Shown one piece after another: positions 1-59,118 of a stretch of DNA of 59,118 nucleotides. The first letter of the stretch is position 1. Each line of letters begins with the position of its first letter. The DNA is from Candidatus Magasanikbacteria bacterium CG1_02_32_51 (GTDB lineage: Bacteria; Patescibacteriota; Patescibacteriia; Magasanikbacterales; UBA922), in the NCBI GenBank assembly GCA_001871435.1, contig MNVC01000014.1, forward strand, positions 1 through 59,118, in the 5' to 3' direction. The notes under the pieces were generated by a model. The model saw nothing but the letters and a program-made list of their open reading frames with translations, searched no databases and was not told the DNA's origin. A program made the translations under genes and the position numbers.

Positions 1-99
1 TCAAAAATGATTCATCAACAAAACTTTCCCTAATTCAATTGGCAACGATCATTTCATGACCATATTATAAAAAAGGAAAAAGAACTTGACATTATATAA
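1..99 (+). pseudogene. 3' remnant of a RAYT (Y1) transposase
   Basis: Frame 1 reads SKMIHQQNFP*FNWQRSFHDHII and aligns without gaps to bases 1820-1909 of the intact transposase gene in this window (SKIIHQQCLLRFAWQRSFHDHII). It has an in-frame TAA at 31-33 and ends at TAA 97-99, so it is dead. The 5' part lies outside the window. Its end supplies the -35 box of the next gene. Confidence 0.8.
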
Positions 100-114
100 C
101 GTATATGTTATTAT
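86..114 (+). promoter_or_regulatory. Sigma70-type promoter of the XRE gene
   Basis: TTGACA (86-91), 17-nt spacer, TATTAT (109-114). The expected transcription start (about 121) falls right at the ATG at 123, which suggests a leaderless message. The ORF-track start at 105 lies inside the promoter and is therefore unlikely. Confidence 0.7.
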
Positions 115-122
115 ATATACAT

Positions 123-395
123 ATGAAATCATATCAAACACTCAAAAAAAGTCTTTTGAAAGACAAAGAAATCAAAAAAGTTTATGATGATCTTGAACCT
201 GAATTTAGGTTATCTCAGATGATTATTGCCAAGAGGATTGAAAAAGGAATGTCTCAGGCAGATTTGGCCAAAAAAATAGGTACCAAGCAACCTGCTGTAG
301 CTAGATTAGAATCTGGTACTTATAACCCTAGTGTGACTTTGTTAAAGAAGACTGCTAGAGCCTTAGGTTCTTCTTTGTATATTTCTTTTGAATAA
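123..395 (+). CDS. XRE-family HTH regulator (HigA-like antitoxin type)
   Basis: A 90-aa protein with a C-terminal Cro/C1-type helix-turn-helix: MSQADLAKKIGTKQPAVARLE, then a second helical segment ending LGSSLYISFE. Proteins of this size and layout are usually antitoxins of HigBA/RelE-type modules or orphan regulators. The N-terminal 40 residues are helical and charged. No toxin gene is adjacent: upstream there is only a transposase remnant, so a toxin may have been lost. I chose ATG 123 because the promoter covers the longer start at 105. A terminator follows, so it is transcribed alone. The family is certain; the antitoxin role is inferred. Confidence 0.85.
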   Translation: MKSYQTLKKSLLKDKEIKKVYDDLEPEFRLSQMIIAKRIEKGMSQADLAKKIGTKQPAVARLESGTYNPSVTLLKKTARALGSSLYISFE

Positions 396-416
396 ATTTT
401 ATTTTGTGTTTTTTAT

Positions 417-438
417 CCACCATTTTGGTGGGTTTTTT
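417..438 (+). terminator. Intrinsic terminator after XRE gene
   Basis: CCACC (417-421), loop ATTTT, GGTGG (427-431), followed by a T run. Confidence 0.75.
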
Positions 439-461
439 GTTTGAAAAAAAATTGGTTAGTC

Positions 462-516
462 TGCAATGGTAGGGATCCACCATGGGTGGACAAATAGACC
501 TGTCCCTACGGATGTG
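462..516. repeat. REP-like palindrome with a nested second hairpin
   Basis: The outer arms TGCAATGGTAGGGA and TCCCTACGGA match the REP elements at 1284 and 1698. The centre differs: it contains a second perfect inverted repeat TCCACC-ATG-GGTGGA (476-490) in place of part of the left CAGGTC arm. It lies between the XRE terminator and the mntA promoter. Confidence 0.75.
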
Positions 517-539
517 GTAGAAAATATAGGCATTTTTGA

Positions 540-567
540 TTGACTTATACACTTTTTGTGATATAAT
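540..567 (+). promoter_or_regulatory. Promoter of mntA-hepT
   Basis: TTGACT (540-545), 16-nt spacer, TATAAT (562-567). The predicted start is within a few bases of the ATG at 576, so the transcript is probably leaderless, as for the XRE gene. Confidence 0.75.
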
Positions 568-575
568 AAAAACAT

Positions 576-869
576 ATGAAACTATCTAAAAAAGATTTGC
601 AAAAAATAATAAAGATACTAAAACAACATGAAGTAAAAAGTGCTGGTCTTTTTGGTTCATATGCTAGAGGTGAAGCCACCAAGAAAAGTGATATAGATTT
701 TTTGATAGAATTCAACAACAAAAATACCAAAAGTTTGTTGGATATTGTGGCATTGAAACTTGATTTGGAAGACAATCTGAAAAAAAAATGTGATATAGTC
801 ACCAAACGTGGACTTCATTTTCGCATTAGACCTTATGTAAAAAAAGATTTGATAAAATTGTATGACTAA
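576..869 (+). CDS. mntA: MntA-type nucleotidyltransferase antitoxin
   Basis: A 97-aa minimal nucleotidyltransferase. The active-site pattern GSYARG followed by SDID (GS-x10-DxD) is intact, so it should be catalytically competent. In MntA/HepT (type VII) modules this protein neutralises the HepT RNase by adding AMP to its tyrosine. The length is normal for the family. It overlaps the downstream hepT by 8 nt, indicating translational coupling, and has its own promoter with a near-leaderless start. Confidence 0.9.
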
Positions 870-1206
870 AAAAAATCCTCTTATTTATATTGAACATATT
901 TTGGATAGTATAGCTAAAGTAGAAGAATATCTAAAAGATTTGAAAAAAACTGAATTTTTGAAATCTACTCAAAAACAAGATGCTATTGTCAGAAGAATAG
1001 AAATAATAGGTGAAGCTGTAAAAAATATTCCAAAAAGTCTTAGAGACAAATATCCCAAAATAGAATGGAGGAAGATTGCTGGTATGAGAGATATTTTGAT
1101 ACATGAATATTTCAATGTAGAATTGAATGAAGCTTGGATTGTTGCCAAAATAGAATTACCAAAATTAGCTAGAGAATTATACAAAATTTTGGAACAGCTA
1201 CAGTAA
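862..1206 (+). CDS. hepT: HepT-like ribonuclease toxin (DUF86)
   Basis: A 114-aa all-helical HEPN protein. The catalytic motif R-x4-H-x-Y is present as RDILIHEY near residue 79, and the modifiable tyrosine is there. HepT proteins are RNases held in check by the MntA partner encoded just upstream (8-nt overlap). The conserved RRIEIIGEA helix is also present. A terminator follows at 1234. Both catalytic sites being intact suggests a functional module rather than a relic. Confidence 0.92.
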
Positions 1207-1233
1207 TTTTGGTATTTTATTGATTTTGTTATG

Positions 1234-1260
1234 AAACCATTTGTTAGTAATGGTTTTTTT
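1234..1260 (+). terminator. Intrinsic terminator after hepT
   Basis: AAACCATT (1234-1241), 7-nt loop, AATGGTTT (1249-1256), then T run. Confidence 0.75.
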
Positions 1261-1283
1261 ATTTTACAAAAGATTGGTTATAA

Positions 1284-1328
1284 TGCAATGGTAGGGACAG
1301 GTCGCGACCTGTCCCTACGGACATTGCA
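1284..1328. repeat. REP-type palindrome beside RAYT gene
   Basis: A perfect 28-bp palindrome (1291-1318, half-site GTAGGGACAGGTCG) is extended by flanking TGCAATG/CATTGCA. RAYT transposases recognise such REP hairpins, and the intact RAYT gene starts 70 bp downstream. Confidence 0.85.
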
Positions 1329-1399
1329 AAAATAATCATTGTATAAATTTGAAATAATACCGAAATTAAGAGATAATTGTATATATTTTATACAATAAA

Positions 1400-1972
1400 A
1401 TGCTTGACAAAAAACAACGCAAGCACAACCGTCTGATAAATTTTGATTACCAAACAAATGGATTGTATTTTGTTACGATTTGTACCAGAAATCGCGAGCA
1501 TCTGTTTGGTGGTGTCTATCACGATTTCATGTGTGTAAACAGAATTGGTTCAGTTGTATACAGACAATGGGAATGGTTATTTGTACAATATCCATACATA
1601 ATAAATCACGGTTTTATCGTCATGCCCAATCATGTACATGGGATTATTGAGATTGATAGGTCATTGATTGGTGACAAAGAATGGTTAGTCAAACACGGTA
1701 GGGACAGGTCTAGACCTGTCCCTACGGATGTTGCAAACAAACTTGATATTGAAATAAATATCAAACCAACAAAAATTTTATCATTATCAAATATAATCGG
1801 TGCATTCAAAACAACCTCGTCAAAAATAATCCACCAACAATGTTTGCTACGATTTGCCTGGCAAAGATCATTTCATGACCATATCATAAAAAATGAAAAA
1901 GAATATGACCAAATATATAAATATGTCCGTATGAACCCAGTGTTATGGAATAGAGATAGAAATAATATTTGA
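1400..1972 (+). CDS. RAYT / Y1-type transposase (REP-associated)
   Basis: A 190-aa HUH single-strand transposase of the REP-associated tyrosine transposase group. The N-terminal NGLYFVTICTRNREHLFG and the HUH motif in MPNHVHGIIEI are clear. The C-terminal FHDHII...YKYVRMNP contains the candidate catalytic tyrosine helix. RAYTs nick REP hairpins and are normally single-copy and domesticated. Residues around 100-111 (GRDRSRPVPTD) are encoded by a REP palindrome lying inside the gene, in frame. An AT-rich inverted repeat (ATTGTATA/TATACAAT) sits directly before the ATG. A truncated second copy lies at 1-99. Confidence 0.92.
   Translation: MLDKKQRKHNRLINFDYQTNGLYFVTICTRNREHLFGGVYHDFMCVNRIGSVVYRQWEWLFVQYPYIINHGFIVMPNHVHGIIEIDRSLIGDKEWLVKHGRDRSRPVPTDVANKLDIEINIKPTKILSLSNIIGAFKTTSSKIIHQQCLLRFAWQRSFHDHIIKNEKEYDQIYKYVRMNPVLWNRDRNNI
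1698..1725. repeat. REP palindrome inside the RAYT coding sequence
   Basis: A perfect 28-bp palindrome with half-site GTAGGGACAGGTCT, the same element as at 1291-1318 apart from the central bases. It is translated as part of the transposase without breaking the frame. Confidence 0.85.
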
Positions 1973-2046
1973 GCATTTCTGTTACTTATCATTTTTGTGT
2001 ATTAAAAGAAACAAAAACATAGTACAATTTATACACAGTCAAGTTA

Positions 2047-2075
2047 TTAACATTTGTTTGAAATGGGTGTATAAT
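2047..2075 (+). promoter_or_regulatory. Promoter of the AbiE operon
   Basis: TTAACA (2047-2052), 17-nt spacer, TATAAT (2070-2075). It falls inside the long ORF-track call (1995), which supports the internal ATG at 2115 as the true abiEi start. Confidence 0.65.
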
Positions 2076-2114
2076 AGGTTTGTATCTCAATTTGTTATTA
2101 AAAATAATAAAGAT

Positions 2115-2717
2115 ATGATATATATTGAATTAGAAAATGGCTTAATTAAGCAAAAACCTGTATTTTCACTTCGTGATATTGAAAATGCTGGTTTTAAGGT
2201 TTATCCCTACCAATTGAATTTGTGGACTAAAAAAGGCTATCTCAAAAAATTAAAGGGTGGTTTTTATATATTTAGCAAAGCTAAGATTTCTAATGAAATT
2301 ATAGCTAATTATTTACGACAACCTTCGTACATATCTCTTGAGTATGCTTTGTATTTGTACAACTATACTGTTGATATACCTTTTCAAATAACTTCTGTAA
2401 CTACAAGGAATACGGCTAGAATACAAGTAGAAAATAATATTTTTATTTATTATCATGTGAAACCTAGTGTGTTCAATGGTTTTGTAAATAATAATAATTT
2501 TTTTCTGGCCACAGCAGAAAAAGCTTTGGTTGATCTGTTTTATTTGTATCCAAAAAAATTTAATAATAATGAAGATTTTTTTGAAGCACGTTTTCATGAA
2601 GAAATGATGAAAGAGAAATTGGATTGGGTTGGATTGTTTGACATTGCTAAATTGTATAATAATCAAAGTTTAGTAAGAAGATTGGAATCTTTTAAAAAAT
2701 ATATTTTTAATCAATAA
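2115..2717 (+). CDS. abiEi: AbiEi-type antitoxin (type IV TA regulator)
   Basis: About 200 aa. The N-terminal winged-helix segment (SLRDIENAGFKVYPYQLNLW...GYLKKLKGGFYIF) is the AbiEi DNA-binding part. The rest resembles the AbiEi C-terminal region (YISLEYALYLYN, TAEKALVDLFYL). In AbiE systems this protein represses the operon and antagonises AbiEii. I chose ATG 2115 because a good promoter lies at 2047-2075; the track's 40 extra N-terminal residues are upstream DNA. Only 3 nt separate it from abiEii. Confidence 0.88.
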   Translation: MIYIELENGLIKQKPVFSLRDIENAGFKVYPYQLNLWTKKGYLKKLKGGFYIFSKAKISNEIIANYLRQPSYISLEYALYLYNYTVDIPFQITSVTTRNTARIQVENNIFIYYHVKPSVFNGFVNNNNFFLATAEKALVDLFYLYPKKFNNNEDFFEARFHEEMMKEKLDWVGLFDIAKLYNNQSLVRRLESFKKYIFNQ

Positions 2718-2720
2718 TTT

Positions 2721-3503
2721 ATGTTGAGCTTGGAACAAATTTTATTTTTTGCCAAACAACAAGGCTTGAAAGAAAGTAGTGAAAAACAGGCTATGGTTGA
2801 ATATTTGCAGACTTTGATATTGCAGTTGTTAGTCAAATATAAAGGATCAGATAAAATAAGCTTTATTGGTGGTACCAGTCTTCGTTTTTTTTATAATTTA
2901 CCTAGATTTTCGGAAGATTTGGATTTTGATAATTTTGGTTTATCAGAACAAGAATTTGACGAAATAATAAAAGAATTAGTCAAGGATTTAGTTTTGCGTG
3001 GTTTTGTAATAGATTCTCTTGTTAAGTTCAAAGGTGCTTATCATTGTTATTTACGTTTTTCAAATTTGTTGTATCAAAATAATTTGTCTACTCATGTTGA
3101 TGAAAAAATATTAGTAAAAATTGACACTACAAAGCAAGATTTTATTTTTAAGCCAGAAAGAAAATTTTTTAATCGTTATGGTATTACTGAAGAAATACAA
3201 GTAAACCCTATAGATATTTTGATGGCCCAAAAAACTATGGCACTTTTGGGTAGAAAAAGAGCCAAAGGAAGAGATTTTTTTGATTTTGTATTTTTGGATG
3301 GGATAACTAAGCCAAATTTAGAATATTTGAAAAAAGAATTAGGTATTGATTCTTTGGAGAAACTAAAGGTTTTAATTATAGAAAGATGTTCAATTTTGAA
3401 TTTTGATGATTTGGCAAAAGACGTAGAACCTTTTTTATTTAATTTTGATGATGTTGCCAAAGTAAGAAAATTCAGGCAATATATAACAGGCTGGAACGTA
3501 TAA
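2721..3503 (+). CDS. abiEii: AbiEii/AbiGii nucleotidyltransferase toxin
   Basis: A 260-aa nucleotidyltransferase-fold protein. The family motifs are intact: FIGGTSLRFFYNLPRFSEDLDFD (GGTS...RFSxDLDF) near residues 49-71, and KTMALLGRKRAKGRDFFDF near residue 170. AbiEii toxins transfer nucleotides to RNA targets and cause growth arrest or phage abortive infection. It is co-transcribed with the AbiEi antitoxin just upstream. The length is typical. Confidence 0.92.
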   Translation: MLSLEQILFFAKQQGLKESSEKQAMVEYLQTLILQLLVKYKGSDKISFIGGTSLRFFYNLPRFSEDLDFDNFGLSEQEFDEIIKELVKDLVLRGFVIDSLVKFKGAYHCYLRFSNLLYQNNLSTHVDEKILVKIDTTKQDFIFKPERKFFNRYGITEEIQVNPIDILMAQKTMALLGRKRAKGRDFFDFVFLDGITKPNLEYLKKELGIDSLEKLKVLIIERCSILNFDDLAKDVEPFLFNFDDVAKVRKFRQYITGWNV

Positions 3504-3520
3504 CATTAATTTTAACACTC

Positions 3521-3538
3521 CTACCTGCCGGCAGGTAG
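3521..3538. repeat. Perfect 18-bp dispersed palindrome
   Basis: CTACCTGCC/GGCAGGTAG, a motif I recognise from many Patescibacteria genomes. A degenerate relative occurs near 47528 and is translated as LPVGRQV in the long form of the SprT ORF. Confidence 0.75.
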
Positions 3539-3596
3539 AAATAAAATCATGAATATTGTAGAATAGTCTTGTCTGGCAAATGAAAAATAGGATTCG

Positions 3597-3735
3597 TCAT
3601 TTCGAGTGAAGTGAATGAGGTACGAACGAACGTAGTCGAGAAATCTCCTTTCATTTAGTAAATAAATAGATAGACAATGAGAGGAGATCCCTCGACTCCA
3701 TCCCGTACTTCGTCGGGACTACGCTCGGGATGACG
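3597..3735. repeat. Large imperfect inverted repeat (TCATTTCGAG...CTCGGGATGA type)
   Basis: The left arm (GTCATTTCGAG ... GTAGTCGAGAAATCTCC) is largely complementary to the right arm (GGAGATCCCTCGACT ... ACTACGCTCGGGATGAC), about 58 nt each, separated by roughly 25 nt. This is a widespread dispersed bacterial repeat. With the 18-bp palindrome and a promoter it accounts for the 355-bp gene-free stretch 3504-3858. Confidence 0.75.
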
Positions 3736-3807
3736 ATTTGGCTAGAATATTATTTTTTAACGTTTGTCTATGTCTGTTAGTTAAGACCTTTGTAGAAATA
3801 AGAATTA

Positions 3808-3838
3808 TTGGATAAGAAATAAAAAAATAAAGTATAAT
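3808..3838 (+). promoter_or_regulatory. Possible promoter of the polysaccharide cluster
   Basis: TATAAT at 3833-3838 with a weak TTGGAT 19 nt upstream, 20 bp before the ATG at 3859. The -10 is good; the spacing is long. Confidence 0.4.
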
Positions 3839-3858
3839 AAATCAATAAATTTCGTTTT

Positions 3859-5871
3859 ATGCAAAAAACTCTAGAAAAAATTCTAAAAATAGTCATTGGT
3901 ATTACTTTTTTTGTACCTATTTTGGTTTTACCTACAGCCTATATTTTTCCTTTTATTGTACCCAAGATTATTTATTTTCGGTCTCTAGTTTTGGTGATGC
4001 TTGACCTCTATCTTGTATTACTTTTTAGTAATTTCCAGAAATATAGACCGAGATTTTCGTGGGTCAATATTGCTGTTTTATTATTTTTTATTTCATTTAC
4101 TATTTCTACTTTTGTGGGTGTGGATTGGTACAAGAGTTTTTGGGACAATCATGAGAGAATGCTTGGTCTTTTTACTATATTTCATTATGTAGTTTATTAT
4201 TTTATCATTACAACTGTAGTGCGTGATTGGTCTGAGTGGAAGTGGCTGATGCGTACATTTTTGTTGGCTGGATCTCTAGTTATGTTTATTGGTGTGTTGC
4301 AGAGATATGTCAATCCAGAATTACTTTTGAATAGGGGAGGGACTAGAGTTTCTTCCACACTTGGTAACGCTATTTATCTTAGTGGCTATGGATTGTTTTT
4401 ATTTTTTGTAGGATCACTATTGGCTGTCAAAGAAAAATTAAAAGCCAGGAATATTAAATTTTTGTCTGTGGAAGCTAGTTGGTTTTGGCTAGAAATTTTA
4501 GCTTCTTTGCTTGGACTTTGGGGTGTATTTTTGGGTAGTACTCGTGGAGCTTTAGTAGCCTTGATTGTTAGCTTGTTTGTTTTGTTAGCTATATACTTTT
4601 TTACTCTGAAAGGACAAAAGAAATTAAAACAGATTACAATGATTATTGTTTTGGTGGGTACTGTCCTTCTTGGTGTTTTGTATATGAACAGATCGGATGC
4701 TTTTGTGAGTAACTTACCAGCTTTTGGACGTCTTTTGAATACTAGTTTTTCACAAAAAGACACTAGAGTAATGGCTTGGGGAGTAGCGCTCGATGCTTGG
4801 ACAGAAAAACCTATTTTTGGTTGGGGACCAAACAACTACTACTATGCTTTCAACAAATATTATCGTGCGGAATTTTTGGAATATGGTTTTGGTGAAACTT
4901 GGTTTGATAATGCTCATAGTGTCATTATGAATACTTTGGCTGTACAGGGTATTGTTGGTTTACTTTTGTATATCAATATTTTTGTGTTAGCTACCATTTA
5001 TTTGTTGAAAAGATATAGAGAAGGTAAAGTGGATATTCATATTTTGGCCTTTGGTATAGCTTTTATCTGGGCACATTTTATTAGTGTGGCGACTGTTTTT
5101 GATAATCCTACTTCTTATCTTTATTTTTTCTTTTTTCTCGCTCTAGTTTCTGGTTTTACTGAGAAATCAAAACAAGAAAATACAACTAAGAGTAATAGGG
5201 AAGTCTCTATGCCTTGGGCGGTATTTGTTTCTTTGTTGATGCTTCTTTTCATCTATAGTACTGATGTCAATTCAGCACGAGCCAACAAATCAGCTCTTTT
5301 GGCTATTAGGGATTTGAATGCTGGAAAGGATTATACCAAAGACTACAAAGATGCTACCTCTATTCCTTCACCACATGTTGATGATATTAGGAATGACACT
5401 GCCCGTATCTTTAGTGATATTGTCTCTCAGATATTAAAGGATCCAAAAGTAAAAGAAAAAGATAAATGGCAAATACTTGAACCTTTTTATAATCAAGCTG
5501 TAGGAAATTTGAACAAAAATATTGAATTACATCCAAATGATATTAGAGTAAGTTTACAATTGGCTCAAATACAAATTTATGGGGCTGTAGCAAAACAAGA
5601 TGTCAATCTTTTACTTGAAGCAGAAAAGACACTAGAAGGCACTTTGCTTTTGTCACCAAAAAGACAACAGATACAGTATATGTTGGCTGGTGTCAAACAA
5701 AATTTGCAAAAAACTGACGAAGCTATCAAGCTTTTGCGAGATAGTATTGATAATGACCCAAATATTCCTAATGGTTGGCAACAATTGGAAAGTTTGTATA
5801 ATGGATTGGGAGATATTGAAAAAGCCAAGGCGTTGCGGGCGGAGGCGTTGGAAAAGGGGATTACTTTTTAG
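3859..5871 (+). CDS. O-antigen ligase/polymerase-type membrane protein with C-terminal TPRs
   Basis: A 670-aa protein with about ten or more hydrophobic segments in residues 1-440, then a soluble C-terminal region (about 520-670) with TPR-like helices (NLNKNIELHPNDIRVSLQLA; EAIKLLRDSIDNDPNIPNGW). The Wzy_C/WaaL region contains LGSTRGALVA, FGWGPNNYYYAF and the conserved periplasmic histidine context FDNAHSVIMNTLAVQG. Such proteins polymerise or transfer lipid-linked glycan onto an acceptor; the TPR form is common among bacterial O-glycan ligases of surface proteins. It opens the polysaccharide cluster. Whether it acts as polymerase or ligase cannot be told from sequence. Confidence 0.85.
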   Translation: MQKTLEKILKIVIGITFFVPILVLPTAYIFPFIVPKIIYFRSLVLVMLDLYLVLLFSNFQKYRPRFSWVNIAVLLFFISFTISTFVGVDWYKSFWDNHERMLGLFTIFHYVVYYFIITTVVRDWSEWKWLMRTFLLAGSLVMFIGVLQRYVNPELLLNRGGTRVSSTLGNAIYLSGYGLFLFFVGSLLAVKEKLKARNIKFLSVEASWFWLEILASLLGLWGVFLGSTRGALVALIVSLFVLLAIYFFTLKGQKKLKQITMIIVLVGTVLLGVLYMNRSDAFVSNLPAFGRLLNTSFSQKDTRVMAWGVALDAWTEKPIFGWGPNNYYYAFNKYYRAEFLEYGFGETWFDNAHSVIMNTLAVQGIVGLLLYINIFVLATIYLLKRYREGKVDIHILAFGIAFIWAHFISVATVFDNPTSYLYFFFFLALVSGFTEKSKQENTTKSNREVSMPWAVFVSLLMLLFIYSTDVNSARANKSALLAIRDLNAGKDYTKDYKDATSIPSPHVDDIRNDTARIFSDIVSQILKDPKVKEKDKWQILEPFYNQAVGNLNKNIELHPNDIRVSLQLAQIQIYGAVAKQDVNLLLEAEKTLEGTLLLSPKRQQIQYMLAGVKQNLQKTDEAIKLLRDSIDNDPNIPNGWQQLESLYNGLGDIEKAKALRAEALEKGITF

Positions 5872-5918
5872 TAAGATTTATTTTGTGAATAGGTATACTC
5901 TATTTTTTTGAAATGAAT

Positions 5919-6390
5919 CATTGTCTCATTGTGCCATTGTGCCATTGACTTTTTTTACATTATTTTTTATGATAAAGAAGTTTTTGAGTTTAAAAGATAT
6001 TGACTGTTATTTCTTGTCCTATAATCTTAGTAATTATGTTTGGAATATTGTTATACAGTGGAATTACTTTGAAAAGAATAGTCTTGGTTCACAATTTGCT
6101 CGGGCAATTGATTCAATATCATCAAATATAGCAGAAGGATTTGGTAGATATAATAAAAAAGATAAGGTAAAATTTTATAGATACTCCATGGGTTCACTTT
6201 ACGAATGTTTGGACTGGAATCAAAAATCTATGAAAAGAGATTTGATAACAAAAGAAGATTATAATTTTATTTTTGAAAATTTACAAAAAATTAAACCAGA
6301 GATTTATTCACTGATAAATTATACTAACTTAAAATTAAAATTTTAACATCTTAGTAAAGTCACAATGGGTCAGTGACACAATGAAACAAT
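5919..6390. mobile_element. Hairpin element A: octamer-iterated arms enclosing a four-helix-bundle gene
   Basis: The left arm (5919-5950) is four 8-nt units CATTGTCT, CATTGTGC, CATTGTGC, CATTGACT. The reverse complement of the right arm (6360-6390) reads in the same 8-nt register (ATTGTTT, CATTGTGT, CACTGACC, CATTGTGA). The arms pair over about 30 nt with roughly 24 matches. The gene between them encodes an S23/IVP protein. Calling it mobile is an inference from the repeated architecture in this window. Confidence 0.6.
5969..6346 (+). CDS. Four-helix-bundle protein (S23/23S rRNA IVP family)
   Basis: A 125-aa helical protein with the family hallmarks: FARAIDSISSNIAEGFGRYN, then KVKFYRYSMGSLYECLDW, and a terminal helix. 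The family was named from ORFs inside 23S rRNA intervening sequences and includes the Avd accessory proteins of diversity-generating retroelements; no retroelement is visible here. I chose ATG 5969 because the upstream TTG start would translate the repeat arm (SHCAIVPL). It sits alone between the ligase and gmd, inside inverted octamer arms. Function unknown; nucleic-acid binding is suspected for the family. Confidence 0.85.
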   Translation: MIKKFLSLKDIDCYFLSYNLSNYVWNIVIQWNYFEKNSLGSQFARAIDSISSNIAEGFGRYNKKDKVKFYRYSMGSLYECLDWNQKSMKRDLITKEDYNFIFENLQKIKPEIYSLINYTNLKLKF

Positions 6391-6438
6391 TTATTATGGG
6401 TATATTTATTATGTATATTAACACTAAGTGATTTTTTT

Positions 6439-7455
6439 ATGAATAAAAAAGCATTGATTACAGGCATCACTGGCCAAGACGGCTCATATTTGGCTGAATT
6501 TTTGTTGGACAAAGGATATGAAGTACACGGTATTATGAGACGTTCTAGTAGTTTCAATACTGAAAGAATTGATCACTTATATCGTGATCGACATGGTAAG
6601 GATGTGAAGTTATTTTTACATTACGGAGATTTGACAGATAGCAGTAATATTAGTCGTATTTTGGATGAAGTAGTGCCTGATGAAATTTACAATCTTGGTG
6701 CTCAGAGTCATGTGCGTGTTAGTTTTGATTTGCCTGAATATACGGCTGATGCTGATGGGCTAGGAACACTGCGTTTGTTAGATGCTATTCGTGACAAGGG
6801 GATGAAAGTGAAGTTTTATCAAGCTGGTAGCTCAGAAATGTTTGGTAAGGTATTGGAAACTCCCCAAAAAGAAACTACACCTTTTTATCCACGTAGTCCT
6901 TATGGCTGTGCCAAAGTCTATGCCCATAACATCTCAGTCAATTATCGTGAGAGTTATAATATGTTTGTGTGTAACGGCATACTTTTCAATCACGAATCTC
7001 CTCGTCGTGGTGGTACTTTTGTGACCAAGAAAATTGTTGATGCTTTCAAAAATATCAAAGAAGGAAAACAAGAGAAATTATATTTGGGAAATCTAGAAGC
7101 CAAACGCGATTGGGGCTATGCCAAAGATTATGTGGAAGCTATGTGGCTTATGCTTCAGCAACCAGAACCAGATGATTATGTGGTAGCCACAGGTGAAACT
7201 CACAGTGTTCGCGAGTTTGTGGAAGAGGCTGCCCCGTACTTTGGTTTTGATATAGAATGGCAAGGTAATGGACTAAAAGAAAAAGGTATAGATAAGAAGA
7301 CTGGTAAAACTTTGATTGAGATAGATGAAAAATATTTTCGTCCAGCTGAAGTGGATATATTATTGGGAGATGCTACCAAAGCCAAAGAAAAATTAGGTTG
7401 GGAACCAAAGACAAGATTCAAAGAGTTGGTGAAGATAATGTGTGAGGAAGAATAG
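6439..7455 (+). CDS. gmd: GDP-mannose 4,6-dehydratase
   Basis: A 338-aa extended SDR. The N-terminal NADP-binding motif is [15 protein letters not shown]. The substrate region [15 protein letters not shown] and the catalytic [12 protein letters not shown] (Y-x3-K) are diagnostic for Gmd. It converts GDP-D-mannose to GDP-4-keto-6-deoxymannose, the first step to GDP-L-fucose, in the cytoplasm. The next enzyme, fcl, lies about 200 bp downstream across a hairpin element. Full length. The start has no Shine-Dalgarno; the leader is T-rich. Confidence 0.96.
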
Positions 7456-7527
7456 TTTTTTGGTGTTTGTTGATATTTGTTTTATTTTGTTATAGACAAG
7501 GATAGAGGTAAGATGAAAATAATTTAG

Positions 7528-7648
7528 GAATTTTAAATTTTGAATTTTAAAACAATTTTTAATGACTCAATTTTTAATATAGTTTAAAAATTAGTTCATT
7601 TATAAATTTGAAATTGTTTTAAAATTCAAAATTCAAAATTCAAAATTC
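7528..7648. repeat. Empty hairpin element B' (heptamer arms)
   Basis: The left arm (7528-7557) and right arm (7612-7641) are inverted repeats matching 29 of 30 by my count, built from GAATTTT heptamers ending AAAACAATT. The 54-nt centre also folds (AATGACTCAATTTTTAA against TTAAAAATTAGTTCATT). The same arms enclose a four-helix-bundle gene at 34281-34744. It ends 3 nt before the fcl ATG. Confidence 0.75.
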
Positions 7649-7651
7649 TTT

Positions 7652-8608
7652 ATGGACTATTCTTCAAAAATATACATCGCCGGTCATAATGGTATGGTTG
7701 GATCAGCGATATTTCGTTTACTCAAGAAACAAGGTTATACAAATCTGTTGACACGTACACATCAGGAGTTGGATCTATTAGACGCCAAAGCTGTGGCAGA
7801 TTTTTTTGTATCAGAAAAACCAGAATATGTTATTTTGGCGGCTGCTAAAGTTGGGGGAATTCTGGCTAATAATATTTACCCGGCAGATTTTTTGTATCAA
7901 AATTTGCAAATTCAAAGTAATGTTATTCATAATGCTTATTTGTCTGGAGTAAAGAAATTATTGTTTTTGGGTTCGTCTTGCATCTATCCAAAAGATTGTC
8001 CGCAACCAATAAAAGAAGAATATTTGTTGACAGGATTACTTGAGCCAACTAATGAAGCCTATGCTATTGCTAAAATTGTTGGTATAAAGATGTGTCAAAG
8101 TTATAATAGACAGTATGGGACTAATTTTATAGCCGTCATGCCGACTAATCTTTATGGGCCAAATGATAATTTTGATTTGGAGAATTCTCATGTTTTACCG
8201 GCTTTACTTCGTAAATTTCATGAAGCAAAAGTAAATAATTTGTTAGAAGTAGAAGTCTGGGGAACAGGCAGACCTAGAAGAGAATTTTTACACGTGGATG
8301 ATATGGCGAAAGCTTGTCTTTTTGTCTTACAAAATTTTGATCCTAGTAAAGAAGAAAATGAAAACGGAGAAATATTTTTTAATATTGGTACTGGGATTGA
8401 TTTGACTATTTTAGAATTAGCAGAAATGATCAGGAGTGTGGTTGGTTTTGAAGGTAAAATTGTCTTTGACAGTAGTAAGCCAGATGGAACGATGCAAAAA
8501 CTTTTGGATGTATCAAAAATAAATAATTTAGGTTGGAAAGATGAAATTGGTCTGAAAGAGGGGGTAAAGCAGATATATGAGTGGTATTTGAACTCTATTG
8601 ACACCTAG
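7652..8608 (+). CDS. fcl: GDP-L-fucose synthase
   Basis: A 318-aa SDR epimerase-reductase. Motifs: IAGHNGMVGSAIFR (NADP binding), SSCIYPKD, EAYAIAKIVG (catalytic Y-x3-K) and HVDDMAKAC. It converts GDP-4-keto-6-deoxymannose from Gmd to GDP-L-fucose, the donor for the two GT11 fucosyltransferases at 17926 and 26823. Full length. The right arm of hairpin B' abuts its start codon, so the leader may carry that structure. Confidence 0.95.
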   Translation: MDYSSKIYIAGHNGMVGSAIFRLLKKQGYTNLLTRTHQELDLLDAKAVADFFVSEKPEYVILAAAKVGGILANNIYPADFLYQNLQIQSNVIHNAYLSGVKKLLFLGSSCIYPKDCPQPIKEEYLLTGLLEPTNEAYAIAKIVGIKMCQSYNRQYGTNFIAVMPTNLYGPNDNFDLENSHVLPALLRKFHEAKVNNLLEVEVWGTGRPRREFLHVDDMAKACLFVLQNFDPSKEENENGEIFFNIGTGIDLTILELAEMIRSVVGFEGKIVFDSSKPDGTMQKLLDVSKINNLGWKDEIGLKEGVKQIYEWYLNSIDT

Positions 8609-8670
8609 TGATACTATATGTTAAAATTGTTTTAGTTGTTGAATCACTACGTTTGTTATAATTAATTTTT

Positions 8671-8726
8671 CAACTACAACAACTACAACAACTACAACAA
8701 CTACAACAACTACAACAACTACAACA
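8671..8726 (+). repeat. 9-bp tandem repeat (CAACTACAA)n
   Basis: About six perfect copies of CAACTACAA, continuing in degenerate form to the ATG at 8747. An upstream GTTTTAGTTGTTG (about 8628-8641) can pair with it, and TATAAT lies between them (8657-8662). It would form the leader of the HTH gene. Confidence 0.8.
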
Positions 8727-8746
8727 TTTACAACATCTAGAACATT

Positions 8747-8992
8747 ATGTCTGAAATCAAACCTAACGAAGTATATACAACTGTTGAAGCTCAAGATCTG
8801 CTTAAAGTGAGTGCAAGTACCATGAAGCGTCTACTCAAAAAAGGTCTTATTAGAGCTAATAAGATTGGTAAACAATACCGTTTTTTGGGTCATGAACTAC
8901 TCAAAATGTTGTCTCCGGAAATTGATGTAAAAGCAACTGATCTTTATCAAAAAGTAAAAATAGAGACTATTAAAAAAACTAAAAGTTGGTAA
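8747..8992 (+). CDS. Excisionase/MerR-type helix-turn-helix protein
   Basis: An 81-aa protein with a HTH_17-like winged helix at residues 8-55: EVYTTVEAQDLLKVSASTMKRLLKKGLIRANKIGKQYRF. Such proteins are DNA-binding regulators or excisionases. No integrase or phage gene is nearby, so a regulator of the surrounding sugar genes is more likely than an excisionase; that is inference. It sits between fcl and a sugar dehydratase, with a tandem 9-bp repeat in its leader. The C-terminal tail is basic. Confidence 0.75.
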   Translation: MSEIKPNEVYTTVEAQDLLKVSASTMKRLLKKGLIRANKIGKQYRFLGHELLKMLSPEIDVKATDLYQKVKIETIKKTKSW

Positions 8993-9032
8993 AATATAAT
9001 CAAATAAAAATTTTCAATATATCATAAATTTT

Positions 9033-10145
9033 ATGAATAATAATAACTTTTGGCATGGAAAAAGGGTATTAATCACTGGTGGCGATGGTTTTGTTGCTTC
9101 TAATTTAGCAATTAAATTGTCGCAAGAAGGTGCTGTGGTGGTTTTAATTATGCGCCATCATCGTCCAATTTTAACTATTGATTTAGTTGGTGCTAGTGAT
9201 GAAGTAAAGTCAGCAATATATATTGAACAAACAAATTTATTGGATTTAAGCGCATTAAGAAGAATTTGTGATCGTCATCAAGTTGATACGATTTTTCATC
9301 TGGCAGCCTCTGTTATAGTGTCTGATGCTGCAAATTCACCATATTCTACTATTGAGAATAATATTATAGGAACACTTAATATTTTAGAAGTAGCTAGAAT
9401 TAATAAAATATCTCGTGTTTTATCAGTTTCTACTGATAAATCATATGGTGACCATTTGAATGATACTTCAGAGCCTTTGCCATATAAAGAAAATTATGCT
9501 TTACGTGGTTTGGATGTGTATAGTTCATCAAAAGTATGTTCTGATATGTTAGCTCAAACGTATTCGTATCAGTATAAAGTGCCAGTTTTGGTGGCTAGAG
9601 CTTGCAATATTTATGGAGTAGGAGATCTAAACTTTTCTCGCTTAATTCCAAAAACTATTATGTGTCTTTTGTCAAAAAAATCACCAATTATTAATGCTGG
9701 TAATAGTTCTGTGTTGCGTGAATATATTTATGTTAGTGATGTAGTTGATGCATACTTATTACTTATGGAAAAAGTAGGTGATTATTATGGTAAAAATAAT
9801 TGTAATATGCCAAAAAATGGTAAAGAAACATATGGTTGGGCCTCATTTAATGTTGGTACCTGTGCTAAGCTTGACCATAATAATGAGAAAAAATTAGATA
9901 ACGTTAAGAGTGTCGTTGAGGTAATTGGATTATTGCAAAATAGAATTGAAAATATTGATTCAGTAGAAAGGGAAAAAGCTTTAAATTTTATTGAGATTCC
10001 AGATCAATATTTGGATTCTACTAAGATAAATAACCTTGGTTTTAAATCAAAGGTATCTTTTGAAGAAGGTTTGGAGAAAACAGTTAAGTGGTATCAAGAT
10101 AATTATGATTATTTAATTCGTTTAGCTCATAAATATATCCAATAG
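9033..10145 (+). CDS. NAD-dependent sugar-nucleotide dehydratase/epimerase (CDP-glucose 4,6-dehydratase-like)
   Basis: A 370-aa extended SDR. It has the nucleotide-binding motif VLITGGDGFVASNLA, the S-T-D catalytic region SVSTDKSYGDH and YSSSKVCSDML (Y-x3-K). The overall pattern, especially STDKSYG and ARACNIYGVGD, is closest to CDP-glucose 4,6-dehydratases (RfbG), but the substrate cannot be fixed. The neighbouring genes encode nucleotidyltransferase fusions that could make its substrate. No Shine-Dalgarno. Confidence 0.8.
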   Translation: MNNNNFWHGKRVLITGGDGFVASNLAIKLSQEGAVVVLIMRHHRPILTIDLVGASDEVKSAIYIEQTNLLDLSALRRICDRHQVDTIFHLAASVIVSDAANSPYSTIENNIIGTLNILEVARINKISRVLSVSTDKSYGDHLNDTSEPLPYKENYALRGLDVYSSSKVCSDMLAQTYSYQYKVPVLVARACNIYGVGDLNFSRLIPKTIMCLLSKKSPIINAGNSSVLREYIYVSDVVDAYLLLMEKVGDYYGKNNCNMPKNGKETYGWASFNVGTCAKLDHNNEKKLDNVKSVVEVIGLLQNRIENIDSVEREKALNFIEIPDQYLDSTKINNLGFKSKVSFEEGLEKTVKWYQDNYDYLIRLAHKYIQ

Positions 10146-10169
10146 GTTATTTTAGTTATTTGTTTTTTT

Positions 10170-11801
10170 ATGTCAAATGGTATAAAAAAAAATGTAGTTG
10201 CGGTTATACCAGCTTCGGGTAAGCCGACTAATAAGATTCAGATTGGTACTGATACTCCAGACACAATGCTTCCTATAAATGGTAAGCCAGTGATTGGTTA
10301 TATTTTTGATGATTTGCTAGGGCGTGGTATTACTCAGATGGTGGTTGTCTTAAATAGTAATGACCGTCATACTGAAAAATATTTGAAGCAAAAATTTTCT
10401 ACAAAATGTAATTTTAATATTATTTATAATCATGAAGTTTTTAAAGGAATTGGATATTCAATTTATCTTGGCGTTTCGCAGGTGGATGAAAATAAAAGTA
10501 TTCTAGTGTATCTTGGTGATACCATATACAGAGGTAGTTTAAATTTTACAAATGATTTTGTAGTAGTTTCTGATAAATACGAAGTTAGTAATAAGTGGTG
10601 TTTTATTGAAAAAAGGGGAGAGTCTTTTATTTATTACAATAAACCTAAAGATTATTTAGGTGGTGGCAAAGTATTGGTGGGTTTGTATTTTTTTAAGGAC
10701 GGCAAAAAAATTATAAATACTTGTCGGGAATTATCTATTTCCAAGAAAAAAATTGAATTATTTAATATTTTAAAAAAATATGATGGATCATATAGACTGA
10801 TAAAAAATGGTAAGTGGTACGATTGTGGTAATATTGAAAATTATTACAGAGCTAAAATAGATTTTTTGAAATTACGAAGTTTTAACTCTCTTAAATATAA
10901 TGATTTGTATGGTTATATAACTAAAATTAGTAAAAAAAAAGATAAATTAATTGATGAAATAAATTGGTACAAAAATATTCCTCAGGATTTACAGATTTTC
11001 TCACCGCGCTTAATTAATAGCGAAATTGGTCTTGATAAAGTTTCTTATTCTTTAGAATATTACGGTTATCAGTCTTTGGCAGATTATTATGTTTATAATA
11101 ATTTTGATAAAAAAATTTGGTATCTGATAATTGATAGAATTTTTTTAATTACTAATTTATTCAAAAAACATTATTCTAAAGTTTCAAAAAAATATTATTA
11201 CCAGATGTATTTAGAAAAAACTAAACAACGTTTAACTGAACTAAGTAAAAATATTTATTGGCGAAACTTATTAAACAGAAAAAATATTACAATAAATAGT
11301 CAGTGTTTAAATGGTTGGCCATACTATGTTGATAAAATAAAAGATATTGTGCCAATTTTTTGTCGTAAAAAAGAAATGGGATTTTTACACGGTGATTTAT
11401 GTTTGAGTAATATTTTATTTGATCCGACTAATAAAATTTTTAAATTTATTGATCCACGCGGAAGCTTTGGTAGTTCCTCTCTTTTTGGAGATATTAAGTA
11501 TGATATTGCAAAACTTAGACACAGTTTTTCTTCTTATTATGATTTTATTGTAAGTGATCTTTTTGTTTTAGAAGAGAAAGGTGAAAATTTTGAATTAAAA
11601 ATTTTTACTGAACCGCTACATGGTAATGTTAAAAAATATTTTGATATTTCTTTAAAAAAATACGGTTATGATCTTAAAGAGATTAAATTAATTGAGGCAC
11701 TTTTATTTTTATCGATGATACCTCTACATAGTGATAATAAAATAAGACAGAAAGCCATGTTTCTTGTGGGTATTAAGTTATTAAATAGTATAAATATATG
11801 A
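10170..11801 (+). CDS. Fusion: sugar-phosphate nucleotidyltransferase + APH/choline-kinase-like phosphotransferase
   Basis: A 543-aa protein. Residues 1-235 form a nucleotidyltransferase domain (VAVIPASGKPTN, TMLPINGKPVIGYIFDDLL, YLGDT). Residues about 265-540 form an aminoglycoside-phosphotransferase-like kinase with the catalytic FLHGDLCLSNILFDP (HGDxxxxN) and the metal-binding FIDPRGSFG. Together they could phosphorylate a sugar or small alcohol and activate it with a nucleotide. The stop overlaps the next start (ATGA). Such fusions are seen in capsule loci; substrate unknown. Confidence 0.8.
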   Translation: MSNGIKKNVVAVIPASGKPTNKIQIGTDTPDTMLPINGKPVIGYIFDDLLGRGITQMVVVLNSNDRHTEKYLKQKFSTKCNFNIIYNHEVFKGIGYSIYLGVSQVDENKSILVYLGDTIYRGSLNFTNDFVVVSDKYEVSNKWCFIEKRGESFIYYNKPKDYLGGGKVLVGLYFFKDGKKIINTCRELSISKKKIELFNILKKYDGSYRLIKNGKWYDCGNIENYYRAKIDFLKLRSFNSLKYNDLYGYITKISKKKDKLIDEINWYKNIPQDLQIFSPRLINSEIGLDKVSYSLEYYGYQSLADYYVYNNFDKKIWYLIIDRIFLITNLFKKHYSKVSKKYYYQMYLEKTKQRLTELSKNIYWRNLLNRKNITINSQCLNGWPYYVDKIKDIVPIFCRKKEMGFLHGDLCLSNILFDPTNKIFKFIDPRGSFGSSSLFGDIKYDIAKLRHSFSSYYDFIVSDLFVLEEKGENFELKIFTEPLHGNVKKYFDISLKKYGYDLKEIKLIEALLFLSMIPLHSDNKIRQKAMFLVGIKLLNSINI

Positions 11802-12880
11802 GAATAGTTATTGATTTGGACGGTGTGATTGCAGAACTTAAAAAAAATGGTCAGGATTATACTGATTTAAGAGTTAATGTTGGGGTAGTAGAAAAGATTA
11901 ATCAGTTAAAAAATTCTGGACATTATATTATTTTACAAACCGCACGTCATATGAAAACATGTGGAGGAAATCAAGGACAAGTTTTGGCAAAAATAGGTCA
12001 AAAAACACTTGACTGGTTAAAAAAAAATAATATCATGTATGACGAAATATATTTTGGTAAGCCATATGCTGATTTATATATTGACGATTTGGCTTATAAG
12101 TTTACTGGTTGGGATAATATATCTACCGAAGAATTAAATGAAGACATTGTTAACATTATTATTCCTATGGCTGGAGCTGGGTTGCGTTTTTTAAATACTG
12201 GTTTTAATAAACCAAAACCATTAATTGATGTTTTTGGACAGCCTATGATTAGTTGGGCAATGAAATCTTTTGATTTTTTGGATAAGATAAGCAAATATAA
12301 TTTGTTTTTTATTATTTTAGCTCAACATGATAAGGAGTTTGGTTTGGAAAATGAATTAAAAAAAATATTTGGAAAAAATTCTAAAGTAATAAAAATAGAT
12401 CAGATCACTCGTGGACAAGCTGAAACTTGTTTAGCAGCTAAAAATTATATAAATAATTATAATAAGCTTTTTATTTATAATTGTGACACTTATTCTACAT
12501 CAAAAATTTGGGAGATGGTGACTAATGAAAATCCTGATGGAATTTTATCGTGCTTCCAATCTACTGATCCAAAATATAGTTTTGCCAAAAATGATGAATA
12601 TGGCTATGTGTCTGAAACTGCTGAAAAGAAAGTAATTTCAAATTTAGCCACTAGTGGTATGTACTATTTTAAAAGAGGAGCTGATTTTGTTTCGGCAGTG
12701 GAAACAATGATAACAAATATACAAATGAGTAAAGGTGAATTTTACGTTGCACCTTGTTACAACGAGTTATTAAAATCTGGAAAAAAAATTAAGACTATTT
12801 TAGTGGATAAAAATCATGTTTTAGGGACGCCAGAAGAGTTGAAAGAGTTTATTAAAAACTATTCAGCTAAAATAGTATAA
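11798..12880 (+). CDS. Fusion: HAD-type capsule phosphatase + sugar nucleotidyltransferase
   Basis: A 360-aa protein. Residues 1-105 are a small HAD domain (IVIDLDGVIAE motif I; YFGKPYADLYIDDLA). Residues 115-355 are a nucleotidyltransferase/GT-A domain starting IIIPMAGAGLRFLNTGFNKPKPLID and containing YNCDTY. The fusion suggests dephosphorylation and nucleotide activation of one substrate. It overlaps the preceding fusion by 4 nt, so the two may form one pathway: kinase, phosphatase and two nucleotidyltransferases. The substrate is not identifiable. Confidence 0.8.
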   Translation: MRIVIDLDGVIAELKKNGQDYTDLRVNVGVVEKINQLKNSGHYIILQTARHMKTCGGNQGQVLAKIGQKTLDWLKKNNIMYDEIYFGKPYADLYIDDLAYKFTGWDNISTEELNEDIVNIIIPMAGAGLRFLNTGFNKPKPLIDVFGQPMISWAMKSFDFLDKISKYNLFFIILAQHDKEFGLENELKKIFGKNSKVIKIDQITRGQAETCLAAKNYINNYNKLFIYNCDTYSTSKIWEMVTNENPDGILSCFQSTDPKYSFAKNDEYGYVSETAEKKVISNLATSGMYYFKRGADFVSAVETMITNIQMSKGEFYVAPCYNELLKSGKKIKTILVDKNHVLGTPEELKEFIKNYSAKIV

Positions 12881-14430
12881 TGATGCAACATAATATGTTA
12901 GACAATTCTTTGACTAATAAAACATTAAAAAATATTTCTTATAACATGATTGGTTTTTTCTTACCCATGTTTTTTTTGCTGGTTATTACTCCAAAGATAA
13001 TTACCAACTTAGGAACAAAAAATTATGGTGTTTATATGTATGTGTTGGCAGTTAGTAGTTTAATGGGTTTGTTCGATTTTGGACTAGGGCATACACTAAT
13101 TAAATATATTGCTGAATACAAAGAAAAAAATGATCACGAAAGAATAAAAAAATTGATTTCCACGTTTAATATAATTTTATTTCTTTTAGGATTTTTTGGC
13201 TTAATTATTTATGTTGTAATGGGTTTTTTTGCAACGTATTTTTTTTTAAGTATGAATGATGCTGGACATTATTATATTTGGTTATTTTTTATTTCAGGAT
13301 TAACATTTTTTATTAGTACTCTTAGTACAACTTATACAATTGTTCCTGTTGCTTTGCAAAGATTTGATATAAGTACTAAAATAGGTTTGATTAATTTATT
13401 TCTTTCAAATATATCTATTCTAATTTTAGTACTTTTCCATTTTGGATTAAGGGCTATTTTTATTTCCCAATTGTTTTTTGCTGTTTTGCTTTTTTTTGAG
13501 TATAGATTTTTTTCGCAGCGATTACTGCCAGAAGCAAAACTTAATTACAAATGGCATAAAAATGAGATTACCACTGTGTTTAAATTTAGTTTAGCTACTT
13601 ATATAAGTAACGCTGCTAATTCTGCTTTGACATACCTTGATAGGTTGTTAATACCAATTTATCTTGGACCAACTGCGTTGTCATATTATAGTGTACCTGG
13701 TAATATAAATACAAAGACTCCAAATTTAATAAATAATGTTTCAGCTGTCATGTTTCCGATGATAAGTAGTTTGAATAGTATAAAAAATATAGATAAGATA
13801 AAAAATATTTATTGTAGGGTGTTTAATTTAATTACAGTTATTACTTTTGCTATTTCAATTTCAATCATTTTGTTTGCAAATAAAATTTTGTTGTACTGGC
13901 TGAATGCTGATTTTGCAGAGAAGTCAACTGGAATTTTAATAATTTTGTCAGTCACATATTATTTTCTATCTTTAGCTGGTGTGTTGAATAGTTTTTTAAT
14001 GGGTTTAAGTAAAACAGGTTTTTTGTTAAAAACTTCTGTTATTATGACTATAATAAACGTTATTTTATTAGTAGTATTTTTGCCTTTTTGGGGCATAGAA
14101 GGTGCTGCTTATGCGTATCTTATTTCGGTTTTACCTGTAATATACATGTTTTATTATACTGAGAAAAAATATTTAAATCTAACTGGTCGTTGGAAATTTT
14201 ATTTAAAGTTATACTTTAAGTTATTTATAGTCTTATCTTTTTTTAGTATAATTGTTGTATACTTGATATTACCATTTGTAAATAATTTACAGTCAGTTGT
14301 CATTGCTGGCCCACTGTCTGTATTGTTATTTATTTTTTTGTATGGTATATTTGGTTTCTTTGAAAAAGAAGATATCGATCTATTAAATAAATATTTTAAA
14401 TTAGTTCTTAAAAAAATAAAATTAATATGA
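12880..14430 (+). CDS. wzx: Wzx-type polysaccharide flippase
   Basis: A 516-aa integral membrane protein with about 12-14 hydrophobic segments and the polysaccharide-biosynthesis N-terminus (NISYNMIGFFLPMFFLLVITPKIITNLGTKNYGVYMY; FDFGLGHTLIKYIAEY). Wzx proteins of the MOP superfamily move undecaprenyl-linked repeat units across the membrane. Its start overlaps the previous stop by 1 nt. It presumably supplies lipid-linked units to the ligase/polymerase at 3859. Confidence 0.92.
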   Translation: MMQHNMLDNSLTNKTLKNISYNMIGFFLPMFFLLVITPKIITNLGTKNYGVYMYVLAVSSLMGLFDFGLGHTLIKYIAEYKEKNDHERIKKLISTFNIILFLLGFFGLIIYVVMGFFATYFFLSMNDAGHYYIWLFFISGLTFFISTLSTTYTIVPVALQRFDISTKIGLINLFLSNISILILVLFHFGLRAIFISQLFFAVLLFFEYRFFSQRLLPEAKLNYKWHKNEITTVFKFSLATYISNAANSALTYLDRLLIPIYLGPTALSYYSVPGNINTKTPNLINNVSAVMFPMISSLNSIKNIDKIKNIYCRVFNLITVITFAISISIILFANKILLYWLNADFAEKSTGILIILSVTYYFLSLAGVLNSFLMGLSKTGFLLKTSVIMTIINVILLVVFLPFWGIEGAAYAYLISVLPVIYMFYYTEKKYLNLTGRWKFYLKLYFKLFIVLSFFSIIVVYLILPFVNNLQSVVIAGPLSVLLFIFLYGIFGFFEKEDIDLLNKYFKLVLKKIKLI

Positions 14431-15044
14431 TTAAAAAAATTTTAAAAAAATTTATAAGTGGAAATACAAGAGGGAAGATGCGTGAGATGGAAAAGGTTGT
14501 CAGATGGTATTTAAGCGGTAAGAGTGTGAGTACTCCCGGTTTGATAAAGCAAAGAACTTTGAAAAAAATTGGGATTAAACATAATATAAGAATATTTGTT
14601 GAGACTGGTACGGCAGGTGGTGGAACAGTTGATGCCTTAAAAAAATATTTTACCAAAGTTTATTCTATTGAAATTGATGATAGATTATTCAATAATGCAA
14701 AGAATAAATTTTTTAATGATAAAAATGTTGAGATTTTACACGGTGATAGTGGTGTTGTTTTGACAAAATTAATGCAACAAATAAATGAACCAGCACTATT
14801 TTGGCTTGATGGTCATTATTCTGGTGAGAATACTGGCAGAGGTTCTTTGGAAACACCTATTATGAGTGAATTAAATGCTATTTTTGAACATAATATAAAA
14901 AATCATATTATATTGATAGATGACGCCAGGTGTTTTGATGGTACAAATGATTACCCAAAAATAGAAGAGTTAAAAGATTTCATAAAGCAAAAAAATCCTA
15001 ATTTCAACATAGAAATTAAGAATGATATTTTAATTATTAAATAA
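14427..15044 (+). CDS. SAM-dependent methyltransferase-like protein
   Basis: A 205-aa Rossmann-type protein. IFVETGTAGGGTVDALKKYF resembles methyltransferase motif I, VYSIEIDD motif II, and WLDGHYSGENTGRGS with LIDDARCF follow. The pattern matches a group of short class I methyltransferase-like proteins in glycan clusters. It overlaps wzx by 4 nt. Probably modifies a sugar; substrate unknown. Confidence 0.72.
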   Translation: MIKKILKKFISGNTRGKMREMEKVVRWYLSGKSVSTPGLIKQRTLKKIGIKHNIRIFVETGTAGGGTVDALKKYFTKVYSIEIDDRLFNNAKNKFFNDKNVEILHGDSGVVLTKLMQQINEPALFWLDGHYSGENTGRGSLETPIMSELNAIFEHNIKNHIILIDDARCFDGTNDYPKIEELKDFIKQKNPNFNIEIKNDILIIK

Positions 15045-15060
15045 ATTTGTCTAATTTTTT

Positions 15061-16005
15061 ATGAGGCAGCTAAAACAAATAATTTTGAATTTAAAGTTTT
15101 TTCTATTGGATTATTGGGATCTTGAAATTGGAGATAAAAAATTATCACCTCCCACAAGTCGAGAGAAAGAGTTGATTGAGGAATTTCGTCGAAAAATGAA
15201 AGTATTACAACATTCTGCTTCTGCTGGGAACTCTTGGGCTGATTTTATTACAAAAATGAAACTATATTCAAAATATTTTGATCCAAGAAATTTCTTGCAT
15301 TGGGAAGTTATTAAATTAACTATGACAATGGCGGATTGTCCTCCTAATGCACTAGAAGAAATGGCGAGTTCTAGTTATTGGGAAAAAAGTTTCAAACAGG
15401 CCGTAATTGATCACCCTCTAGGAAATCATCCTGCGCATCCTATATTGAGTAATAGTAGTGGCACATCATTGGTCCATGCCTGGCATTTATATAATTTAAA
15501 AAAAGAAACAGGAATAAATTTTGAAGAATTAGATTTGATTGTTGAATTTGGTGGTGGTTATGGTAATATGTTAAAGCTTATCAGGAATTTGGGGTTTAAG
15601 GGTAACTATGTTATTTATGATTTATCAGCGTTTTCTTTGTTGCAGAATTTTTATTTACAAAATATTGGTTTTAAAACAACTTTCAATAAGTTTTCAGATA
15701 ATGAAACAGATCAGAATATCTTAATTGATAATCTGGATGATTTTGAAAATATTCTTAAAAATATAACCAGAAAGCAGAACCTATTTATAGCTACTTGGTC
15801 CATATCAGAAACTCCTTTGGAATTAAGAAAAATATTTTTTGATAAAGCAGGACAATATAATTATTACCTATTTGGGTATCAGGAAGAATTTGATGAAATT
15901 AATAATGTTAAATATTTTGTAGATTTTTCAGCTAATAATAAAAATATCCAGTGGATTGATAGGATAAACCATTGGCAAGGTCATTATTTATTTGGTAAAA
16001 AATAA
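15061..16005 (+). CDS. Putative sugar O-methyltransferase
   Basis: A 314-aa protein of the put_sug_MTase type: GTSLVHAWHLYNL, then VEFGGGYGNMLKLIRNLGF (SAM-binding motif I) and YVIYDLSAF. The C-terminal HWQGHYLFGKK is typical. It would O-methylate a sugar of the repeat unit or its nucleotide precursor. It starts 16 nt after the preceding methyltransferase-like gene, with a T-rich leader and no Shine-Dalgarno. Confidence 0.78.
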   Translation: MRQLKQIILNLKFFLLDYWDLEIGDKKLSPPTSREKELIEEFRRKMKVLQHSASAGNSWADFITKMKLYSKYFDPRNFLHWEVIKLTMTMADCPPNALEEMASSSYWEKSFKQAVIDHPLGNHPAHPILSNSSGTSLVHAWHLYNLKKETGINFEELDLIVEFGGGYGNMLKLIRNLGFKGNYVIYDLSAFSLLQNFYLQNIGFKTTFNKFSDNETDQNILIDNLDDFENILKNITRKQNLFIATWSISETPLELRKIFFDKAGQYNYYLFGYQEEFDEINNVKYFVDFSANNKNIQWIDRINHWQGHYLFGKK

Positions 16006-16010
16006 AACAT

Positions 16011-16952
16011 ATGGATATAGGATTAAATAAATACAAGAAAATTATAAATTCTCAATGGGGGGAAGATGGTATTTTAGAAGAGATTTTTAAGCGAATTGGA
16101 ACCAAAAATAAGATATGTGTGGAGTTTGGGGCTGGTAATGGTAAGGAGCTAAGCAATATTTGGTATCTTATTAAAGATTTGGGTTGGCATGGTTTATTAA
16201 TGGAACCAAACGAAAAAAATTTTAATAAATGGGAAGAGTTAAAAAAAGAATCGGATAATTTTAAGGTACTTAAAAAATTTGTTTCAATAGATGGTGAAAA
16301 TTGTTTGGATAGTATCTTAGAGAATAACAATATCGACAAAGATTTAGATTTACTCTCTATTGATATTGATTCTAATGATTATCATATTTTTGAAAGTTTG
16401 AAAAAATATGATCCACGAGTTGTTATTATAGAACACAACCCTACTATTCCACCCGAATTTGAAGCAGTACAAGCTCCCAACGAAGAGGAAAATTATGGGG
16501 CGTCAGCAAAATCATTGGTAAAATTAGCAAACAAAAAAGGTTATAAATTGGTAGCGGCGACACATACTAATTGTATATTTGTTCACCAAAAATATTTCGT
16601 GGATTTGAATATACAAGAGCCAAAATTAGAAGACGTATTTGATAGATCAGCAATATCATACCTGGTATCAGCAGTGAATGGTAGTACATATTTAGCTTGT
16701 AGTAATGATTACCCTAGTTTTACCTATCTCTACGATTCATATAACCTATACGCGAAAAAAGGATCGTTACATACATTGTCTTGTGGTTTGTCAATAAATA
16801 AGAATAATTCTAAGACACTATCAAGACAATTCAAACCGGTCAAAATATTTTGGAATAGGCAGGAGAATACGGTGAATTTATTGCATTTTATAATTAACAT
16901 TTTTAATAATTTAATAAAATTAATTAGAAAAAAATATGGAAAAAGGAAATAA
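16011..16952 (+). CDS. FkbM-like methyltransferase
   Basis: A 313-aa protein. The SAM-binding stretch is KICVEFGAGNGKELSNIWYL, followed by LLMEPNEKNF and LDLLSIDIDSNDYHIFESL, the layout of the FkbM/Methyltransf_21 group. The start SQWGEDGILEEIF is also characteristic. A hydrophobic-basic tail closes the protein. The 3' end overlaps the next gene by 17 nt. Sugar O-methylation is the likely role. Confidence 0.75.
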   Translation: MDIGLNKYKKIINSQWGEDGILEEIFKRIGTKNKICVEFGAGNGKELSNIWYLIKDLGWHGLLMEPNEKNFNKWEELKKESDNFKVLKKFVSIDGENCLDSILENNNIDKDLDLLSIDIDSNDYHIFESLKKYDPRVVIIEHNPTIPPEFEAVQAPNEEENYGASAKSLVKLANKKGYKLVAATHTNCIFVHQKYFVDLNIQEPKLEDVFDRSAISYLVSAVNGSTYLACSNDYPSFTYLYDSYNLYAKKGSLHTLSCGLSINKNNSKTLSRQFKPVKIFWNRQENTVNLLHFIINIFNNLIKLIRKKYGKRK

Positions 16953-17916
16953 AACCGCATTAGTGTGTGGGGCAGGTGGTTTCATTGGTAGTCATTTGGT
17001 AAAGAAATTAAAAAAAGAAGGTTTCTGGGTTAGGGGTGTGGATTTAAAATATCCAGAATATTCTTCTACAGAGGCTGATGAATTCATAATTGGTGATTTG
17101 CGTGATCCATTGTTAGTGTCAAAAGTTATAGACATGCCTTTTGATGAAGTTTATCAATTGGCTGCAGATATGGGTGGGGCTGGATATATCTTTTCAGGAT
17201 TACATGATGCTGATGTAATGCATAATTCAGCTATGTGTAATTTAAATGTCGTGTATCAAAGTAGTAAAGTTTCAGTAAAAAAAATATTTTATTCATCATC
17301 AGCTTGTATTTATCCTGAGTATAATCAAACTGATCCAAACAATCCCAAGTGTTCAGAATCTTCTGCTTATCCAGCTGCGCCGGATAGTGAATATGGTTGG
17401 GAAAAGTTATTTAGCGAAAGAATGTATCTATCATATAAAAGAAATTATGGCTTGGAAGTTAGGATAGCTCGTTTTCATAATATCTTTGGTCCAGAGGGAG
17501 CTTGGAACAATGGTAAAGAAAAATCTCCTGCTGCTATTTGTCGGAAGGTTGCAGAAAAACAAGATGGTGAAGAAATCGAGATTTGGGGAGATGGTGAACA
17601 AACTAGGTCGTTTTTATATATTGATGAATGTTTAGAAGCTGTGAGGAGATTTATGGACTCAGAATTTGCTGGACCAATTAACATTGGTTCAGAAGAAATT
17701 ATTTCTATAAATGATTTAGCTCGTATGGTAATGTCTATTGCTGGAAAAGAGTTAACTATAAAACACATTGATGGTCCTCTGGGAGTTCGTGGTCGCAAAT
17801 CTGATAATGATTTAATTATGGATGTTCTAAAGTGGGCACCAAGCCTACCTTTGAAAGAGGGCATGGAAAAAACATTTAATTGGATTAATGAACAGGTAAC
17901 CAATACTAAAAAATAA
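16936..17916 (+). CDS. GDP-mannose 3,5-epimerase-like SDR
   Basis: A 326-aa extended SDR. VCGAGGFIGSHLVKKL binds NAD; AADMGGAGYIFS, SSSACIYPEYNQ and SEYGWEKLFSERMY (Y-x3-K) match GDP-mannose 3,5-epimerase, which makes GDP-L-galactose in plants and some bacteria. The long RFHNIFGPEGAWNNGKEKSPAA loop supports this group over ordinary UDP-hexose epimerases. It shares GDP-mannose with Gmd. A related NAD epimerase cannot be excluded. Confidence 0.82.
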   Translation: MEKGNKTALVCGAGGFIGSHLVKKLKKEGFWVRGVDLKYPEYSSTEADEFIIGDLRDPLLVSKVIDMPFDEVYQLAADMGGAGYIFSGLHDADVMHNSAMCNLNVVYQSSKVSVKKIFYSSSACIYPEYNQTDPNNPKCSESSAYPAAPDSEYGWEKLFSERMYLSYKRNYGLEVRIARFHNIFGPEGAWNNGKEKSPAAICRKVAEKQDGEEIEIWGDGEQTRSFLYIDECLEAVRRFMDSEFAGPINIGSEEIISINDLARMVMSIAGKELTIKHIDGPLGVRGRKSDNDLIMDVLKWAPSLPLKEGMEKTFNWINEQVTNTKK

Positions 17917-17925
17917 TAATCCACT

Positions 17926-18837
17926 ATGTTAGTTGTCAAGTTAACGGGAGGTTTAGGTAATCAGATGTTCCAGTATGCTATTGGACGATATTTGGCTATC
18001 AAAAACAACCAGGTTTTAAAACTCGATATAAGGGGTTATTCTGGTAACGTAGCTGATCCAATGAGGGGCATTAGAGAATATGGTTTGAATAACTTTAATA
18101 TCAAATCCGAGATTGCAAATGATATTGATTTGATGCAATTTGATTCGTACTTTAAAAATAATCTGATTAATAAAATCATTCGTAAAATATTTACATTCTA
18201 CCATGGTAATTATTTTAAAAGAAGATATATATTGGAACCGATAACAAATTATTTTAAATTTGATAAGAATTTATTAAATATCAATATTGTTGGTGATATT
18301 TATCTAGAAGGATATTGGCAATCAGAAAAATATTTTTTAGGTATTGAAGAAGTTATTAGACATGACTTGACTGTAAAAGATGAACCTAGCGACTTTAATA
18401 AAGTAATTATTGACCAGATGAGTAATACAGAATCTGTCAGTATTCATATTAGACATGGTGATAATGCTAATGCCTCTGCAAAAAAACATGGTGTATTGTC
18501 TTTAGATTATTATCATAAGGCAATAAAAGAATTAAGTAAAAAAGTGTACAACCCTGTTTTTTATGTTTTTTCCGATGATCCTGAGTGGGCAAAGAATAAT
18601 CTTAAAATTAACTACAAAACAGTTTATATATCGCACAACAGTGATCAAAAGAATTATGAGGATTTACGTTTGATGACAAATTGTCATTATCACATTATTG
18701 GTAATAGCACCTTTAGTTGGTGGGGTGCTTGGTTGTCACCATACAAAGATAAAATTATTTTTGCTCCAAAGGTATATCATGTTGATAAGGACATCTCTAA
18801 TTCTGATTTTTTTCCGAACGATTGGTTTTTGATTTGA
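17926..18837 (+). CDS. GT11 alpha-1,2-fucosyltransferase-type glycosyltransferase
   Basis: A 303-aa GT11 protein. GGLGNQMFQYAIGRYL at the N-terminus, the donor-binding motif SIHIRHGDN, and IIGNSTFSWWGAWLS are all present. The usual HxRRGDY motif is altered to HIRHGDN, while the second copy at 26823 keeps HIRRGDY, so this enzyme may differ in donor or activity. It would transfer L-fucose (or a related GDP-sugar) from the pathway in this cluster. Confidence 0.88.
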   Translation: MLVVKLTGGLGNQMFQYAIGRYLAIKNNQVLKLDIRGYSGNVADPMRGIREYGLNNFNIKSEIANDIDLMQFDSYFKNNLINKIIRKIFTFYHGNYFKRRYILEPITNYFKFDKNLLNINIVGDIYLEGYWQSEKYFLGIEEVIRHDLTVKDEPSDFNKVIIDQMSNTESVSIHIRHGDNANASAKKHGVLSLDYYHKAIKELSKKVYNPVFYVFSDDPEWAKNNLKINYKTVYISHNSDQKNYEDLRLMTNCHYHIIGNSTFSWWGAWLSPYKDKIIFAPKVYHVDKDISNSDFFPNDWFLI

Positions 18838-18952
18838 ATTAACTTCCTTGTAGTTTTATCTATTTATAGAGGTATTATATGTCTGTGATTGTTGGTTATT
18901 TGATTATTATAATAAGTGAGGTTACTTGTAATATTATGTATAAAATATAAAT

Positions 18953-19894
18953 ATGTTTTTAAATAAAAAAGCATTAAAAAAATTTATAAAAACAATCTTT
19001 TGGAGTTTTGGTTACAGAATTGATAGAGTTCCTTTTGTAAAAAAGTCTAAAGATGAATTGCTAAACTCTTTGGTTGGTAAGTATCACATTTTTTTAACTG
19101 GTGATTCTCAACTACCACTCTACTTGCGTAATCCGATGTATTCTACTAATCTACCAAGATTGGTCAAGGTTCTTAATCAAAAATATCAAGATCTAATTAT
19201 GATTGATGTTGGTGCTAATGTTGGTGATACGGTTGCTCTAACAAAAAGTGTGTGTGATATACCTATTGTGTGTATTGAGGGTGGGCAAGATTATTTTAAT
19301 ATACTAAAAAAGAATATAGTACAATTTAAAAACATATATGCTTTTCAGTATTTTTTTGGGGATAAAAATGGTAGTATTGGATCTAAATTAGTAAAGAATA
19401 ACGAAACTGCTAGAATTATAAATAGTGATCCTAGGGATAAAGGCACTGCTATCCAGGTGATTACTTTAGATAATTTTTTGGAATTAAATAGTAAATTTAA
19501 AAATGCTAAAATTTTAAAAATAGATACAGATGGTTATGATCTTAAGATACTTCGAGGTGGTATAAATTATATTGGAGAAACAAAACCTGTTTTATTTTTT
19601 GAGTATGATACTGTATATTTTTTAGAACAAAAAGATAGTGGAATTGATATGTTTAAAAGATTAGAGAGTTTAGGATATTCAGATATCATCTTTTATGATA
19701 ATGGAGGAAAAATAATAATATCTTGTAAGTTGGGTGACCATCTCCTTCTTCGGCAGTTGGATAATTATATTGACAAAGATTTTCGCACACCTTTTCCATA
19801 TTACGATGTGGCAGTCTTTCACGAAGAAGATACTGATATTGCTGATTTATTTGTTAAAAATGAAATGATGTTTTTTTACAATAATTATGAATAA
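18953..19894 (+). CDS. FkbM-family methyltransferase
   Basis: A 313-aa protein with the FkbM core: DLIMIDVGANVGDTVALTK (motif I), IVCIEGGQDYFNILKKN, then ILKIDTDGYDLKILRGG and VLFFEYD. FkbM-family enzymes O-methylate sugars or polyketides. A 115-bp AT-rich gap precedes it, with a TATAAT-like -10 (about 18907-18912) that could be an internal promoter. Its end overlaps the next ORF by 8 nt. Confidence 0.85.
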   Translation: MFLNKKALKKFIKTIFWSFGYRIDRVPFVKKSKDELLNSLVGKYHIFLTGDSQLPLYLRNPMYSTNLPRLVKVLNQKYQDLIMIDVGANVGDTVALTKSVCDIPIVCIEGGQDYFNILKKNIVQFKNIYAFQYFFGDKNGSIGSKLVKNNETARIINSDPRDKGTAIQVITLDNFLELNSKFKNAKILKIDTDGYDLKILRGGINYIGETKPVLFFEYDTVYFLEQKDSGIDMFKRLESLGYSDIIFYDNGGKIIISCKLGDHLLLRQLDNYIDKDFRTPFPYYDVAVFHEEDTDIADLFVKNEMMFFYNNYE

Positions 19895-20780
19895 ACACTT
19901 GAGTAATTTTATATTCAAAATTTATAGAATAATAGGCCGATTGTTAATTAAATATTCTTTTAATAGTCGTCCATCCTCATTACCATTTATAACTGGTGAC
20001 GGTTTTAGAAACATTGCCGATTATATTTTTGATGATACATTAAAAAATGTAGTTCCAGAAAAAGTCAAAGAAGGACAAATAATTTTTGTTGGTGACAGTA
20101 ATATCAAAAGATATTTTAGAGAAATACATAATTTGATTAAAGTAAAGTATATTATTATAACCCATAATGGAGATGAATTTGTTGATAAAGATATTATCAA
20201 AATGATGGATGAAAAGATAATACATTGGTATGGTATTAATATTGACATTTGTAATGATCTTGTTACACCACTTCCTATTGGTATAGGTAATAAACATTTT
20301 TTTGTTACTGGTATACCTCTAATCTTTAAAAGAGTTATATTAAAAAATTATTTTAAAAAAAATAAAATATTTTATTTATTTACTGTTGCAACAAATCGTA
20401 CAGAAAGAGAGAATGCTTTAGAGTGTTTAAAAAAAAATTATTTTGCTGAAACTATTGATAAAATGATAAATTTCAATGAATACCTTCATCTTTCATCGAA
20501 GTATAAATTTATTGCTTCGCCTCCTGGGAGCTGTGTTGAGGGTCATCGAACATGGGAGGCAATTTACACAAAATCTATACCAATTGTGAAAAGATCTATT
20601 ACTACTGAATACTTTGAAAAAATTGGGTTGCCGATTTGGGTGATTAACGATTGGTCTGAAATAGACCAATTCGACGAAACTGGCTTAGCAAAAAAATATG
20701 ATGAAATTATGACCTCATCAGATTTAACTGCTATATATATAGATTATTGGTTTGATAAAATTTATAAATCAAAATTATAA
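19887..20780 (+). CDS. Putative glycosyltransferase (exostosin-like C-terminal motif)
   Basis: 297 aa, not securely recognised. The C-terminal half contains KFIASPPGSCVEGHRTWEAIYTKSIPIVKR, similar in layout to the exostosin/GT47 motif where a conserved glycine-rich turn and a R-x-W-E helix bind the donor. The N-terminal half includes IIFVGDSNIKRYF. The 8-nt overlap with the FkbM gene and the surrounding glycosyltransferases support a glycan role. Assignment is by motif and context only. Confidence 0.55.
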   Translation: MNKHLSNFIFKIYRIIGRLLIKYSFNSRPSSLPFITGDGFRNIADYIFDDTLKNVVPEKVKEGQIIFVGDSNIKRYFREIHNLIKVKYIIITHNGDEFVDKDIIKMMDEKIIHWYGINIDICNDLVTPLPIGIGNKHFFVTGIPLIFKRVILKNYFKKNKIFYLFTVATNRTERENALECLKKNYFAETIDKMINFNEYLHLSSKYKFIASPPGSCVEGHRTWEAIYTKSIPIVKRSITTEYFEKIGLPIWVINDWSEIDQFDETGLAKKYDEIMTSSDLTAIYIDYWFDKIYKSKL

Positions 20781-20784
20781 TTGT

Positions 20785-21951
20785 ATGTTCAATAAATTAT
20801 CAATAATTATCCCATGCTATAACTCAGAGAAGACTCTTTCAGAAGCAGTTAGCTCTATCTATCGTCAAAATATTCTTATTGATTTTGAAATTATTTTAGT
20901 TGATGATTATTCTTTAGACAGAACAAAAAAAATAATGGTTGAATTATCAGATCGATATTATCAGATAAAATGTTTTTTTCATGAAAAGAATTTAGGTGGT
21001 GGTGCTGCTAGGAATACCGGTGTTAAATTTAGTGATGGAGATTGTATATTTTGTTTGGACAGTGATGATGTTCTTGGTGATAATTCGTTGTCTAGAATGA
21101 TTTCTTTTTTGGATGAAAAAAAGTGTGATGGTGTTTTATTTGAGAAAAATATTTATTTTAAAAGAAAAATAAATAATGTTATTTCTGTTGTTAACAATAA
21201 ATTTTCAAATAAAGCCGTGATTATTGATGATTTATTTGATGAAAAAAAAACTTTTTTAACTTTAGTTAATTTTTTATATACTAGAAAGGCTTATTTAGAA
21301 GTTGGTGGTTATCCAGAACATCATGATTTTGATACTCAACATTTTGGTTATAAATTTCTTTCAAAAGATTTAGAGGCGTTTGTTTGTCAGGGCGCTATAT
21401 ATTACCAACGTATCAATAATTATAAATCGTATTTTCAACGTGTTTATGAAAAAGGTGAAATGTCTTTAAATATGTACTATATTTATGAAGACATTATCGA
21501 TAGATTTTCTAGCGGTGTTATTTCAGAAATTTATGATTATGATATTTTTGGTAAGAATAAATTATGTGTCGATGAGTTGGGTGCCCATATTAATGCACTA
21601 TATCTAAATAATAAATTAAACTTTTTTAAAAGAAAGAATGGTACTTATGTGGACAGGAATGAGTGGACAGACCTTTTCGTTCAGGCTATAAAATCATACA
21701 AAGAAGGGAAATATGCTGAGTCAATAGATATCTATAAAAAGATTGCTTTTTTGCATGGTTGTGGTAAAATCATGGTTATGAATTTGGTTAGAAATTATTT
21801 AGCATTATCAAATATTTACGACATAAATGTTGTTGAAAAAGTAGCTATAAAAACGCTCGAAGAGATGAAAATAAAAAAACAAAAAATCAAAAATTTGTAT
21901 CCATTTTTAGTAAAAATATTTAATTTTTTTAAAAAGTATTATGATAAATAA
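20785..21951 (+). CDS. GT2 family glycosyltransferase
   Basis: About 388 aa. The GT-A N-terminus is LSIIIPCYNSEKTLSEAVSSIYRQ, with ILVDDYSLDRT, GGGAARNTGVKFS and the metal-binding CLDSDDVLG. The C-terminal third is helical and includes a TPR-like segment (YKEGKYAESIDIYKKIAF). I chose ATG 20785 rather than the track's upstream TTG because the GT2 core begins immediately after it. It overlaps the next gene by 11 nt. Confidence 0.9.
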   Translation: MFNKLSIIIPCYNSEKTLSEAVSSIYRQNILIDFEIILVDDYSLDRTKKIMVELSDRYYQIKCFFHEKNLGGGAARNTGVKFSDGDCIFCLDSDDVLGDNSLSRMISFLDEKKCDGVLFEKNIYFKRKINNVISVVNNKFSNKAVIIDDLFDEKKTFLTLVNFLYTRKAYLEVGGYPEHHDFDTQHFGYKFLSKDLEAFVCQGAIYYQRINNYKSYFQRVYEKGEMSLNMYYIYEDIIDRFSSGVISEIYDYDIFGKNKLCVDELGAHINALYLNNKLNFFKRKNGTYVDRNEWTDLFVQAIKSYKEGKYAESIDIYKKIAFLHGCGKIMVMNLVRNYLALSNIYDINVVEKVAIKTLEEMKIKKQKIKNLYPFLVKIFNFFKKYYDK

Positions 21952-22723
21952 GAAAAAGATACGTAGTTATATTGCTAGAATACCCTTTGCTGTGAAAATA
22001 TATTTTTTGGTTATATCCATAATAAATTTTCCAAGATTTGTTATTGATTATTGGAGGTTCAAAAAAAAATCAAAAAATGAACGCTTTCCTTCTTTGAGAT
22101 TGAGGGATCTTTATCCATGTTTGACGGATAGAACTATCGATACACCTATTGAACCACACTATACTTACCATCCAGCTTGGGCTGCTAGAGTGGTATCCAA
22201 AATTAAGCCTGAGTTTCATGTTGATATTTCATCTTTCATACATTTTTCTACTATAGTTTCTGCATTTGTCCCTGTTAAATTTTATGATTATCGACCGGTA
22301 AAATTGAATTTATCTGGTTTGCAAAGTGAAAAAGGTGACCTAATGGCACTACCATTTGGGGATAGTTCTCTTCAGTCCATTTCGTGTATGCATACGATTG
22401 AGCATATTGGGTTGGGGCGTTATGGTGATATACTAGATTACGATGGTGATCTAAAGGCTATAGGGGAGTTGAAAAGGGTTGTGGCAACGGGTGGATCTCT
22501 AATATTTGTTGTGCCAATGAGTGGAAAACCTAGAATAGAGTACAATGCTCACAGACTGTATTCATATGACCAAGTATCGTCAATGTTTTCTGACATGGAG
22601 TTAAGGGAGTTTTCGTTAATTCCTGATAATCATAAAGAAACTGGTATGATTTATAATGCGACTAAAGAAATGGCTGATTTACAAAATATGGGTTGTGGAT
22701 GTTTTTGGTTTGTTAAAAAATAA
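21941..22723 (+). CDS. DUF268-type SAM-dependent methyltransferase
   Basis: 260 aa, resembling DUF268 proteins of glycan clusters: HYTYHPAWAARVVSKIKPEFHVDISSF, GDLMALPFGDSSLQSISCMHTIEHIGLGRYGD, and the late segment LIFVVPMSGKPRIEYNAHR. The N-terminus has a hydrophobic helix (VKIYFLVISIINFPRFVI) that may attach it to the membrane. The terminal GCGCFWFVKK is typical. Probably a sugar methyltransferase. Confidence 0.75.
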   Translation: MINKKKIRSYIARIPFAVKIYFLVISIINFPRFVIDYWRFKKKSKNERFPSLRLRDLYPCLTDRTIDTPIEPHYTYHPAWAARVVSKIKPEFHVDISSFIHFSTIVSAFVPVKFYDYRPVKLNLSGLQSEKGDLMALPFGDSSLQSISCMHTIEHIGLGRYGDILDYDGDLKAIGELKRVVATGGSLIFVVPMSGKPRIEYNAHRLYSYDQVSSMFSDMELREFSLIPDNHKETGMIYNATKEMADLQNMGCGCFWFVKK

Positions 22724-22724
22724 T

Positions 22725-23633
22725 ATGTCAATGTATAAAGTACCAATTTTATTATTACTCTTTAATCGTATTGAAACGGCCCAAAAGGTTTTTTCTAAAG
22801 TCAGATTAGTAAAACCAGAAAGATTATTTATTGCTGTAGATGGTCCACGAGAAGGTGTGGCAGATGATGTATACAATTGTCAATCTGTTAGAGACATTGT
22901 AAATCAAATTGATTGGCCGTGTGAGGTAAAGACATTATTTCAAGAAAAGAATAAGGGTCTTCTGTATGGTCCAGCTGAAGCTATAACCTGGTTTTTTAGT
23001 TATGTCGAAGAGGGGGTAATTTTGGAAGATGATTGTGTACCATCAGATTCATTTTTTAAATTTTGTGAAATATTACTTGAAAAATATAGATTTGACGAAA
23101 GGGTGATGCATATTGGTGGAAGTAATTTTAATCAAGGTAGAAGATTTGGTGACAGCAGTTATTATTTTTCAAAATTTAATTTACTTTGGGGATGGGCAAG
23201 TTGGCGTAGGGCTTGGAAATATTATGATACTGAAATGAAGAACTTTCCAGAGTTTAAAAGAACTCACATGATTGACGGCGTATGGTTTGATAAAAAACGT
23301 GGGCGATCTTTTAATAAAATATTTGAAAAAATATACAATAAAAAAGTTATGGTTTGGGATTATATCTGGACATATACTGTTTGGTCCCAAAATGGTCTAT
23401 CAGCCTTACCAAATGTTAATCTAATTTCAAATATTGGATCTGGACCTTTTGCAACAAACACAAAAGATGAGAGTGATCTGATGTTTCAGGATGTCTCAGA
23501 AATCTCGGAGTACAGTCACCCAAGTTTTGTGTTGTCTAATAATCTTGTAGATGAATTTATTTACAATCGTATTTTTAAAACTAATATTTTTAAAATAGTA
23601 AAAAATCGTCTTTATAAATTATTAAAACGTTAG
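22725..23633 (+). CDS. GT-A fold glycosyltransferase (nucleotide-diphospho-sugar transferase)
   Basis: About 302 aa. VPILLLLFNRIETAQKVFSKV starts a GT-A fold, and GVILEDDCVPSDSFFKFCEILLEKY holds the acidic metal-binding motif; FNLLWGWASWRRAWKYYD is typical of this group of cluster glycosyltransferases. I chose ATG 22725, one base after the previous stop, because the track's N-terminal 23 residues read through the 3' end of the preceding gene out of frame. Acceptor and donor unknown. Confidence 0.78.
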   Translation: MSMYKVPILLLLFNRIETAQKVFSKVRLVKPERLFIAVDGPREGVADDVYNCQSVRDIVNQIDWPCEVKTLFQEKNKGLLYGPAEAITWFFSYVEEGVILEDDCVPSDSFFKFCEILLEKYRFDERVMHIGGSNFNQGRRFGDSSYYFSKFNLLWGWASWRRAWKYYDTEMKNFPEFKRTHMIDGVWFDKKRGRSFNKIFEKIYNKKVMVWDYIWTYTVWSQNGLSALPNVNLISNIGSGPFATNTKDESDLMFQDVSEISEYSHPSFVLSNNLVDEFIYNRIFKTNIFKIVKNRLYKLLKR

Positions 23634-23636
23634 TCT

Positions 23637-24725
23637 ATGTCAATAATAAATTTAATAAGACGGTATAGGTATGATAGGGCGGATTTCCGTTTACAGCTTG
23701 GTATGGTAATAAATCGTTATCGTGTAAATATCATCAAATTTTTTTGTAGCATAGTTTCGTCTATAAACAATAGCTTTTTTACATTTCATTTTAGGCCTAT
23801 TAATTCGGAAGATTATAATTTATGGTCCGATCCTGTGTATAGTACACCTTTGATGGCATTAATAATGCAAGGACCGTTAAAAAAAGAAAATAATTTTACT
23901 TTAGAGTCTATAAGAATCTATAAAAAGATATTCCCTAATACGCACATAATTGTTTCTACTTGGGAAGATGAAAAAGAGAAGTATATAGAACAAATAAAAG
24001 AAGAGGGTGTATTTGTTGTTTTAAATAAGAAACCTCTTGTTAGTGGTTTTGGTAATGTAAATTTTCAAATAATATCTACAATTAATGGCCTTTATAAGGC
24101 AAAAGAGCTGGGTGTTGAATATGTATACAAGACAAGGTGCGACCAAAGGATTAACGGTATAAATTTAAATGAATACTTTGTAAATTTGTTAAATTATTTC
24201 CCATCAGCCGGTGGCTTTAAACAAAAAAAAAGGATTATAGCATCCAGTTATATTTCTTTAAAGTTTGTACCTTATTTGTTGACTGATATGTTTCAATTTG
24301 GCAATGTTGATGACATGATTAATTATTGGAGTTGTGAGTTGGATAGTAGATCTAAATCTAATAGATTGATAAAGTCTATTCGGGATTTGCTTGACGTTAA
24401 GATGTCAGAGGTTTTGCTTTGTTCTTCATATTTGGAGAAAATTGGGAGAAAAAATAAGTGGACAATAGAAGATTCATGGCATGCTTTTGCGGACCATTTT
24501 TTAATTGTTGATCGTCATATTATCGATCAATTTTTTTATAAATATGACTATTATAATGAATTTGGTGGACATATTTATAGAAATATTACTAATAATCAAT
24601 ATATTACTTTTTTGGATTGGTTTAATTTGTATACAAATTTTTCAAATAAAAAAAATAATAAATTAGAATCAGTTATTGATTTACCAACTAGAAGTACTAT
24701 AATTAACAAAAACTATGAATATTAA
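23637..24725 (+). CDS. WavE-like polysaccharide synthesis glycosyltransferase
   Basis: A 362-aa protein resembling WavE of LPS core synthesis: LMALIMQGPLKKENNFTLESIRIYKKIFPNTHIIVSTWED, then NVNFQIISTINGLYKAKELGVEYVYKTRCDQRI, where TRCDQR supplies the acidic donor-site residues. The later SEVLLCSSYLEK region fits the family. It starts 3 nt after the previous stop and overlaps the next gene by 11 nt. Confidence 0.78.
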   Translation: MSIINLIRRYRYDRADFRLQLGMVINRYRVNIIKFFCSIVSSINNSFFTFHFRPINSEDYNLWSDPVYSTPLMALIMQGPLKKENNFTLESIRIYKKIFPNTHIIVSTWEDEKEKYIEQIKEEGVFVVLNKKPLVSGFGNVNFQIISTINGLYKAKELGVEYVYKTRCDQRINGINLNEYFVNLLNYFPSAGGFKQKKRIIASSYISLKFVPYLLTDMFQFGNVDDMINYWSCELDSRSKSNRLIKSIRDLLDVKMSEVLLCSSYLEKIGRKNKWTIEDSWHAFADHFLIVDRHIIDQFFYKYDYYNEFGGHIYRNITNNQYITFLDWFNLYTNFSNKKNNKLESVIDLPTRSTIINKNYEY

Positions 24726-25635
24726 TTCTCCAATCACAAATACATCAAATGTTTCAATAATTAAGAAAATTCCCACAAAAGAATTAATCTATTATTATAA
24801 AAAAGATTTAAATATTGATGTTACAAAATATTACTCAAACTTACAAGAAATATATGTGTGTATTTGTGAAGAGACTGGATATAAATTTTATTACCCATTA
24901 GATCTGGGTGGTGATAGTGATTTTTATGGCCATTTTAGAAAATATCCTTGGTATTACATGCCGTGGAAATGGGAACATAAAGAGGCCATCAGGTATGTAA
25001 AAAAAGGAATGTCAGTTTTAGAAATTGGTTGTGCAGAAGGGGATTTTTTAAGTAGGGTAAAAAATATTAAAGATGTTAAAGCTACTGGTTTAGAATTGAG
25101 TCATGACGCTGCTATTGTTTCTCGTAAAAAAAATATTGAAGTATATGAAGAATTAATTGAGGTTCATGCCACAAAAAATTTAGAAAAATATGACATAGTA
25201 GTGATGTTTCAGGTTTTGGAGCATATTAGTAATATTCGTGAGTTTATATTATCTTGTTTATCAGTATTAAAACCAGGAGGTTTTTTGCTTATTAGTGTGC
25301 CAAATAATGATTCTTTTATTAAATTAGATGAAAAACCTGTTTTAAACGCCCCACCGCATCATCTTGGTCTTTGGAATGTTAGGTCTCTAATTAGTTTTAG
25401 TTCAATCTTTAATCTTGAAATTGTTAGTCTTCTTTTTGAACCAATGCAAAAGTATCATTTACCATATTTTTATCAAATTTTATATGGTAATAGTATAAAA
25501 AATATTTTTGGAAATGTAGTTGGAAAAATTTTGAATAAAATTTTAAGAAGTATATTCGTTTTTTTTGTTAGCTTTATTAGAGATTATATAACTGGACATA
25601 CTATAATGGGGGTGTATAAGAAGAAAAAGTTATGA
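24715..25635 (+). CDS. Class I SAM-dependent methyltransferase
   Basis: 306 aa. The methyltransferase core runs from MSVLEIGCAEGDFLSRV (motif I) through VVMFQVLEHISNI and LKPGGFLLISVPN. A 90-residue N-terminal extension and a C-terminal hydrophobic patch (NKILRSIFVFFVSFIRDY) flank it. It overlaps the upstream gene by 11 nt and the downstream GT4 by 4 nt. It is one of six methyltransferase-type genes in the cluster, indicating a heavily methylated glycan. Confidence 0.85.
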   Translation: MNINSPITNTSNVSIIKKIPTKELIYYYKKDLNIDVTKYYSNLQEIYVCICEETGYKFYYPLDLGGDSDFYGHFRKYPWYYMPWKWEHKEAIRYVKKGMSVLEIGCAEGDFLSRVKNIKDVKATGLELSHDAAIVSRKKNIEVYEELIEVHATKNLEKYDIVVMFQVLEHISNIREFILSCLSVLKPGGFLLISVPNNDSFIKLDEKPVLNAPPHHLGLWNVRSLISFSSIFNLEIVSLLFEPMQKYHLPYFYQILYGNSIKNIFGNVVGKILNKILRSIFVFFVSFIRDYITGHTIMGVYKKKKL

Positions 25636-26816
25636 AAATTCTCCAGATTTCTCCAACCGATAATGTAATAGGTGGAGCTACAGGATTGGCCATGGATTTG
25701 AAATCATGTTTAGAAAAAAATAATATTCAGTCACCAATGTTTGTGGGTAAAAAATTTTCAGATTTGATTGATATCAAAGAAATTCCAAAAAATATCTTTA
25801 ATAAAGCTGTCAGTTTTTTACTTGCAAGTGATCTAGATTATTTTCAGTCAGATATTATATTAAGTTCCAAAGATTTTTATGAAGCAAATTTAGTGCATTG
25901 TCATAATTTACATGGTTGGTACTTTAAATTAGAAACACTAAGAAAAATTGCTCAGTTAAAACCAGTTGTTTGGACATTGCATGATATGTGGGCAATAACA
26001 CCACATTGCAGTCATAGTTTTAGCGATAAACAAAAAGATGGTTTTTATTTGTGTTCAAATAAGAATATTTACCCAGGGATTCTTTGGCACAATGAACGTT
26101 ACCTAATGAAAAAAAAGAGGTTTATCTATGAGAATAATAAGTTTAATATTGTAGTTCCTTCTTTGTGGCTTAAGGAAAAAGTTGAAAAAAGTGTTTTAAA
26201 AGATCAAAAAATTACATTAATAAATAATGGTGTTGATGTTGACATATTTAAAAAATATAATACAAAAGACGTACGTCGGGAGTTTAATTTGCCATTTGAA
26301 AAGAAGATAGTTTTAGTTATGTCTTTTGCCGGTAAGGATAACCCTTTTAAGGGTTGGTCATATGTGGAGAAGATTATTGAGCGTTTTATAAATAATAAAG
26401 ATGTTACTTTTGTTTGTATAGGTGATGGCTTAGATTCCGAAAGGGTAAAATATTTACCATTGACCAGAGATAGAAATGTAATGTCTAAATATTATTCTTT
26501 GGCAAATGTCTTGCTTTATACTTCATTAGCAGAAAATTTTCCACTGGTTATACTCGAAGCAATGAGTTGTGGTTTACCAATTGTTAGTTTTGATGTGGGA
26601 GGTATTGGCGAGGTTTTAATTGATAGAGTCAACGGATATTTAGCAGATTATAAATCATTGAGTGATTTAGAAAATGGTCTCATGTTTATTTTGAATATGC
26701 CTTTAATGAGATTAGATAAGATGGTAAATAATTCTGAAGAGGTAATTAGAGAGAAGTATACTTTGCAAATTATGACTCAGAAATATATAGATCTGTATAA
26801 ATCTTGTCTTAATTAA
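25632..26816 (+). CDS. GT4 family glycosyltransferase
   Basis: 394 aa, GT-B fold. N-terminal ILQISPTDNVIGGATGLAMDL; the acceptor domain includes LVHCHNLHGWYF and WTLHDMWAITPHCSHSF. The C-terminal nucleotide-sugar site shows SLAENFPLVILEAMSCGLPIVSFDVGGIGEVL (the E-x7-E motif). The VWTLHDMWAITGHC-like stretch resembles colanic-acid-type transferases such as WcaC. Donor not identifiable. Confidence 0.92.
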   Translation: MKILQISPTDNVIGGATGLAMDLKSCLEKNNIQSPMFVGKKFSDLIDIKEIPKNIFNKAVSFLLASDLDYFQSDIILSSKDFYEANLVHCHNLHGWYFKLETLRKIAQLKPVVWTLHDMWAITPHCSHSFSDKQKDGFYLCSNKNIYPGILWHNERYLMKKKRFIYENNKFNIVVPSLWLKEKVEKSVLKDQKITLINNGVDVDIFKKYNTKDVRREFNLPFEKKIVLVMSFAGKDNPFKGWSYVEKIIERFINNKDVTFVCIGDGLDSERVKYLPLTRDRNVMSKYYSLANVLLYTSLAENFPLVILEAMSCGLPIVSFDVGGIGEVLIDRVNGYLADYKSLSDLENGLMFILNMPLMRLDKMVNNSEEVIREKYTLQIMTQKYIDLYKSCLN

Positions 26817-26822
26817 TCTTGT

Positions 26823-27656
26823 ATGATTTTTGATAAATTATCAGGTGGTTTGGGAAATCAAATGTTCCAATATGCTGCAGGCTATAGTTTGTCACTTAAT
26901 AATAGAATACCCTTAAATTTGGATTTGTCTTCATTTGAACATAAAAAAACCGGTATCACACATAGATATTTTCTTTTGAATAAATTTAATATTGATAGAA
27001 ATATTTTAATAAATCATATGGAAAAAATTAGTGGTTATAGAAAATTTTTATCTAAATTTATTACAAAGTTTTTTGGAGAAAATTTTTATTACAATATTAC
27101 ATTTTTAAGTAGCAAGTATCTTGATGGCTACTTCCAAAGTGAAAAATATTTCAAAAATATTGAAGACATCCTTAGAAAAGAATTTACCTTGAAAAATGAA
27201 ATGAGTGTGGTTGCTAGACAAGTAGAAAGTAAAATTTCTAATAGTATCAATTCTGTTTCTTTACATATTCGTCGTGGGGATTATGTACTTGATAATAAGA
27301 CTAACTCATATCACGGTATTTGTGATTTGGATTATTACAAAAAAGCTGTGGAATATTTCAAAAATAAATTAGGTGAGTTGAATATTTTTGTTTTTTCTGA
27401 TGATATAGTTTGGGTTAAAGAAAATTTGAGATTTGAAAACCTGTACTTTGTTTCTAGTCCTGATATAAAAGACTATGAAGAATTGATTCTCATGAGTAGA
27501 TGTAAGCATAATATTATTGCCAATAGTAGCTTTAGTTGGTGGGGGGCTTGGTTGAATGCTAACAAAAATAAGACAGTGATAACACCAAAAAAATGGTTTC
27601 AAAAATATAATATCAATCAAAAACATATTGTACCTAAATCTTGGATAAGATTATGA
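26823..27656 (+). CDS. GT11 alpha-1,2-fucosyltransferase
   Basis: A 277-aa GT11 enzyme with all motifs intact: GGLGNQMFQYAAGYSL, SLHIRRGDYV (donor binding), and IIANSSFSWWGAWLN. It would transfer L-fucose from GDP-fucose made by the Gmd/Fcl pair at 6439-8608. It is the second GT11 in the cluster and the more canonical one. A short ORF begins at its TGA stop (ATGA overlap). Confidence 0.92.
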   Translation: MIFDKLSGGLGNQMFQYAAGYSLSLNNRIPLNLDLSSFEHKKTGITHRYFLLNKFNIDRNILINHMEKISGYRKFLSKFITKFFGENFYYNITFLSSKYLDGYFQSEKYFKNIEDILRKEFTLKNEMSVVARQVESKISNSINSVSLHIRRGDYVLDNKTNSYHGICDLDYYKKAVEYFKNKLGELNIFVFSDDIVWVKENLRFENLYFVSSPDIKDYEELILMSRCKHNIIANSSFSWWGAWLNANKNKTVITPKKWFQKYNINQKHIVPKSWIRL

Positions 27657-27769
27657 TAGAAGTAGTCAAACCAAAAAATAGTATTGACATGGATATTTGT
27701 AGTCGTACTAGATATACTGTTGAAGAAATTTATAGTGATTCGTTACGAGACTTAATAATAGGATTTTAG
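27653..27769 (+). CDS. 38-aa ORF overlapping the GT11 stop
   Basis: MIEVVKPKNSIDMDICSRTR...SLRDLIIGF, with an ATGA overlap on the upstream stop, which suggests translational coupling. Too short for the ORF track. I do not recognise it; it could be a remnant of a longer sugar-metabolism protein. It fills the otherwise empty 126-bp gap before the nucleotidyltransferase. Confidence 0.35.
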   Translation: MIEVVKPKNSIDMDICSRTRYTVEEIYSDSLRDLIIGF

Positions 27770-27788
27770 TTTTTATTTCGCATTGTAT

Positions 27789-28565
27789 ATGAAAGTTTTG
27801 ATTTTAGCTGGCGGGCAGGGAACTCGTTTGGGTGAACTCGGAAAACAGATTGCCAAGCCCATGATCAAGGTATGTGGTAAGCCTGTTTTGGAATACCAAA
27901 TAGAATTATTGTCTAGATATGATTTTAGTAATATAGTATTAGTGGTAGGACATTTACAAGAACAAATTATGGAATATTTTGGTAACGGGGATAAATGGGG
28001 TGTTAAAATTCAATATGATAACCAGAATATTGAGATGGGAACAGCTGGAAGAATAAAAAATTTACAAGTTGATTTAGAAGACGATTTTTTTGTGCTTTAT
28101 GGTGATTTGATGTTTAATGTTAATTTGGTAAAAATGTTGAAGGCACATAATCAATACAAATTAACCTTTGGTAATCAATTGTTGGGTACTCTACTTGTTC
28201 AACCCACTAATCATCCACATGATTGTGATTTGCTGGAAGTGAATGATGGTGGTGTGATTAATAAGATTTTTTCTAAACCACATCCTGTTGGCAGGACATG
28301 TCGAAATTTGAATAATGCAGCTATTTACATATTCACTCCTCAAATTTTTAGAACAATTGAGTCTAATCGTGCATTAGACTTTGGTAGAGATATTTTTCCC
28401 ACGATTGTTGAAGAAAGAAAGGGAATATTATGTGCATATAAAAGTGATGAATATTTGCAGGATATGGGCACACCTGAGCGTTTGAAAGAGGTTGAGTTAG
28501 ATGTTATGTCAGGACGATATGAAAAAGGCATGTTGTGTGTCGAAGAGAAAGATTTTTTGAATTAA
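27789..28565 (+). CDS. hddC: Sugar-1-phosphate nucleotidyltransferase (HddC-like, GDP-heptose pathway)
   Basis: A 258-aa nucleotidyltransferase with the signature VLILAGGQGTRLGELGKQIAKPMI (P-K-P-M appears as A-K-P-M), VLVVGHLQEQI, and FVLYGDLMF. Its position beside a HAD phosphatase, a heptose-phosphate kinase and GmhA indicates D-glycero-D-manno-heptose-1-phosphate guanylyltransferase. From sequence alone another hexose-1-phosphate nucleotidyltransferase is possible. I chose ATG 27789 rather than the TTG two codons earlier. Confidence 0.8.
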   Translation: MKVLILAGGQGTRLGELGKQIAKPMIKVCGKPVLEYQIELLSRYDFSNIVLVVGHLQEQIMEYFGNGDKWGVKIQYDNQNIEMGTAGRIKNLQVDLEDDFFVLYGDLMFNVNLVKMLKAHNQYKLTFGNQLLGTLLVQPTNHPHDCDLLEVNDGGVINKIFSKPHPVGRTCRNLNNAAIYIFTPQIFRTIESNRALDFGRDIFPTIVEERKGILCAYKSDEYLQDMGTPERLKEVELDVMSGRYEKGMLCVEEKDFLN

Positions 28566-28580
28566 ATATTAGTGATTTGT

Positions 28581-29282
28581 ATGAATAAAAAAATTGGAGT
28601 AGCTTTTGATTTGGAAGGTACAGTGATAGATGTGGAAGAATGTCACCATCTAGCACATCTTAAAATTGCCAAACAATTAGGGCTTAATTTATCAGTGTCG
28701 GATGCTATCGAAAAGATAGAACACTTCATAGGTGGTCCAGACATTTTGATTATGGAAGAAATTTTAGTATTGAGTGGTAAATCTGGTAATTCAGAACAGT
28801 TGCTTCAAGAAGACAATAAACTATATAAAGAATTTTTATCTACTGCAGTAATTAAAACTAGAGAAGGTTTTAGGGAGTGTTTGGAAGAGCTTAAAAAAAA
28901 TGAGATTGCGCTATCTGTTGGTTCTTTGTCCTCTAAAGATGAAGCTACTTATTTGATGAGGTGTTCAGGTTTAAATAAATTAATTCCTTCTGCTAACATT
29001 GTATATCGTGAAAGTGTAAAACATCTTAAGCCAGCGCAGGATGTATTTCTGGAAACAGCTCAAAGAATGGGGATTGATTTAGCAAATCAAATTGTTTTTG
29101 AAGACTCACCACGAGGTGTTATGTCAGCGGTGAATGCGGGTTCAAAAATGGTGATTGGTATGCCGGTTTATAACTGGCCTGCCACCAGGAATGCTTTACA
29201 AATTGCAGGTGCAAAGTATATATTTGGGAGCTGGAAAGAAGTAAATATATATGCTATTATAAAAGAGTTAAATAGCCTATGA
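28581..29282 (+). CDS. HAD-superfamily phosphatase (GmhB role likely)
   Basis: 233 aa. HAD motif I is FDLEGTVID: the second acidic residue is Glu instead of the usual Asp, as known in the MtnC-type group. Motif II is SVGSLSSKD, the lysine lies in VKHLKPAQDVF, and motif IV is IVFEDSPRGVMSA; a cap domain is present, as in beta-phosphoglucomutase relatives. In this position it would remove the 7-phosphate from heptose-1,7-bisphosphate. It is not a classical GmhB by sequence. It overlaps hddA by 4 nt. I chose ATG 28581 over the GTG three codons upstream. Confidence 0.75.
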   Translation: MNKKIGVAFDLEGTVIDVEECHHLAHLKIAKQLGLNLSVSDAIEKIEHFIGGPDILIMEEILVLSGKSGNSEQLLQEDNKLYKEFLSTAVIKTREGFRECLEELKKNEIALSVGSLSSKDEATYLMRCSGLNKLIPSANIVYRESVKHLKPAQDVFLETAQRMGIDLANQIVFEDSPRGVMSAVNAGSKMVIGMPVYNWPATRNALQIAGAKYIFGSWKEVNIYAIIKELNSL

Positions 29283-30277
29283 TTATAGTAAAAGCCCCTT
29301 TGCGAATTACATTTGTTGGTGATGCAACCGATTTGCCTGGTTTTTGTAGTGTCTACCCTGGTCAATTGATTTCGACTACCATAAATAAATATGTTTATAT
29401 TGCTATTAATAATAGCTATCAGTTAAAAAAGTATATTATTAAATATAATATTACTGAGGAAGTGGAATTGGTTAGTGATATCAAGCATGACAGATTTAGG
29501 ACAATGCTGTCTGATTTGGGTATTAATGGTGGTATTGAAATTGGGGTATTTTCTGATTTGCCTGGTAATACTGGTCTAGGATCGTCGTCTGCTTTTTCTG
29601 TAGCCTTAATAAAGGCTTTATATAAACATCTAGGTAAAGATATTGATTCCCGAGGGGTGGCTGAAGAAGCATCAAGACTAGAGATTGATTTATTAAAAGA
29701 ACCTATCGGTAAACAGGATCAATATGCGACTGCGTTTGGAGGTTTTAATCATTTGCAGTTTAATCTAGATGGTAGTGTAGATGTTTTTCCACTTAAAATA
29801 GATTCCAATAAGATTAAAAAATTAGAGGACTATTCAATGTTATTTTTTACTGGTATTACTCGTCACGCCTCTAGTATACTGACAGAGCAAGTGAAAAAAA
29901 TAAAAGAAAATTTTGATACTTATAAAAATATGGCAGATTCTGTAACAGAATTTGAGAAAGCTTTGTTGGATGAAAATATGAATAAAATTGGGGAAATGAT
30001 AGACAGAGAGTGGCAGTGGAAAAAAACTTTAGCATCCAATGTGAGTAATGATTTGATAGACAAATTACATCAAATAGCTAAAAATGCTGGTGTTTTGGGA
30101 GGACGATTGATTGGAGCTGGTTCTGGTGGTTGCTTGTATTGTGTTGTGGAACCAAGTAAAAGAGATATTGTTTCGCAAGCTTTAATGGCACAGGCCAAAA
30201 TAGAAGGTCTGTTAGATTTTGCAGAAGTGCCAATAAAATTTGTTACTAAAGGATCGGATTTAATTTTTAATGAATAA
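29279..30277 (+). CDS. hddA: D-glycero-alpha-D-manno-heptose-7-phosphate kinase
   Basis: A 332-aa GHMP kinase. IVKAPLRITFVGDATDLPGF at the N-terminus is typical of HddA, the ATP-binding motif is PGNTGLGSSSAFSVALI, and the C-terminal motif is GRLIGAGSGGCLYC. It makes heptose-1,7-bisphosphate from heptose-7-phosphate. The 4-nt overlap with the HAD gene and the 3-nt gap to gmhA show tight coupling. A fucose-kinase-like activity is an alternative but the context argues against it. Confidence 0.9.
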   Translation: MIIVKAPLRITFVGDATDLPGFCSVYPGQLISTTINKYVYIAINNSYQLKKYIIKYNITEEVELVSDIKHDRFRTMLSDLGINGGIEIGVFSDLPGNTGLGSSSAFSVALIKALYKHLGKDIDSRGVAEEASRLEIDLLKEPIGKQDQYATAFGGFNHLQFNLDGSVDVFPLKIDSNKIKKLEDYSMLFFTGITRHASSILTEQVKKIKENFDTYKNMADSVTEFEKALLDENMNKIGEMIDREWQWKKTLASNVSNDLIDKLHQIAKNAGVLGGRLIGAGSGGCLYCVVEPSKRDIVSQALMAQAKIEGLLDFAEVPIKFVTKGSDLIFNE

Positions 30278-30280
30278 TAT

Positions 30281-30868
30281 ATGGAAGAAGATTTGAAATT
30301 AGTTGAACATTCTCATGATTATTTTGATCGTCTAAAAAAAGCCTTAGATGATTTTGACCATTCTGGATTGCATCGATTAATCAAAAAAATTGAACCATTG
30401 CGCGGTACAGAAAAAACTATTATTGTGGCTGGTAATGGTGGTAGTTCTTCTACCTGTTCTCATATGGTTACTGATATTGCTAAAACTATTTTAGGTAAGA
30501 ATGCTAAAGAAAAAGGAAATCGTTTTAGAATAATGTCACTAAATGATAATACACCTATTGTGACTGCCTGGGCTAACGATGAAGGGTATGAACATATTTT
30601 TTCTCAGCAGTTAAAAAATATGGGTCGATCTGGAGATTTATTGATTGTTCTTACTGGTAGTGGTCAATCTCCTAATATTATTGAGCTTGTTAAAATGGCA
30701 AAAACTATGGGAATATATAGTTTTGGTATTTCTGGATTTGATGGGGGTCTATTGAAGGAGTTGTGTGATGATTATTTACTTGCTGTTTCGAACGACTATG
30801 GAATTATTGAAGATTTTCATATGATAGTAGTTCATTTGATTACTGATTGGTTTAAAAAGATGGCATAA
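30281..30868 (+). CDS. gmhA: Sedoheptulose-7-phosphate isomerase (SIS domain)
   Basis: A 195-aa SIS-domain protein. IIVAGNGGSSSTCSHMVTDIAK and LIVLTGSGQSPNIIELVKMAK are the phosphosugar-binding loops, and IEDFHMIVVHLI carries the catalytic histidine region. It converts sedoheptulose 7-phosphate to D-glycero-D-manno-heptose 7-phosphate, the entry to the GDP-heptose route formed with hddA, the HAD phosphatase and hddC. It starts 3 nt after hddA. Confidence 0.92.
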   Translation: MEEDLKLVEHSHDYFDRLKKALDDFDHSGLHRLIKKIEPLRGTEKTIIVAGNGGSSSTCSHMVTDIAKTILGKNAKEKGNRFRIMSLNDNTPIVTAWANDEGYEHIFSQQLKNMGRSGDLLIVLTGSGQSPNIIELVKMAKTMGIYSFGISGFDGGLLKELCDDYLLAVSNDYGIIEDFHMIVVHLITDWFKKMA

Positions 30869-30871
30869 AAT

Positions 30872-31660
30872 ATGGCTATAAAAATTAGTATAATAATGTT
30901 GACTTATAATCGGGCGCATTATTTGCCTATGGCGATTGATAGTGTTTTTAGTCAATCTTTTTCAGATTGGGAATTAATTGTTGTTGATGGAGGGTCGACA
31001 GATGATACTGAAAATTTGATTAAAAATTATCAAGATAAGGATAGTAGAATTGTTTATATTAGAAAAGACAAGGTACTCGGCATTTCTAAATGCCGTAACG
31101 TAGGTTTGAATCTGGCCAAAGGTGAATATATCGCAGTGCTGGACAGTGATGATATTTGGTGTGATAAAGAAAAATTAGCTAAGCAATTAGATTTTTTGCT
31201 GAAAAATAGTGATTGTTTTTTGGTTGGTGGTGGAGTAATTGTAATAGATGAACATGGTGTGGAGAAGAGTCGGTATTTACATGCCATAACAGATGAAGAA
31301 ATTAAGAAACAAATTTTATTACGAAATCAGTTTGCTCATTCAGCAGTTTTGTATCGGAGAGACAAAGCTCAGGCAGTTGGTGGTTATGCTTTGGACGTAA
31401 AAATTGGAGAAGAGTATGATTTGTGGTTGCGTATGGGTCGCTTTGGCACATTTTATAATCTCAAAGATTATGTTGTAAATTATAGAATCCATAATCAAGG
31501 TGCCTGTGTGGTTGATAGATTGGGTGGGGCACTAGACACTCTTAAAATTATAAAAAAATATCGTCATAATTATCCAAATTATTTTTTAGCTTGGATAAAA
31601 GCTATTTTAAGAATGGGATATTATTTATGGCTTAAATTCACTGATCGATTCAGATTTTGA
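30872..31660 (+). CDS. GT2 family glycosyltransferase
   Basis: A 262-aa GT-A enzyme: ISIIMLTYNRAHYLPMAIDSVFSQSF, LIVVDGGSTDDTENLI, GISKCRNVGLNLAKGEYIAVLDSDDIW (metal-binding DSD), and EEYDLWLRMG for the acceptor side. It starts 3 nt after gmhA, so a heptosyl donor is plausible but not provable. Confidence 0.92.
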   Translation: MAIKISIIMLTYNRAHYLPMAIDSVFSQSFSDWELIVVDGGSTDDTENLIKNYQDKDSRIVYIRKDKVLGISKCRNVGLNLAKGEYIAVLDSDDIWCDKEKLAKQLDFLLKNSDCFLVGGGVIVIDEHGVEKSRYLHAITDEEIKKQILLRNQFAHSAVLYRRDKAQAVGGYALDVKIGEEYDLWLRMGRFGTFYNLKDYVVNYRIHNQGACVVDRLGGALDTLKIIKKYRHNYPNYFLAWIKAILRMGYYLWLKFTDRFRF

Positions 31661-31663
31661 GTT

Positions 31664-32755
31664 ATGAAAATCCTTTATCTCATAACAAAATCCGAAGCCG
31701 GTGGAGCACAAACTCACGTATTAGAACTTTGTAATTATTTTGTTAAACAAAACGAAGTAGTTGTGATGGCTAATGGCATTGGTTGGTTAAAATATAAATG
31801 TGAAGATTTAAAAATAAGTTATGTAGAAAATCAATATTTTTCCAATAGTAGTAATCCTATTAGAATTTGGAAAGCTATCAAAGAAATAAAAAAAATAGCA
31901 AAAGATTTTCAACCAGACATTGTTCATTGTCATAGTTCGGCCGCAGCTTTTTTTACTAGATTGGCAATACAAGGTAAATACAAAACAATATATACTGCCC
32001 ATGGTTGGGGGTTCAACATTGGTATGAATTCTATTGTGAGATTTTTGGTTTTGTTGACAGAAAAGTTTAATGCTAAATATACAGACAAGTACATTTGTGT
32101 TTCAAAATTTGTAAAAAAATTAGGAATGAAATATAAATTAGCAAAGGAAGATAAATTTGTAGTAATTTATAATGGAATCAATAAGACAACAGACAACAGA
32201 CAACAGACAACAGACAATTCAAAAATTAGACTTATGTTTGTGGGTCGTTTGGCTGAGCCAAAAAGACCAGAGATGATTATTGAAGTGATTGGTAATTTTG
32301 AAAAGGAAATTCAAGATAAGATACAGCTGACAATTATAGGAGATGGGAAGAAAAAAGAATTTTTACAAAATTTAGCTAAAGAAAAAAAAGTAGATGTTAT
32401 TTTTGCTGGAAATTTGGAACGTAATAAAGTAATTGATGAACTAGTAAAAAGTGACATCTTTGTTTTTGTCTCAGCGTGGGAGGGTTTTCCTTATACTATT
32501 CTTGAAGCTATGTCAGTTGGTTTGCCAGTTATAGCTAGTAACGTTGGAGGGATATCAGAAGTAGTGGATAATACAGTGGGACGTCTGGTGGAAAATGGGT
32601 CTATCCAAATAGCTCAAGCTTTGTTAGAATTGATAAACAATCCTGAATTGAGGTGGAAGCTAGGTAAAAATGGACGAAAACTGATAGAGAATAAGTTTAG
32701 CCTAGAAAAAATGTTGAAAGAAACAGAAAAAATTTATAAAGAAGTTTTAAGTTAA
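31664..32755 (+). CDS. GT4 family glycosyltransferase with repeat-encoded linker
   Basis: 363 aa, GT-B fold. ILYLITKSEAGGAQTHVLELC is the acceptor-side loop, VHCHSSAAAFFTRLA and TAHGWGFN follow, and WEGFPYTILEAMSVGLPVIASNVGGISEVV forms the donor site. Between the two domains (VIYNGINK ... IRLMFVGRLAEP) the linker NKTTDNRQQTTDNSK is encoded by a tandem heptamer repeat (32184-32216). The enzyme core is complete, so the repeat appears tolerated. It ends the dense glycosyltransferase run. Confidence 0.92.
   Translation: MKILYLITKSEAGGAQTHVLELCNYFVKQNEVVVMANGIGWLKYKCEDLKISYVENQYFSNSSNPIRIWKAIKEIKKIAKDFQPDIVHCHSSAAAFFTRLAIQGKYKTIYTAHGWGFNIGMNSIVRFLVLLTEKFNAKYTDKYICVSKFVKKLGMKYKLAKEDKFVVIYNGINKTTDNRQQTTDNSKIRLMFVGRLAEPKRPEMIIEVIGNFEKEIQDKIQLTIIGDGKKKEFLQNLAKEKKVDVIFAGNLERNKVIDELVKSDIFVFVSAWEGFPYTILEAMSVGLPVIASNVGGISEVVDNTVGRLVENGSIQIAQALLELINNPELRWKLGKNGRKLIENKFSLEKMLKETEKIYKEVLS
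32184..32216 (+). repeat. Heptamer array (CAACAGA)n inside the GT4 gene
   Basis: About 4.5 copies of CAACAGA. Its reverse complement (TCTGTTG) uses the same unit style as the hairpin arm at 50815-50850 (GTCTGTA units). Translated in frame as the interdomain linker. Confidence 0.75.
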
Positions 32756-32791
32756 AAGTTTGTAAAGTTCTTAAAGTTTATAAAGTAACTT
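32754..32791 (+). repeat. Solitary 9-nt-unit arm (AAAGTTNNT)
   Basis: Units AAAGTTTGT, AAAGTTCTT, AAAGTTTAT, AAAGT directly after the GT4 stop. The same units form the hairpin at 49377-49440. No complementary arm is visible nearby. The rest of the gap to 32891 is AT-rich and has TATAAT at 32878-32883, close to the ugd ATG. Confidence 0.65.
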
Positions 32792-32891
32792 TTGTTAAAT
32801 TACTAAGCAGTTCAATTATCCAATAAACCAATTAACTAATTATCTACATTTTTTTAAATAAAATTTACATGATTTATTATAATCATGGTTA

Positions 32892-34274
32892 ATGAAAAAA
32901 CCTATGAAACTCCTCTATATTGGTGCCGGATATGTTGGTACTTGTTCAGCAGCTGTCTCTGCCTCAAGTGGGCATGATGTTTTGGTGTATGACATTGATG
33001 AAAAGAAGATAAGTATGTTGTCTTCAGGTGACCGTGACCAGATAGAAGCTTGTCTTTTCGAAGAAGGTCTTAGTGATTTGTTGGTTCGTAATCAAGAAAG
33101 AATAAAATTTACTTTGGATTATCGCAAAGTTGTAGATTTTTTGGATACCTGTGATGCTATTTTCATGTGTTTGCCAACTCCGGAAATTGGAGAAACAGGG
33201 GAGAGTGATCTTAGATATTACAATGAGGCGGCACAGCAATTGGCAGAAAATTTGGCCAAGAGAACTGCTGGAACACAAGAAAAATATATTGTTATAATCA
33301 ACAAAAGTACTGTACCGATAGATATGGTGGATAAGACCTCTGAGATTTTGGAAAGTATGGGTGTCAAGAATTTTGGGGTGGTTTCTAATCCAGAATTTTT
33401 GGTAGAAGGTAAAGCCATTCAAGCATCTATCAAGCCTGATAGAATTGTGGTTGGTGCTTGGACTCAAAAAGATTTTGAAATAATGAGAAAAGTCTATGAA
33501 CGATTCTACAATTCACCTCAGACAAAATATATTGAGATAAATCCCAAAGAAGCGGCAGCAAGTAAACTTCTTGCCAATTATATACTTTTCAATAAATTGG
33601 CTGTGTGTTTCGACGTGGTTGGTCGTACTTGCGAGAGTTTTGAAAATCTTCAATTTGAAAATGTTCGCAATGCTTTGGTCGCAGATCCACGTATTGGAAG
33701 TTGGGGGCTGTACAATAGCCTTTATGCTGGAGGAAGTTGTCTTATCAAAGACGCTCGTTCGCTTTCTCATCAACTCAAATATAAAAATCAAAATACTACA
33801 CTAGTTGATGAGGTTTATTTATCAAACAAAAGACAACTTAATAATTTTTTGAGTAGAATTGATCAAATAATAGATTCTAATTGGTCGAATAAGAAAGTCA
33901 CAATTTTAGGTACAGCATTCAAGCGTGATACCAATGATATTCGCAATTCAGCTAGTATAGAAATTATGAAATATTTGGAAAATAAAAGTATTTCACAAAT
34001 AAATATTTATGATCCAGCTGGGATGGATAATTTCAAAAAAATGTTTGGAGAATCAGAAAAAGTGAAGTATCATCATCACGAATTTGAAGCAATCAAGAAT
34101 TCTGATATAATAATCATAGCTACTGATTGGCCACAGTTTCGTGGTTTGGCTGATGTCATTATTTCTGAGCTTTCTAGCAAACCTTTGATTGCTGATGGGC
34201 GTCGTATGCTCCAACATCGTTATCAGGATTTGAAAGACGCGGGGTTTAAGGTGATTGCAGTAGGAAGTAGATAG
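32892..34274 (+). CDS. ugd: UDP-glucose/GDP-mannose dehydrogenase family protein (UDP-glucose 6-dehydrogenase likely)
   Basis: A 460-aa NAD-dependent four-electron dehydrogenase. LLYIGAGYVGTCSAAVSA is the Rossmann motif, NKSTVPIDMVDK and SNPEFLVEGKAI are conserved, and YAGGSCLIKD holds the catalytic cysteine (usually GGxCFPKD). The C-terminal domain has GTAFKRDTNDIRNSASIEI. It would make UDP-glucuronate for the repeat unit. The LIKD variant and some sequence differences leave the exact substrate open. A TATAAT 9 bp before the start suggests a nearly leaderless transcript. Confidence 0.88.
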   Translation: MKKPMKLLYIGAGYVGTCSAAVSASSGHDVLVYDIDEKKISMLSSGDRDQIEACLFEEGLSDLLVRNQERIKFTLDYRKVVDFLDTCDAIFMCLPTPEIGETGESDLRYYNEAAQQLAENLAKRTAGTQEKYIVIINKSTVPIDMVDKTSEILESMGVKNFGVVSNPEFLVEGKAIQASIKPDRIVVGAWTQKDFEIMRKVYERFYNSPQTKYIEINPKEAAASKLLANYILFNKLAVCFDVVGRTCESFENLQFENVRNALVADPRIGSWGLYNSLYAGGSCLIKDARSLSHQLKYKNQNTTLVDEVYLSNKRQLNNFLSRIDQIIDSNWSNKKVTILGTAFKRDTNDIRNSASIEIMKYLENKSISQINIYDPAGMDNFKKMFGESEKVKYHHHEFEAIKNSDIIIIATDWPQFRGLADVIISELSSKPLIADGRRMLQHRYQDLKDAGFKVIAVGSR

Positions 34275-34280
34275 ATGAAA

Positions 34281-34744
34281 AATTTTGAATTTTGAATTTT
34301 GAATTTTAAAACAATTTTATAATTTTTTAATTTTAAATGGAGGCTATGAATTATGATTTAGAAGAAAGAACGTTGAAGTTTAGTAAAGAAGTTTTAATTT
34401 TTTTATCTGGATTAACAAGTAGTCCAATAAATAATCCAATTATTTCTCAGTTAGTTCGTTCTGCAACTAGTGTTGGTGCAAATTATAGAGAAGCAAATGC
34501 GGCTAGTTCTAAAAAAGATTTCAAAAATAAAATATCAATATCAAGAAAAGAAGCTAATGAAACAAAGTATTGGATAGAATTATTAGGTAATATAGAGTAT
34601 GATAAAGAAGAGTTGCGTAAATTTTGGCAAGAAGCTCATGAATTATCATTAATTTTTGGGAAAATATTTCATAGTTTAACTAGTTAATTCAAAATTTTGT
34701 AATTAGTTAATTGTTTTAAAATTTAAAATTCGAAATTCAAAATT
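34281..34744. mobile_element. Hairpin element B: heptamer arms enclosing a four-helix-bundle gene
   Basis: The left arm (34281-34316) and the reverse complement of the right arm (34709-34744) match at 34 of 36 positions by my count; both are GAATTTT heptamers ending AAAACAATT. The four-helix-bundle gene lies in the apex. The same arms occur without the gene at 7528-7648. Confidence 0.7.
34337..34687 (+). CDS. Four-helix-bundle protein (S23/IVP family)
   Basis: A 116-aa helical protein. Family motifs: PIISQLVRSATSVGANYREANAASSKKDFKNKISISRKEANETKYWIELLG, and HELSLIFGKIFHSL. The start could be 34337 or ATG 34346, which follows GGAGG. Its relative at 53239 shares the RSATS.GANY.EA...SKKDF pattern, while the one at 5969 is more distant. 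It sits in the apex of hairpin element B between ugd and galE, unrelated to either. Function unknown. Confidence 0.87.
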   Translation: MEAMNYDLEERTLKFSKEVLIFLSGLTSSPINNPIISQLVRSATSVGANYREANAASSKKDFKNKISISRKEANETKYWIELLGNIEYDKEELRKFWQEAHELSLIFGKIFHSLTS

Positions 34745-34759
34745 ATAAATATATTTATT

Positions 34760-35770
34760 ATGTCCAAATATCTCATCACCGGCGGTGCTGGCTACATCGG
34801 TAGTCATGTCGTCAAACAACTTATTGAAAAGAAAAATGATATTGTCATTGTGGATAATCTTTCTACTGGTTTTCAAAAAACAGTAAATACTTTGAAAAAA
34901 TACGCTTTGACAAAAAAAGTAAAATTGGGTTTTTACAAATTAGATTTGGCTGATAGTAAAAAATTGGAAACAGTATTTGCCAAAGAAAATGTCCAAGGTG
35001 TGATACATTTTGCAGCCAGTATCGTCGTATCTGAATCAGTGCGCGATCCACTAAAATATTATAGTAACAACACTGGTAATACAATCAATCTTCTCAAAGC
35101 TTGTTTGAAATACAAAGTCAATAAATTTATTTTTAGTTCTACAGCTGCGGTTTATGGTGATCCAGACCCAAAGACTATTCCTCTAAAAGAAAGTGGAATT
35201 ACTATTCCAATAAGTCCCTATGGTTCTAGTAAATTATTTAATGAAAAAATTATTCAAGACGTAGCTTTTGCTAATACAAATTTCAAGTATGTAATTTTGC
35301 GTTATTTCAATGTGGCTGGGGCTAGTGTAGATGGAATGTTAGGACAATCTACCAAAGATGCGACACACTTAATCAAAATTGCTTTGGAAACAACTCTTGG
35401 AAAACGTGAAAAAATGTTTATCAATGGTACAGATTATAATACTCCAGATGGTACCTGTATTCGTGATTATATTTATGTTGATGATTTGGCCTCTGCTCAT
35501 ATCAAATCTTTGTATTATCTAAACAAAAACAAAGGTGGAATTTTCAACTGTGGTTATGGTAAAGGTTTTTCGGTTAAAGACGTAATTAGTATGATGAAGA
35601 AAGTGAGTGGTAATGATTTCAAAGTAGAAACAACCAAAAGACGTGAGGGTGATCCAGCGATTGTCATTGCTGATAATAGTAAAATAGTTAATGAAATGGA
35701 CTGGAAACCGAAGTATGATGATTTGAAGATTATGTGTGAGACAGCGCTGGCTTGGGAGAAAAAGTTGTAA
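34760..35770 (+). CDS. galE: UDP-glucose 4-epimerase
   Basis: A 336-aa SDR: ITGGAGYIGSHVVKQL, VIHFAASIVVSESV, FSSTAAVYGDP, SPYGSSKLFNEK (Y-x3-K) and RDYIYVDDLASAH match GalE. It interconverts UDP-glucose and UDP-galactose (or the GlcNAc/GalNAc pair), supplying galactose to the glycan. It is the last enzyme of the cluster, followed by a heptamer hairpin. Confidence 0.93.
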   Translation: MSKYLITGGAGYIGSHVVKQLIEKKNDIVIVDNLSTGFQKTVNTLKKYALTKKVKLGFYKLDLADSKKLETVFAKENVQGVIHFAASIVVSESVRDPLKYYSNNTGNTINLLKACLKYKVNKFIFSSTAAVYGDPDPKTIPLKESGITIPISPYGSSKLFNEKIIQDVAFANTNFKYVILRYFNVAGASVDGMLGQSTKDATHLIKIALETTLGKREKMFINGTDYNTPDGTCIRDYIYVDDLASAHIKSLYYLNKNKGGIFNCGYGKGFSVKDVISMMKKVSGNDFKVETTKRREGDPAIVIADNSKIVNEMDWKPKYDDLKIMCETALAWEKKL

Positions 35771-35772
35771 AC

Positions 35773-35842
35773 TCACGTAACACGTAGCACATAACTCGTA
35801 ACGATTTTGTTACATGATATGTGTTATGTGATATGGGTTGTG
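35773..35842. repeat. Empty hairpin element E (CACRTAN heptamers)
   Basis: The left arm is CACGTAA, CACGTAG, CACATAA, CTCGTAA. The reverse complement of the right arm is also in a 7-nt register (CATATCA, CATAACA, CATATCA, TGTAACA). It begins directly after the galE stop and could act as a 3' structure. TATAAT at 35868-35873 follows, before the next gene. Confidence 0.7.
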
Positions 35843-35900
35843 ATTTCGGTGTTTTATTTTTTTGTGTTATAATCAAAATATTATAAATTAAATAAAATTT

Positions 35901-36128
35901 ATGAATCTTAATAAAAAAAAGATTTTCTGGTTGGATATAATATTTTTTGTGGTACTGCTACTTGTTGGCGGTTATTTTTTTTATAAGAGTGCTCCGCCTG
36001 CTACAGCACCGGAAGATGATGGTGGCGTCGTGACTAGCACTGGAAAAGTTGATGTTAGTACTGGTACAGTGAGTACAAGTTTGCCAGAAGGTGTGACTGT
36101 GGAGGATTTGAGCGATGTTGAGCGTTAG
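35901..36128 (+). CDS. Small single-pass membrane protein
   Basis: 75 aa, not recognised. Residues 8-28 are a hydrophobic segment (IFWLDIIFFVVLLLVGGYFFY) after a basic N-terminus, followed by an acidic, Ser/Thr-rich tail (EDDGGVVTSTGKVDVSTGTVSTS), probably outside the membrane. The tail is a possible O-glycosylation target given the adjacent cluster, but that is speculation. A TATAAT at 35868 gives it its own promoter. The 36129-36292 gap is AT-rich with TATAAT at 36252-36257 before the restriction operon. Confidence 0.65.
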   Translation: MNLNKKKIFWLDIIFFVVLLLVGGYFFYKSAPPATAPEDDGGVVTSTGKVDVSTGTVSTSLPEGVTVEDLSDVER

Positions 36129-36292
36129 TTAATAGCATAAGTATTTTATTTATAGGTTTGTATTCTCAAAAATAACTAAATTGTTTTCTATTATTAAGTG
36201 TGGTACTATATTTACATTATATAAACATGTTTTTTAAAAAATTGTATTTTTTATAATACATATTCAAAAAAGATAGAAATAAAAGTTACATT

Positions 36293-38233
36293 ATGGATAT
36301 TACACAACAAATTCTAAATAAAATCTTCAAAAACCCCGAGCAGGATTTACTAATGTTTGACGACCCACTTTCTAAATTAGACATTTATGAAAAAGATGAG
36401 GGTAAATATTATGTAAAGTCTATATCAAAAATGGAGGAGGAAAAATTAGTTTACACTGAAAAGACTGGTAAGTCTGCTCCTGAAGAAATTGTTCGTCAAC
36501 TTTATTTATTGGAACTTACAAAGAAATATAAATATCCAAAAGCACATATAGAACTTGAAAAGATAGTGCAGTTTGGTCGTGAAAAGAACGATAATAAACG
36601 TGCTGATATTGTTGTCTACACTGATGAGACTTGGCAAACAATAAAAATGATTATTGAAGTTAAAGCACCTAATGCAGAAAACGATATTCAACAGTTGAAG
36701 TCATACCTGAACGCTGAGGGTTCACCAATTGGTGTTGCCCTTAATGGTAAATATCAGTTGATACTATTCCGCCCATACCCAAAAGATTTTGATACCCTAG
36801 ACCAAATACCTGCATACGGTGAAGATGTTGCCGATGTTCTCCAAAAGAGAAAGACACTTAAAGACCTGCACGAGCAAGACCTTAAAATTATTATCAAAAC
36901 CCTTGAAGAGTTGGTGCTCGCTAATTCAGGTTTTGATAGTTTTGATGAGATATTCAAACTTATTTACGCAAAACTTTACGACGAAAAAGAGGCTATTTCT
37001 CGTAATGGTGAGGAACTCTATTTTAGAAAAAGCCCAACTGGTAAGCCTGAAGACACAATGAAAGTAATCAACGACCTTTTTGAGGACGCTAAAAAGGAAT
37101 GGCCTGAGATATTCGAAAAGACTGACAAAATAAAACTATCACCCGAGCATCTCTCTATTTGTGTTGGTGAATTACAAGATGTCCGCTTGTTTGGTTCTAA
37201 TCTCCGCATCATTGATGAGGCTTTTGAATATTTACTCCCTGATGTAGCAAAGGGTAAGAAAGGTCAATACTTTACACCTCGTATTGTGATTGATATGTGC
37301 GTGCAAATGATGAACCCAAAGAAAAAGGAGTATGTCATAGACACTGCTTGTGGCAGCGCTGGGTTCTTGGTACACGCAATGCAATATGTTGCGAAAAATG
37401 AGAATCTCTCAAAAACAGGAATGAAAGACTATGCAATGCGATACCTTTTCGGTATAGACTTTGACGAGAAATCAACGAAAATTAGTCGTGCGATTATGGT
37501 TATTGCTGGCGATGGTAAAAGTCATATTTATAAAACTACTTCACTTGATACAAAGGAATGGCCTGAGCGTTTTAAGGCAGAACTAAGAGACTATGACTTG
37601 GTACAAGAGTACGATGATTACATAAAAACTAACGATAACAAAGAAAACTTAAAGGAGTTGAAATTTGATGTATTGCTTGCAAATCCTCCATTTGCAGGTG
37701 AAGTAAAGGAAAAACATTTACTGTCTCAGTATGTACTTGGTAAGAATGCTAAGGGTAAGATGCAAAAGTCAGTAGACAGACACTTGCTTTTCATTGAAAA
37801 AAATCTTGATTTCGTAAAAGTAGGAGGTAGACTTGCAGTCGTACTCCCACAAGGTATTTTCAACAACACCAGTGAGGAATATGTCCGTAAATATATAATG
37901 CAAAAGGCTCGTATCTTGGCAGTTGTAGGACTACACGGTAATTCATTTAAGCCACACACAGGCACAAAGACATCTGTTATTTTCTTGCAGAAGTGGAATG
38001 AAAACGAAGTAGATGCTGGCGGAAGTCCAACAGTAAAGGACTATCCTATTTTCTTTGCTACGCAGAAGCAATCATTCAAAGATAACAGTGGTGACTATAT
38101 TTTTGAAAAGGAAGCAGATGGCAGTATCGTAAAAGATACAGACGGTAACCCTAAATACCTTTGCGACTTGGACGAAATCGCAGATGCGTTTGTCGCTTGG
38201 GGTAAAGAACAGAAGTTAGACTTCTTAAATTAA
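36293..38233 (+). CDS. Restriction-modification protein: HsdR-N-like nuclease fused to N6-adenine methylase (HsdM-like)
   Basis: 646 aa. Residues about 45-170 look like the HSDR_N nuclease domain: RADIVVYTDE (Asp near 104) and MIIEVKAPN (E-x-K near 121) form a PD-(D/E)xK site, followed by QLKSYLNAEG. Residues about 230-640 are an HsdM-type methylase: YFTPRIVIDMCV, DTACGSAGFLVHAM (motif I), LLANPPFAGEV (NPPF). No HsdR helicase is in the window. With the specificity subunit 4 nt downstream this resembles BcgI-like systems, where one chain methylates and cuts. A methylase-only role with an inactive nuclease domain remains possible. Confidence 0.85.
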   Translation: MDITQQILNKIFKNPEQDLLMFDDPLSKLDIYEKDEGKYYVKSISKMEEEKLVYTEKTGKSAPEEIVRQLYLLELTKKYKYPKAHIELEKIVQFGREKNDNKRADIVVYTDETWQTIKMIIEVKAPNAENDIQQLKSYLNAEGSPIGVALNGKYQLILFRPYPKDFDTLDQIPAYGEDVADVLQKRKTLKDLHEQDLKIIIKTLEELVLANSGFDSFDEIFKLIYAKLYDEKEAISRNGEELYFRKSPTGKPEDTMKVINDLFEDAKKEWPEIFEKTDKIKLSPEHLSICVGELQDVRLFGSNLRIIDEAFEYLLPDVAKGKKGQYFTPRIVIDMCVQMMNPKKKEYVIDTACGSAGFLVHAMQYVAKNENLSKTGMKDYAMRYLFGIDFDEKSTKISRAIMVIAGDGKSHIYKTTSLDTKEWPERFKAELRDYDLVQEYDDYIKTNDNKENLKELKFDVLLANPPFAGEVKEKHLLSQYVLGKNAKGKMQKSVDRHLLFIEKNLDFVKVGGRLAVVLPQGIFNNTSEEYVRKYIMQKARILAVVGLHGNSFKPHTGTKTSVIFLQKWNENEVDAGGSPTVKDYPIFFATQKQSFKDNSGDYIFEKEADGSIVKDTDGNPKYLCDLDEIADAFVAWGKEQKLDFLN

Positions 38234-38237
38234 CTAT

Positions 38238-39656
38238 ATGTCTTGGCAAACAATAGTAAAGGATAATAATTTAGACGCATCAGTAACTTTTTTTAGTGAG
38301 CTTGTTGAAAGACTTGATGCAGAATATTATAAACCAGAATATCTTAATATAGATAAATTACTTGCAAAAGGCTTACCCCTTGGTGATATATCTAAGACAT
38401 TTGATTTACAATCTAATGGTTCTTTTAAACAAATATTCACAATATTGAATGACGGAAATGATAAAAATATACCATATATCAGGTCTGGCAATGTTGGAAA
38501 CTTTTTCATAAAAAAAAATGACCTATCTTTTATTTCCTCTGAAGCACACAATAAGTTAAAAAAAACACATACAAAATTGGGAGATATTTTAATGGCTAGA
38601 AAAGGTAAAATTGGAGGGGCAACAATAATTACTAAAGATGATGGAAACTATAACTCAAATGACAATGTTACTAACATTAAAATAATTGAAGGGATTAACC
38701 CATTTTATGTAACTACATTTTTAAATTGCAAATATGGACTAAATCAGGTTTTTAGACAAGCAACAGGAAATGTACAGCCTTGGCTTAGTATGAAACAAGT
38801 TAGAGGTCTAAAGATAGTATTACCAAACGAATTACTACAATTAAAAATTGAAGAAATAATTAAAAAAGCCAATCTTGCAAATAAAAAATCAGAACAAGAG
38901 TACAAAAGTGCTGAGTTAATTTTTCTTAAGGAAATTGGTCTTGATAAACATATAGCAAGTAAGTTAAGTGTATCTGTAAGAAATCTTTCGGAGTGTCTAC
39001 GAGATGACCGTTTTGATGCAGAATACTGGCAACCTGAATATGATGCAATGGAAAAAGCAGTTTCAAAAGTAATACAAAAAGAACTTGGCGAGATAGTTTC
39101 AGTATTAAAAGGTGTAGAGGTTGGAAGTGAAGCATACGACCCTGAGGGCAAACCTTTTATCCGAGTATCTGATTTTTCTATTTATGGCATTGAAGATGTA
39201 GAAAAGAAAATATCACCTGAACTTTACGAAGAGCTAAAAGATAAATACACCCCTAAAAAGGGAGATGTTCTTTTTACAAAAGACGGAACTATTGGACTTT
39301 CTTACGCTTTACACGAGGAAAAAGTTGGCATACTGAGTGGTGCTTTTTTAAGACTAAAACCAACTATCAAAATCAACACTGATTACTTAGCGTTGGTATT
39401 AAACTCGCTTTATTGTAAAACTCAAATTGAAAGAATGTCTGGTGGCGCTATAATTGCTCATTTAAAACCAGATAGTGCAAAGAAAATAAAGATACCCTTG
39501 CTATCAGATGCAAAACAGGCAGAAATTGCAGAGAAAGTATCTACGGCATTTAGAATGCGGAAGGAGGTAAAAGAACTCCTAGAAAAAGCAAAACGAGCCG
39601 TAGAAATCTTTGTTGAGCGAGATGAAAAAGAAGCTTTGAGTTATTTAATATCTTAA
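38238..39656 (+). CDS. hsdS: Type I-like specificity subunit (HsdS)
   Basis: 472 aa with two target-recognition domains. TRD1 covers about residues 30-225 (IPYIRSGNVGNFFI, GDILMARKGKIGGA, QPWLSMKQVRGLKIVLP), and TRD2 about 245-460 (FIRVSDFSIYGIED, GDVLFTKDGTIGLSY, GGAIIAHLKPDSAKKIKIPLL). Helical spacers separate them. It sets the DNA sequence recognised by the fused nuclease-methylase upstream. Full length. Both halves start with a similar RLDAEYYKPEY/RFDAEYWQPEY motif, an internal duplication. Confidence 0.92.
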   Translation: MSWQTIVKDNNLDASVTFFSELVERLDAEYYKPEYLNIDKLLAKGLPLGDISKTFDLQSNGSFKQIFTILNDGNDKNIPYIRSGNVGNFFIKKNDLSFISSEAHNKLKKTHTKLGDILMARKGKIGGATIITKDDGNYNSNDNVTNIKIIEGINPFYVTTFLNCKYGLNQVFRQATGNVQPWLSMKQVRGLKIVLPNELLQLKIEEIIKKANLANKKSEQEYKSAELIFLKEIGLDKHIASKLSVSVRNLSECLRDDRFDAEYWQPEYDAMEKAVSKVIQKELGEIVSVLKGVEVGSEAYDPEGKPFIRVSDFSIYGIEDVEKKISPELYEELKDKYTPKKGDVLFTKDGTIGLSYALHEEKVGILSGAFLRLKPTIKINTDYLALVLNSLYCKTQIERMSGGAIIAHLKPDSAKKIKIPLLSDAKQAEIAEKVSTAFRMRKEVKELLEKAKRAVEIFVERDEKEALSYLIS

Positions 39657-39658
39657 AT

Positions 39659-40009
39659 ATGAACAAAAAGAAAGAACCTTGGCAAATTGTAGCCGCTCGA
39701 TATTGTGTAGAAAATTCTGAAAAAGGTTTTGAAGAAAAAAATTTAAAGAGCTATATTCAATCTATTTATTCTGTAAGCGATGGGCATGTCAGTCAATTTA
39801 TAGAAGAAGATCTTCAGTTTCCTCTTGGTAGTAAATATCCCAGAAAGGAAAGAGGTGGATTTTGGATTCCATCGCTAGATTTGGTTTCAAAGGTAACTGA
39901 TTATGACGAGCTTAAAGAAGCACGTGAGAATTCAAAAAATGCATTTTGTTTATCAATTATTGCAATCATAATTTCAGCTCTAACATTAATTATTCAGCTT
40001 TTACAATAA
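39659..40009 (+). CDS. Small protein with C-terminal membrane anchor, linked to the RM operon
   Basis: 116 aa, not recognised. Residues 1-90 are soluble and mixed charged (PWQIVAARYCVENSEKGFEEKNLKSYIQSIYSVSDGHVSQFIEED); the last about 23 residues form a transmembrane helix (AFCLSIIAIIISALTLIIQLLQ). It starts 2 nt after hsdS, so it is co-transcribed and may be an accessory to the restriction system. The 40010-40234 gap holds a small palindrome (CTATTTATAAATAG) and the pyk promoter. Confidence 0.6.
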   Translation: MNKKKEPWQIVAARYCVENSEKGFEEKNLKSYIQSIYSVSDGHVSQFIEEDLQFPLGSKYPRKERGGFWIPSLDLVSKVTDYDELKEARENSKNAFCLSIIAIIISALTLIIQLLQ

Positions 40010-40168
40010 ACTATTTATAAATAGCTGTATTGTAATTAAATAAAATTGTCAGGCTGGTAATTTCATAGATATGTATCCTATGGGCTTTAACAAAAATTGG
40101 TACCCAAATAGTATCTTTGCTTTTTAGTTATTTATCTTTTTCCTCAATAATAAGCCCAAAAAATTAGC

Positions 40169-40197
40169 TTGAAGCTATCTTATTTTTGGAGTATAAT
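40169..40197 (+). promoter_or_regulatory. Promoter of pyk
   Basis: TTGAAG (40169-40174), 17-nt spacer, TATAAT (40192-40197). It overlaps the track's long pyk ORF, supporting the internal ATG at 40235. Confidence 0.7.
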
Positions 40198-40234
40198 ACG
40201 AGCTATAGTTATTTATCTAAAAAATGAGTTTTTT

Positions 40235-41671
40235 ATGGAAAAACAAACCAAAATTGTCTGTACTATTGGACCTTCTTGCGAAGATGTAGATACATTGGAA
40301 AAGATGGTTAAGGCGGGGATGAATATCGCTAGACTAAACTTCTCTCACGGCACTTACGAAAATCACAAAATGCTTATTGCCAATATTCGTAAAGTAGAAG
40401 AAAAGACTGGTGAACCAATTGCTATTTTACAAGATTTGCAAGGACCAAAAATTAGAATCGGCAAAGTCGCTAATGAAGGTGTGGCTTTGTTGGCTGGTGA
40501 AGAAGTAATATTTTCTACCGATCCTAAAGATACTAATTATATTCCTTTGGGTTATCCTGAGTTGCATAATTTTGTGAAGCAAGGAGAAATAATGTTGCTT
40601 GATGATGGTAAAATGCAAGTAAAAATAGAAAGAGTAGTTGATAAAAAAATAATTACCAAAGTCATCGTGCCAGGCATACTTACTTCCAACAAAGGTATAA
40701 ATATTCCCCAAACCGATTTGTCAGGTCTAGTTGTTTTGACTGAAAAAGATAAACAAGATGTACGTTTTGGTATTGAAGCTGGAGTAGATATGGTAGCTTT
40801 GTCTTTTGTTATGAGACCAGACGATATTATTGATTTGCGTTATGAGATTGCAAAATGTGAAAAAGAATTAAACAAACCAGAACATTATCCAATACGTCTA
40901 ATTGCCAAAATAGAAAAAGCTGAAGCTGTAAAAAGAATAAAAGAAATATTGGATGTGGCTGATGGTATTATGGTAGCTAGAGGAGATTTGGGTATAGAGA
41001 TTCCTGCTGAAGAAGTACCTATTGTTCAGAAAAAATTGATAGATGTTGCGTTAGAACATGCCAAACCAGTAATTGTGGCTACACAAATGTTGGACTCTAT
41101 GCAAAACAATCCACGTCCGACACGAGCTGAAGTTTCTGATGTTGCTAATGCTGTGACTGATCATACTGATGCTGTGATGCTTTCCAATGAAACTGCTAGT
41201 GGTAAATATCCAGTAGAAGCTGTCACTATGATGACTAAGATTATCAAAGAAACAGAGAAGTCCGAATATACCAAATTATTTTTTCATCAACCAAAAGACA
41301 AAGTAAATAGGATTGATGATACTATTAGTGGTTTATCTAGACTTGTTGCGGAAGATGTAGGTGCCAATCTTATTTTGGCCGCTTCTTTGTCTGGTGAAAC
41401 TGGTCGTCTAATTTCTCGTTATCGTCCCAAATTTCCTATTGCTGTGGCTACTAGTAGCAAATTGGTTTTGCACCAGCTAAATCTTTCTTGGGGAGTTTTC
41501 CCATTTGAGATTGTTGAGTGTCAAAGTATTGAAGAGTTGGTAGAAAGATCTATGACTCATCTGAAAGAAAAAAAAGTTATCAAAAATGGTGATAGAATTA
41601 TTGTCGTTGCTGGTGAACCTGTAGGTCATGCTGGCCATGTAAATTTACTTGAAGTGAGAGAAGTGAAGTAA
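40235..41671 (+). CDS. pyk: Pyruvate kinase
   Basis: A 478-aa enzyme: KIVCTIGPSCED, IARLNFSHGTYENH, LQDLQGPKIRIG, the metal/catalytic LIAKIEKAEAV, VARGDLGIEIP and VATQMLDSM are all intact. The C-terminal domain has SLSGETGRLISRYRP. It converts PEP and ADP to pyruvate and ATP. The gene next to it encodes PEP synthase, the reverse reaction, so the pair controls the pyruvate-PEP node. ATG 40235 is chosen since the promoter covers the upstream part of the ORF. Confidence 0.96.
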   Translation: MEKQTKIVCTIGPSCEDVDTLEKMVKAGMNIARLNFSHGTYENHKMLIANIRKVEEKTGEPIAILQDLQGPKIRIGKVANEGVALLAGEEVIFSTDPKDTNYIPLGYPELHNFVKQGEIMLLDDGKMQVKIERVVDKKIITKVIVPGILTSNKGINIPQTDLSGLVVLTEKDKQDVRFGIEAGVDMVALSFVMRPDDIIDLRYEIAKCEKELNKPEHYPIRLIAKIEKAEAVKRIKEILDVADGIMVARGDLGIEIPAEEVPIVQKKLIDVALEHAKPVIVATQMLDSMQNNPRPTRAEVSDVANAVTDHTDAVMLSNETASGKYPVEAVTMMTKIIKETEKSEYTKLFFHQPKDKVNRIDDTISGLSRLVAEDVGANLILAASLSGETGRLISRYRPKFPIAVATSSKLVLHQLNLSWGVFPFEIVECQSIEELVERSMTHLKEKKVIKNGDRIIVVAGEPVGHAGHVNLLEVREVK

Positions 41672-41730
41672 AAGGCTCGAAAGGCCTAAGATGCTTGAAA
41701 TGCCAGAAAGGTCTAAAAGCTATGAGTAAT

Positions 41731-41848
41731 AATTTCAAATTTCAAAATCCAAATTTCAAATCAATTACAAATGACTTAATTCCAAAATTTTATATTTGAA
41801 ATTAGGATTTGATTTGAAATTTGGGCTTTGTAATTTGTCATTTAATAC
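41731..41848. repeat. Empty hairpin element C' nested in element D
   Basis: CAAANNN heptamers. The left arm and the reverse complement of the right arm match at about 27 of 32 positions, including a perfect 16-bp core CCAAATTTCAAATCAA. It is close in sequence to the arms of the gene-bearing element at 53258-53710. It occupies the position where the 5' part of the four-helix-bundle gene would be. Confidence 0.7.
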
Positions 41849-41868
41849 TACTATTTTTGTATATTTCC

Positions 41869-42024
41869 AAAGGTTCATTAAATGAGTGTCAGTGTTATTT
41901 TGAATTAGTTAAAGAATTAGATTTTATAAATCAAAAACAATTTGACTATATAGAAAACAAGTGTGGTGAAGTTGGTTTCTTACTTTTTAAATTAATCAAA
42001 TCCTTGGAAAATTCAAAAGCCTAA
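41869..42024 (+). pseudogene. 3' fragment of a four-helix-bundle (S23/IVP) gene
   Basis: Reads SKGSLNECQCYFELVKELDFINQKQFDYIENKCGEVGFLLFKLIKSL, the C-terminal half of the family (KGSLxExx..L..A.EL). The N-terminal half is missing; the upstream part of the track ORF is translated C' hairpin. Probably inactive. Confidence 0.7.
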
Positions 42025-42088
42025 TTGAGCTCGTCAAGAGCCTTTTGAGCTTTTCAAGCTTTTTAGGCCTTTCAGGCTTTTTCCAATT

Positions 42089-42117
42089 TTGTTATTTTAA
42101 CAAAAATGTGTTATAAT
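42089..42117 (+). promoter_or_regulatory. Promoter of ppsA
   Basis: TTGTTA (42089-42094), 17-nt spacer, TATAAT (42112-42117). The leader of about 117 nt contains an inverted repeat (42137-42223). Confidence 0.65.
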
Positions 42118-42136
42118 ATTTTCAACTAACTTTAAC

Positions 42137-42223
42137 GTCATTCTGTCCCGATTTATCGGGATCAGAATCTTTTTCAAAAAAATTTTATATTTTTGAAAGA
42201 CCCTGAACTAAATTCAGGGTGAC
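42137..42223. repeat. Imperfect inverted repeat GTCATTCTG...CAGGGTGAC in ppsA leader
   Basis: The outer arms GTCATTCTG/CAGGGTGAC and the inner CTTTTTCAAAAA/TTTTTGAAAG pair. The left arm contains a second palindrome TCCCGATT/TATCGGGA. This is a known style of dispersed bacterial repeat; a related copy lies at 46729-46806. Confidence 0.65.
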
Positions 42224-42240
42224 AATTAACTAAATTTCTT

Positions 42241-45200
42241 ATGAAAAAAGACCGCGAAAAATCTTTCGGTCTCGCGGGTAAGGAGAGGAAAGAAAAACAA
42301 AAAATAGACGCTACCAAAAAAGAAAAGCGTATTTTGTGGTTTGATGAAATAAATATAAAAGACATTCCTCTAGTTGGTGGCAAAAATGCGAGTCTTGGAG
42401 AAATGTATAACAATCTTACTGAAAAAGGTATCAGTGTGCCAAATGGTTTTGCGGTAACTTCTTTTAGTTATTGGGAATTTTTGGAAAAAAGTGGTTTGAA
42501 GAAAAAAATAAAAGAAGCAGTCAAAAATTTGGATATTAATGATATCAAAAATTTATCACAAGTGGGTGCAAAAGTTCGTCATCTTATTTTGGAAGCCAAG
42601 TTTCCAGCTGAATTGTCCAAAGAAATTGAAGAATCTTATAACAAATTATCCAAATTACAAAATCTCCAAAATGTTTCTGTGGCTGTACGTTCTTCAGCTA
42701 CTGCTGAAGATTTACCAGATGCTAGTTTTGCTGGACAACAAGAGACTTATTTGAATGTTGTTGGCAAAAAAGATTTACAATTGGCTGTGAAGAAATGTGT
42801 CGCTTCACTATTTACTGATCGGGCTATTTCTTATCGTGAAACAAAAGGATTTGATCATCTTGAAATTGCTTTGTCGGTGACTGTGCAGATTATGGTTGGT
42901 TCAGAATCTGGTGCTAGTGGTGTAATGTTTACACTTGATACTGAATCAGGTTTTGCTGGCGTAGTGCTTATCAATGCTTCTTATGGTCTTGGTGAATACG
43001 TTGTCAAAGGACGTGTGACCCCAGATCAATATTATGTTTTCAAAGAAGGTTTAAAATTAGGCAAGAAGTCAGTGATTAGCAAAATTTTGGGTACCAAAGA
43101 AGTCAAATTAGTTTATGGTAAAGTAGGTACAAAGCAAATGATCGTACCAAAAGCTCAACAAGACAAATTTGCTATTAGTGAAGATGATGTTTTACAGCTT
43201 GCCAAATGGGGTGTACAAATAGAAGATTATTATGGCAGACATCAAGATATTGAATGGGCAAAGGATGGTAAAACTGGCAAATTGTATATTGTTCAAGCTC
43301 GTCCCGAAACTGTCAAAGCCAACAATGACAAAGCAATCATTGAAACATATATTTTAAATAAAAAAGGCCAAGTAATACTCACAGGTACTTCGGTTGGTCA
43401 AAAGATTGGGGCTGGTAAAGTTCGAGTTATTGACAATCCAAAACAAATGAAGCTTTTCAAAAAAGGTGAAGTTTTGGTAACTAGAATTACTGATCCAGAT
43501 TGGGAACCTATTATGCGTATTGCTTCAGCTATTGTGACCGAGCAAGGTGGTAAGACTTCTCATGCTGCGATTGTTTCTCGTGAACTTGGTGTACCTTGTA
43601 TTGTAGGTGCCAAGAATGCTCGCAAAGTTCTCAAAACTGGAGAGCAAGTTACAATAAGTTGTACAGGTGGAGATGAGGGTTTTATCTACAAAGATATTCT
43701 TCCTTTTGAAGTACAAAAGACTCCTATCAAACAAGTAAGCAAAACCAATACCAAAATAATGATGAATGTTGGTGATCCTGATCATGCTTTTTCATTGTCA
43801 TTTTTGCCAAACGATGGTGTTGGATTGGCTCGTGAAGAATTTATTTTTAGTAATTTTATTCGTATTCATCCACTGGCTCTTATCAACTATGACAAATTGA
43901 AAGATAAAAAAGCCAAACAACAAATTGCGGAAATTACTCGTGGTTACACTAAAAAAACTGACTATGCTGTGGATAAGTTATCTGAAGGTATTGCTCGTAT
44001 TGCTACTTCATTTTATCCAAAAGATGTTATTGTTCGTCTGTCAGATTTCAAAACCAATGAATATGCTACTTTGATTGGTGGAAAAGAATTTGAACCAAAA
44101 GAAGAAAATCCTATGCTTGGTTGGCGTGGAGCAAGTAGATATTATTCCAAAGAATACAAACCTGGTTTCAAACTTGAGTGTGAAGCAATCAAAAAAGTGC
44201 GTGAAGAATGGGGACTAAAAAATCTGATTGTCATGATTCCATTTTGTCGTACTCCTGAAGAAGGTCAAAAAGTTTTGGATACTATGAAAGAGTTTGGATT
44301 AGAAAGAGGCAAAGAAGGTCTGCAAGTTTATGTTATGTGTGAAATACCATCCAATGTTATTTTGGCTGAAGATTTTGCCAAATTGTTTGATGGTTTTAGT
44401 ATTGGTTCCAATGATCTTACCCAATTGACTCTAGGAATTGATCGGGATTCTGCACTTGTCAGTCATATCTATAGTGAAAAAAATCAGGCTGTGGTGAAAC
44501 TCATTCAAGATGTCATTAGGACTGCTCATAAATACAAACGTAAAGTTGGTATCTGTGGACAAGCTCCTAGTGATTATCCAGAGTTTGCGGAGATGCTTGT
44601 GCGTGAAGGAATTGATAGTATTTCTCTAAATCCTGATACTGTTATCTCTACTCGAGAACGTATTGCTTTTACTGAAAAAACTTTAGGTAGAAAAGGTCAC
44701 AAAACACACAAGACTTATCTTGGCTTGGTGACTTTGCTTGGTATTATTTCAGCCTTTACTATGACCCTTGGCGCTGGTTGCAATCTCTCTACCAACGTTA
44801 GTAACATTGCTAACCCTGTAGTACAAGAAGCTACCCCAGCCAAAATTCGTCAAAATGCTGAACAAAAGATGCAAGAATCACAACAACAAGACAAAACCAA
44901 GCTGACGCAAACTCTAAATGTTTCAGATTTTGCTAATTTTAGTATCAAGTATCCTCAAGATTGGATGGTGAATTATTGGAATGGTGGTGTTACTATCCTC
45001 AATACAGAAACCAAAGAATATTTGAGTATTTTCAAACAATTGGCTAGTCATCCAGTTGTTGATAATCAAAAAGAAAAGATCACTATTTCAGGCAAAGAAG
45101 CTTTTAAATATAGTCAAAATACTAATGTAGATATTACAGGGAAACCTATAACTATTGTCGAAATAAAAATTAGCGATTATATATTAGAAATGAATAGTAA

Positions 45201-45405
45201 TGTAGATAGTTTGATTGATTTTTTAAGTTCAATTGCTTTTGTTGATTCTACTAGTACAGCTGGTGGTGTTCCTAGTAAGCCTTTGTGTGTTCAGATGATA
45301 ACTTATGCCAAAGAGAATGCCGAAGCTTCTTGTAAAGCTTTTCCAACACCTTGTGAAGTGCCAGCAGGTTGGAGCGTTTGTGATACAACTAGCTTGCCAA
45401 TTTAG
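42241..45405 (+). CDS. ppsA: Phosphoenolpyruvate synthase with C-terminal transmembrane segment and extra domain
   Basis: 1054 aa, about 250 longer than usual. Residues about 30-815 are a complete PEP synthase: LVGGKNASLGEM, VRSSATAEDLPDASFAGQQETY, the phosphohistidine motif EQGGKTSHAAIVSRELG, SNDLTQLTLGIDRDS and KVGICGQAPSD (catalytic Cys). After LGRKGHKTHK a hydrophobic helix (about 826-846, TYLGLVTLLGIISAFTMTLG) ends in AGC, then a Gln-rich linker and a PsbP-like domain (FSIKYPQDWMV) with several cysteines near the C-terminus. It thus appears membrane-tethered with an extracytoplasmic tail. The N-terminal 30 residues are a basic extension. A terminator follows. Confidence 0.9.
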   Translation: MKKDREKSFGLAGKERKEKQKIDATKKEKRILWFDEINIKDIPLVGGKNASLGEMYNNLTEKGISVPNGFAVTSFSYWEFLEKSGLKKKIKEAVKNLDINDIKNLSQVGAKVRHLILEAKFPAELSKEIEESYNKLSKLQNLQNVSVAVRSSATAEDLPDASFAGQQETYLNVVGKKDLQLAVKKCVASLFTDRAISYRETKGFDHLEIALSVTVQIMVGSESGASGVMFTLDTESGFAGVVLINASYGLGEYVVKGRVTPDQYYVFKEGLKLGKKSVISKILGTKEVKLVYGKVGTKQMIVPKAQQDKFAISEDDVLQLAKWGVQIEDYYGRHQDIEWAKDGKTGKLYIVQARPETVKANNDKAIIETYILNKKGQVILTGTSVGQKIGAGKVRVIDNPKQMKLFKKGEVLVTRITDPDWEPIMRIASAIVTEQGGKTSHAAIVSRELGVPCIVGAKNARKVLKTGEQVTISCTGGDEGFIYKDILPFEVQKTPIKQVSKTNTKIMMNVGDPDHAFSLSFLPNDGVGLAREEFIFSNFIRIHPLALINYDKLKDKKAKQQIAEITRGYTKKTDYAVDKLSEGIARIATSFYPKDVIVRLSDFKTNEYATLIGGKEFEPKEENPMLGWRGASRYYSKEYKPGFKLECEAIKKVREEWGLKNLIVMIPFCRTPEEGQKVLDTMKEFGLERGKEGLQVYVMCEIPSNVILAEDFAKLFDGFSIGSNDLTQLTLGIDRDSALVSHIYSEKNQAVVKLIQDVIRTAHKYKRKVGICGQAPSDYPEFAEMLVREGIDSISLNPDTVISTRERIAFTEKTLGRKGHKTHKTYLGLVTLLGIISAFTMTLGAGCNLSTNVSNIANPVVQEATPAKIRQNAEQKMQESQQQDKTKLTQTLNVSDFANFSIKYPQDWMVNYWNGGVTILNTETKEYLSIFKQLASHPVVDNQKEKITISGKEAFKYSQNTNVDITGKPITIVEIKISDYILEMNSNVDSLIDFLSSIAFVDSTSTAGGVPSKPLCVQMITYAKENAEASCKAFPTPCEVPAGWSVCDTTSLPI

Positions 45406-45424
45406 TAATTATTATAAAATATAA

Positions 45425-45459
45425 AACAGCCCATTTCGTGAAAGGCAGGGTTGTTTTTT
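45425..45459 (+). terminator. Intrinsic terminator after ppsA
   Basis: AACAGCCC pairs with GGGTTGTT (45448-45455), TTTC/GAAA inside, then T run. Related in sequence to the terminator at 46041-46080. Confidence 0.7.
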
Positions 45460-45467
45460 AGTTAAAC

Positions 45468-45518
45468 TTGACAAAATGTTAATAAAGTACTAATGTAAGA
45501 ATGTAATATATTCTTACA
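45468..45518 (+). promoter_or_regulatory. Promoter and operator palindrome of the AbrB/RelE module
   Basis: TTGACA (45468-45473) with TAATGT 17 nt later. Overlapping the -10 and the start region is a perfect inverted repeat TGTAAGAAT-N7-ATTCTTACA (45494-45518), placed where an autorepressing AbrB-type antitoxin would bind. Confidence 0.65.
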
Positions 45519-45529
45519 TAATAAAAATT

Positions 45530-45772
45530 ATGATTACTATCGTCAAAGCTACATCCAAAGGACAAATCACTATACCTGCTTCTTGGAGGAAGCGTTTTGT
45601 TACCAATAGATATTTGGTAGAAATAAAAAATTCTCATTTAGAGATCAAACCATTTGATCTAGACAAACTAACAGAAAAACAAGAATATACAGTCTTTGAT
45701 GCTATTCGTGATAATGATGGCAAGGGAATCAAAGCTAGTGATTTACAAAAGATTTTGAAGAAAACTTATTAA
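45530..45772 (+). CDS. AbrB/SpoVT-type antitoxin
   Basis: An 80-aa protein whose first 45 residues form a swapped-hairpin AbrB domain (IVKATSKGQITIPASWRKRF...YLVEIKNSHLEIKPF). The C-terminal tail (FDAIRDNDGKGIKASDLQKILKKTY) would cover the toxin. It is followed 10 nt later by a RelE-type toxin. The 9-7-9 palindrome over its promoter suggests autorepression. Confidence 0.85.
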   Translation: MITIVKATSKGQITIPASWRKRFVTNRYLVEIKNSHLEIKPFDLDKLTEKQEYTVFDAIRDNDGKGIKASDLQKILKKTY

Positions 45773-45782
45773 TAATTTTTCT

Positions 45783-46037
45783 ATGGATAAAATAGAAAAA
45801 TTATTGCGAAAGATAAATCAGAAAAGTAGAGAACAATTGCTTACTATTATTACTAGATTATTAGCAGGAGAAAGACATGGTCTTAATATAAAAAGATTAA
45901 TAGGTACAGATTTTTGTCGTCTACGTTCGGGACGATTTAGAATTATTTTTCATTATGAAGGAAAAAATAGAGAAATAATAATAGATAGTATTAAATTACG
46001 AGATGAAAATACTTATAATGAAAATACTTATAAATAA
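45783..46037 (+). CDS. RelE/ParE-family toxin
   Basis: 84 aa. The RelE fold is suggested by INQKSREQLLTIITRLLAG, then KRLIGTDFCRLRSGRFRIIFHYEGKNREIIIDSIKLRDENTY, where the strand-rich core and basic residues (R, R, R) match ribosome-dependent mRNA interferases. The terminal NENTYK repeats DENTY. The AbrB-type antitoxin lies just upstream. A strong bidirectional terminator follows. Confidence 0.85.
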   Translation: MDKIEKLLRKINQKSREQLLTIITRLLAGERHGLNIKRLIGTDFCRLRSGRFRIIFHYEGKNREIIIDSIKLRDENTYNENTYK

Positions 46038-46040
46038 AAA

Positions 46041-46080
46041 AATAACCCCGCTTTTCGTGAAAGGCGGGGTTGTTTTTTTA
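46041..46080. terminator. Bidirectional intrinsic terminator between RelE gene and tRNA cluster
   Basis: AACCCCGC/GCGGGGTT stem with TTTC/GAAA inside (46044-46071), preceded by an A run and followed by a T run, so it can serve both strands. Confidence 0.85.
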
Positions 46081-46140
46081 GCGGATCGGACGAGGCTCGA
46101 ACTCGCAACTTTCCCGACTGAGTCGGGATGCTCTAACCAG
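46081..46140 (-). pseudogene. 3' two-thirds of a tRNA-Asp-like copy with a replaced anticodon arm
   Basis: On the minus strand it reads from CTGGTTAGAGCA through the T-arm GCGAGTTCGAGCCTCGT to CCGATCCG, matching the intact tRNA-Asp except for the anticodon arm, which is TCCCGACTCAGTCGGGA, a perfect inverted repeat around one base. The 5' acceptor and D-arm start are missing. Confidence 0.75.
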
Positions 46141-46184
46141 TTTTTGTCCAATTTTTGGTCTGAAAATAAAAAAGATAGATTACT

Positions 46185-46261
46185 TGGCGGACCGGACGAG
46201 GCTCGAACTCGCAACTTCTGCCGTGACAGGGCAGTGCTCTAACCAGTTGAACTACCGGTCC
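46185..46261 (-). tRNA. tRNA-Asp (GTC)
   Basis: 77 nt including an encoded CCA. The acceptor GGACCGG pairs with CCGGTCC, the discriminator is G (an Asp identity base), the anticodon arm is CTGCC-CTGTCAC-GGCAG with GTC at 34-36, and the T-arm is GCGAG-TTCGAGC-CTCGT. It is the only complete tRNA in the window. It lies 18 nt downstream of the GIY-YIG stop. Confidence 0.93.
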
Positions 46262-46279
46262 GCTAAATTATCTATCAAA

Positions 46280-46525
46280 TTACCATTTTGTTCTATATAC
46301 CAAAGAACGTACTTTTTTTTTTGCTTTTTTAAGTTTTGTTTCCAAATTACAGGCTTCTTTGTTTGAATGGCATTCTATATATCCTATAAGTAACCAAGGT
46401 TCACCTTTCTTAGTATATTGCTCTTGTCCGAGGTTATGTTCGTTCAACCTTCTTTTTAAATCATTTGTTTTACCTATATAGTATTTGTTAATTTTTTTAC
46501 TATATAAGTAATATACCCTCCACAT
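46280..46525 (-). CDS. Short GIY-YIG domain protein
   Basis: An 81-aa single-domain GIY-YIG nuclease: VYYLYSKKINKYYIGKTNDLKRRLNEHN contains the GIY-YIG-like core (YYLY...YYIG) and the catalytic Arg, and CNLETKLKKAKKK holds the metal-binding Glu. Members of this short group are common in small bacterial genomes and of unknown target. The gene sits between a broken tRNA copy (14 nt upstream of its ATG) and the intact tRNA-Asp (18 nt downstream), so it may be tied to tRNA-targeted mobility. Confidence 0.88.
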   Translation of the reverse strand: MWRVYYLYSKKINKYYIGKTNDLKRRLNEHNLGQEQYTKKGEPWLLIGYIECHSNKEACNLETKLKKAKKKVRSLVYRTKW

Positions 46526-46539
46526 ATTATTTTATATTA

Positions 46540-46602
46540 GGATTCGAACTCGCAACTTTCCCGACTGAGTCGGGATGCTCTAACCAGTTGAACTACCGGT
46601 CC
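46540..46602 (-). pseudogene. 5' three-quarters of a tRNA-Asp-like copy with a replaced anticodon arm
   Basis: Minus strand: GGACCGGTAGTTCAACTGG..GAGCA, anticodon arm TCCCGACTCAGTCGGGA (same 17 nt as in the 46081 copy), AAGTTGCGAGTTCGAATCC, then abruptly non-tRNA sequence leading into the GIY-YIG gene. The 3' acceptor strand is missing. Confidence 0.75.
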
Positions 46603-46638
46603 GTAAATTTATAATATTTTTAGCTTTGAACTTTTTTG

Positions 46639-46689
46639 AACCAGTTGTCCGCCAAAGGCGGATCCGCCTTTGGCGGAAACTACCGGTCC
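46639..46689 (-). pseudogene. 5' tRNA fragment interrupted by a 30-bp palindrome
   Basis: Minus strand: GGACCGGTAGTT, then the palindrome at 46648-46677, then CAACTGGTT. Removing the 30 bp restores the tRNA-Asp 5' sequence exactly. The fragment ends after the D-loop. It shares the upstream flank TATAAATTTAC with the 46540 copy, which points to tandem duplication. Confidence 0.8.
46648..46677. repeat. Perfect 30-bp palindrome (TCCGCCAAAGGCGGA half-site)
   Basis: Half-site TCCGCCAAAGGCGGA followed by its exact reverse complement. A related shorter form is at 53189-53205. It is inserted in a tRNA fragment with no loss and no duplicated target bases. Confidence 0.85.
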
Positions 46690-46728
46690 GTAAATTTATA
46701 TTGTTTGAAATAGAGAAATCTATTTTTG

Positions 46729-46806
46729 AGAAAGATCCTGATCCCGATAAAATCTGGACAGGATGACAAATACTGCCATTTCGGACTTAATCCAGAATCT
46801 TTTCTA
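46729..46806. repeat. Imperfect inverted repeat of the GATTCTGG...GGATGAC type
   Basis: AGAAAGATCCTGATCC..GGACAGGATGAC faces GCCATTTCGGACTTAATCCAGAATCTTTTCT. Same style as the ppsA-leader repeat. It lies between the tRNA cluster and the 42-aa gene. Confidence 0.6.
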
Positions 46807-46814
46807 AACAAAAA

Positions 46815-46943
46815 TTATTTAGCTACAGTTGCTTCTTTAGCTTTTTTGATAGCTACACGTTTTTGTTTTTTTCTGTCCCTAGTAATCTTTGCTTTGTCAC
46901 GTGCAATTTTGATTTGAGCATTGATTTTTTTTCTCATTCCCAT
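46815..46943 (-). CDS. 42-aa highly basic protein
   Basis: MGMRKKINAQIKIARDKAK..., rich in Lys/Arg and Ala and probably one long helix; too short for the ORF track. I do not recognise the family. It is supported by a very good promoter (46974-47002, minus) about 30 bp upstream. The size, charge and nearness of translation genes make a ribosome- or RNA-associated role plausible, but this is inference. It could also start two codons later at the second ATG. Confidence 0.6.
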   Translation of the reverse strand: MGMRKKINAQIKIARDKAKITRDRKKQKRVAIKKAKEATVAK

Positions 46944-46973
46944 ATAATTTGGTTATTTTTTAATACGGATAAT

Positions 46974-47002
46974 ATAATACCTTTTTTTGAGACAAATGTC
47001 AA
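46974..47002 (-). promoter_or_regulatory. Strong promoter of the 42-aa protein gene
   Basis: Minus strand TTGACA (47002-46997), 17-nt spacer, TATTAT (46979-46974). Confidence 0.75.
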
Positions 47003-47014
47003 TATACAAGTCTG

Positions 47015-47500
47015 TTAGTAAACAAAATAGCCTAGTTTTTCTTTGATGTCTTTGAGTCGAGCATAAAAACCAGCACTGTGGATAGAATTCAGCCCTAGTT
47101 TTTGATAATCATAATGGTGTGTCCATTCATGTAGGAGAGTATCCAAAAAGGTCTTAGGGGCCAAAATTTGACCTCTAACAGCTGTCCTATTACTAATATA
47201 GATGTACTTATTACCAGGCTTGTAATAGCCATATCGTTTCATAGCTACTTTGCCATTGCGCTTTTTGTGGTATTGTTTGGTTTCGGAAATTTTTAGATTT
47301 ACAATATCTATTTTGGCTAGGTCAGCTAACTCATCTAGTAGTCCATCCCCGAGTGTTTGTCTTTCTTCTTCAATCTTACTTTTGAGGAGTAGAGAAGTAA
47401 GACGGCGTGCTTCATCTGAGATAGGGATTTTTATTGTAGTGGTGCTATTGCTTTTTTCGTAGTTGGTTTGTTTAAATAGTCGAAAGTTCATAAAGTTCAT
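47015..47500 (-). CDS. SprT-like zinc metallopeptidase
   Basis: About 161 aa. TFLDTLLHEWTHHYDYQKLG holds the HExxH zinc site (HEWTH) near the C-terminal third; the preceding KYGYYKPGNKYIYISNR region resembles SprT-like domains. The ORF-track start is a TTG, and its first 23 residues come from repeats (LPVGRQV palindrome; F-type units), so I prefer ATG 47500. Even then the first residues (MNFMNFRLF) are encoded by 9-nt AAAGTTCAT units. Role unknown; DNA-protein crosslink proteases share this fold. Confidence 0.8.
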   Translation of the reverse strand: MNFMNFRLFKQTNYEKSNSTTTIKIPISDEARRLTSLLLKSKIEEERQTLGDGLLDELADLAKIDIVNLKISETKQYHKKRNGKVAMKRYGYYKPGNKYIYISNRTAVRGQILAPKTFLDTLLHEWTHHYDYQKLGLNSIHSAGFYARLKDIKEKLGYFVY

Positions 47501-47512
47501 AAAGTCAAAAGT
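47487..47512 (-). repeat. Solitary 9-nt-unit arm (AAAGTTCAT) at the SprT start
   Basis: Plus-strand AAAGTTCAT, AAAGTTCAT, AAAGTC, the same unit family as 49377-49440. It spans the start codons of the SprT-like gene. Confidence 0.65.
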
Positions 47513-47589
47513 CTTTATATAATAACAAATTTCAACTTGTCTGCCAACAGGCAGGAGCTCAAATGTCAAACCAAAATTAAATGATTAAG

Positions 47590-47670
47590 TATCAAAAGTT
47601 TTGAAATTGTTAATTTGTAATTGATTTGTCATTTGTATTTTGTTATTTGAAATTTGTTGTTATTTTGGTA
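47590..47670 (-). repeat. Solitary C-type arm upstream of SprT gene
   Basis: On the minus strand it reads ACAAATTTCAAAT..ACAAATGACAAATCAATTACAAATT, CAAANNN-like units related to the arms at 41731 and 53258. No partner arm is evident. Together with the promoter at 47695-47724 and the stem at 47724-47809 it fills the 47501-48005 gap. Confidence 0.55.
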
Positions 47671-47694
47671 ATTACATTTTTAGTAAGTTGACTT

Positions 47695-47724
47695 ATTATA
47701 GTATACAGTTATTGTAGAAAACAA
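47695..47724 (-). promoter_or_regulatory. Possible promoter of the SprT-like gene
   Basis: Minus strand TTGTTT (47724-47719), 18-nt spacer, TATAAT (47700-47695). Confidence 0.45.
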
Positions 47725-47809
47725 AAAAGACCCTTTTAGTGTTTGACGCGACATGAGGAGCAAAGGAGGGGGAGCTCCAGCCAACGCCAAACACTAAAAA
47801 AGTCTTTTA
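47724..47809. other. Long stem-loop of unknown class
   Basis: AAAAGACCCTTTTAGTGTTTG (from 47725) pairs with CAAACACTAAAAAAGTCTTTT (to 47808), about 21 of 24 positions. The apex contains an inner stem GGAGC/GCTCC whose plus-strand loop is AAAGGAGGGGGA. On the minus strand a T6 run follows, so it can act as a terminator; as a transcript it could also be a small RNA. It matches no RNA family I recognise. Confidence 0.55.
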
Positions 47810-47960
47810 CATTTGTAAATGATATCATATTTTGGGTTTTTTGTCAAGAATATTATATGTGTGGTAGTAATCTAAATTATTTTTTTAATAAAATTATTAT
47901 TAACAAAGTGGTGTCTGAAAGACTTGTTTATGTATACTCGATAATCTAGTTTCTTATAAT

Positions 47961-47993
47961 AAAAAAATTCCCACATAAGTAGGAATTTTTTTT
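47961..47993 (-). terminator. Terminator of rpmI-rplT (bidirectional)
   Basis: AAAAATTCC (47963-47971) pairs with GGAATTTTT (47982-47990); T tracts on both strands. It is 13 bp beyond the rplT stop. Confidence 0.8.
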
Positions 47994-48005
47994 ATTATAA
48001 AAATA

Positions 48006-48350
48006 TTATTTTACTTCTTCAAAGATTTTTGTAAATACTGCAGGATGATTTTCAGCGATTTGGGCTAGTATTTTTCTATCAATTAAGACATTGTTTTTCT
48101 TTAGTGAATTGATAAAAACACTGTATGAAGTTCCTAACGCACGAACAGCCGCATTGATTTTTACTTGCCACAGACGGCGTGTTTCTCTTTTTTTGGTTTT
48201 TCTATCGCAGTAAGCATGAGCACCAGCTTTGGTATCAGCAGTTTGAGCTAGTTTTATAAGATTTTTTCTACCAGCTTGAAAACCTTTAGTTCTTTTCATT
48301 AGAGCCTTACGGCGCTTGACGTGTTGTACACCTCGTTTTACTCTTGGCAT
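48006..48350 (-). CDS. rplT: Ribosomal protein bL20
   Basis: A 114-aa protein: MPRVKRGVQHVKRRKALMKRTKGFQAGRKNLIKLA, the basic N-terminal arm, and RRLWQVKINAAVRALGTSYSVFI, the globular part. bL20 is needed early in 50S assembly. It follows rpmI with a 27-nt gap and ends at a clear terminator. Length is normal. Confidence 0.97.
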   Translation of the reverse strand: MPRVKRGVQHVKRRKALMKRTKGFQAGRKNLIKLAQTADTKAGAHAYCDRKTKKRETRRLWQVKINAAVRALGTSYSVFINSLKKNNVLIDRKILAQIAENHPAVFTKIFEEVK

Positions 48351-48377
48351 ATTTTTTATTGATTACAATTATTTTAT

Positions 48378-48584
48378 TTAGGAATATGGCAAAGCTTTGA
48401 TAACTATCTTTTGCAATGGCAAAGATACTGTGTTGTCAGAGCGTTTGTTACGTTTGGTATTGCCTGATTCACGAGAGTTGAAATGATCTTGGCCATCATG
48501 TCTTTTTAGGACTTTGATGCCTTTTTTGGATCTTTTGACTATGAATCTTTTGGTAGTACCTTTATGTGTCTTCATTTTTGGCAT
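48378..48584 (-). CDS. rpmI: Ribosomal protein bL35
   Basis: A 68-aa protein: MPKMKTHKGTTKRFIVKRSKKGIKVLKR and the C-terminal LPYS-type end. It is preceded by its own strong promoter (48620-48648) and separated from infC by 234 bp that hold a hairpin element, whereas infC-rpmI-rplT are usually close together. Confidence 0.96.
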   Translation of the reverse strand: MPKMKTHKGTTKRFIVKRSKKGIKVLKRHDGQDHFNSRESGNTKRNKRSDNTVSLPLQKIVIKALPYS

Positions 48585-48619
48585 ATTTTTGATAATTTTA
48601 TAAAGTTTTAAGCTTCGTG

Positions 48620-48648
48620 ATTATAGACTATTTTTGACCTTTAGTCAA
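48620..48648 (-). promoter_or_regulatory. Promoter of rpmI-rplT
   Basis: Minus strand TTGACT (48648-48643), 17-nt spacer, TATAAT (48625-48620), 36 bp before the rpmI ATG. Confidence 0.8.
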
Positions 48649-48721
48649 GGGGAAATGTGTGTATAGGTTATAAAGTAAATTTAACAGATATAATTGAATA
48701 AAACTGAGAGTATATAGACAA

Positions 48722-48810
48722 CATTGCTCCATTGTCATATTGTCCTATTGTGGTTTTTCTTTCAAAATTATTGGCAATACAGCAATAGGTCAGTGGGGCA
48801 ATGGGTCAAT
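48722..48810. repeat. Empty hairpin element A' (YATTGNNN octamers)
   Basis: The left arm is CATTGCTC, CATTGTCA, TATTGTCC, TATTGTGG. The reverse complement of the right arm is CATTGCCC, CACTGACC, TATTGCTG, TATTGCCA. The constant core lines up in both arms and the three variable bases differ. It lies between infC and rpmI and ends 8 bp from the infC stop. Confidence 0.7.
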
Positions 48811-48818
48811 TTTAAAAT

Positions 48819-49367
48819 CTATTTTTTAACTATAACGGCTATAATGCTCTTTCCTTGTCTGCCAATTTCTTGTTCAAATCTAGTTTCAATAGTTTTTTGA
48901 ATGTTTTGAATCATTTTTTTTATTATTTCAATTCCTATTTCTGGACGGGCATTTTCACGTCCTTTCATATTTAGCTCAATTTTTACTTTGTCGCCTCTGT
49001 TTAGGAATTTTTCTGCTTGTTTTTGTTTGATGACTAAATCATGTTCACTAATACGAGCAGAAAGACGTAAACCTTTAGTTTCATTTACTTTAGAATGAGC
49101 TTTTTGTTTGCGAGCTTCTTTTTCTTTTTGATATTTGAATTCTGTAAAATCTATCAATTTAGCCACTGGAGGAGTACTTTTAGGGTTGATTTCTACCAAA
49201 TCTAGTTCTTTGTTCATAGCTAAATCTAGGGCTTCTCTTTTGGAGAGAATTCCTATTTTTTTACCTTCCTCATCCAAAACTATCAATTCTTCAGCTTCAA
49301 TTTCAGAATTTTTTTTGTATTTCGGAATTAGTGGTTTTTCTGGTCTTTTTCTTCTTGAGATACGCAT
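48819..49367 (-). CDS. infC: Translation initiation factor IF-3
   Basis: 182 aa. N-domain: ELIVLDEEGKKIGILSKREALDLAMNKELDLVEINPKSTPPVAKLIDFTEFKYQ; C-domain: LRLSARISEHDLVIKQKQAEKFLNRGDKVKIELNMKGRE. IF-3 checks the initiator tRNA and keeps 30S subunits free. The start is the ATG at 49367, giving RISRRKRPEKP. A 9-nt-unit hairpin separates it from tmRNA upstream. Confidence 0.96.
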   Translation of the reverse strand: MRISRRKRPEKPLIPKYKKNSEIEAEELIVLDEEGKKIGILSKREALDLAMNKELDLVEINPKSTPPVAKLIDFTEFKYQKEKEARKQKAHSKVNETKGLRLSARISEHDLVIKQKQAEKFLNRGDKVKIELNMKGRENARPEIGIEIIKKMIQNIQKTIETRFEQEIGRQGKSIIAVIVKK

Positions 49368-49376
49368 AACGTAGTT

Positions 49377-49440
49377 GAAAGTTATAAAGTTAAAAGTTCA
49401 TAAAGTACTTTTGACTTTACGAACTTTACGAACTTTTGAC
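49377..49440. repeat. Empty hairpin element F (AAAGTTNNT units)
   Basis: Left arm AAAGTTAT, AAAGTTAA, AAGTTCAT, AAAGT. The reverse complement of the right arm is AAAAGTTCGT, AAAGTTCGT, AAAGTC. A very short loop (ACTTTT region) joins them. It lies between tmRNA and infC; its right arm ends 9 bp from the tmRNA 3' end. Confidence 0.7.
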
Positions 49441-49448
49441 TAATTTTG

Positions 49449-49853
49449 TGGAGATGCCGGGAATTGAACCCGGGTCTAGATGGGTTATCCCCATATTCTA
49501 CATGTATAGCTAATTTGGTATTTTGTTGGTAGCTAGAAAATTAGCAAAACCACTACCAACTATTCTGAATTGTTGTCAATTGAAACTGTCAGAAAGCCAT
49601 TTCAATTTACGCTCAATGGGGGTTGACACCGCAGATCTCAATATTGAGTATCTCGAGATGCGATGGTAGATGAGCTTATTAAGCTACTACAGATGCGAAT
49701 GATGGCATACTGAAAGCAGAAGCTACAGCAGTTCTCACTCGACTTACTAAGTTTACACTTAGGGATTCTACGCCGGTATTTACGAGGAAAGCGTAGCTCC
49801 TCGACATGCTTATGAAGGGTAACTAGGTCCAACTATCGAACCCTGTCATCCCC
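49449..49853 (-). ncRNA. ssrA: tmRNA (ssrA)
   Basis: The 5' end GGGGATGACAGGGTTCGATAG and the 3' end GGGTTCAATTCCCGGCATCTCCA form the tRNA-like domain (GGGGATG with CATCTCC; CCA not encoded). The tag frame ends GCA TCT GTA GTA GCT TAA TAA, giving a peptide with C-terminus ...MPSFASVVA; the resume codon is not certain. About 405 nt. It releases stalled ribosomes with SmpB, encoded about 160 bp upstream on the same strand. Two small palindromes (TTGTCA-TT-TGACAA; ATTACAAA-N3-TTTGTAAT) lie just upstream of its 5' end. Confidence 0.93.
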
Positions 49854-49982
49854 CTTTTTTTGTCAAATGACAATTTTTAGATTACAAAGTTTTTGTAATT
49901 TAAATGGTTATCATTTTATTAAACGCTGAAAAATAAAATAGAGATACAATTGAGATAATTTTTGTTTAAAAAAGTAAAATTA

Positions 49983-50011
49983 CAATGAAACAATGGAACA
50001 ATATAACAATG
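49983..50011 (-). repeat. Solitary octamer arm (YATTGTNN) downstream of smpB
   Basis: On the minus strand CATTGTTA, TATTGTTC, CATTGTTT, CATTGTA. Same unit type as elements A and A'. No pairing arm nearby. It lies within 6 bp of the smpB stop. Confidence 0.6.
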
Positions 50012-50016
50012 GTTTT

Positions 50017-50463
50017 TTAATAGTCACCCTTGAGGGCACGGTGCATATCACGGCTTTCTTGGCGTTCTTTTAGGATACGTTTTTTATCAAATTGTTTTTT
50101 GCCATGACCAATACCAATTTCTACCTTTATTTTACGGCCTTTAGTATATACTGACAGGGGTAGTATTGTCAAGCCTTTTTCTTGTATTTTTCCTGTTAAA
50201 TAAGCTATTTGTTTCTTGTTTAATAATATTTTACGACTTCTTTCTGGTTCATAATCCTTGATAGTAGCATATTTATATTTGGAAATATGAGTATTTAATA
50301 GATAGGCTGCCCCATCATGAATAGTTACAAAGCTACCAGTAAGCTTGATTTGTTTGCTTCTTATAGCCTTTACTTCTGATCCGGTCAATACCAAACCAGC
50401 CTCAAAGGTTTCAAGGATTTCATAATCAAATCTGGCTTTTTTGTTGATGGCGTAGGTGGGCAT
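50017..50463 (-). CDS. smpB: SsrA-binding protein SmpB
   Basis: A 148-aa OB-fold protein: NKKARFDYEILETFEAGLVLTGSEVKAIRSKQIKL, NTHISKYKYA, and the basic C-terminal tail GHGKKQFDKKRILKERQESRDMHRAL that enters the mRNA channel. It binds tmRNA, whose gene is next downstream. Full length. Confidence 0.96.
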   Translation of the reverse strand: MPTYAINKKARFDYEILETFEAGLVLTGSEVKAIRSKQIKLTGSFVTIHDGAAYLLNTHISKYKYATIKDYEPERSRKILLNKKQIAYLTGKIQEKGLTILPLSVYTKGRKIKVEIGIGHGKKQFDKKRILKERQESRDMHRALKGDY

Positions 50464-50529
50464 AGTATTGCATTTATTGAAGTACTCTAATGCTAGATGT
50501 AAGATTAAAGTGTGTGATAAGTGCTTTTA

Positions 50530-50597
50530 TATTGTTACATTGTTAAATTGTTATTTTGTTATTGCTCAATTTAGCCATATAACAATTTAACAATTGC
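50530..50597. repeat. Empty hairpin element A''' (TTGTTANN octamers)
   Basis: Left arm TATTGTTA, CATTGTTA, AATTGTTA, TTTTGTTA. The right arm (50576-50597), reverse complemented, reads CAATTGTTAAATTGTTATAT. It lies in the 393-bp divergent gap between smpB and the membrane-protein operon. Confidence 0.65.
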
Positions 50598-50675
50598 TAA
50601 AATTAGAAAACAATCTTCTAAAATAATGAACTCTATAGGATATTTCGTGTTTATCATAAGCTATTTAGCACTTTT

Positions 50676-50704
50676 TTGCAAGATTTAGTGAATTGTTGTA
50701 TAAT
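50676..50704 (+). promoter_or_regulatory. Promoter of the membrane/PDZ operon
   Basis: TTGCAA (50676-50681), 17-nt spacer, TATAAT (50699-50704). It gives a leader of about 145 nt containing the hairpin at 50777-50850. Confidence 0.65.
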
Positions 50705-50776
50705 GTTTTTAGTTTTTAGGCAAAATTTTTTGTTTAAATATATTTTGTTTATAATTAACATTTTATTTACTTTAGG

Positions 50777-50850
50777 GCAACAGTTGACAGCCTATAGACT
50801 TGTGATTTTTAGGTGAGCCTGTTGTCTGTAGTCCATAGTCTGTAGACTAG
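50777..50850. repeat. Hairpin element H (GTCTGTA heptamers) in an mRNA leader
   Basis: The right arm is GTCTGTA, GTCCATA, GTCTGTA, GACTAGA. The left arm, reverse complemented, reads GTCTATA, GGCTGTC, AACTGTT. It ends about 6 bp before the ATG at 50857, so it could influence translation. Confidence 0.6.
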
Positions 50851-50856
50851 AAATAT

Positions 50857-51297
50857 ATGTCTGATAAAAAGAAAAAAATAGATTTTGTTTTGTTAGTTTT
50901 TGGTTCTATAGCACTTTTTGTGATTATTGCTGTTTTTATAATTTTATATTTACTTTTTAACAAGGATAACAAATCAAAAAACAATTCTCTTATAAAACAA
51001 AATGTTGATTTGAATCCAACAATTACACTTCAAGAATTATCTGATAATTATAAAAAAGATATTGAAACACAAATAAATTTTATAAAAAATACTGACAAAG
51101 ATATTGCTACTCTTTCTCAAGATCTAGAAAATAATATGCTCAAGATTCATGTACCAACAGAAGAAAGAGAAAAATTTTTGAATGTGACTTTGCAATTGGT
51201 ACGTATGCAAAAACAAGGTTTGGAAATAGATCCTAAGGCTAGTAAAGATAAAATTTTGGAATTACTAAATAGTTTATTAAATTATGAAGAAAAATAA
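50857..51297 (+). CDS. Single-pass membrane protein, helical extracytoplasmic part
   Basis: 146 aa, not recognised. Residues 7-34 are a transmembrane helix after KKKKID; the rest is a helical, charged region (LQELSDNYKKDIETQINFIKNTDKDIATLSQDLENNML...). It overlaps the next gene by 14 nt, so the three genes 50857-53184 form one operon. A hairpin element lies in its leader. Confidence 0.65.
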   Translation: MSDKKKKIDFVLLVFGSIALFVIIAVFIILYLLFNKDNKSKNNSLIKQNVDLNPTITLQELSDNYKKDIETQINFIKNTDKDIATLSQDLENNMLKIHVPTEEREKFLNVTLQLVRMQKQGLEIDPKASKDKILELLNSLLNYEEK

Positions 51298-52096
51298 ACC
51301 GGTTTTTGTTGCCATTTTTTCTGTTTTCATTTTGCCATTGGTTTTGTTGATAGTTAATTTTTTCCCAGGATTTGAAATTAATACTCATATAGTAGTCACG
51401 CCGGATGGTGGATTATTAAATATTAAACTGTTTTATATTTTGATGTTAATAATGAATGCTTACTTTATTTTTATTGCTTTTAGATACAATTTGGACAAAT
51501 CAGAAATTGCTCTCAACTTTATGACTTCTTGGTCGTTTATTGTACTTGTGCTTTTGGTAGAGAATGTTTGGATACGTTATGTATTTATTATATTTTCTAT
51601 GCTGGTATTTTTCTTTATTGCTTATTGGTCTAGACCTAAGACCAGCCAATCTGTTTATGTCAAAGAAAAACCTTTACGTCGGATGATGATGATGCTTTAT
51701 GTTTTCAATACTTATGCTTTTTTGATTGGTGCTTATTCTTTTCATATTTATTTTACCAATTTTTCCTTTGTTTTCATAAGTGTGGTATCATCTATATATA
51801 GTGCTTTTGCAGCTTATATGATTTGGAGTTTGTATTTCAAATCAGAATTCAAAAAACTGGTAGTTTGGTCAATTATTTTTGCGACAATTATTTTTGAATT
51901 GATGTGGGTGATGGTATATTTACCTTTTGGTTATTTGGCTTTGGGATTTTTGACTGTTTGGATTTGGTATTTGTTACAACTCTTTGTGCGTTTTCATTTG
52001 AATAAAGAAGATATTATTTGGAAACAACAAATCAATTTTTTATTAGTTAATTTAATTTTATATATTTTAGTACTTTATATTATTAGATGGGTATGA
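51284..52096 (+). CDS. Polytopic membrane protein of unknown function
   Basis: 270 aa with about eight hydrophobic segments (FVAIFSVFILPLVLLIVNFF; LFYILMLIMNAYFIFIAF; and so on) and short loops. No known motif seen. It overlaps the genes on both sides (14 and 10 nt), so it probably works with the PDZ protein downstream. Confidence 0.65.
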   Translation: MKKNKPVFVAIFSVFILPLVLLIVNFFPGFEINTHIVVTPDGGLLNIKLFYILMLIMNAYFIFIAFRYNLDKSEIALNFMTSWSFIVLVLLVENVWIRYVFIIFSMLVFFFIAYWSRPKTSQSVYVKEKPLRRMMMMLYVFNTYAFLIGAYSFHIYFTNFSFVFISVVSSIYSAFAAYMIWSLYFKSEFKKLVVWSIIFATIIFELMWVMVYLPFGYLALGFLTVWIWYLLQLFVRFHLNKEDIIWKQQINFLLVNLILYILVLYIIRWV

Positions 52097-53184
52097 TGAA
52101 AATGCAGTCACCACATTTACCAGAAAGAGCTTGCTCAGTGCAAGGACATAATTTTTGGCAAAATATTCGTTTTACAATTTACGTTGTTGTTATTGCTTTG
52201 TTAGCTGGAATAACTGGCTCTTTAGTTGTCTCTGCTTGGTTTGAACCAGATTTTTATTCTACCCAAAAGATATTGTTGGTAAATAGAATTATTGGTAATA
52301 CCACAGACCAAATTGCTACTTGGAGTAAGACACCAAGTCCTTTGGCAGCCAAGAGATTGGAATATAGTACTATAAATATTTTTGACAAGAGTTTGCAAGT
52401 TGCAAAGAATTTTTATTCCAGAGAAGCTTTTTTAGGTAGAGTTGCTATGCTTAGCTCTAGTGGTTGGGGGATAATTTATTATCCAGAATTTAGTCAAGCA
52501 AAATTGTTAAATTGGTTGGCTTTGGATAATCAAGGTTTGGAATACAAAATAGAAAATACTATTTTTGATGCTGAGAGAGGAATGCTCTATGTCAAATTTG
52601 CTGGTAATAATTTTCGCGTAATGTCTTTTCCTAATTGGAATAATTTTACCAATGGAACCAAAGTTTGGGTGTCAGATTATAATGTTTGGAAAGAGAGACA
52701 ACTTGGTGATACAATTGTTGTTATCAAAAATCCTCACATAATTACTGAACAATATAGTCGTTTGCACTTGGAACCAGAAACAGCTCAGGGTGGTATAGTG
52801 ATGACTGAAGAAGGTCAATTTGTGGGTTTTGTGGATATAGATGGTATGTTGCAGACTGCGTGGTTTGCTGACTATCAGTTACCAAATTTGTTGGAAAAAG
52901 GTGAATTTATAAAAAATAATATTGATTGGAGTGGTTATTTTGTAGAGCGTCATGGTGCAAGTGAAGTCGTTGGTGCACCTGGTAGTGGTTTTTTTATAGT
53001 AAATTCTGGCAAAGTCATTACAGATCTCAAAAAAGGTGATATAATTACGAGCGTCAATGGTAGTGAAATTGATCCACACAATCTTTGGAAGACTATACTT
53101 GCTAATGTTGGTGATTTCAATTTGACTGTTTGGAGAAATGGAATAGAAGTAGATTTGAAAATTCACCTAATATCTCAGCCATAG
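52087..53184 (+). CDS. Membrane-anchored HtrA/DegP-like protein with PDZ domain, probably without protease activity
   Basis: 365 aa. A transmembrane helix at about residues 25-50 (FTIYVVVIALLAGITGSLVVSAW) is followed by a trypsin-like beta domain and a C-terminal PDZ domain (about 275-365: GAPGSGFFIVNSGKVITDLKKGDIITSVNGSEID). Where HtrA has GNSGGP, here the sequence is AQGGIVMTEEGQFVGFV, with no catalytic serine, and I do not see the His-Asp pattern. It looks like an inactive, scaffold-type HtrA relative. Co-transcribed with two membrane proteins. Confidence 0.7.
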   Translation: MGMMKMQSPHLPERACSVQGHNFWQNIRFTIYVVVIALLAGITGSLVVSAWFEPDFYSTQKILLVNRIIGNTTDQIATWSKTPSPLAAKRLEYSTINIFDKSLQVAKNFYSREAFLGRVAMLSSSGWGIIYYPEFSQAKLLNWLALDNQGLEYKIENTIFDAERGMLYVKFAGNNFRVMSFPNWNNFTNGTKVWVSDYNVWKERQLGDTIVVIKNPHIITEQYSRLHLEPETAQGGIVMTEEGQFVGFVDIDGMLQTAWFADYQLPNLLEKGEFIKNNIDWSGYFVERHGASEVVGAPGSGFFIVNSGKVITDLKKGDIITSVNGSEIDPHNLWKTILANVGDFNLTVWRNGIEVDLKIHLISQP

Positions 53185-53188
53185 TCTG

Positions 53189-53205
53189 ATCCGCCTTGGG
53201 CGGAT
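53189..53205. repeat. Short palindrome ATCCGCC-TTG-GGCGGAT
   Basis: 7-3-7 inverted repeat directly after the PDZ gene stop, related to the 30-bp palindrome at 46648. It could serve as a weak terminator. Confidence 0.6.
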
Positions 53206-53238
53206 AATTAATAATTTCTAATAAAATTATAAATAAAT

Positions 53239-53658
53239 ATGGAGGGGGATACAATAATTACAAATGACAAAATCCAAATTACAAATCAAAATCAAAATAC
53301 CAATGTCAAAGTTTACGACTTAGTTGAGAGAACAGGAAAATTTGGTGAAGATATAATAGTCTTTCTGAAGACTTTGGTAAGAGATGTTATAAATAACAGG
53401 TTGATAGACCAAATAATTAGATCAGCTACTAGTATAGGTGCAAATTATATGGAAGCAGACGGTGCTGAATCAAAAAAAGATTTTATACACAAAATGGCAA
53501 TATGCAAAAAAGAAGCAAAAGAAACAGAACATTGGCTTAAAATGTTGGCCAAAGCAAATGATAGTAGAATAGACGAATGTAGGAAATTGTGGAAAGAAGT
53601 ACATGAGTTGACATTAATATTTTCAAGTATTTTAAATAAAAGTAAAAATAAGAAATAA
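53239..53658 (+). CDS. Four-helix-bundle protein (S23/IVP family)
   Basis: 139 aa. The family core begins near residue 25: VKVYDLVERTGKFGEDIIVFLKTL, IRSATSIGANYMEADGAESKKDFIHKMAICKKEAKETEHWLKML, HELTLIFSSIL. The first 24 residues (ITNDKIQITNQNQNTN) are encoded by the left arm of hairpin element C, so the natural start may be later or the arm is translated. It separates the PDZ operon from the Wzz-like gene and has no functional link to either. Confidence 0.87.
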   Translation: MEGDTIITNDKIQITNQNQNTNVKVYDLVERTGKFGEDIIVFLKTLVRDVINNRLIDQIIRSATSIGANYMEADGAESKKDFIHKMAICKKEAKETEHWLKMLAKANDSRIDECRKLWKEVHELTLIFSSILNKSKNKK

Positions 53659-53710
53659 TTTTGCATTTATTATTTGAAATTGATTTGACATTTGAACTTT
53701 GAAATTTGGT
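53258..53710. mobile_element. Hairpin element C: heptamer arms around a four-helix-bundle gene
   Basis: Ungapped comparison of the left arm (53258-53310) with the reverse complement of the right arm (about 53655-53708) gives about 37 of 53 matches, with mismatches mostly in adjacent pairs. Units are CAAATGA, CAAAATC, CAAATTA, CAAATCA. The related empty hairpin is at 41731-41848. Confidence 0.6.
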
Positions 53711-53789
53711 TTTATACACTGAGATAACATAGATTTTTTAAAAATATATTAATCAATTTACTAATAAACTAATTAACAAATAACACAAT

Positions 53790-54395
53790 ATGTTCAACAC
53801 TCACAATTCGCTAGAACTTCTTCGTCATCGTTTCAAATTGATTTTTTTGGTTGGTATATTGGTAGCCATTTTATCTATTGGTTTTACTTTTATTTTTCCA
53901 CTAGAGTATAGAGCTGATGCTCAGGTATTGATTATTTCCAAGTCCAATTCTGGGGTTGATCCATATACTTTGGTTCGTTCAGCTGAGCGTGTGGGTGATA
54001 ACGTTATTCAGGTTATGAAGACTGACGATTTCTATCAAAAAGTAAAAGCCCAAACAAACTATGATATAGATTGGACATATTTTGAAAGTAAAGGTGAAAG
54101 ACAAAAACGTAAATTATGGCAAAAGACTCTAGTACCTTCAGTTGTCTATGGTACAGGGGTTTTGAATATTTCTACTTTTAGTACCAATTCAGACAAGGCT
54201 GTAAAGTTGGCCGCAGCATCTGCTGATGCCCTAGTTAGTCAAGGTTGGCAATATGTGGGTGGTGATGTTACTATGAAAGTTGTCAATAATCCCATAGCCA
54301 CAAAATGGCCAATGCGACCAAATCTGGTTATGAATGCTTTGTTAGGATTTGTAGTAGGTACTTTGTTGATGGGTTTGTTGGTGGTGAGGAAGTAA
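53790..54395 (+). CDS. Short Wzz/YveK-like chain-length determinant
   Basis: 201 aa. Two transmembrane helices (about residues 17-36 and 180-199) flank an extracytoplasmic domain beginning YRADAQVLIISKSNSGVDPYTL. The proline-rich NNPIATKWPMRPNLVMNALLGFVVGTLL before the second helix is the Wzz signature. It lacks the kinase part of larger tyrosine kinases. It could control the length of the polysaccharide made by the 3859-35770 cluster, although it lies 18 kb away. The 100-bp gap after it holds a degenerate CTACGGCGGACAAG repeat and a TATAAT at 54467. Confidence 0.82.
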   Translation: MFNTHNSLELLRHRFKLIFLVGILVAILSIGFTFIFPLEYRADAQVLIISKSNSGVDPYTLVRSAERVGDNVIQVMKTDDFYQKVKAQTNYDIDWTYFESKGERQKRKLWQKTLVPSVVYGTGVLNISTFSTNSDKAVKLAAASADALVSQGWQYVGGDVTMKVVNNPIATKWPMRPNLVMNALLGFVVGTLLMGLLVVRK

Positions 54396-54496
54396 CACTA
54401 ATCCTCCTTTGTTCTTATTTTATAGAACTACGGCGGACAAGTTTCACTGATTTTTATATGGTTAATTATAATTTTATCTTTTAAATAAAAATAATT

Positions 54497-54814
54497 ATGG
54501 ACAACGAAGATAAACAGGTAGCTACAGATCTTGGCAAAAAATTTGCCATAATTTTGGCACAATTGAATATTACTGATGAAACTAGACAGGCTATACTAGA
54601 TATAGTTCCAAGTTTAAATATGGCACAAATAGCCGAAATGGTAGATTTGTTTGAAAGAAAATATTTGGAAGCAGCTACAGGAGAGTTGGATGAAAAAATG
54701 AAACAAGATTTGGAAAAAATAAAAATTGGTATGAATCAGAAAAATGCAGAAATAAATGAAAGTACCATGTCAAAATTAGATGATTTGGAAAAAGAGGTTG
54801 GTAATTTGAATTAA
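54497..54814 (+). CDS. Small helical protein, operon with the 1242-aa protein
   Basis: 105 aa, not recognised. Predominantly helical with a C-terminal coiled-coil-like stretch (MKQDLEKIKIGMNQKNAEINESTMSKLDDLEKEV). No signal or membrane segment. It precedes a second small protein by 6 nt and the very large protein, so the three are likely co-expressed. A TATAAT at 54467-54472 is 25 bp upstream. Confidence 0.65.
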   Translation: MDNEDKQVATDLGKKFAIILAQLNITDETRQAILDIVPSLNMAQIAEMVDLFERKYLEAATGELDEKMKQDLEKIKIGMNQKNAEINESTMSKLDDLEKEVGNLN

Positions 54815-54820
54815 ATTTTT

Positions 54821-55024
54821 ATGCCACCAAAAAAAACTATTAAGAAACAAAAAGAAATGAGTCCTGTCAGACAACAGGAAATTTTTGTTTTGTTAGATAG
54901 GATTGAAAAGATGTTTGACAAAATTACCGTAGCTTTGAAGACTGTTGATAATGATACTCGTAGGGTTTTGAAAAAAGACGAAATAAAAAACATTTTAGAA
55001 AACATTCATAATATTAAATATTAA
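54821..55024 (+). CDS. Small helical protein, operon with the 1242-aa protein
   Basis: 67 aa, not recognised. A basic N-terminus (PPKKTIKKQKEMSP) is followed by helices (QQEIFVLLDRIEKMFDKITVALKTVDNDTRRVLKKDEI). It lies 6 nt after one small helical gene and 5 nt before the large protein. Cytoplasmic by appearance. Confidence 0.6.
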   Translation: MPPKKTIKKQKEMSPVRQQEIFVLLDRIEKMFDKITVALKTVDNDTRRVLKKDEIKNILENIHNIKY

Positions 55025-55029
55025 AGTAT

Positions 55030-58000
55030 ATGTCTGAGCCAACAAGAGGAAGAGGGGAAGAGTTTAGCCCTGAATTAGCCAAAGAAAGATTTGTAGAGTT
55101 GCATGACAATTTTTCTAAGAAATTCAAAGAATTGTCAACCAAAAGTGAACAGGTGACAAGACTTTCTTCAAGAGTTTTGGATTTATTAAAGAATGTATCA
55201 GATGATTTTGTTGAAAAATTAAAAAATAAAGTAGATTTGGCAAACACTTTGCAAGATATAACTTATGAATTGAATAATATTGTAGATTATCTTAAAACAG
55301 AAGGGGAAAACATAAATGTGGCTGATGTTGAACAAAAATTAGATTTTTTTGGAACAAATTTAGAATTGGCATTTAAGAATATTGAAAAAGAAAATATAGA
55401 GCATTTTGATGGTGATAAATTAGATTTTTTTGGAGGTAAATATTCAGGAAAATGTCTAAAAGGATCAGATGGAGAATTGATACCAGATGGTATTGGCAAA
55501 CTTGAGTTTGGTGACAATGTTGTGATAAATGTGTTTTGTGATAATGGTAGGTTTGTGACTGGAAATATTGAGAATGCCTCAATAGATAAATTTGATAGTA
55601 ATTTTGCAGGGTTTGTATATAAGGGTGGTGTAAATATTACTAAAGATGGTTGGATGCCAACTGGTGGCTCTTTGAAGAAAGATAACGAGACTCTGTTTGT
55701 TGAATTTAAAGATGGTAAGTTGTTTGATATAAAAAATGTTTATAATCAAAAATTAGAAAATGGAAATATTTATTCTGGAGGTTACAAAAAAGTTGGTGAT
55801 AAATTTGTATTTGATGGACCAAGTGGTCGTATGATAGTAGGAGATACCAAATTTTCAGGCGAATGGGAAGAAGGCAAATTTGTGGGTGGTAAAGTAGAAA
55901 ATTACAAATTGTTAGGTGTTTCATATACTGGAGGGTGTTTTATTGATAAAGACACTGGTGAATTGGTTATACACGGTGAAGGTGTTTTACAACAAGTTGA
56001 TGGTGCAAAAATAAATAGAACTTGGGAAAATGTTTTATTGTCTGATTATATAGCCAAATCATCAAGTAGTGATGAGGAAGAAGAGGTTGACTTAGATGAA
56101 GATCAAGAAGAACAAGAGACAGTAGAAGAGAGGGTGGTAGAAACTCCGAAGAAAAAAGGTTTTTTCCAAAGATTGTTCAACAAAGAAGATAGACAGGAAA
56201 TAAAAGAAAATATCAAAGTAGCGGGAAAAAATATGATCAAGCCTTTGCTTAATATGGCTTATAAAACAGCTACTTCTGTTTTTGGTGTGAAATTGGTTAC
56301 AGATTCTCTTGGTCTTTTGGTTGGCAAAGGTGACTATGCCAAGATGTGGAAAAATAAAAAAGAACGTGAGGAAATCAGAGAATCTTTTAGAGAAGCCTTC
56401 CAAGAAATATTATCAGAAAATTCTGAAACCGCACCAGTAGTAGAAGAAGCACCTGAGAGTGCTGTTCCTAGAGAAATTTTAGAAAAATTTGCTAAAGTGA
56501 ACGCAAAAATTGATGCTTCACAGGCTTCAGCCGAAGACAAAGCAAAATTGAAAACCCAATTGCATGAGATATTAGAGCAAGATGGTACGGCAAGAAAAGA
56601 AAACTATACTAGTGTCAAGGAAAAAGTAGCCAAAATTATTGAGACTTATACTGACAACAAACTTTCTTTGGTGACTGTTCTCAAAGATGCTTTGAATACT
56701 GTCGGTGTGGCTACAGGCTTGTTTGCTTTGCGTGGTATAGCTTATGCTGGGACTTCTGTAGTCGAAAGATTGAGAACACATAAAATAGAAAACAAAAAGA
56801 AAGATCTAGAAGGCAAAGAAAGTGAAAAAGAAAGTGCTATGAAAGATTTACTCCAAAATTCTATAGCAGAAACTTGGCGTGGTCTGACTTTTCAAGGTAT
56901 TAAGAAAGATGGAAATACATTATTTGAAACTTTTCGTGGTAACAGGAAAGATGGAAATACATCCAAACAAAGGGTTTTTGATTTTATCAAATCAGTTGGT
57001 ACAGTACTTCGTGGTTTAGGAATTTATGGTGTTGCTGTTGGAGATGGTATACCTGAAGCATTTGCTAGACTCAAAGATAATTTGGAGGTACATGATTTGG
57101 CTAGTACTGTTGGACATAATTTTGTAGACAATTTTGAAAGAGTTTTTAGTATTTTTGGTAGTAAAGATGAATCAAAAACAGAATTAGTAGAACAACGTGA
57201 AAAAGCCAAAACTCTTGCCAAGGGTATGGGCTTGGGTGCCAAAGCTTCTCCGGTTGAACAATTAGGTGGAGATCATACTAAAGTGAATCCTTTGAAAAAT
57301 GCTGTAGAAGTAATAAAACCTGAACCACAAATATTTTCTCTCACAGTCACCAAAGGTGGTAGTGCTTGGGGTACATTAGACAAGACTTTGACTAGTGATA
57401 GCGCGCCACAAGAATTCAAAAATATGTTTGCAGGTGACAAACAGGCGTTTGCACAGTGGCGTGAGAAGCAACTCTTAGATAATGGTTATAAGAAAGTGGA
57501 TGGGCACTGGGGTCATCCAATCACTGTACATGCAGGTGCCGAGATGAAAATTTCCAAAGGTGATGATGGACAGTGGCATGCTAAATATGATGAGAGTGTC
57601 AAAGGTAAGACTGAGAGTGGTAGGGTGTATGATACTATCCATAAAAACAATACTTTGCATTTTCAACAAACACAACAGGGTGAAATACCTGAGTCTAACC
57701 ATCCTATAAATACCGACGAAACTGCCAATATTGATACAAAACATAATATCTCTGATCAAGTACAAGATAGTAAAGGAGGTACTTATGTCTCAGAGGGTGT
57801 GACTGGTGGTACTAAGCCAAATCCTTATGAGAGTATGGATTCTAGTCAGGCAATAGATAGTACTACTCAAAACAATGTGGAGACAGTAGTTGCTACAGAT
57901 ACGAAAAGCAGTGTACCTGAAGCTACTGAGGTAGTAAATGACACAAAAGGAAGTATTCCAGAGACTCAGTCTGATAATAATGTAGTACAAGATAAAGTAG

Positions 58001-58758
58001 GGATTACAAAGATCAAAGAAGAAGTCGTCGTACCACAAAAAGGAGCTACAAAAGTTGTAGAACCTGTAACAGAGCCTGTAGAAACTACAAAACCAAGTGT
58101 AGAGGTGGGTATAAATGAAGGTCATACTCAAGTGGCGATAAATAGAGATGCGAAGGGTAATTATCAGATAGAAGTCACTGGGGACAAACTTAGTACACCA
58201 AAGGGTGAATTGATAAAAAAATATTTCCATCCTGAAGAGCAAGGACATGCTAGAGGAAAGGGAATTTTAGGTGACAAGGAACTCATGGAGCTAAGAAAAC
58301 TAAAAGTTTATGATGATGCGTATAGCAAGATGGTAGACAGCGGACAAAGCAATATTGGTGAAGCCAAGGCTCTCAAGTTGGAGATAAGAAAAATTTTGGA
58401 TACTCAAGCCAAACGTCTTGGTGAGGAAGGTGTACCTCAAGATTTCTTTGCTACAGATATGCTAAAGCGTTATGATTACAGAGTAGATACTATACTTGAA
58501 ACACCTCATGTAGACAATGCAACGACAACTATTCATGTAGCTGATAAAGAAATCATGATACCAATGAATCTATTTCCAGAAGAGATTATGGAAAAGTATG
58601 CACAAATGGTTACTAAATTAGCATTACAATTTGACAATTTGCCAGCAAGTCCGGCTAGAGATAATATTATAGAAGAATTTTCAAAAGCTCTCAAAGCAGG
58701 ACCTTCAGAACTGGAAAAGTTTGCTAAGCATTATGGAGTTTCCAAGAGTAGTAAATAG
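55030..58758 (+). CDS. 1242-aa multidomain protein with MORN-like repeats, unknown function
   Basis: The largest protein here and not recognised. Residues 1-125 are helical. About 130-335 are glycine-rich, MORN-like strands (GKYSGKCLKGSDGELIPDGIGKLEFG; FSGEWEEGKFVGGKVENYKLLG). About 345-370 is acidic (SSSDEEEEVDLDEDQEEQE). A helical region with a hydrophobic stretch near 550-580 (LNTVGVATGLFALRGIAYAG) follows. About 767-845 is a segment recalling LysM-type domains (FSLTVTKGGSAWGTLDKTL...ITVHAGAEM). A long Thr/Glu/Val-rich disordered part (about 880-1040) precedes a helical C-terminus (FPEEIMEKYAQMVTKLALQF). No signal peptide. A terminator follows. Confidence 0.7.
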   Translation: MSEPTRGRGEEFSPELAKERFVELHDNFSKKFKELSTKSEQVTRLSSRVLDLLKNVSDDFVEKLKNKVDLANTLQDITYELNNIVDYLKTEGENINVADVEQKLDFFGTNLELAFKNIEKENIEHFDGDKLDFFGGKYSGKCLKGSDGELIPDGIGKLEFGDNVVINVFCDNGRFVTGNIENASIDKFDSNFAGFVYKGGVNITKDGWMPTGGSLKKDNETLFVEFKDGKLFDIKNVYNQKLENGNIYSGGYKKVGDKFVFDGPSGRMIVGDTKFSGEWEEGKFVGGKVENYKLLGVSYTGGCFIDKDTGELVIHGEGVLQQVDGAKINRTWENVLLSDYIAKSSSSDEEEEVDLDEDQEEQETVEERVVETPKKKGFFQRLFNKEDRQEIKENIKVAGKNMIKPLLNMAYKTATSVFGVKLVTDSLGLLVGKGDYAKMWKNKKEREEIRESFREAFQEILSENSETAPVVEEAPESAVPREILEKFAKVNAKIDASQASAEDKAKLKTQLHEILEQDGTARKENYTSVKEKVAKIIETYTDNKLSLVTVLKDALNTVGVATGLFALRGIAYAGTSVVERLRTHKIENKKKDLEGKESEKESAMKDLLQNSIAETWRGLTFQGIKKDGNTLFETFRGNRKDGNTSKQRVFDFIKSVGTVLRGLGIYGVAVGDGIPEAFARLKDNLEVHDLASTVGHNFVDNFERVFSIFGSKDESKTELVEQREKAKTLAKGMGLGAKASPVEQLGGDHTKVNPLKNAVEVIKPEPQIFSLTVTKGGSAWGTLDKTLTSDSAPQEFKNMFAGDKQAFAQWREKQLLDNGYKKVDGHWGHPITVHAGAEMKISKGDDGQWHAKYDESVKGKTESGRVYDTIHKNNTLHFQQTQQGEIPESNHPINTDETANIDTKHNISDQVQDSKGGTYVSEGVTGGTKPNPYESMDSSQAIDSTTQNNVETVVATDTKSSVPEATEVVNDTKGSIPETQSDNNVVQDKVGITKIKEEVVVPQKGATKVVEPVTEPVETTKPSVEVGINEGHTQVAINRDAKGNYQIEVTGDKLSTPKGELIKKYFHPEEQGHARGKGILGDKELMELRKLKVYDDAYSKMVDSGQSNIGEAKALKLEIRKILDTQAKRLGEEGVPQDFFATDMLKRYDYRVDTILETPHVDNATTTIHVADKEIMIPMNLFPEEIMEKYAQMVTKLALQFDNLPASPARDNIIEEFSKALKAGPSELEKFAKHYGVSKSSK

Positions 58759-58790
58759 AAATTTTGGCAAATATAATTTATTTAGAAGAA

Positions 58791-58818
58791 ATCTCCCTAA
58801 GGTAGGGAGATTTTTGTT
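58791..58818 (+). terminator. Intrinsic terminator after the 1242-aa protein gene
   Basis: ATCTCCCT (58791-58798), loop AAGGT, AGGGAGAT (58804-58811), T run. Confidence 0.85.
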
Positions 58819-58872
58819 TGCTGTGGATATGTATTAGAGTCTATATAGACAGAATATGACCCTGAATAAGAT

Positions 58873-58960
58873 GAGATACATCGTAGACACTTTTACCCTA
58901 CCAAGTAGATGCCGTAAGGCATCCAAAGTGGTAGAATAAAGGTGGTTAATTATATATCTC
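58873..58960. other. Nested inverted repeats before the transposase-like gene (possible IS end)
   Basis: CTACC (58898-58902) pairs with GGTAG (58930-58934), with ATGCC/GGCAT inside; outside, GAGATA (58873) faces TATCTC (58955-58960). It lies just before a transposase-like ORF, so it may be the end of the element or a structured leader. No gene is seen in 58759-58968. Confidence 0.45.
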
Positions 58961-58968
58961 ATTTAACT

Positions 58969-59118
58969 ATGGTCTACGAAAATTATTGGAAAAATAGGAA
59001 CAAAGGATTAATGGATAAATATACACGCTGGCGAAAGATTGCTAAAGGGTTGAAACTTAGTAAAGAGGCTCTCTGTAGATTAGAATGGATTATCTTTTAT
59101 GAAACTACAGCAGGGAAA
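58969..59118 (+). CDS. N-terminus of a helix-turn-helix transposase/integrase-like protein (runs off the window)
   Basis: 50 codons are open to the right edge: MVYENYWKNRNKGLMDKY, then WRKIAKGLKLSKEALCRLEWIIFYETTAGK. The RLEWIIFY..TAGK pattern resembles the N-terminal HTH region of IS481/IS3-type transposases found in Patescibacteria. The catalytic domain is outside the window, so the family cannot be confirmed. Confidence 0.55.
   Translation, partial: MVYENYWKNRNKGLMDKYTRWRKIAKGLKLSKEALCRLEWIIFYETTAGK

Follow-up and report, generated by a model that had tools for sequence, protein, structure and literature searches.

The 59,118-nucleotide stretch of Candidatus Magasanikbacteria bacterium CG1_02_32_51 analyzed in this study (the window) contains two hairpins with similar arms, one of which encloses a gene for a four-helix-bundle (FHB) protein, and the other only a short spacer. 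This raises the question of whether the two hairpins are related as a gene-bearing mobile element and its MITE-like derivative, and of what kind of element they would represent.

The two hairpins and their family in the genome

The 5' arm of the gene-bearing hairpin, AATTTTGAATTTTGAATTTTGAATTTTAAAACAATT (34281-34316), was identical at 34 of 36 positions to the reverse complement of 34709-34744, with mismatches at positions 13 and 21, and the arms of the gene-less hairpin paired at 29 of 30 positions. Both values, re-read directly from the sequence, are those of the original prediction, which had also placed a 116-aa four-helix-bundle gene within one pair of arms and 54 nt that fold within the other. 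Analysis with hmmscan bore this out, matching the product of the enclosed gene to PF05635 (23S_rRNA_IVP, E 6e-18) and TIGR02436 (four helix bundle protein, E 2e-23). Fold energies compared with those of shuffled sequences gave z = -4.4 for 34270-34760 and z = -8.1 for 7520-7655, and no shuffle was equally good in either case. The FHB protein has a predicted pI of 6.7, i.e. it is not basic. The gene-bearing element is located between the UGDH and galE genes, not inside a 23S rRNA gene, and the gene-less hairpin is located between gmd and fcl. Features of these hairpins and of other elements are listed in Table 1.

Table 1. Hairpins, arms and FHB genes in the window, and insertion sequences located in GAATTTT hairpins of the genome.
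Feature	Position	Strand	Basis and remarks
5' arm, gene-bearing element	34281..34316	+	GAATTTT heptad units, core AAAACAATT; tandem period 7; 34/36 complementary to 34709-34744
FHB gene (PF05635, TIGR02436), 116 aa, in loop	34337..34687	+	hmmscan; homologues with homologous arms elsewhere in G001, G002 and G004
3' arm, gene-bearing element	34709..34744	-	complementarity to 5' arm
5' arm, gene-less copy	7528..7557	+	29/30 complementary to 7612-7641; similarity begins at ~7517
Loop of gene-less copy, 54 nt, self-complementary	7558..7611	.	whole-hairpin fold z -8.1
3' arm, gene-less copy	7612..7641	-	complementarity to 7528-7557; arm runs on to ~7651
Second FHB element	5920..6390	+	CATTGTG-unit arms 5920-5949 and 6359-6390; ORF 5921-6346, PF05635 domain 5993-6304
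Third FHB element	53261..53708	+	CAAATTN-unit arms 53261-53313 and 53657-53708; ORF 53239-53658
Decayed FHB element	41670..42082	+	AAAGGC-type arms 41670-41711 and 42041-42082; FHB remnant 41854-41985
Gene-less heptad hairpin nested in decayed FHB element	41725..41849	.	arms resemble those of the 53261-53708 element
Gene-less hairpin, AAAGTTCAT-type units	49388..49441	.	
Gene-less hairpin, 8-nt TTGTTANA-type units	50525..50610	.	downstream of smpB
IS481-like IS inside GAATTTT hairpins	G000 contigs C12, C20, C40 and C48		loci L319, L003, L013 and L015

A search of the 837-kb genome (G000) for the core GAATTTTAAAACAATT, with at most one mismatch, gave 31 matches, and the reversed pattern used as a control gave none, so the copies of the core are not due to chance. 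At these matches there are about 18-20 hairpins of roughly 110-130 nt each, and the FHB gene is present only in that at 34281-34744. Alignment on the core of 30 hairpin records from five species revealed common limits at about 37-39 nt per arm, beyond which conservation falls. The common boundary positions expected of related copies were thus found, and the original description, confined to arms of 30-36 nt at two loci, is widened accordingly: the arms are longer, and the two loci are two of the 18-20 or so copies in this genome.

Comparison of gene-bearing with gene-less copies indicated that their similarity continues for about 26 nt inward of the arms. It was clearest for the left flank in G000, where none of 300 shuffles was as good, and for the right flank in the congener G001, whose best match had p = 0.007, and was weaker in the remaining comparisons. 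Inner sequence common to both forms fits an origin of the gene-less copies as internal deletions, and the view that the hairpins at 34281-34744 and 7528 represent a single element family, the former with and the latter without the gene, is supported. The gene-less copies lie mostly between co-directional or convergent genes, with one between divergent genes. A separate observation concerns an IS481-like insertion sequence (IS) with TGTAAG ends, which is present at many contig ends and also sits inside four of the GAATTTT hairpins; such hairpins may be favoured targets of this IS.

The window contains further elements of similar design with other repeat units. The left arm of the third FHB element overlaps the predicted N-terminus of its FHB ORF, and the gene-less hairpin inside the decayed element reads as a nested insertion. 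Several other features were observed. On one side of the smpB gene (49976-50610 region) are ACAATGGA-type units in a solo array (49982-50011), and on the other is the hairpin downstream of it; the gene looks enclosed through inverted similarity, yet the array and the hairpin are apparently two separate remnants. At 8614-8744, eight copies of CAACTACAA form a tandem array of 9-nt units, which pairs with a short upstream stretch. A small nucleotidyltransferase-like gene adjoins a HepT-like gene (PF01934) at 574-1206, and these two probably form a toxin-antitoxin pair.

FHB and GxxExxY genes in inverted repeat arms

PF05635 genes were present in 29 of 41 genomes of the bacterial family, with up to 16 copies per genome. 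Arms were detected as inverted similarity of the two flanks of a gene, scored by local alignment against mismatched flank pairs, with the same procedure applied to controls. The flanks of 84 of 98 family FHB genes exceeded the 95th percentile of mismatched pairs and those of 61 exceeded the 99th, leaving 14 genes without detectable arms. The corresponding numbers were 6 and 0 of 136 for neighbouring ORFs and 6 and 0 of 234 for random spans. A wider set, which included CPR lineages, Bacteroidota, Cyanobacteria, Deltaproteobacteria, Firmicutes, an ANME-1 archaeon and others, gave 59 of 75 usable loci above the 95th percentile of its own control, which was itself raised because different elements have units in common. 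This set was drawn from genome contigs with a three-protein profile search and is consequently biased towards FHB proteins similar to the profile members. One locus (L069), whose orientation had been misread, was excluded from later statistics.

The arms have a characteristic composition. A period of 7 was found in 142 of 244 FHB arms, followed by periods of 8 and 9, and in almost none of the shuffled arms; the 5' arm, read on the sense strand of the gene, was purine-rich in 103 of 120 informative elements. Unit order was mirrored between the arms more than after permutation of the units in 60 of 72 elements, a test biased by the picking of arms through alignment; with this bias, the result counters an interpretation of the arms as pure iteron arrays, which would not have mirrored order. 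Most FHB domains (92 of 124) are basic, with a pI above 8.5. Genes for GxxExxY (PF13366), a PD-(D/E)XK-type protein, had arms of the same kind at 20 of 26 loci.

Both kinds of genes are oriented with their surroundings. FHB genes had the same direction as the upstream gene in a ratio of 73:2 for the family and 59:3 for the wider sample (132:5 in all), and GxxExxY genes in a ratio of 23:1, which fits genes being read from host transcripts. In order to compare arms with proteins, pairs of elements without a homologous neighbour gene were selected. Arm units were largely common in 48% of the pairs whose proteins had a similarity above 0.7, against about 0.5% where it was below 0.4, and the Mantel correlation between arm unit and protein was 0.25, compared with a permutation maximum of 0.10. 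Since the arm unit tracks the FHB sequence at different sites, the gene and its arms travel together.

Searches for other associations were largely negative. An Rfam scan of 18 FHB loci detected no rRNA and one tRNA, so that insertion of FHB elements into structured RNA genes was rejected. Comparison with plasmid sequences gave no match, and comparison with viral contigs gave a single weak match of 21 residues. Two further observations were made in these surveys. An FHB element with TAGCCAATAGTTCATAG-type arms is located between ybaB- and recR-like genes in four genomes from different genera (L058, L060, L063 and L065); a single insertion of great age or several insertions at the same place would account for this. 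PF13366 matches were also found in frames of 736-869 aa rather than about 135 aa (G033:C14, G027:C30, G009:C30 and G033:C4); fusion with another domain or an in-frame insertion may account for these.

Dispersal and turnover in congeners

The congeners provided one draft genome per species, so junctions are known from comparison between species. The FHB gene with homologous arms was found at different sites in these genomes, next to a sigma-factor-like gene in G001 and at a single site common to G002 and G004. Arms differ among the species and change in concert, as with GAATTTTCAATTTTCAAACAATT facing AATTGTTTGAAAATTGAAAATTC in G004.

Orthologous sites were occupied by different elements. The UGDH/galE gap contains the FHB element in G000 and a gene-less hairpin with TACGAAA units in G002. 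Three states were seen for the gmd/fcl gap: the GAATTTT hairpin (G000), a GxxExxY gene enclosed by arms of TACGAAT type (G004) and something different from both (G002). At two sites where G000 has gene-less GAATTTT hairpins, G003 has FHB elements whose arms are of another kind. Within the close pair G002 and G004, three FHB elements are present in the latter and absent from the former, with flanks 90-99% identical at these sites; the counterparts in G002 are two gene-less hairpins with other units and one right-arm-like remnant with another palindrome. For about 11 of the sites with a gene-less copy in G000, a congener has an occupied orthologous position as well, so many copies are old or held in place. 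Turnover is therefore mixed with long persistence at gene-less sites. The presence of a different hairpin at the same site could also mean that selection favours a hairpin at this place.

The G002/G004 junctions, inspected at the species level, showed no target-site duplication, and the orthologous sites that were "empty" of a given element held a different hairpin, with no clean empty site among them. No insertion within a single species was seen among the genomes, with one genome per species. The original prediction of a MITE-like relation consequently holds for the pair of gene-bearing and gene-less forms with the same ends, and is not supported for MITEs in the strict sense, which would have a transposase and a target duplication. 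The check that it proposed, a look for empty sites and target duplications in close relatives, gave replaced sites only; identical arms in all strains with no variation in presence, which would have spoken against mobility, were not seen.

Proposed mechanism, alternatives and related repeats

We propose, with a probability of roughly 60%, that both loci belong to one class of elements, consisting of heptad-armed FHB or GxxExxY elements and their gene-less derivatives. The proposal builds on the observed design and its statistics, the linkage of arm and protein, the occurrence at different sites, the turnover at orthologous sites and the sense orientation to the upstream gene. The design observed is that of an FHB (PF05635) or GxxExxY (PF13366) gene placed between two inverted arrays, each with about four to five degenerate units, mostly of 7 nt, that pair as a hairpin with the gene in its loop. 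In the proposed model, the gene would usually lack a promoter of its own and be transcribed from the upstream host transcript. The FHB protein would recognise its own repeat unit, which would explain why unit and protein go together, and gene-less hairpins would have arisen by internal deletion and would owe their mobility to FHB protein supplied in trans by a gene-bearing relative. Copying would proceed via the hairpin, probably as DNA, into intergenic gaps, with insertion occurring without target duplication and often where a hairpin already stands. The model is weakened by the lack of an insertion event within one species, of a target duplication and of a clean empty site, by the gene-less sites that are also occupied in congeners, by the non-basic FHB protein at 34337 and by the FHB genes without detectable arms. 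We know of no nuclease or recombinase activity for FHB proteins, which also counts against it; the cutting and joining enzymes may be host functions.

The main rival explanation is that FHB elements are mobile at the RNA level, as intervening sequences in mRNA and 23S rRNA whose stem folds in the transcript and is excised by RNase III, either with insertion into sense RNA or with reverse transcription by a borrowed RT, the FHB protein acting like the accessory protein Avd of diversity-generating retroelements (DGRs). The sense orientation within co-directional gene runs and the strong RNA folds of both hairpins agree with such a route, as do the layout, which is the same as in the Coxiella intervening sequence, where RNase III cuts a terminal stem of 28 bp (PMC4990558), and the resemblance of PF05635 to Avd (PMC10053308). 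Sense bias alone is no proof of it, however, because unexpressed antisense copies could be lost. Arm mismatches in the sense strand comprised G.U and A.C in ratios of 71:73 and 33:42, and this lack of preference for G.U, unexpected if RNA pairing had been kept, speaks against selection on arm pairing at the RNA level. No RT was noticed by eye beside the elements. The RNA-level route is thus considered unlikely, although it retains an appreciable chance.

A further alternative is that the hairpins are not mobile and are useful in place as terminators, mRNA protection or insulators, changing by slippage or arm-to-arm copying, with the FHB genes as bystanders. The difference in hairpin unit between sister species at a given site, the occupation of orthologous sites in congeners and the mostly co-directional or convergent placement of gene-less copies would be accounted for, and an effect on transcript stability, translation coupling or termination has been suggested for STRR hairpins (PMC2670836). 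It is difficult to reconcile with 31 core matches in one genome and a gene with its arms at unrelated sites, which need dispersal, or with the tracking of protein by arm unit, the absence of flanking arms at neighbouring genes and the nested insertion in the decayed FHB element, and we regard it as improbable. That the hairpins are ordinary MITEs of a DDE transposon, for which the IS481-like IS found here would be an example, and that the FHB gene travels in them by accident, is largely refuted and has only a very slim chance of being correct. Terminal inverted repeats, multicopy gene-less forms and the IS481-like IS inside four of the hairpins would favour it; the IS, however, has TGTAAG termini of its own and copies without GAATTTT arms, by which it was rejected as the autonomous partner, target duplication was not seen, and the arms around FHB genes comprise dozens of different units across phyla.

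The preferred reading, a class of mobile elements with heptad arms and FHB or GxxExxY genes, was compared with known systems. The intervening sequences of 23S rRNA in Coxiella and Leptospira likewise contain an S23p/IVP ORF of PF05635 type in a terminal inverted-repeat stem loop of about 430-440 nt that is read in sense from the host transcript, and that of Coxiella has the S23p frame within a 28-bp stem cut by RNase III (PMC4990558). The present elements differ in their location between protein genes, their many copies, their arms of tandem repeats and the existence of gene-less relatives. They share with MITEs their short length, multiple copies, terminal inverted repeats and apparent derivation by internal deletion from a gene-bearing element, and differ in having no transposase or visible target duplication and in arms that are tandem arrays whose unit varies by family. 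No transposon that combines these ends with a transposase was found as a partner; the sole gene found between the ends was FHB. Avd has a related four-helix-bundle fold (PMC10053308), whereas an RT, template or variable repeat was not noticed at these loci, nor were such DGR parts evident among the ORFs of the window. REP/RAYT systems (Y1) also combine intergenic palindromes with a dedicated protein and are represented in the window at 1291-1972; their palindromes (GTAGGGACAGGTC) and protein are different, heptad arrays are absent and the gene is not enclosed in a loop. The GTAG-type palindrome was absent from the arms of FHB elements. The RAYT-like Y1 transposase gene itself is located at 1400-1972, with REP-like palindromes (GTAGGGACAGGTC...GACCTGTCCCTAC) at 1291-1318 and near 469-511, and a further such palindrome lies within this gene at about 1700-1725, apparently in frame.

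A further likeness is to STRR and other heptanucleotide repeats, intergenic arrays of degenerate 7-nt units that occur in many copies and partly form inverted hairpins (PMC2670836, PMC4679880, PMC4692102, PMC2700814) in cyanobacteria, in Beggiatoaceae (TAACTGA), in Xanthomonas (GGGAATC) and, as heptads, in Geobacter. They differ in including many solo arrays and in being called regulatory or of unknown function, with no link to FHB in the papers found. Cyanobacterial STRR are usually 7-bp repeats able to form hairpins, with no known function (PMC2670836), TAACTGA is a repeat of Beggiatoaceae, cyanobacteria and Bacteroidetes and a possible regulatory site (PMC4679880), and the 70 inverted GGGAATC heptad pairs of X. 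campestris are reported to be generally without mobile-element association (PMC4692102). Two solved FHB relatives were found, one of which, 2gsc, is XCC0516, a protein of Xanthomonas campestris (PMC4990558). The FHB arms of Okeania have CAGGAGN, AGGCAAC and TCAGTTA units, the last being the reverse complement of the published TAACTGA (PMC4679880). Repeats of STRR type and TAACTGA are thus among the arm heptads of this genus. CAGGAGN arrays numbered 2406 (control 2) and 1775 in two Okeania genomes and 193 (control 0) in Chryseosolibacter, where some matches were gene-less hairpins and others solo arrays.

STRR, TAACTGA and related intergenic heptanucleotide repeats would then be gene-less or solo-arm members of the class. 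As a tentative extension, which we rate a little below even odds, the intergenic heptanucleotide repeats (STRR, TAACTGA, GGGAATC and relatives) found in bacteria and some archaea may be arms or gene-less derivatives of one mobile class that has no known transposase, whose masters are FHB and GxxExxY elements, in which each FHB protein recognises its own unit, and to which the intervening sequences of 23S rRNA would belong as members that came to lie in rRNA. For STRR in general, this proposal is based on unit identity in the two Okeania genomes and the one Chryseosolibacter genome. The literature available to us, mostly outside subscription journals, contained no report linking FHB or GxxExxY genes to tandem-repeat arms, and an earlier description is possible.

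If the proposal is correct, the arm unit should predict the type of protein and vice versa, which can be tested. It would provide a function for two common uncharacterised small proteins, the 'four helix bundle protein' and the 'GxxExxY protein', would explain heptanucleotide repeats that have been known for decades, and would place the intervening sequences of rRNA in a wider family.
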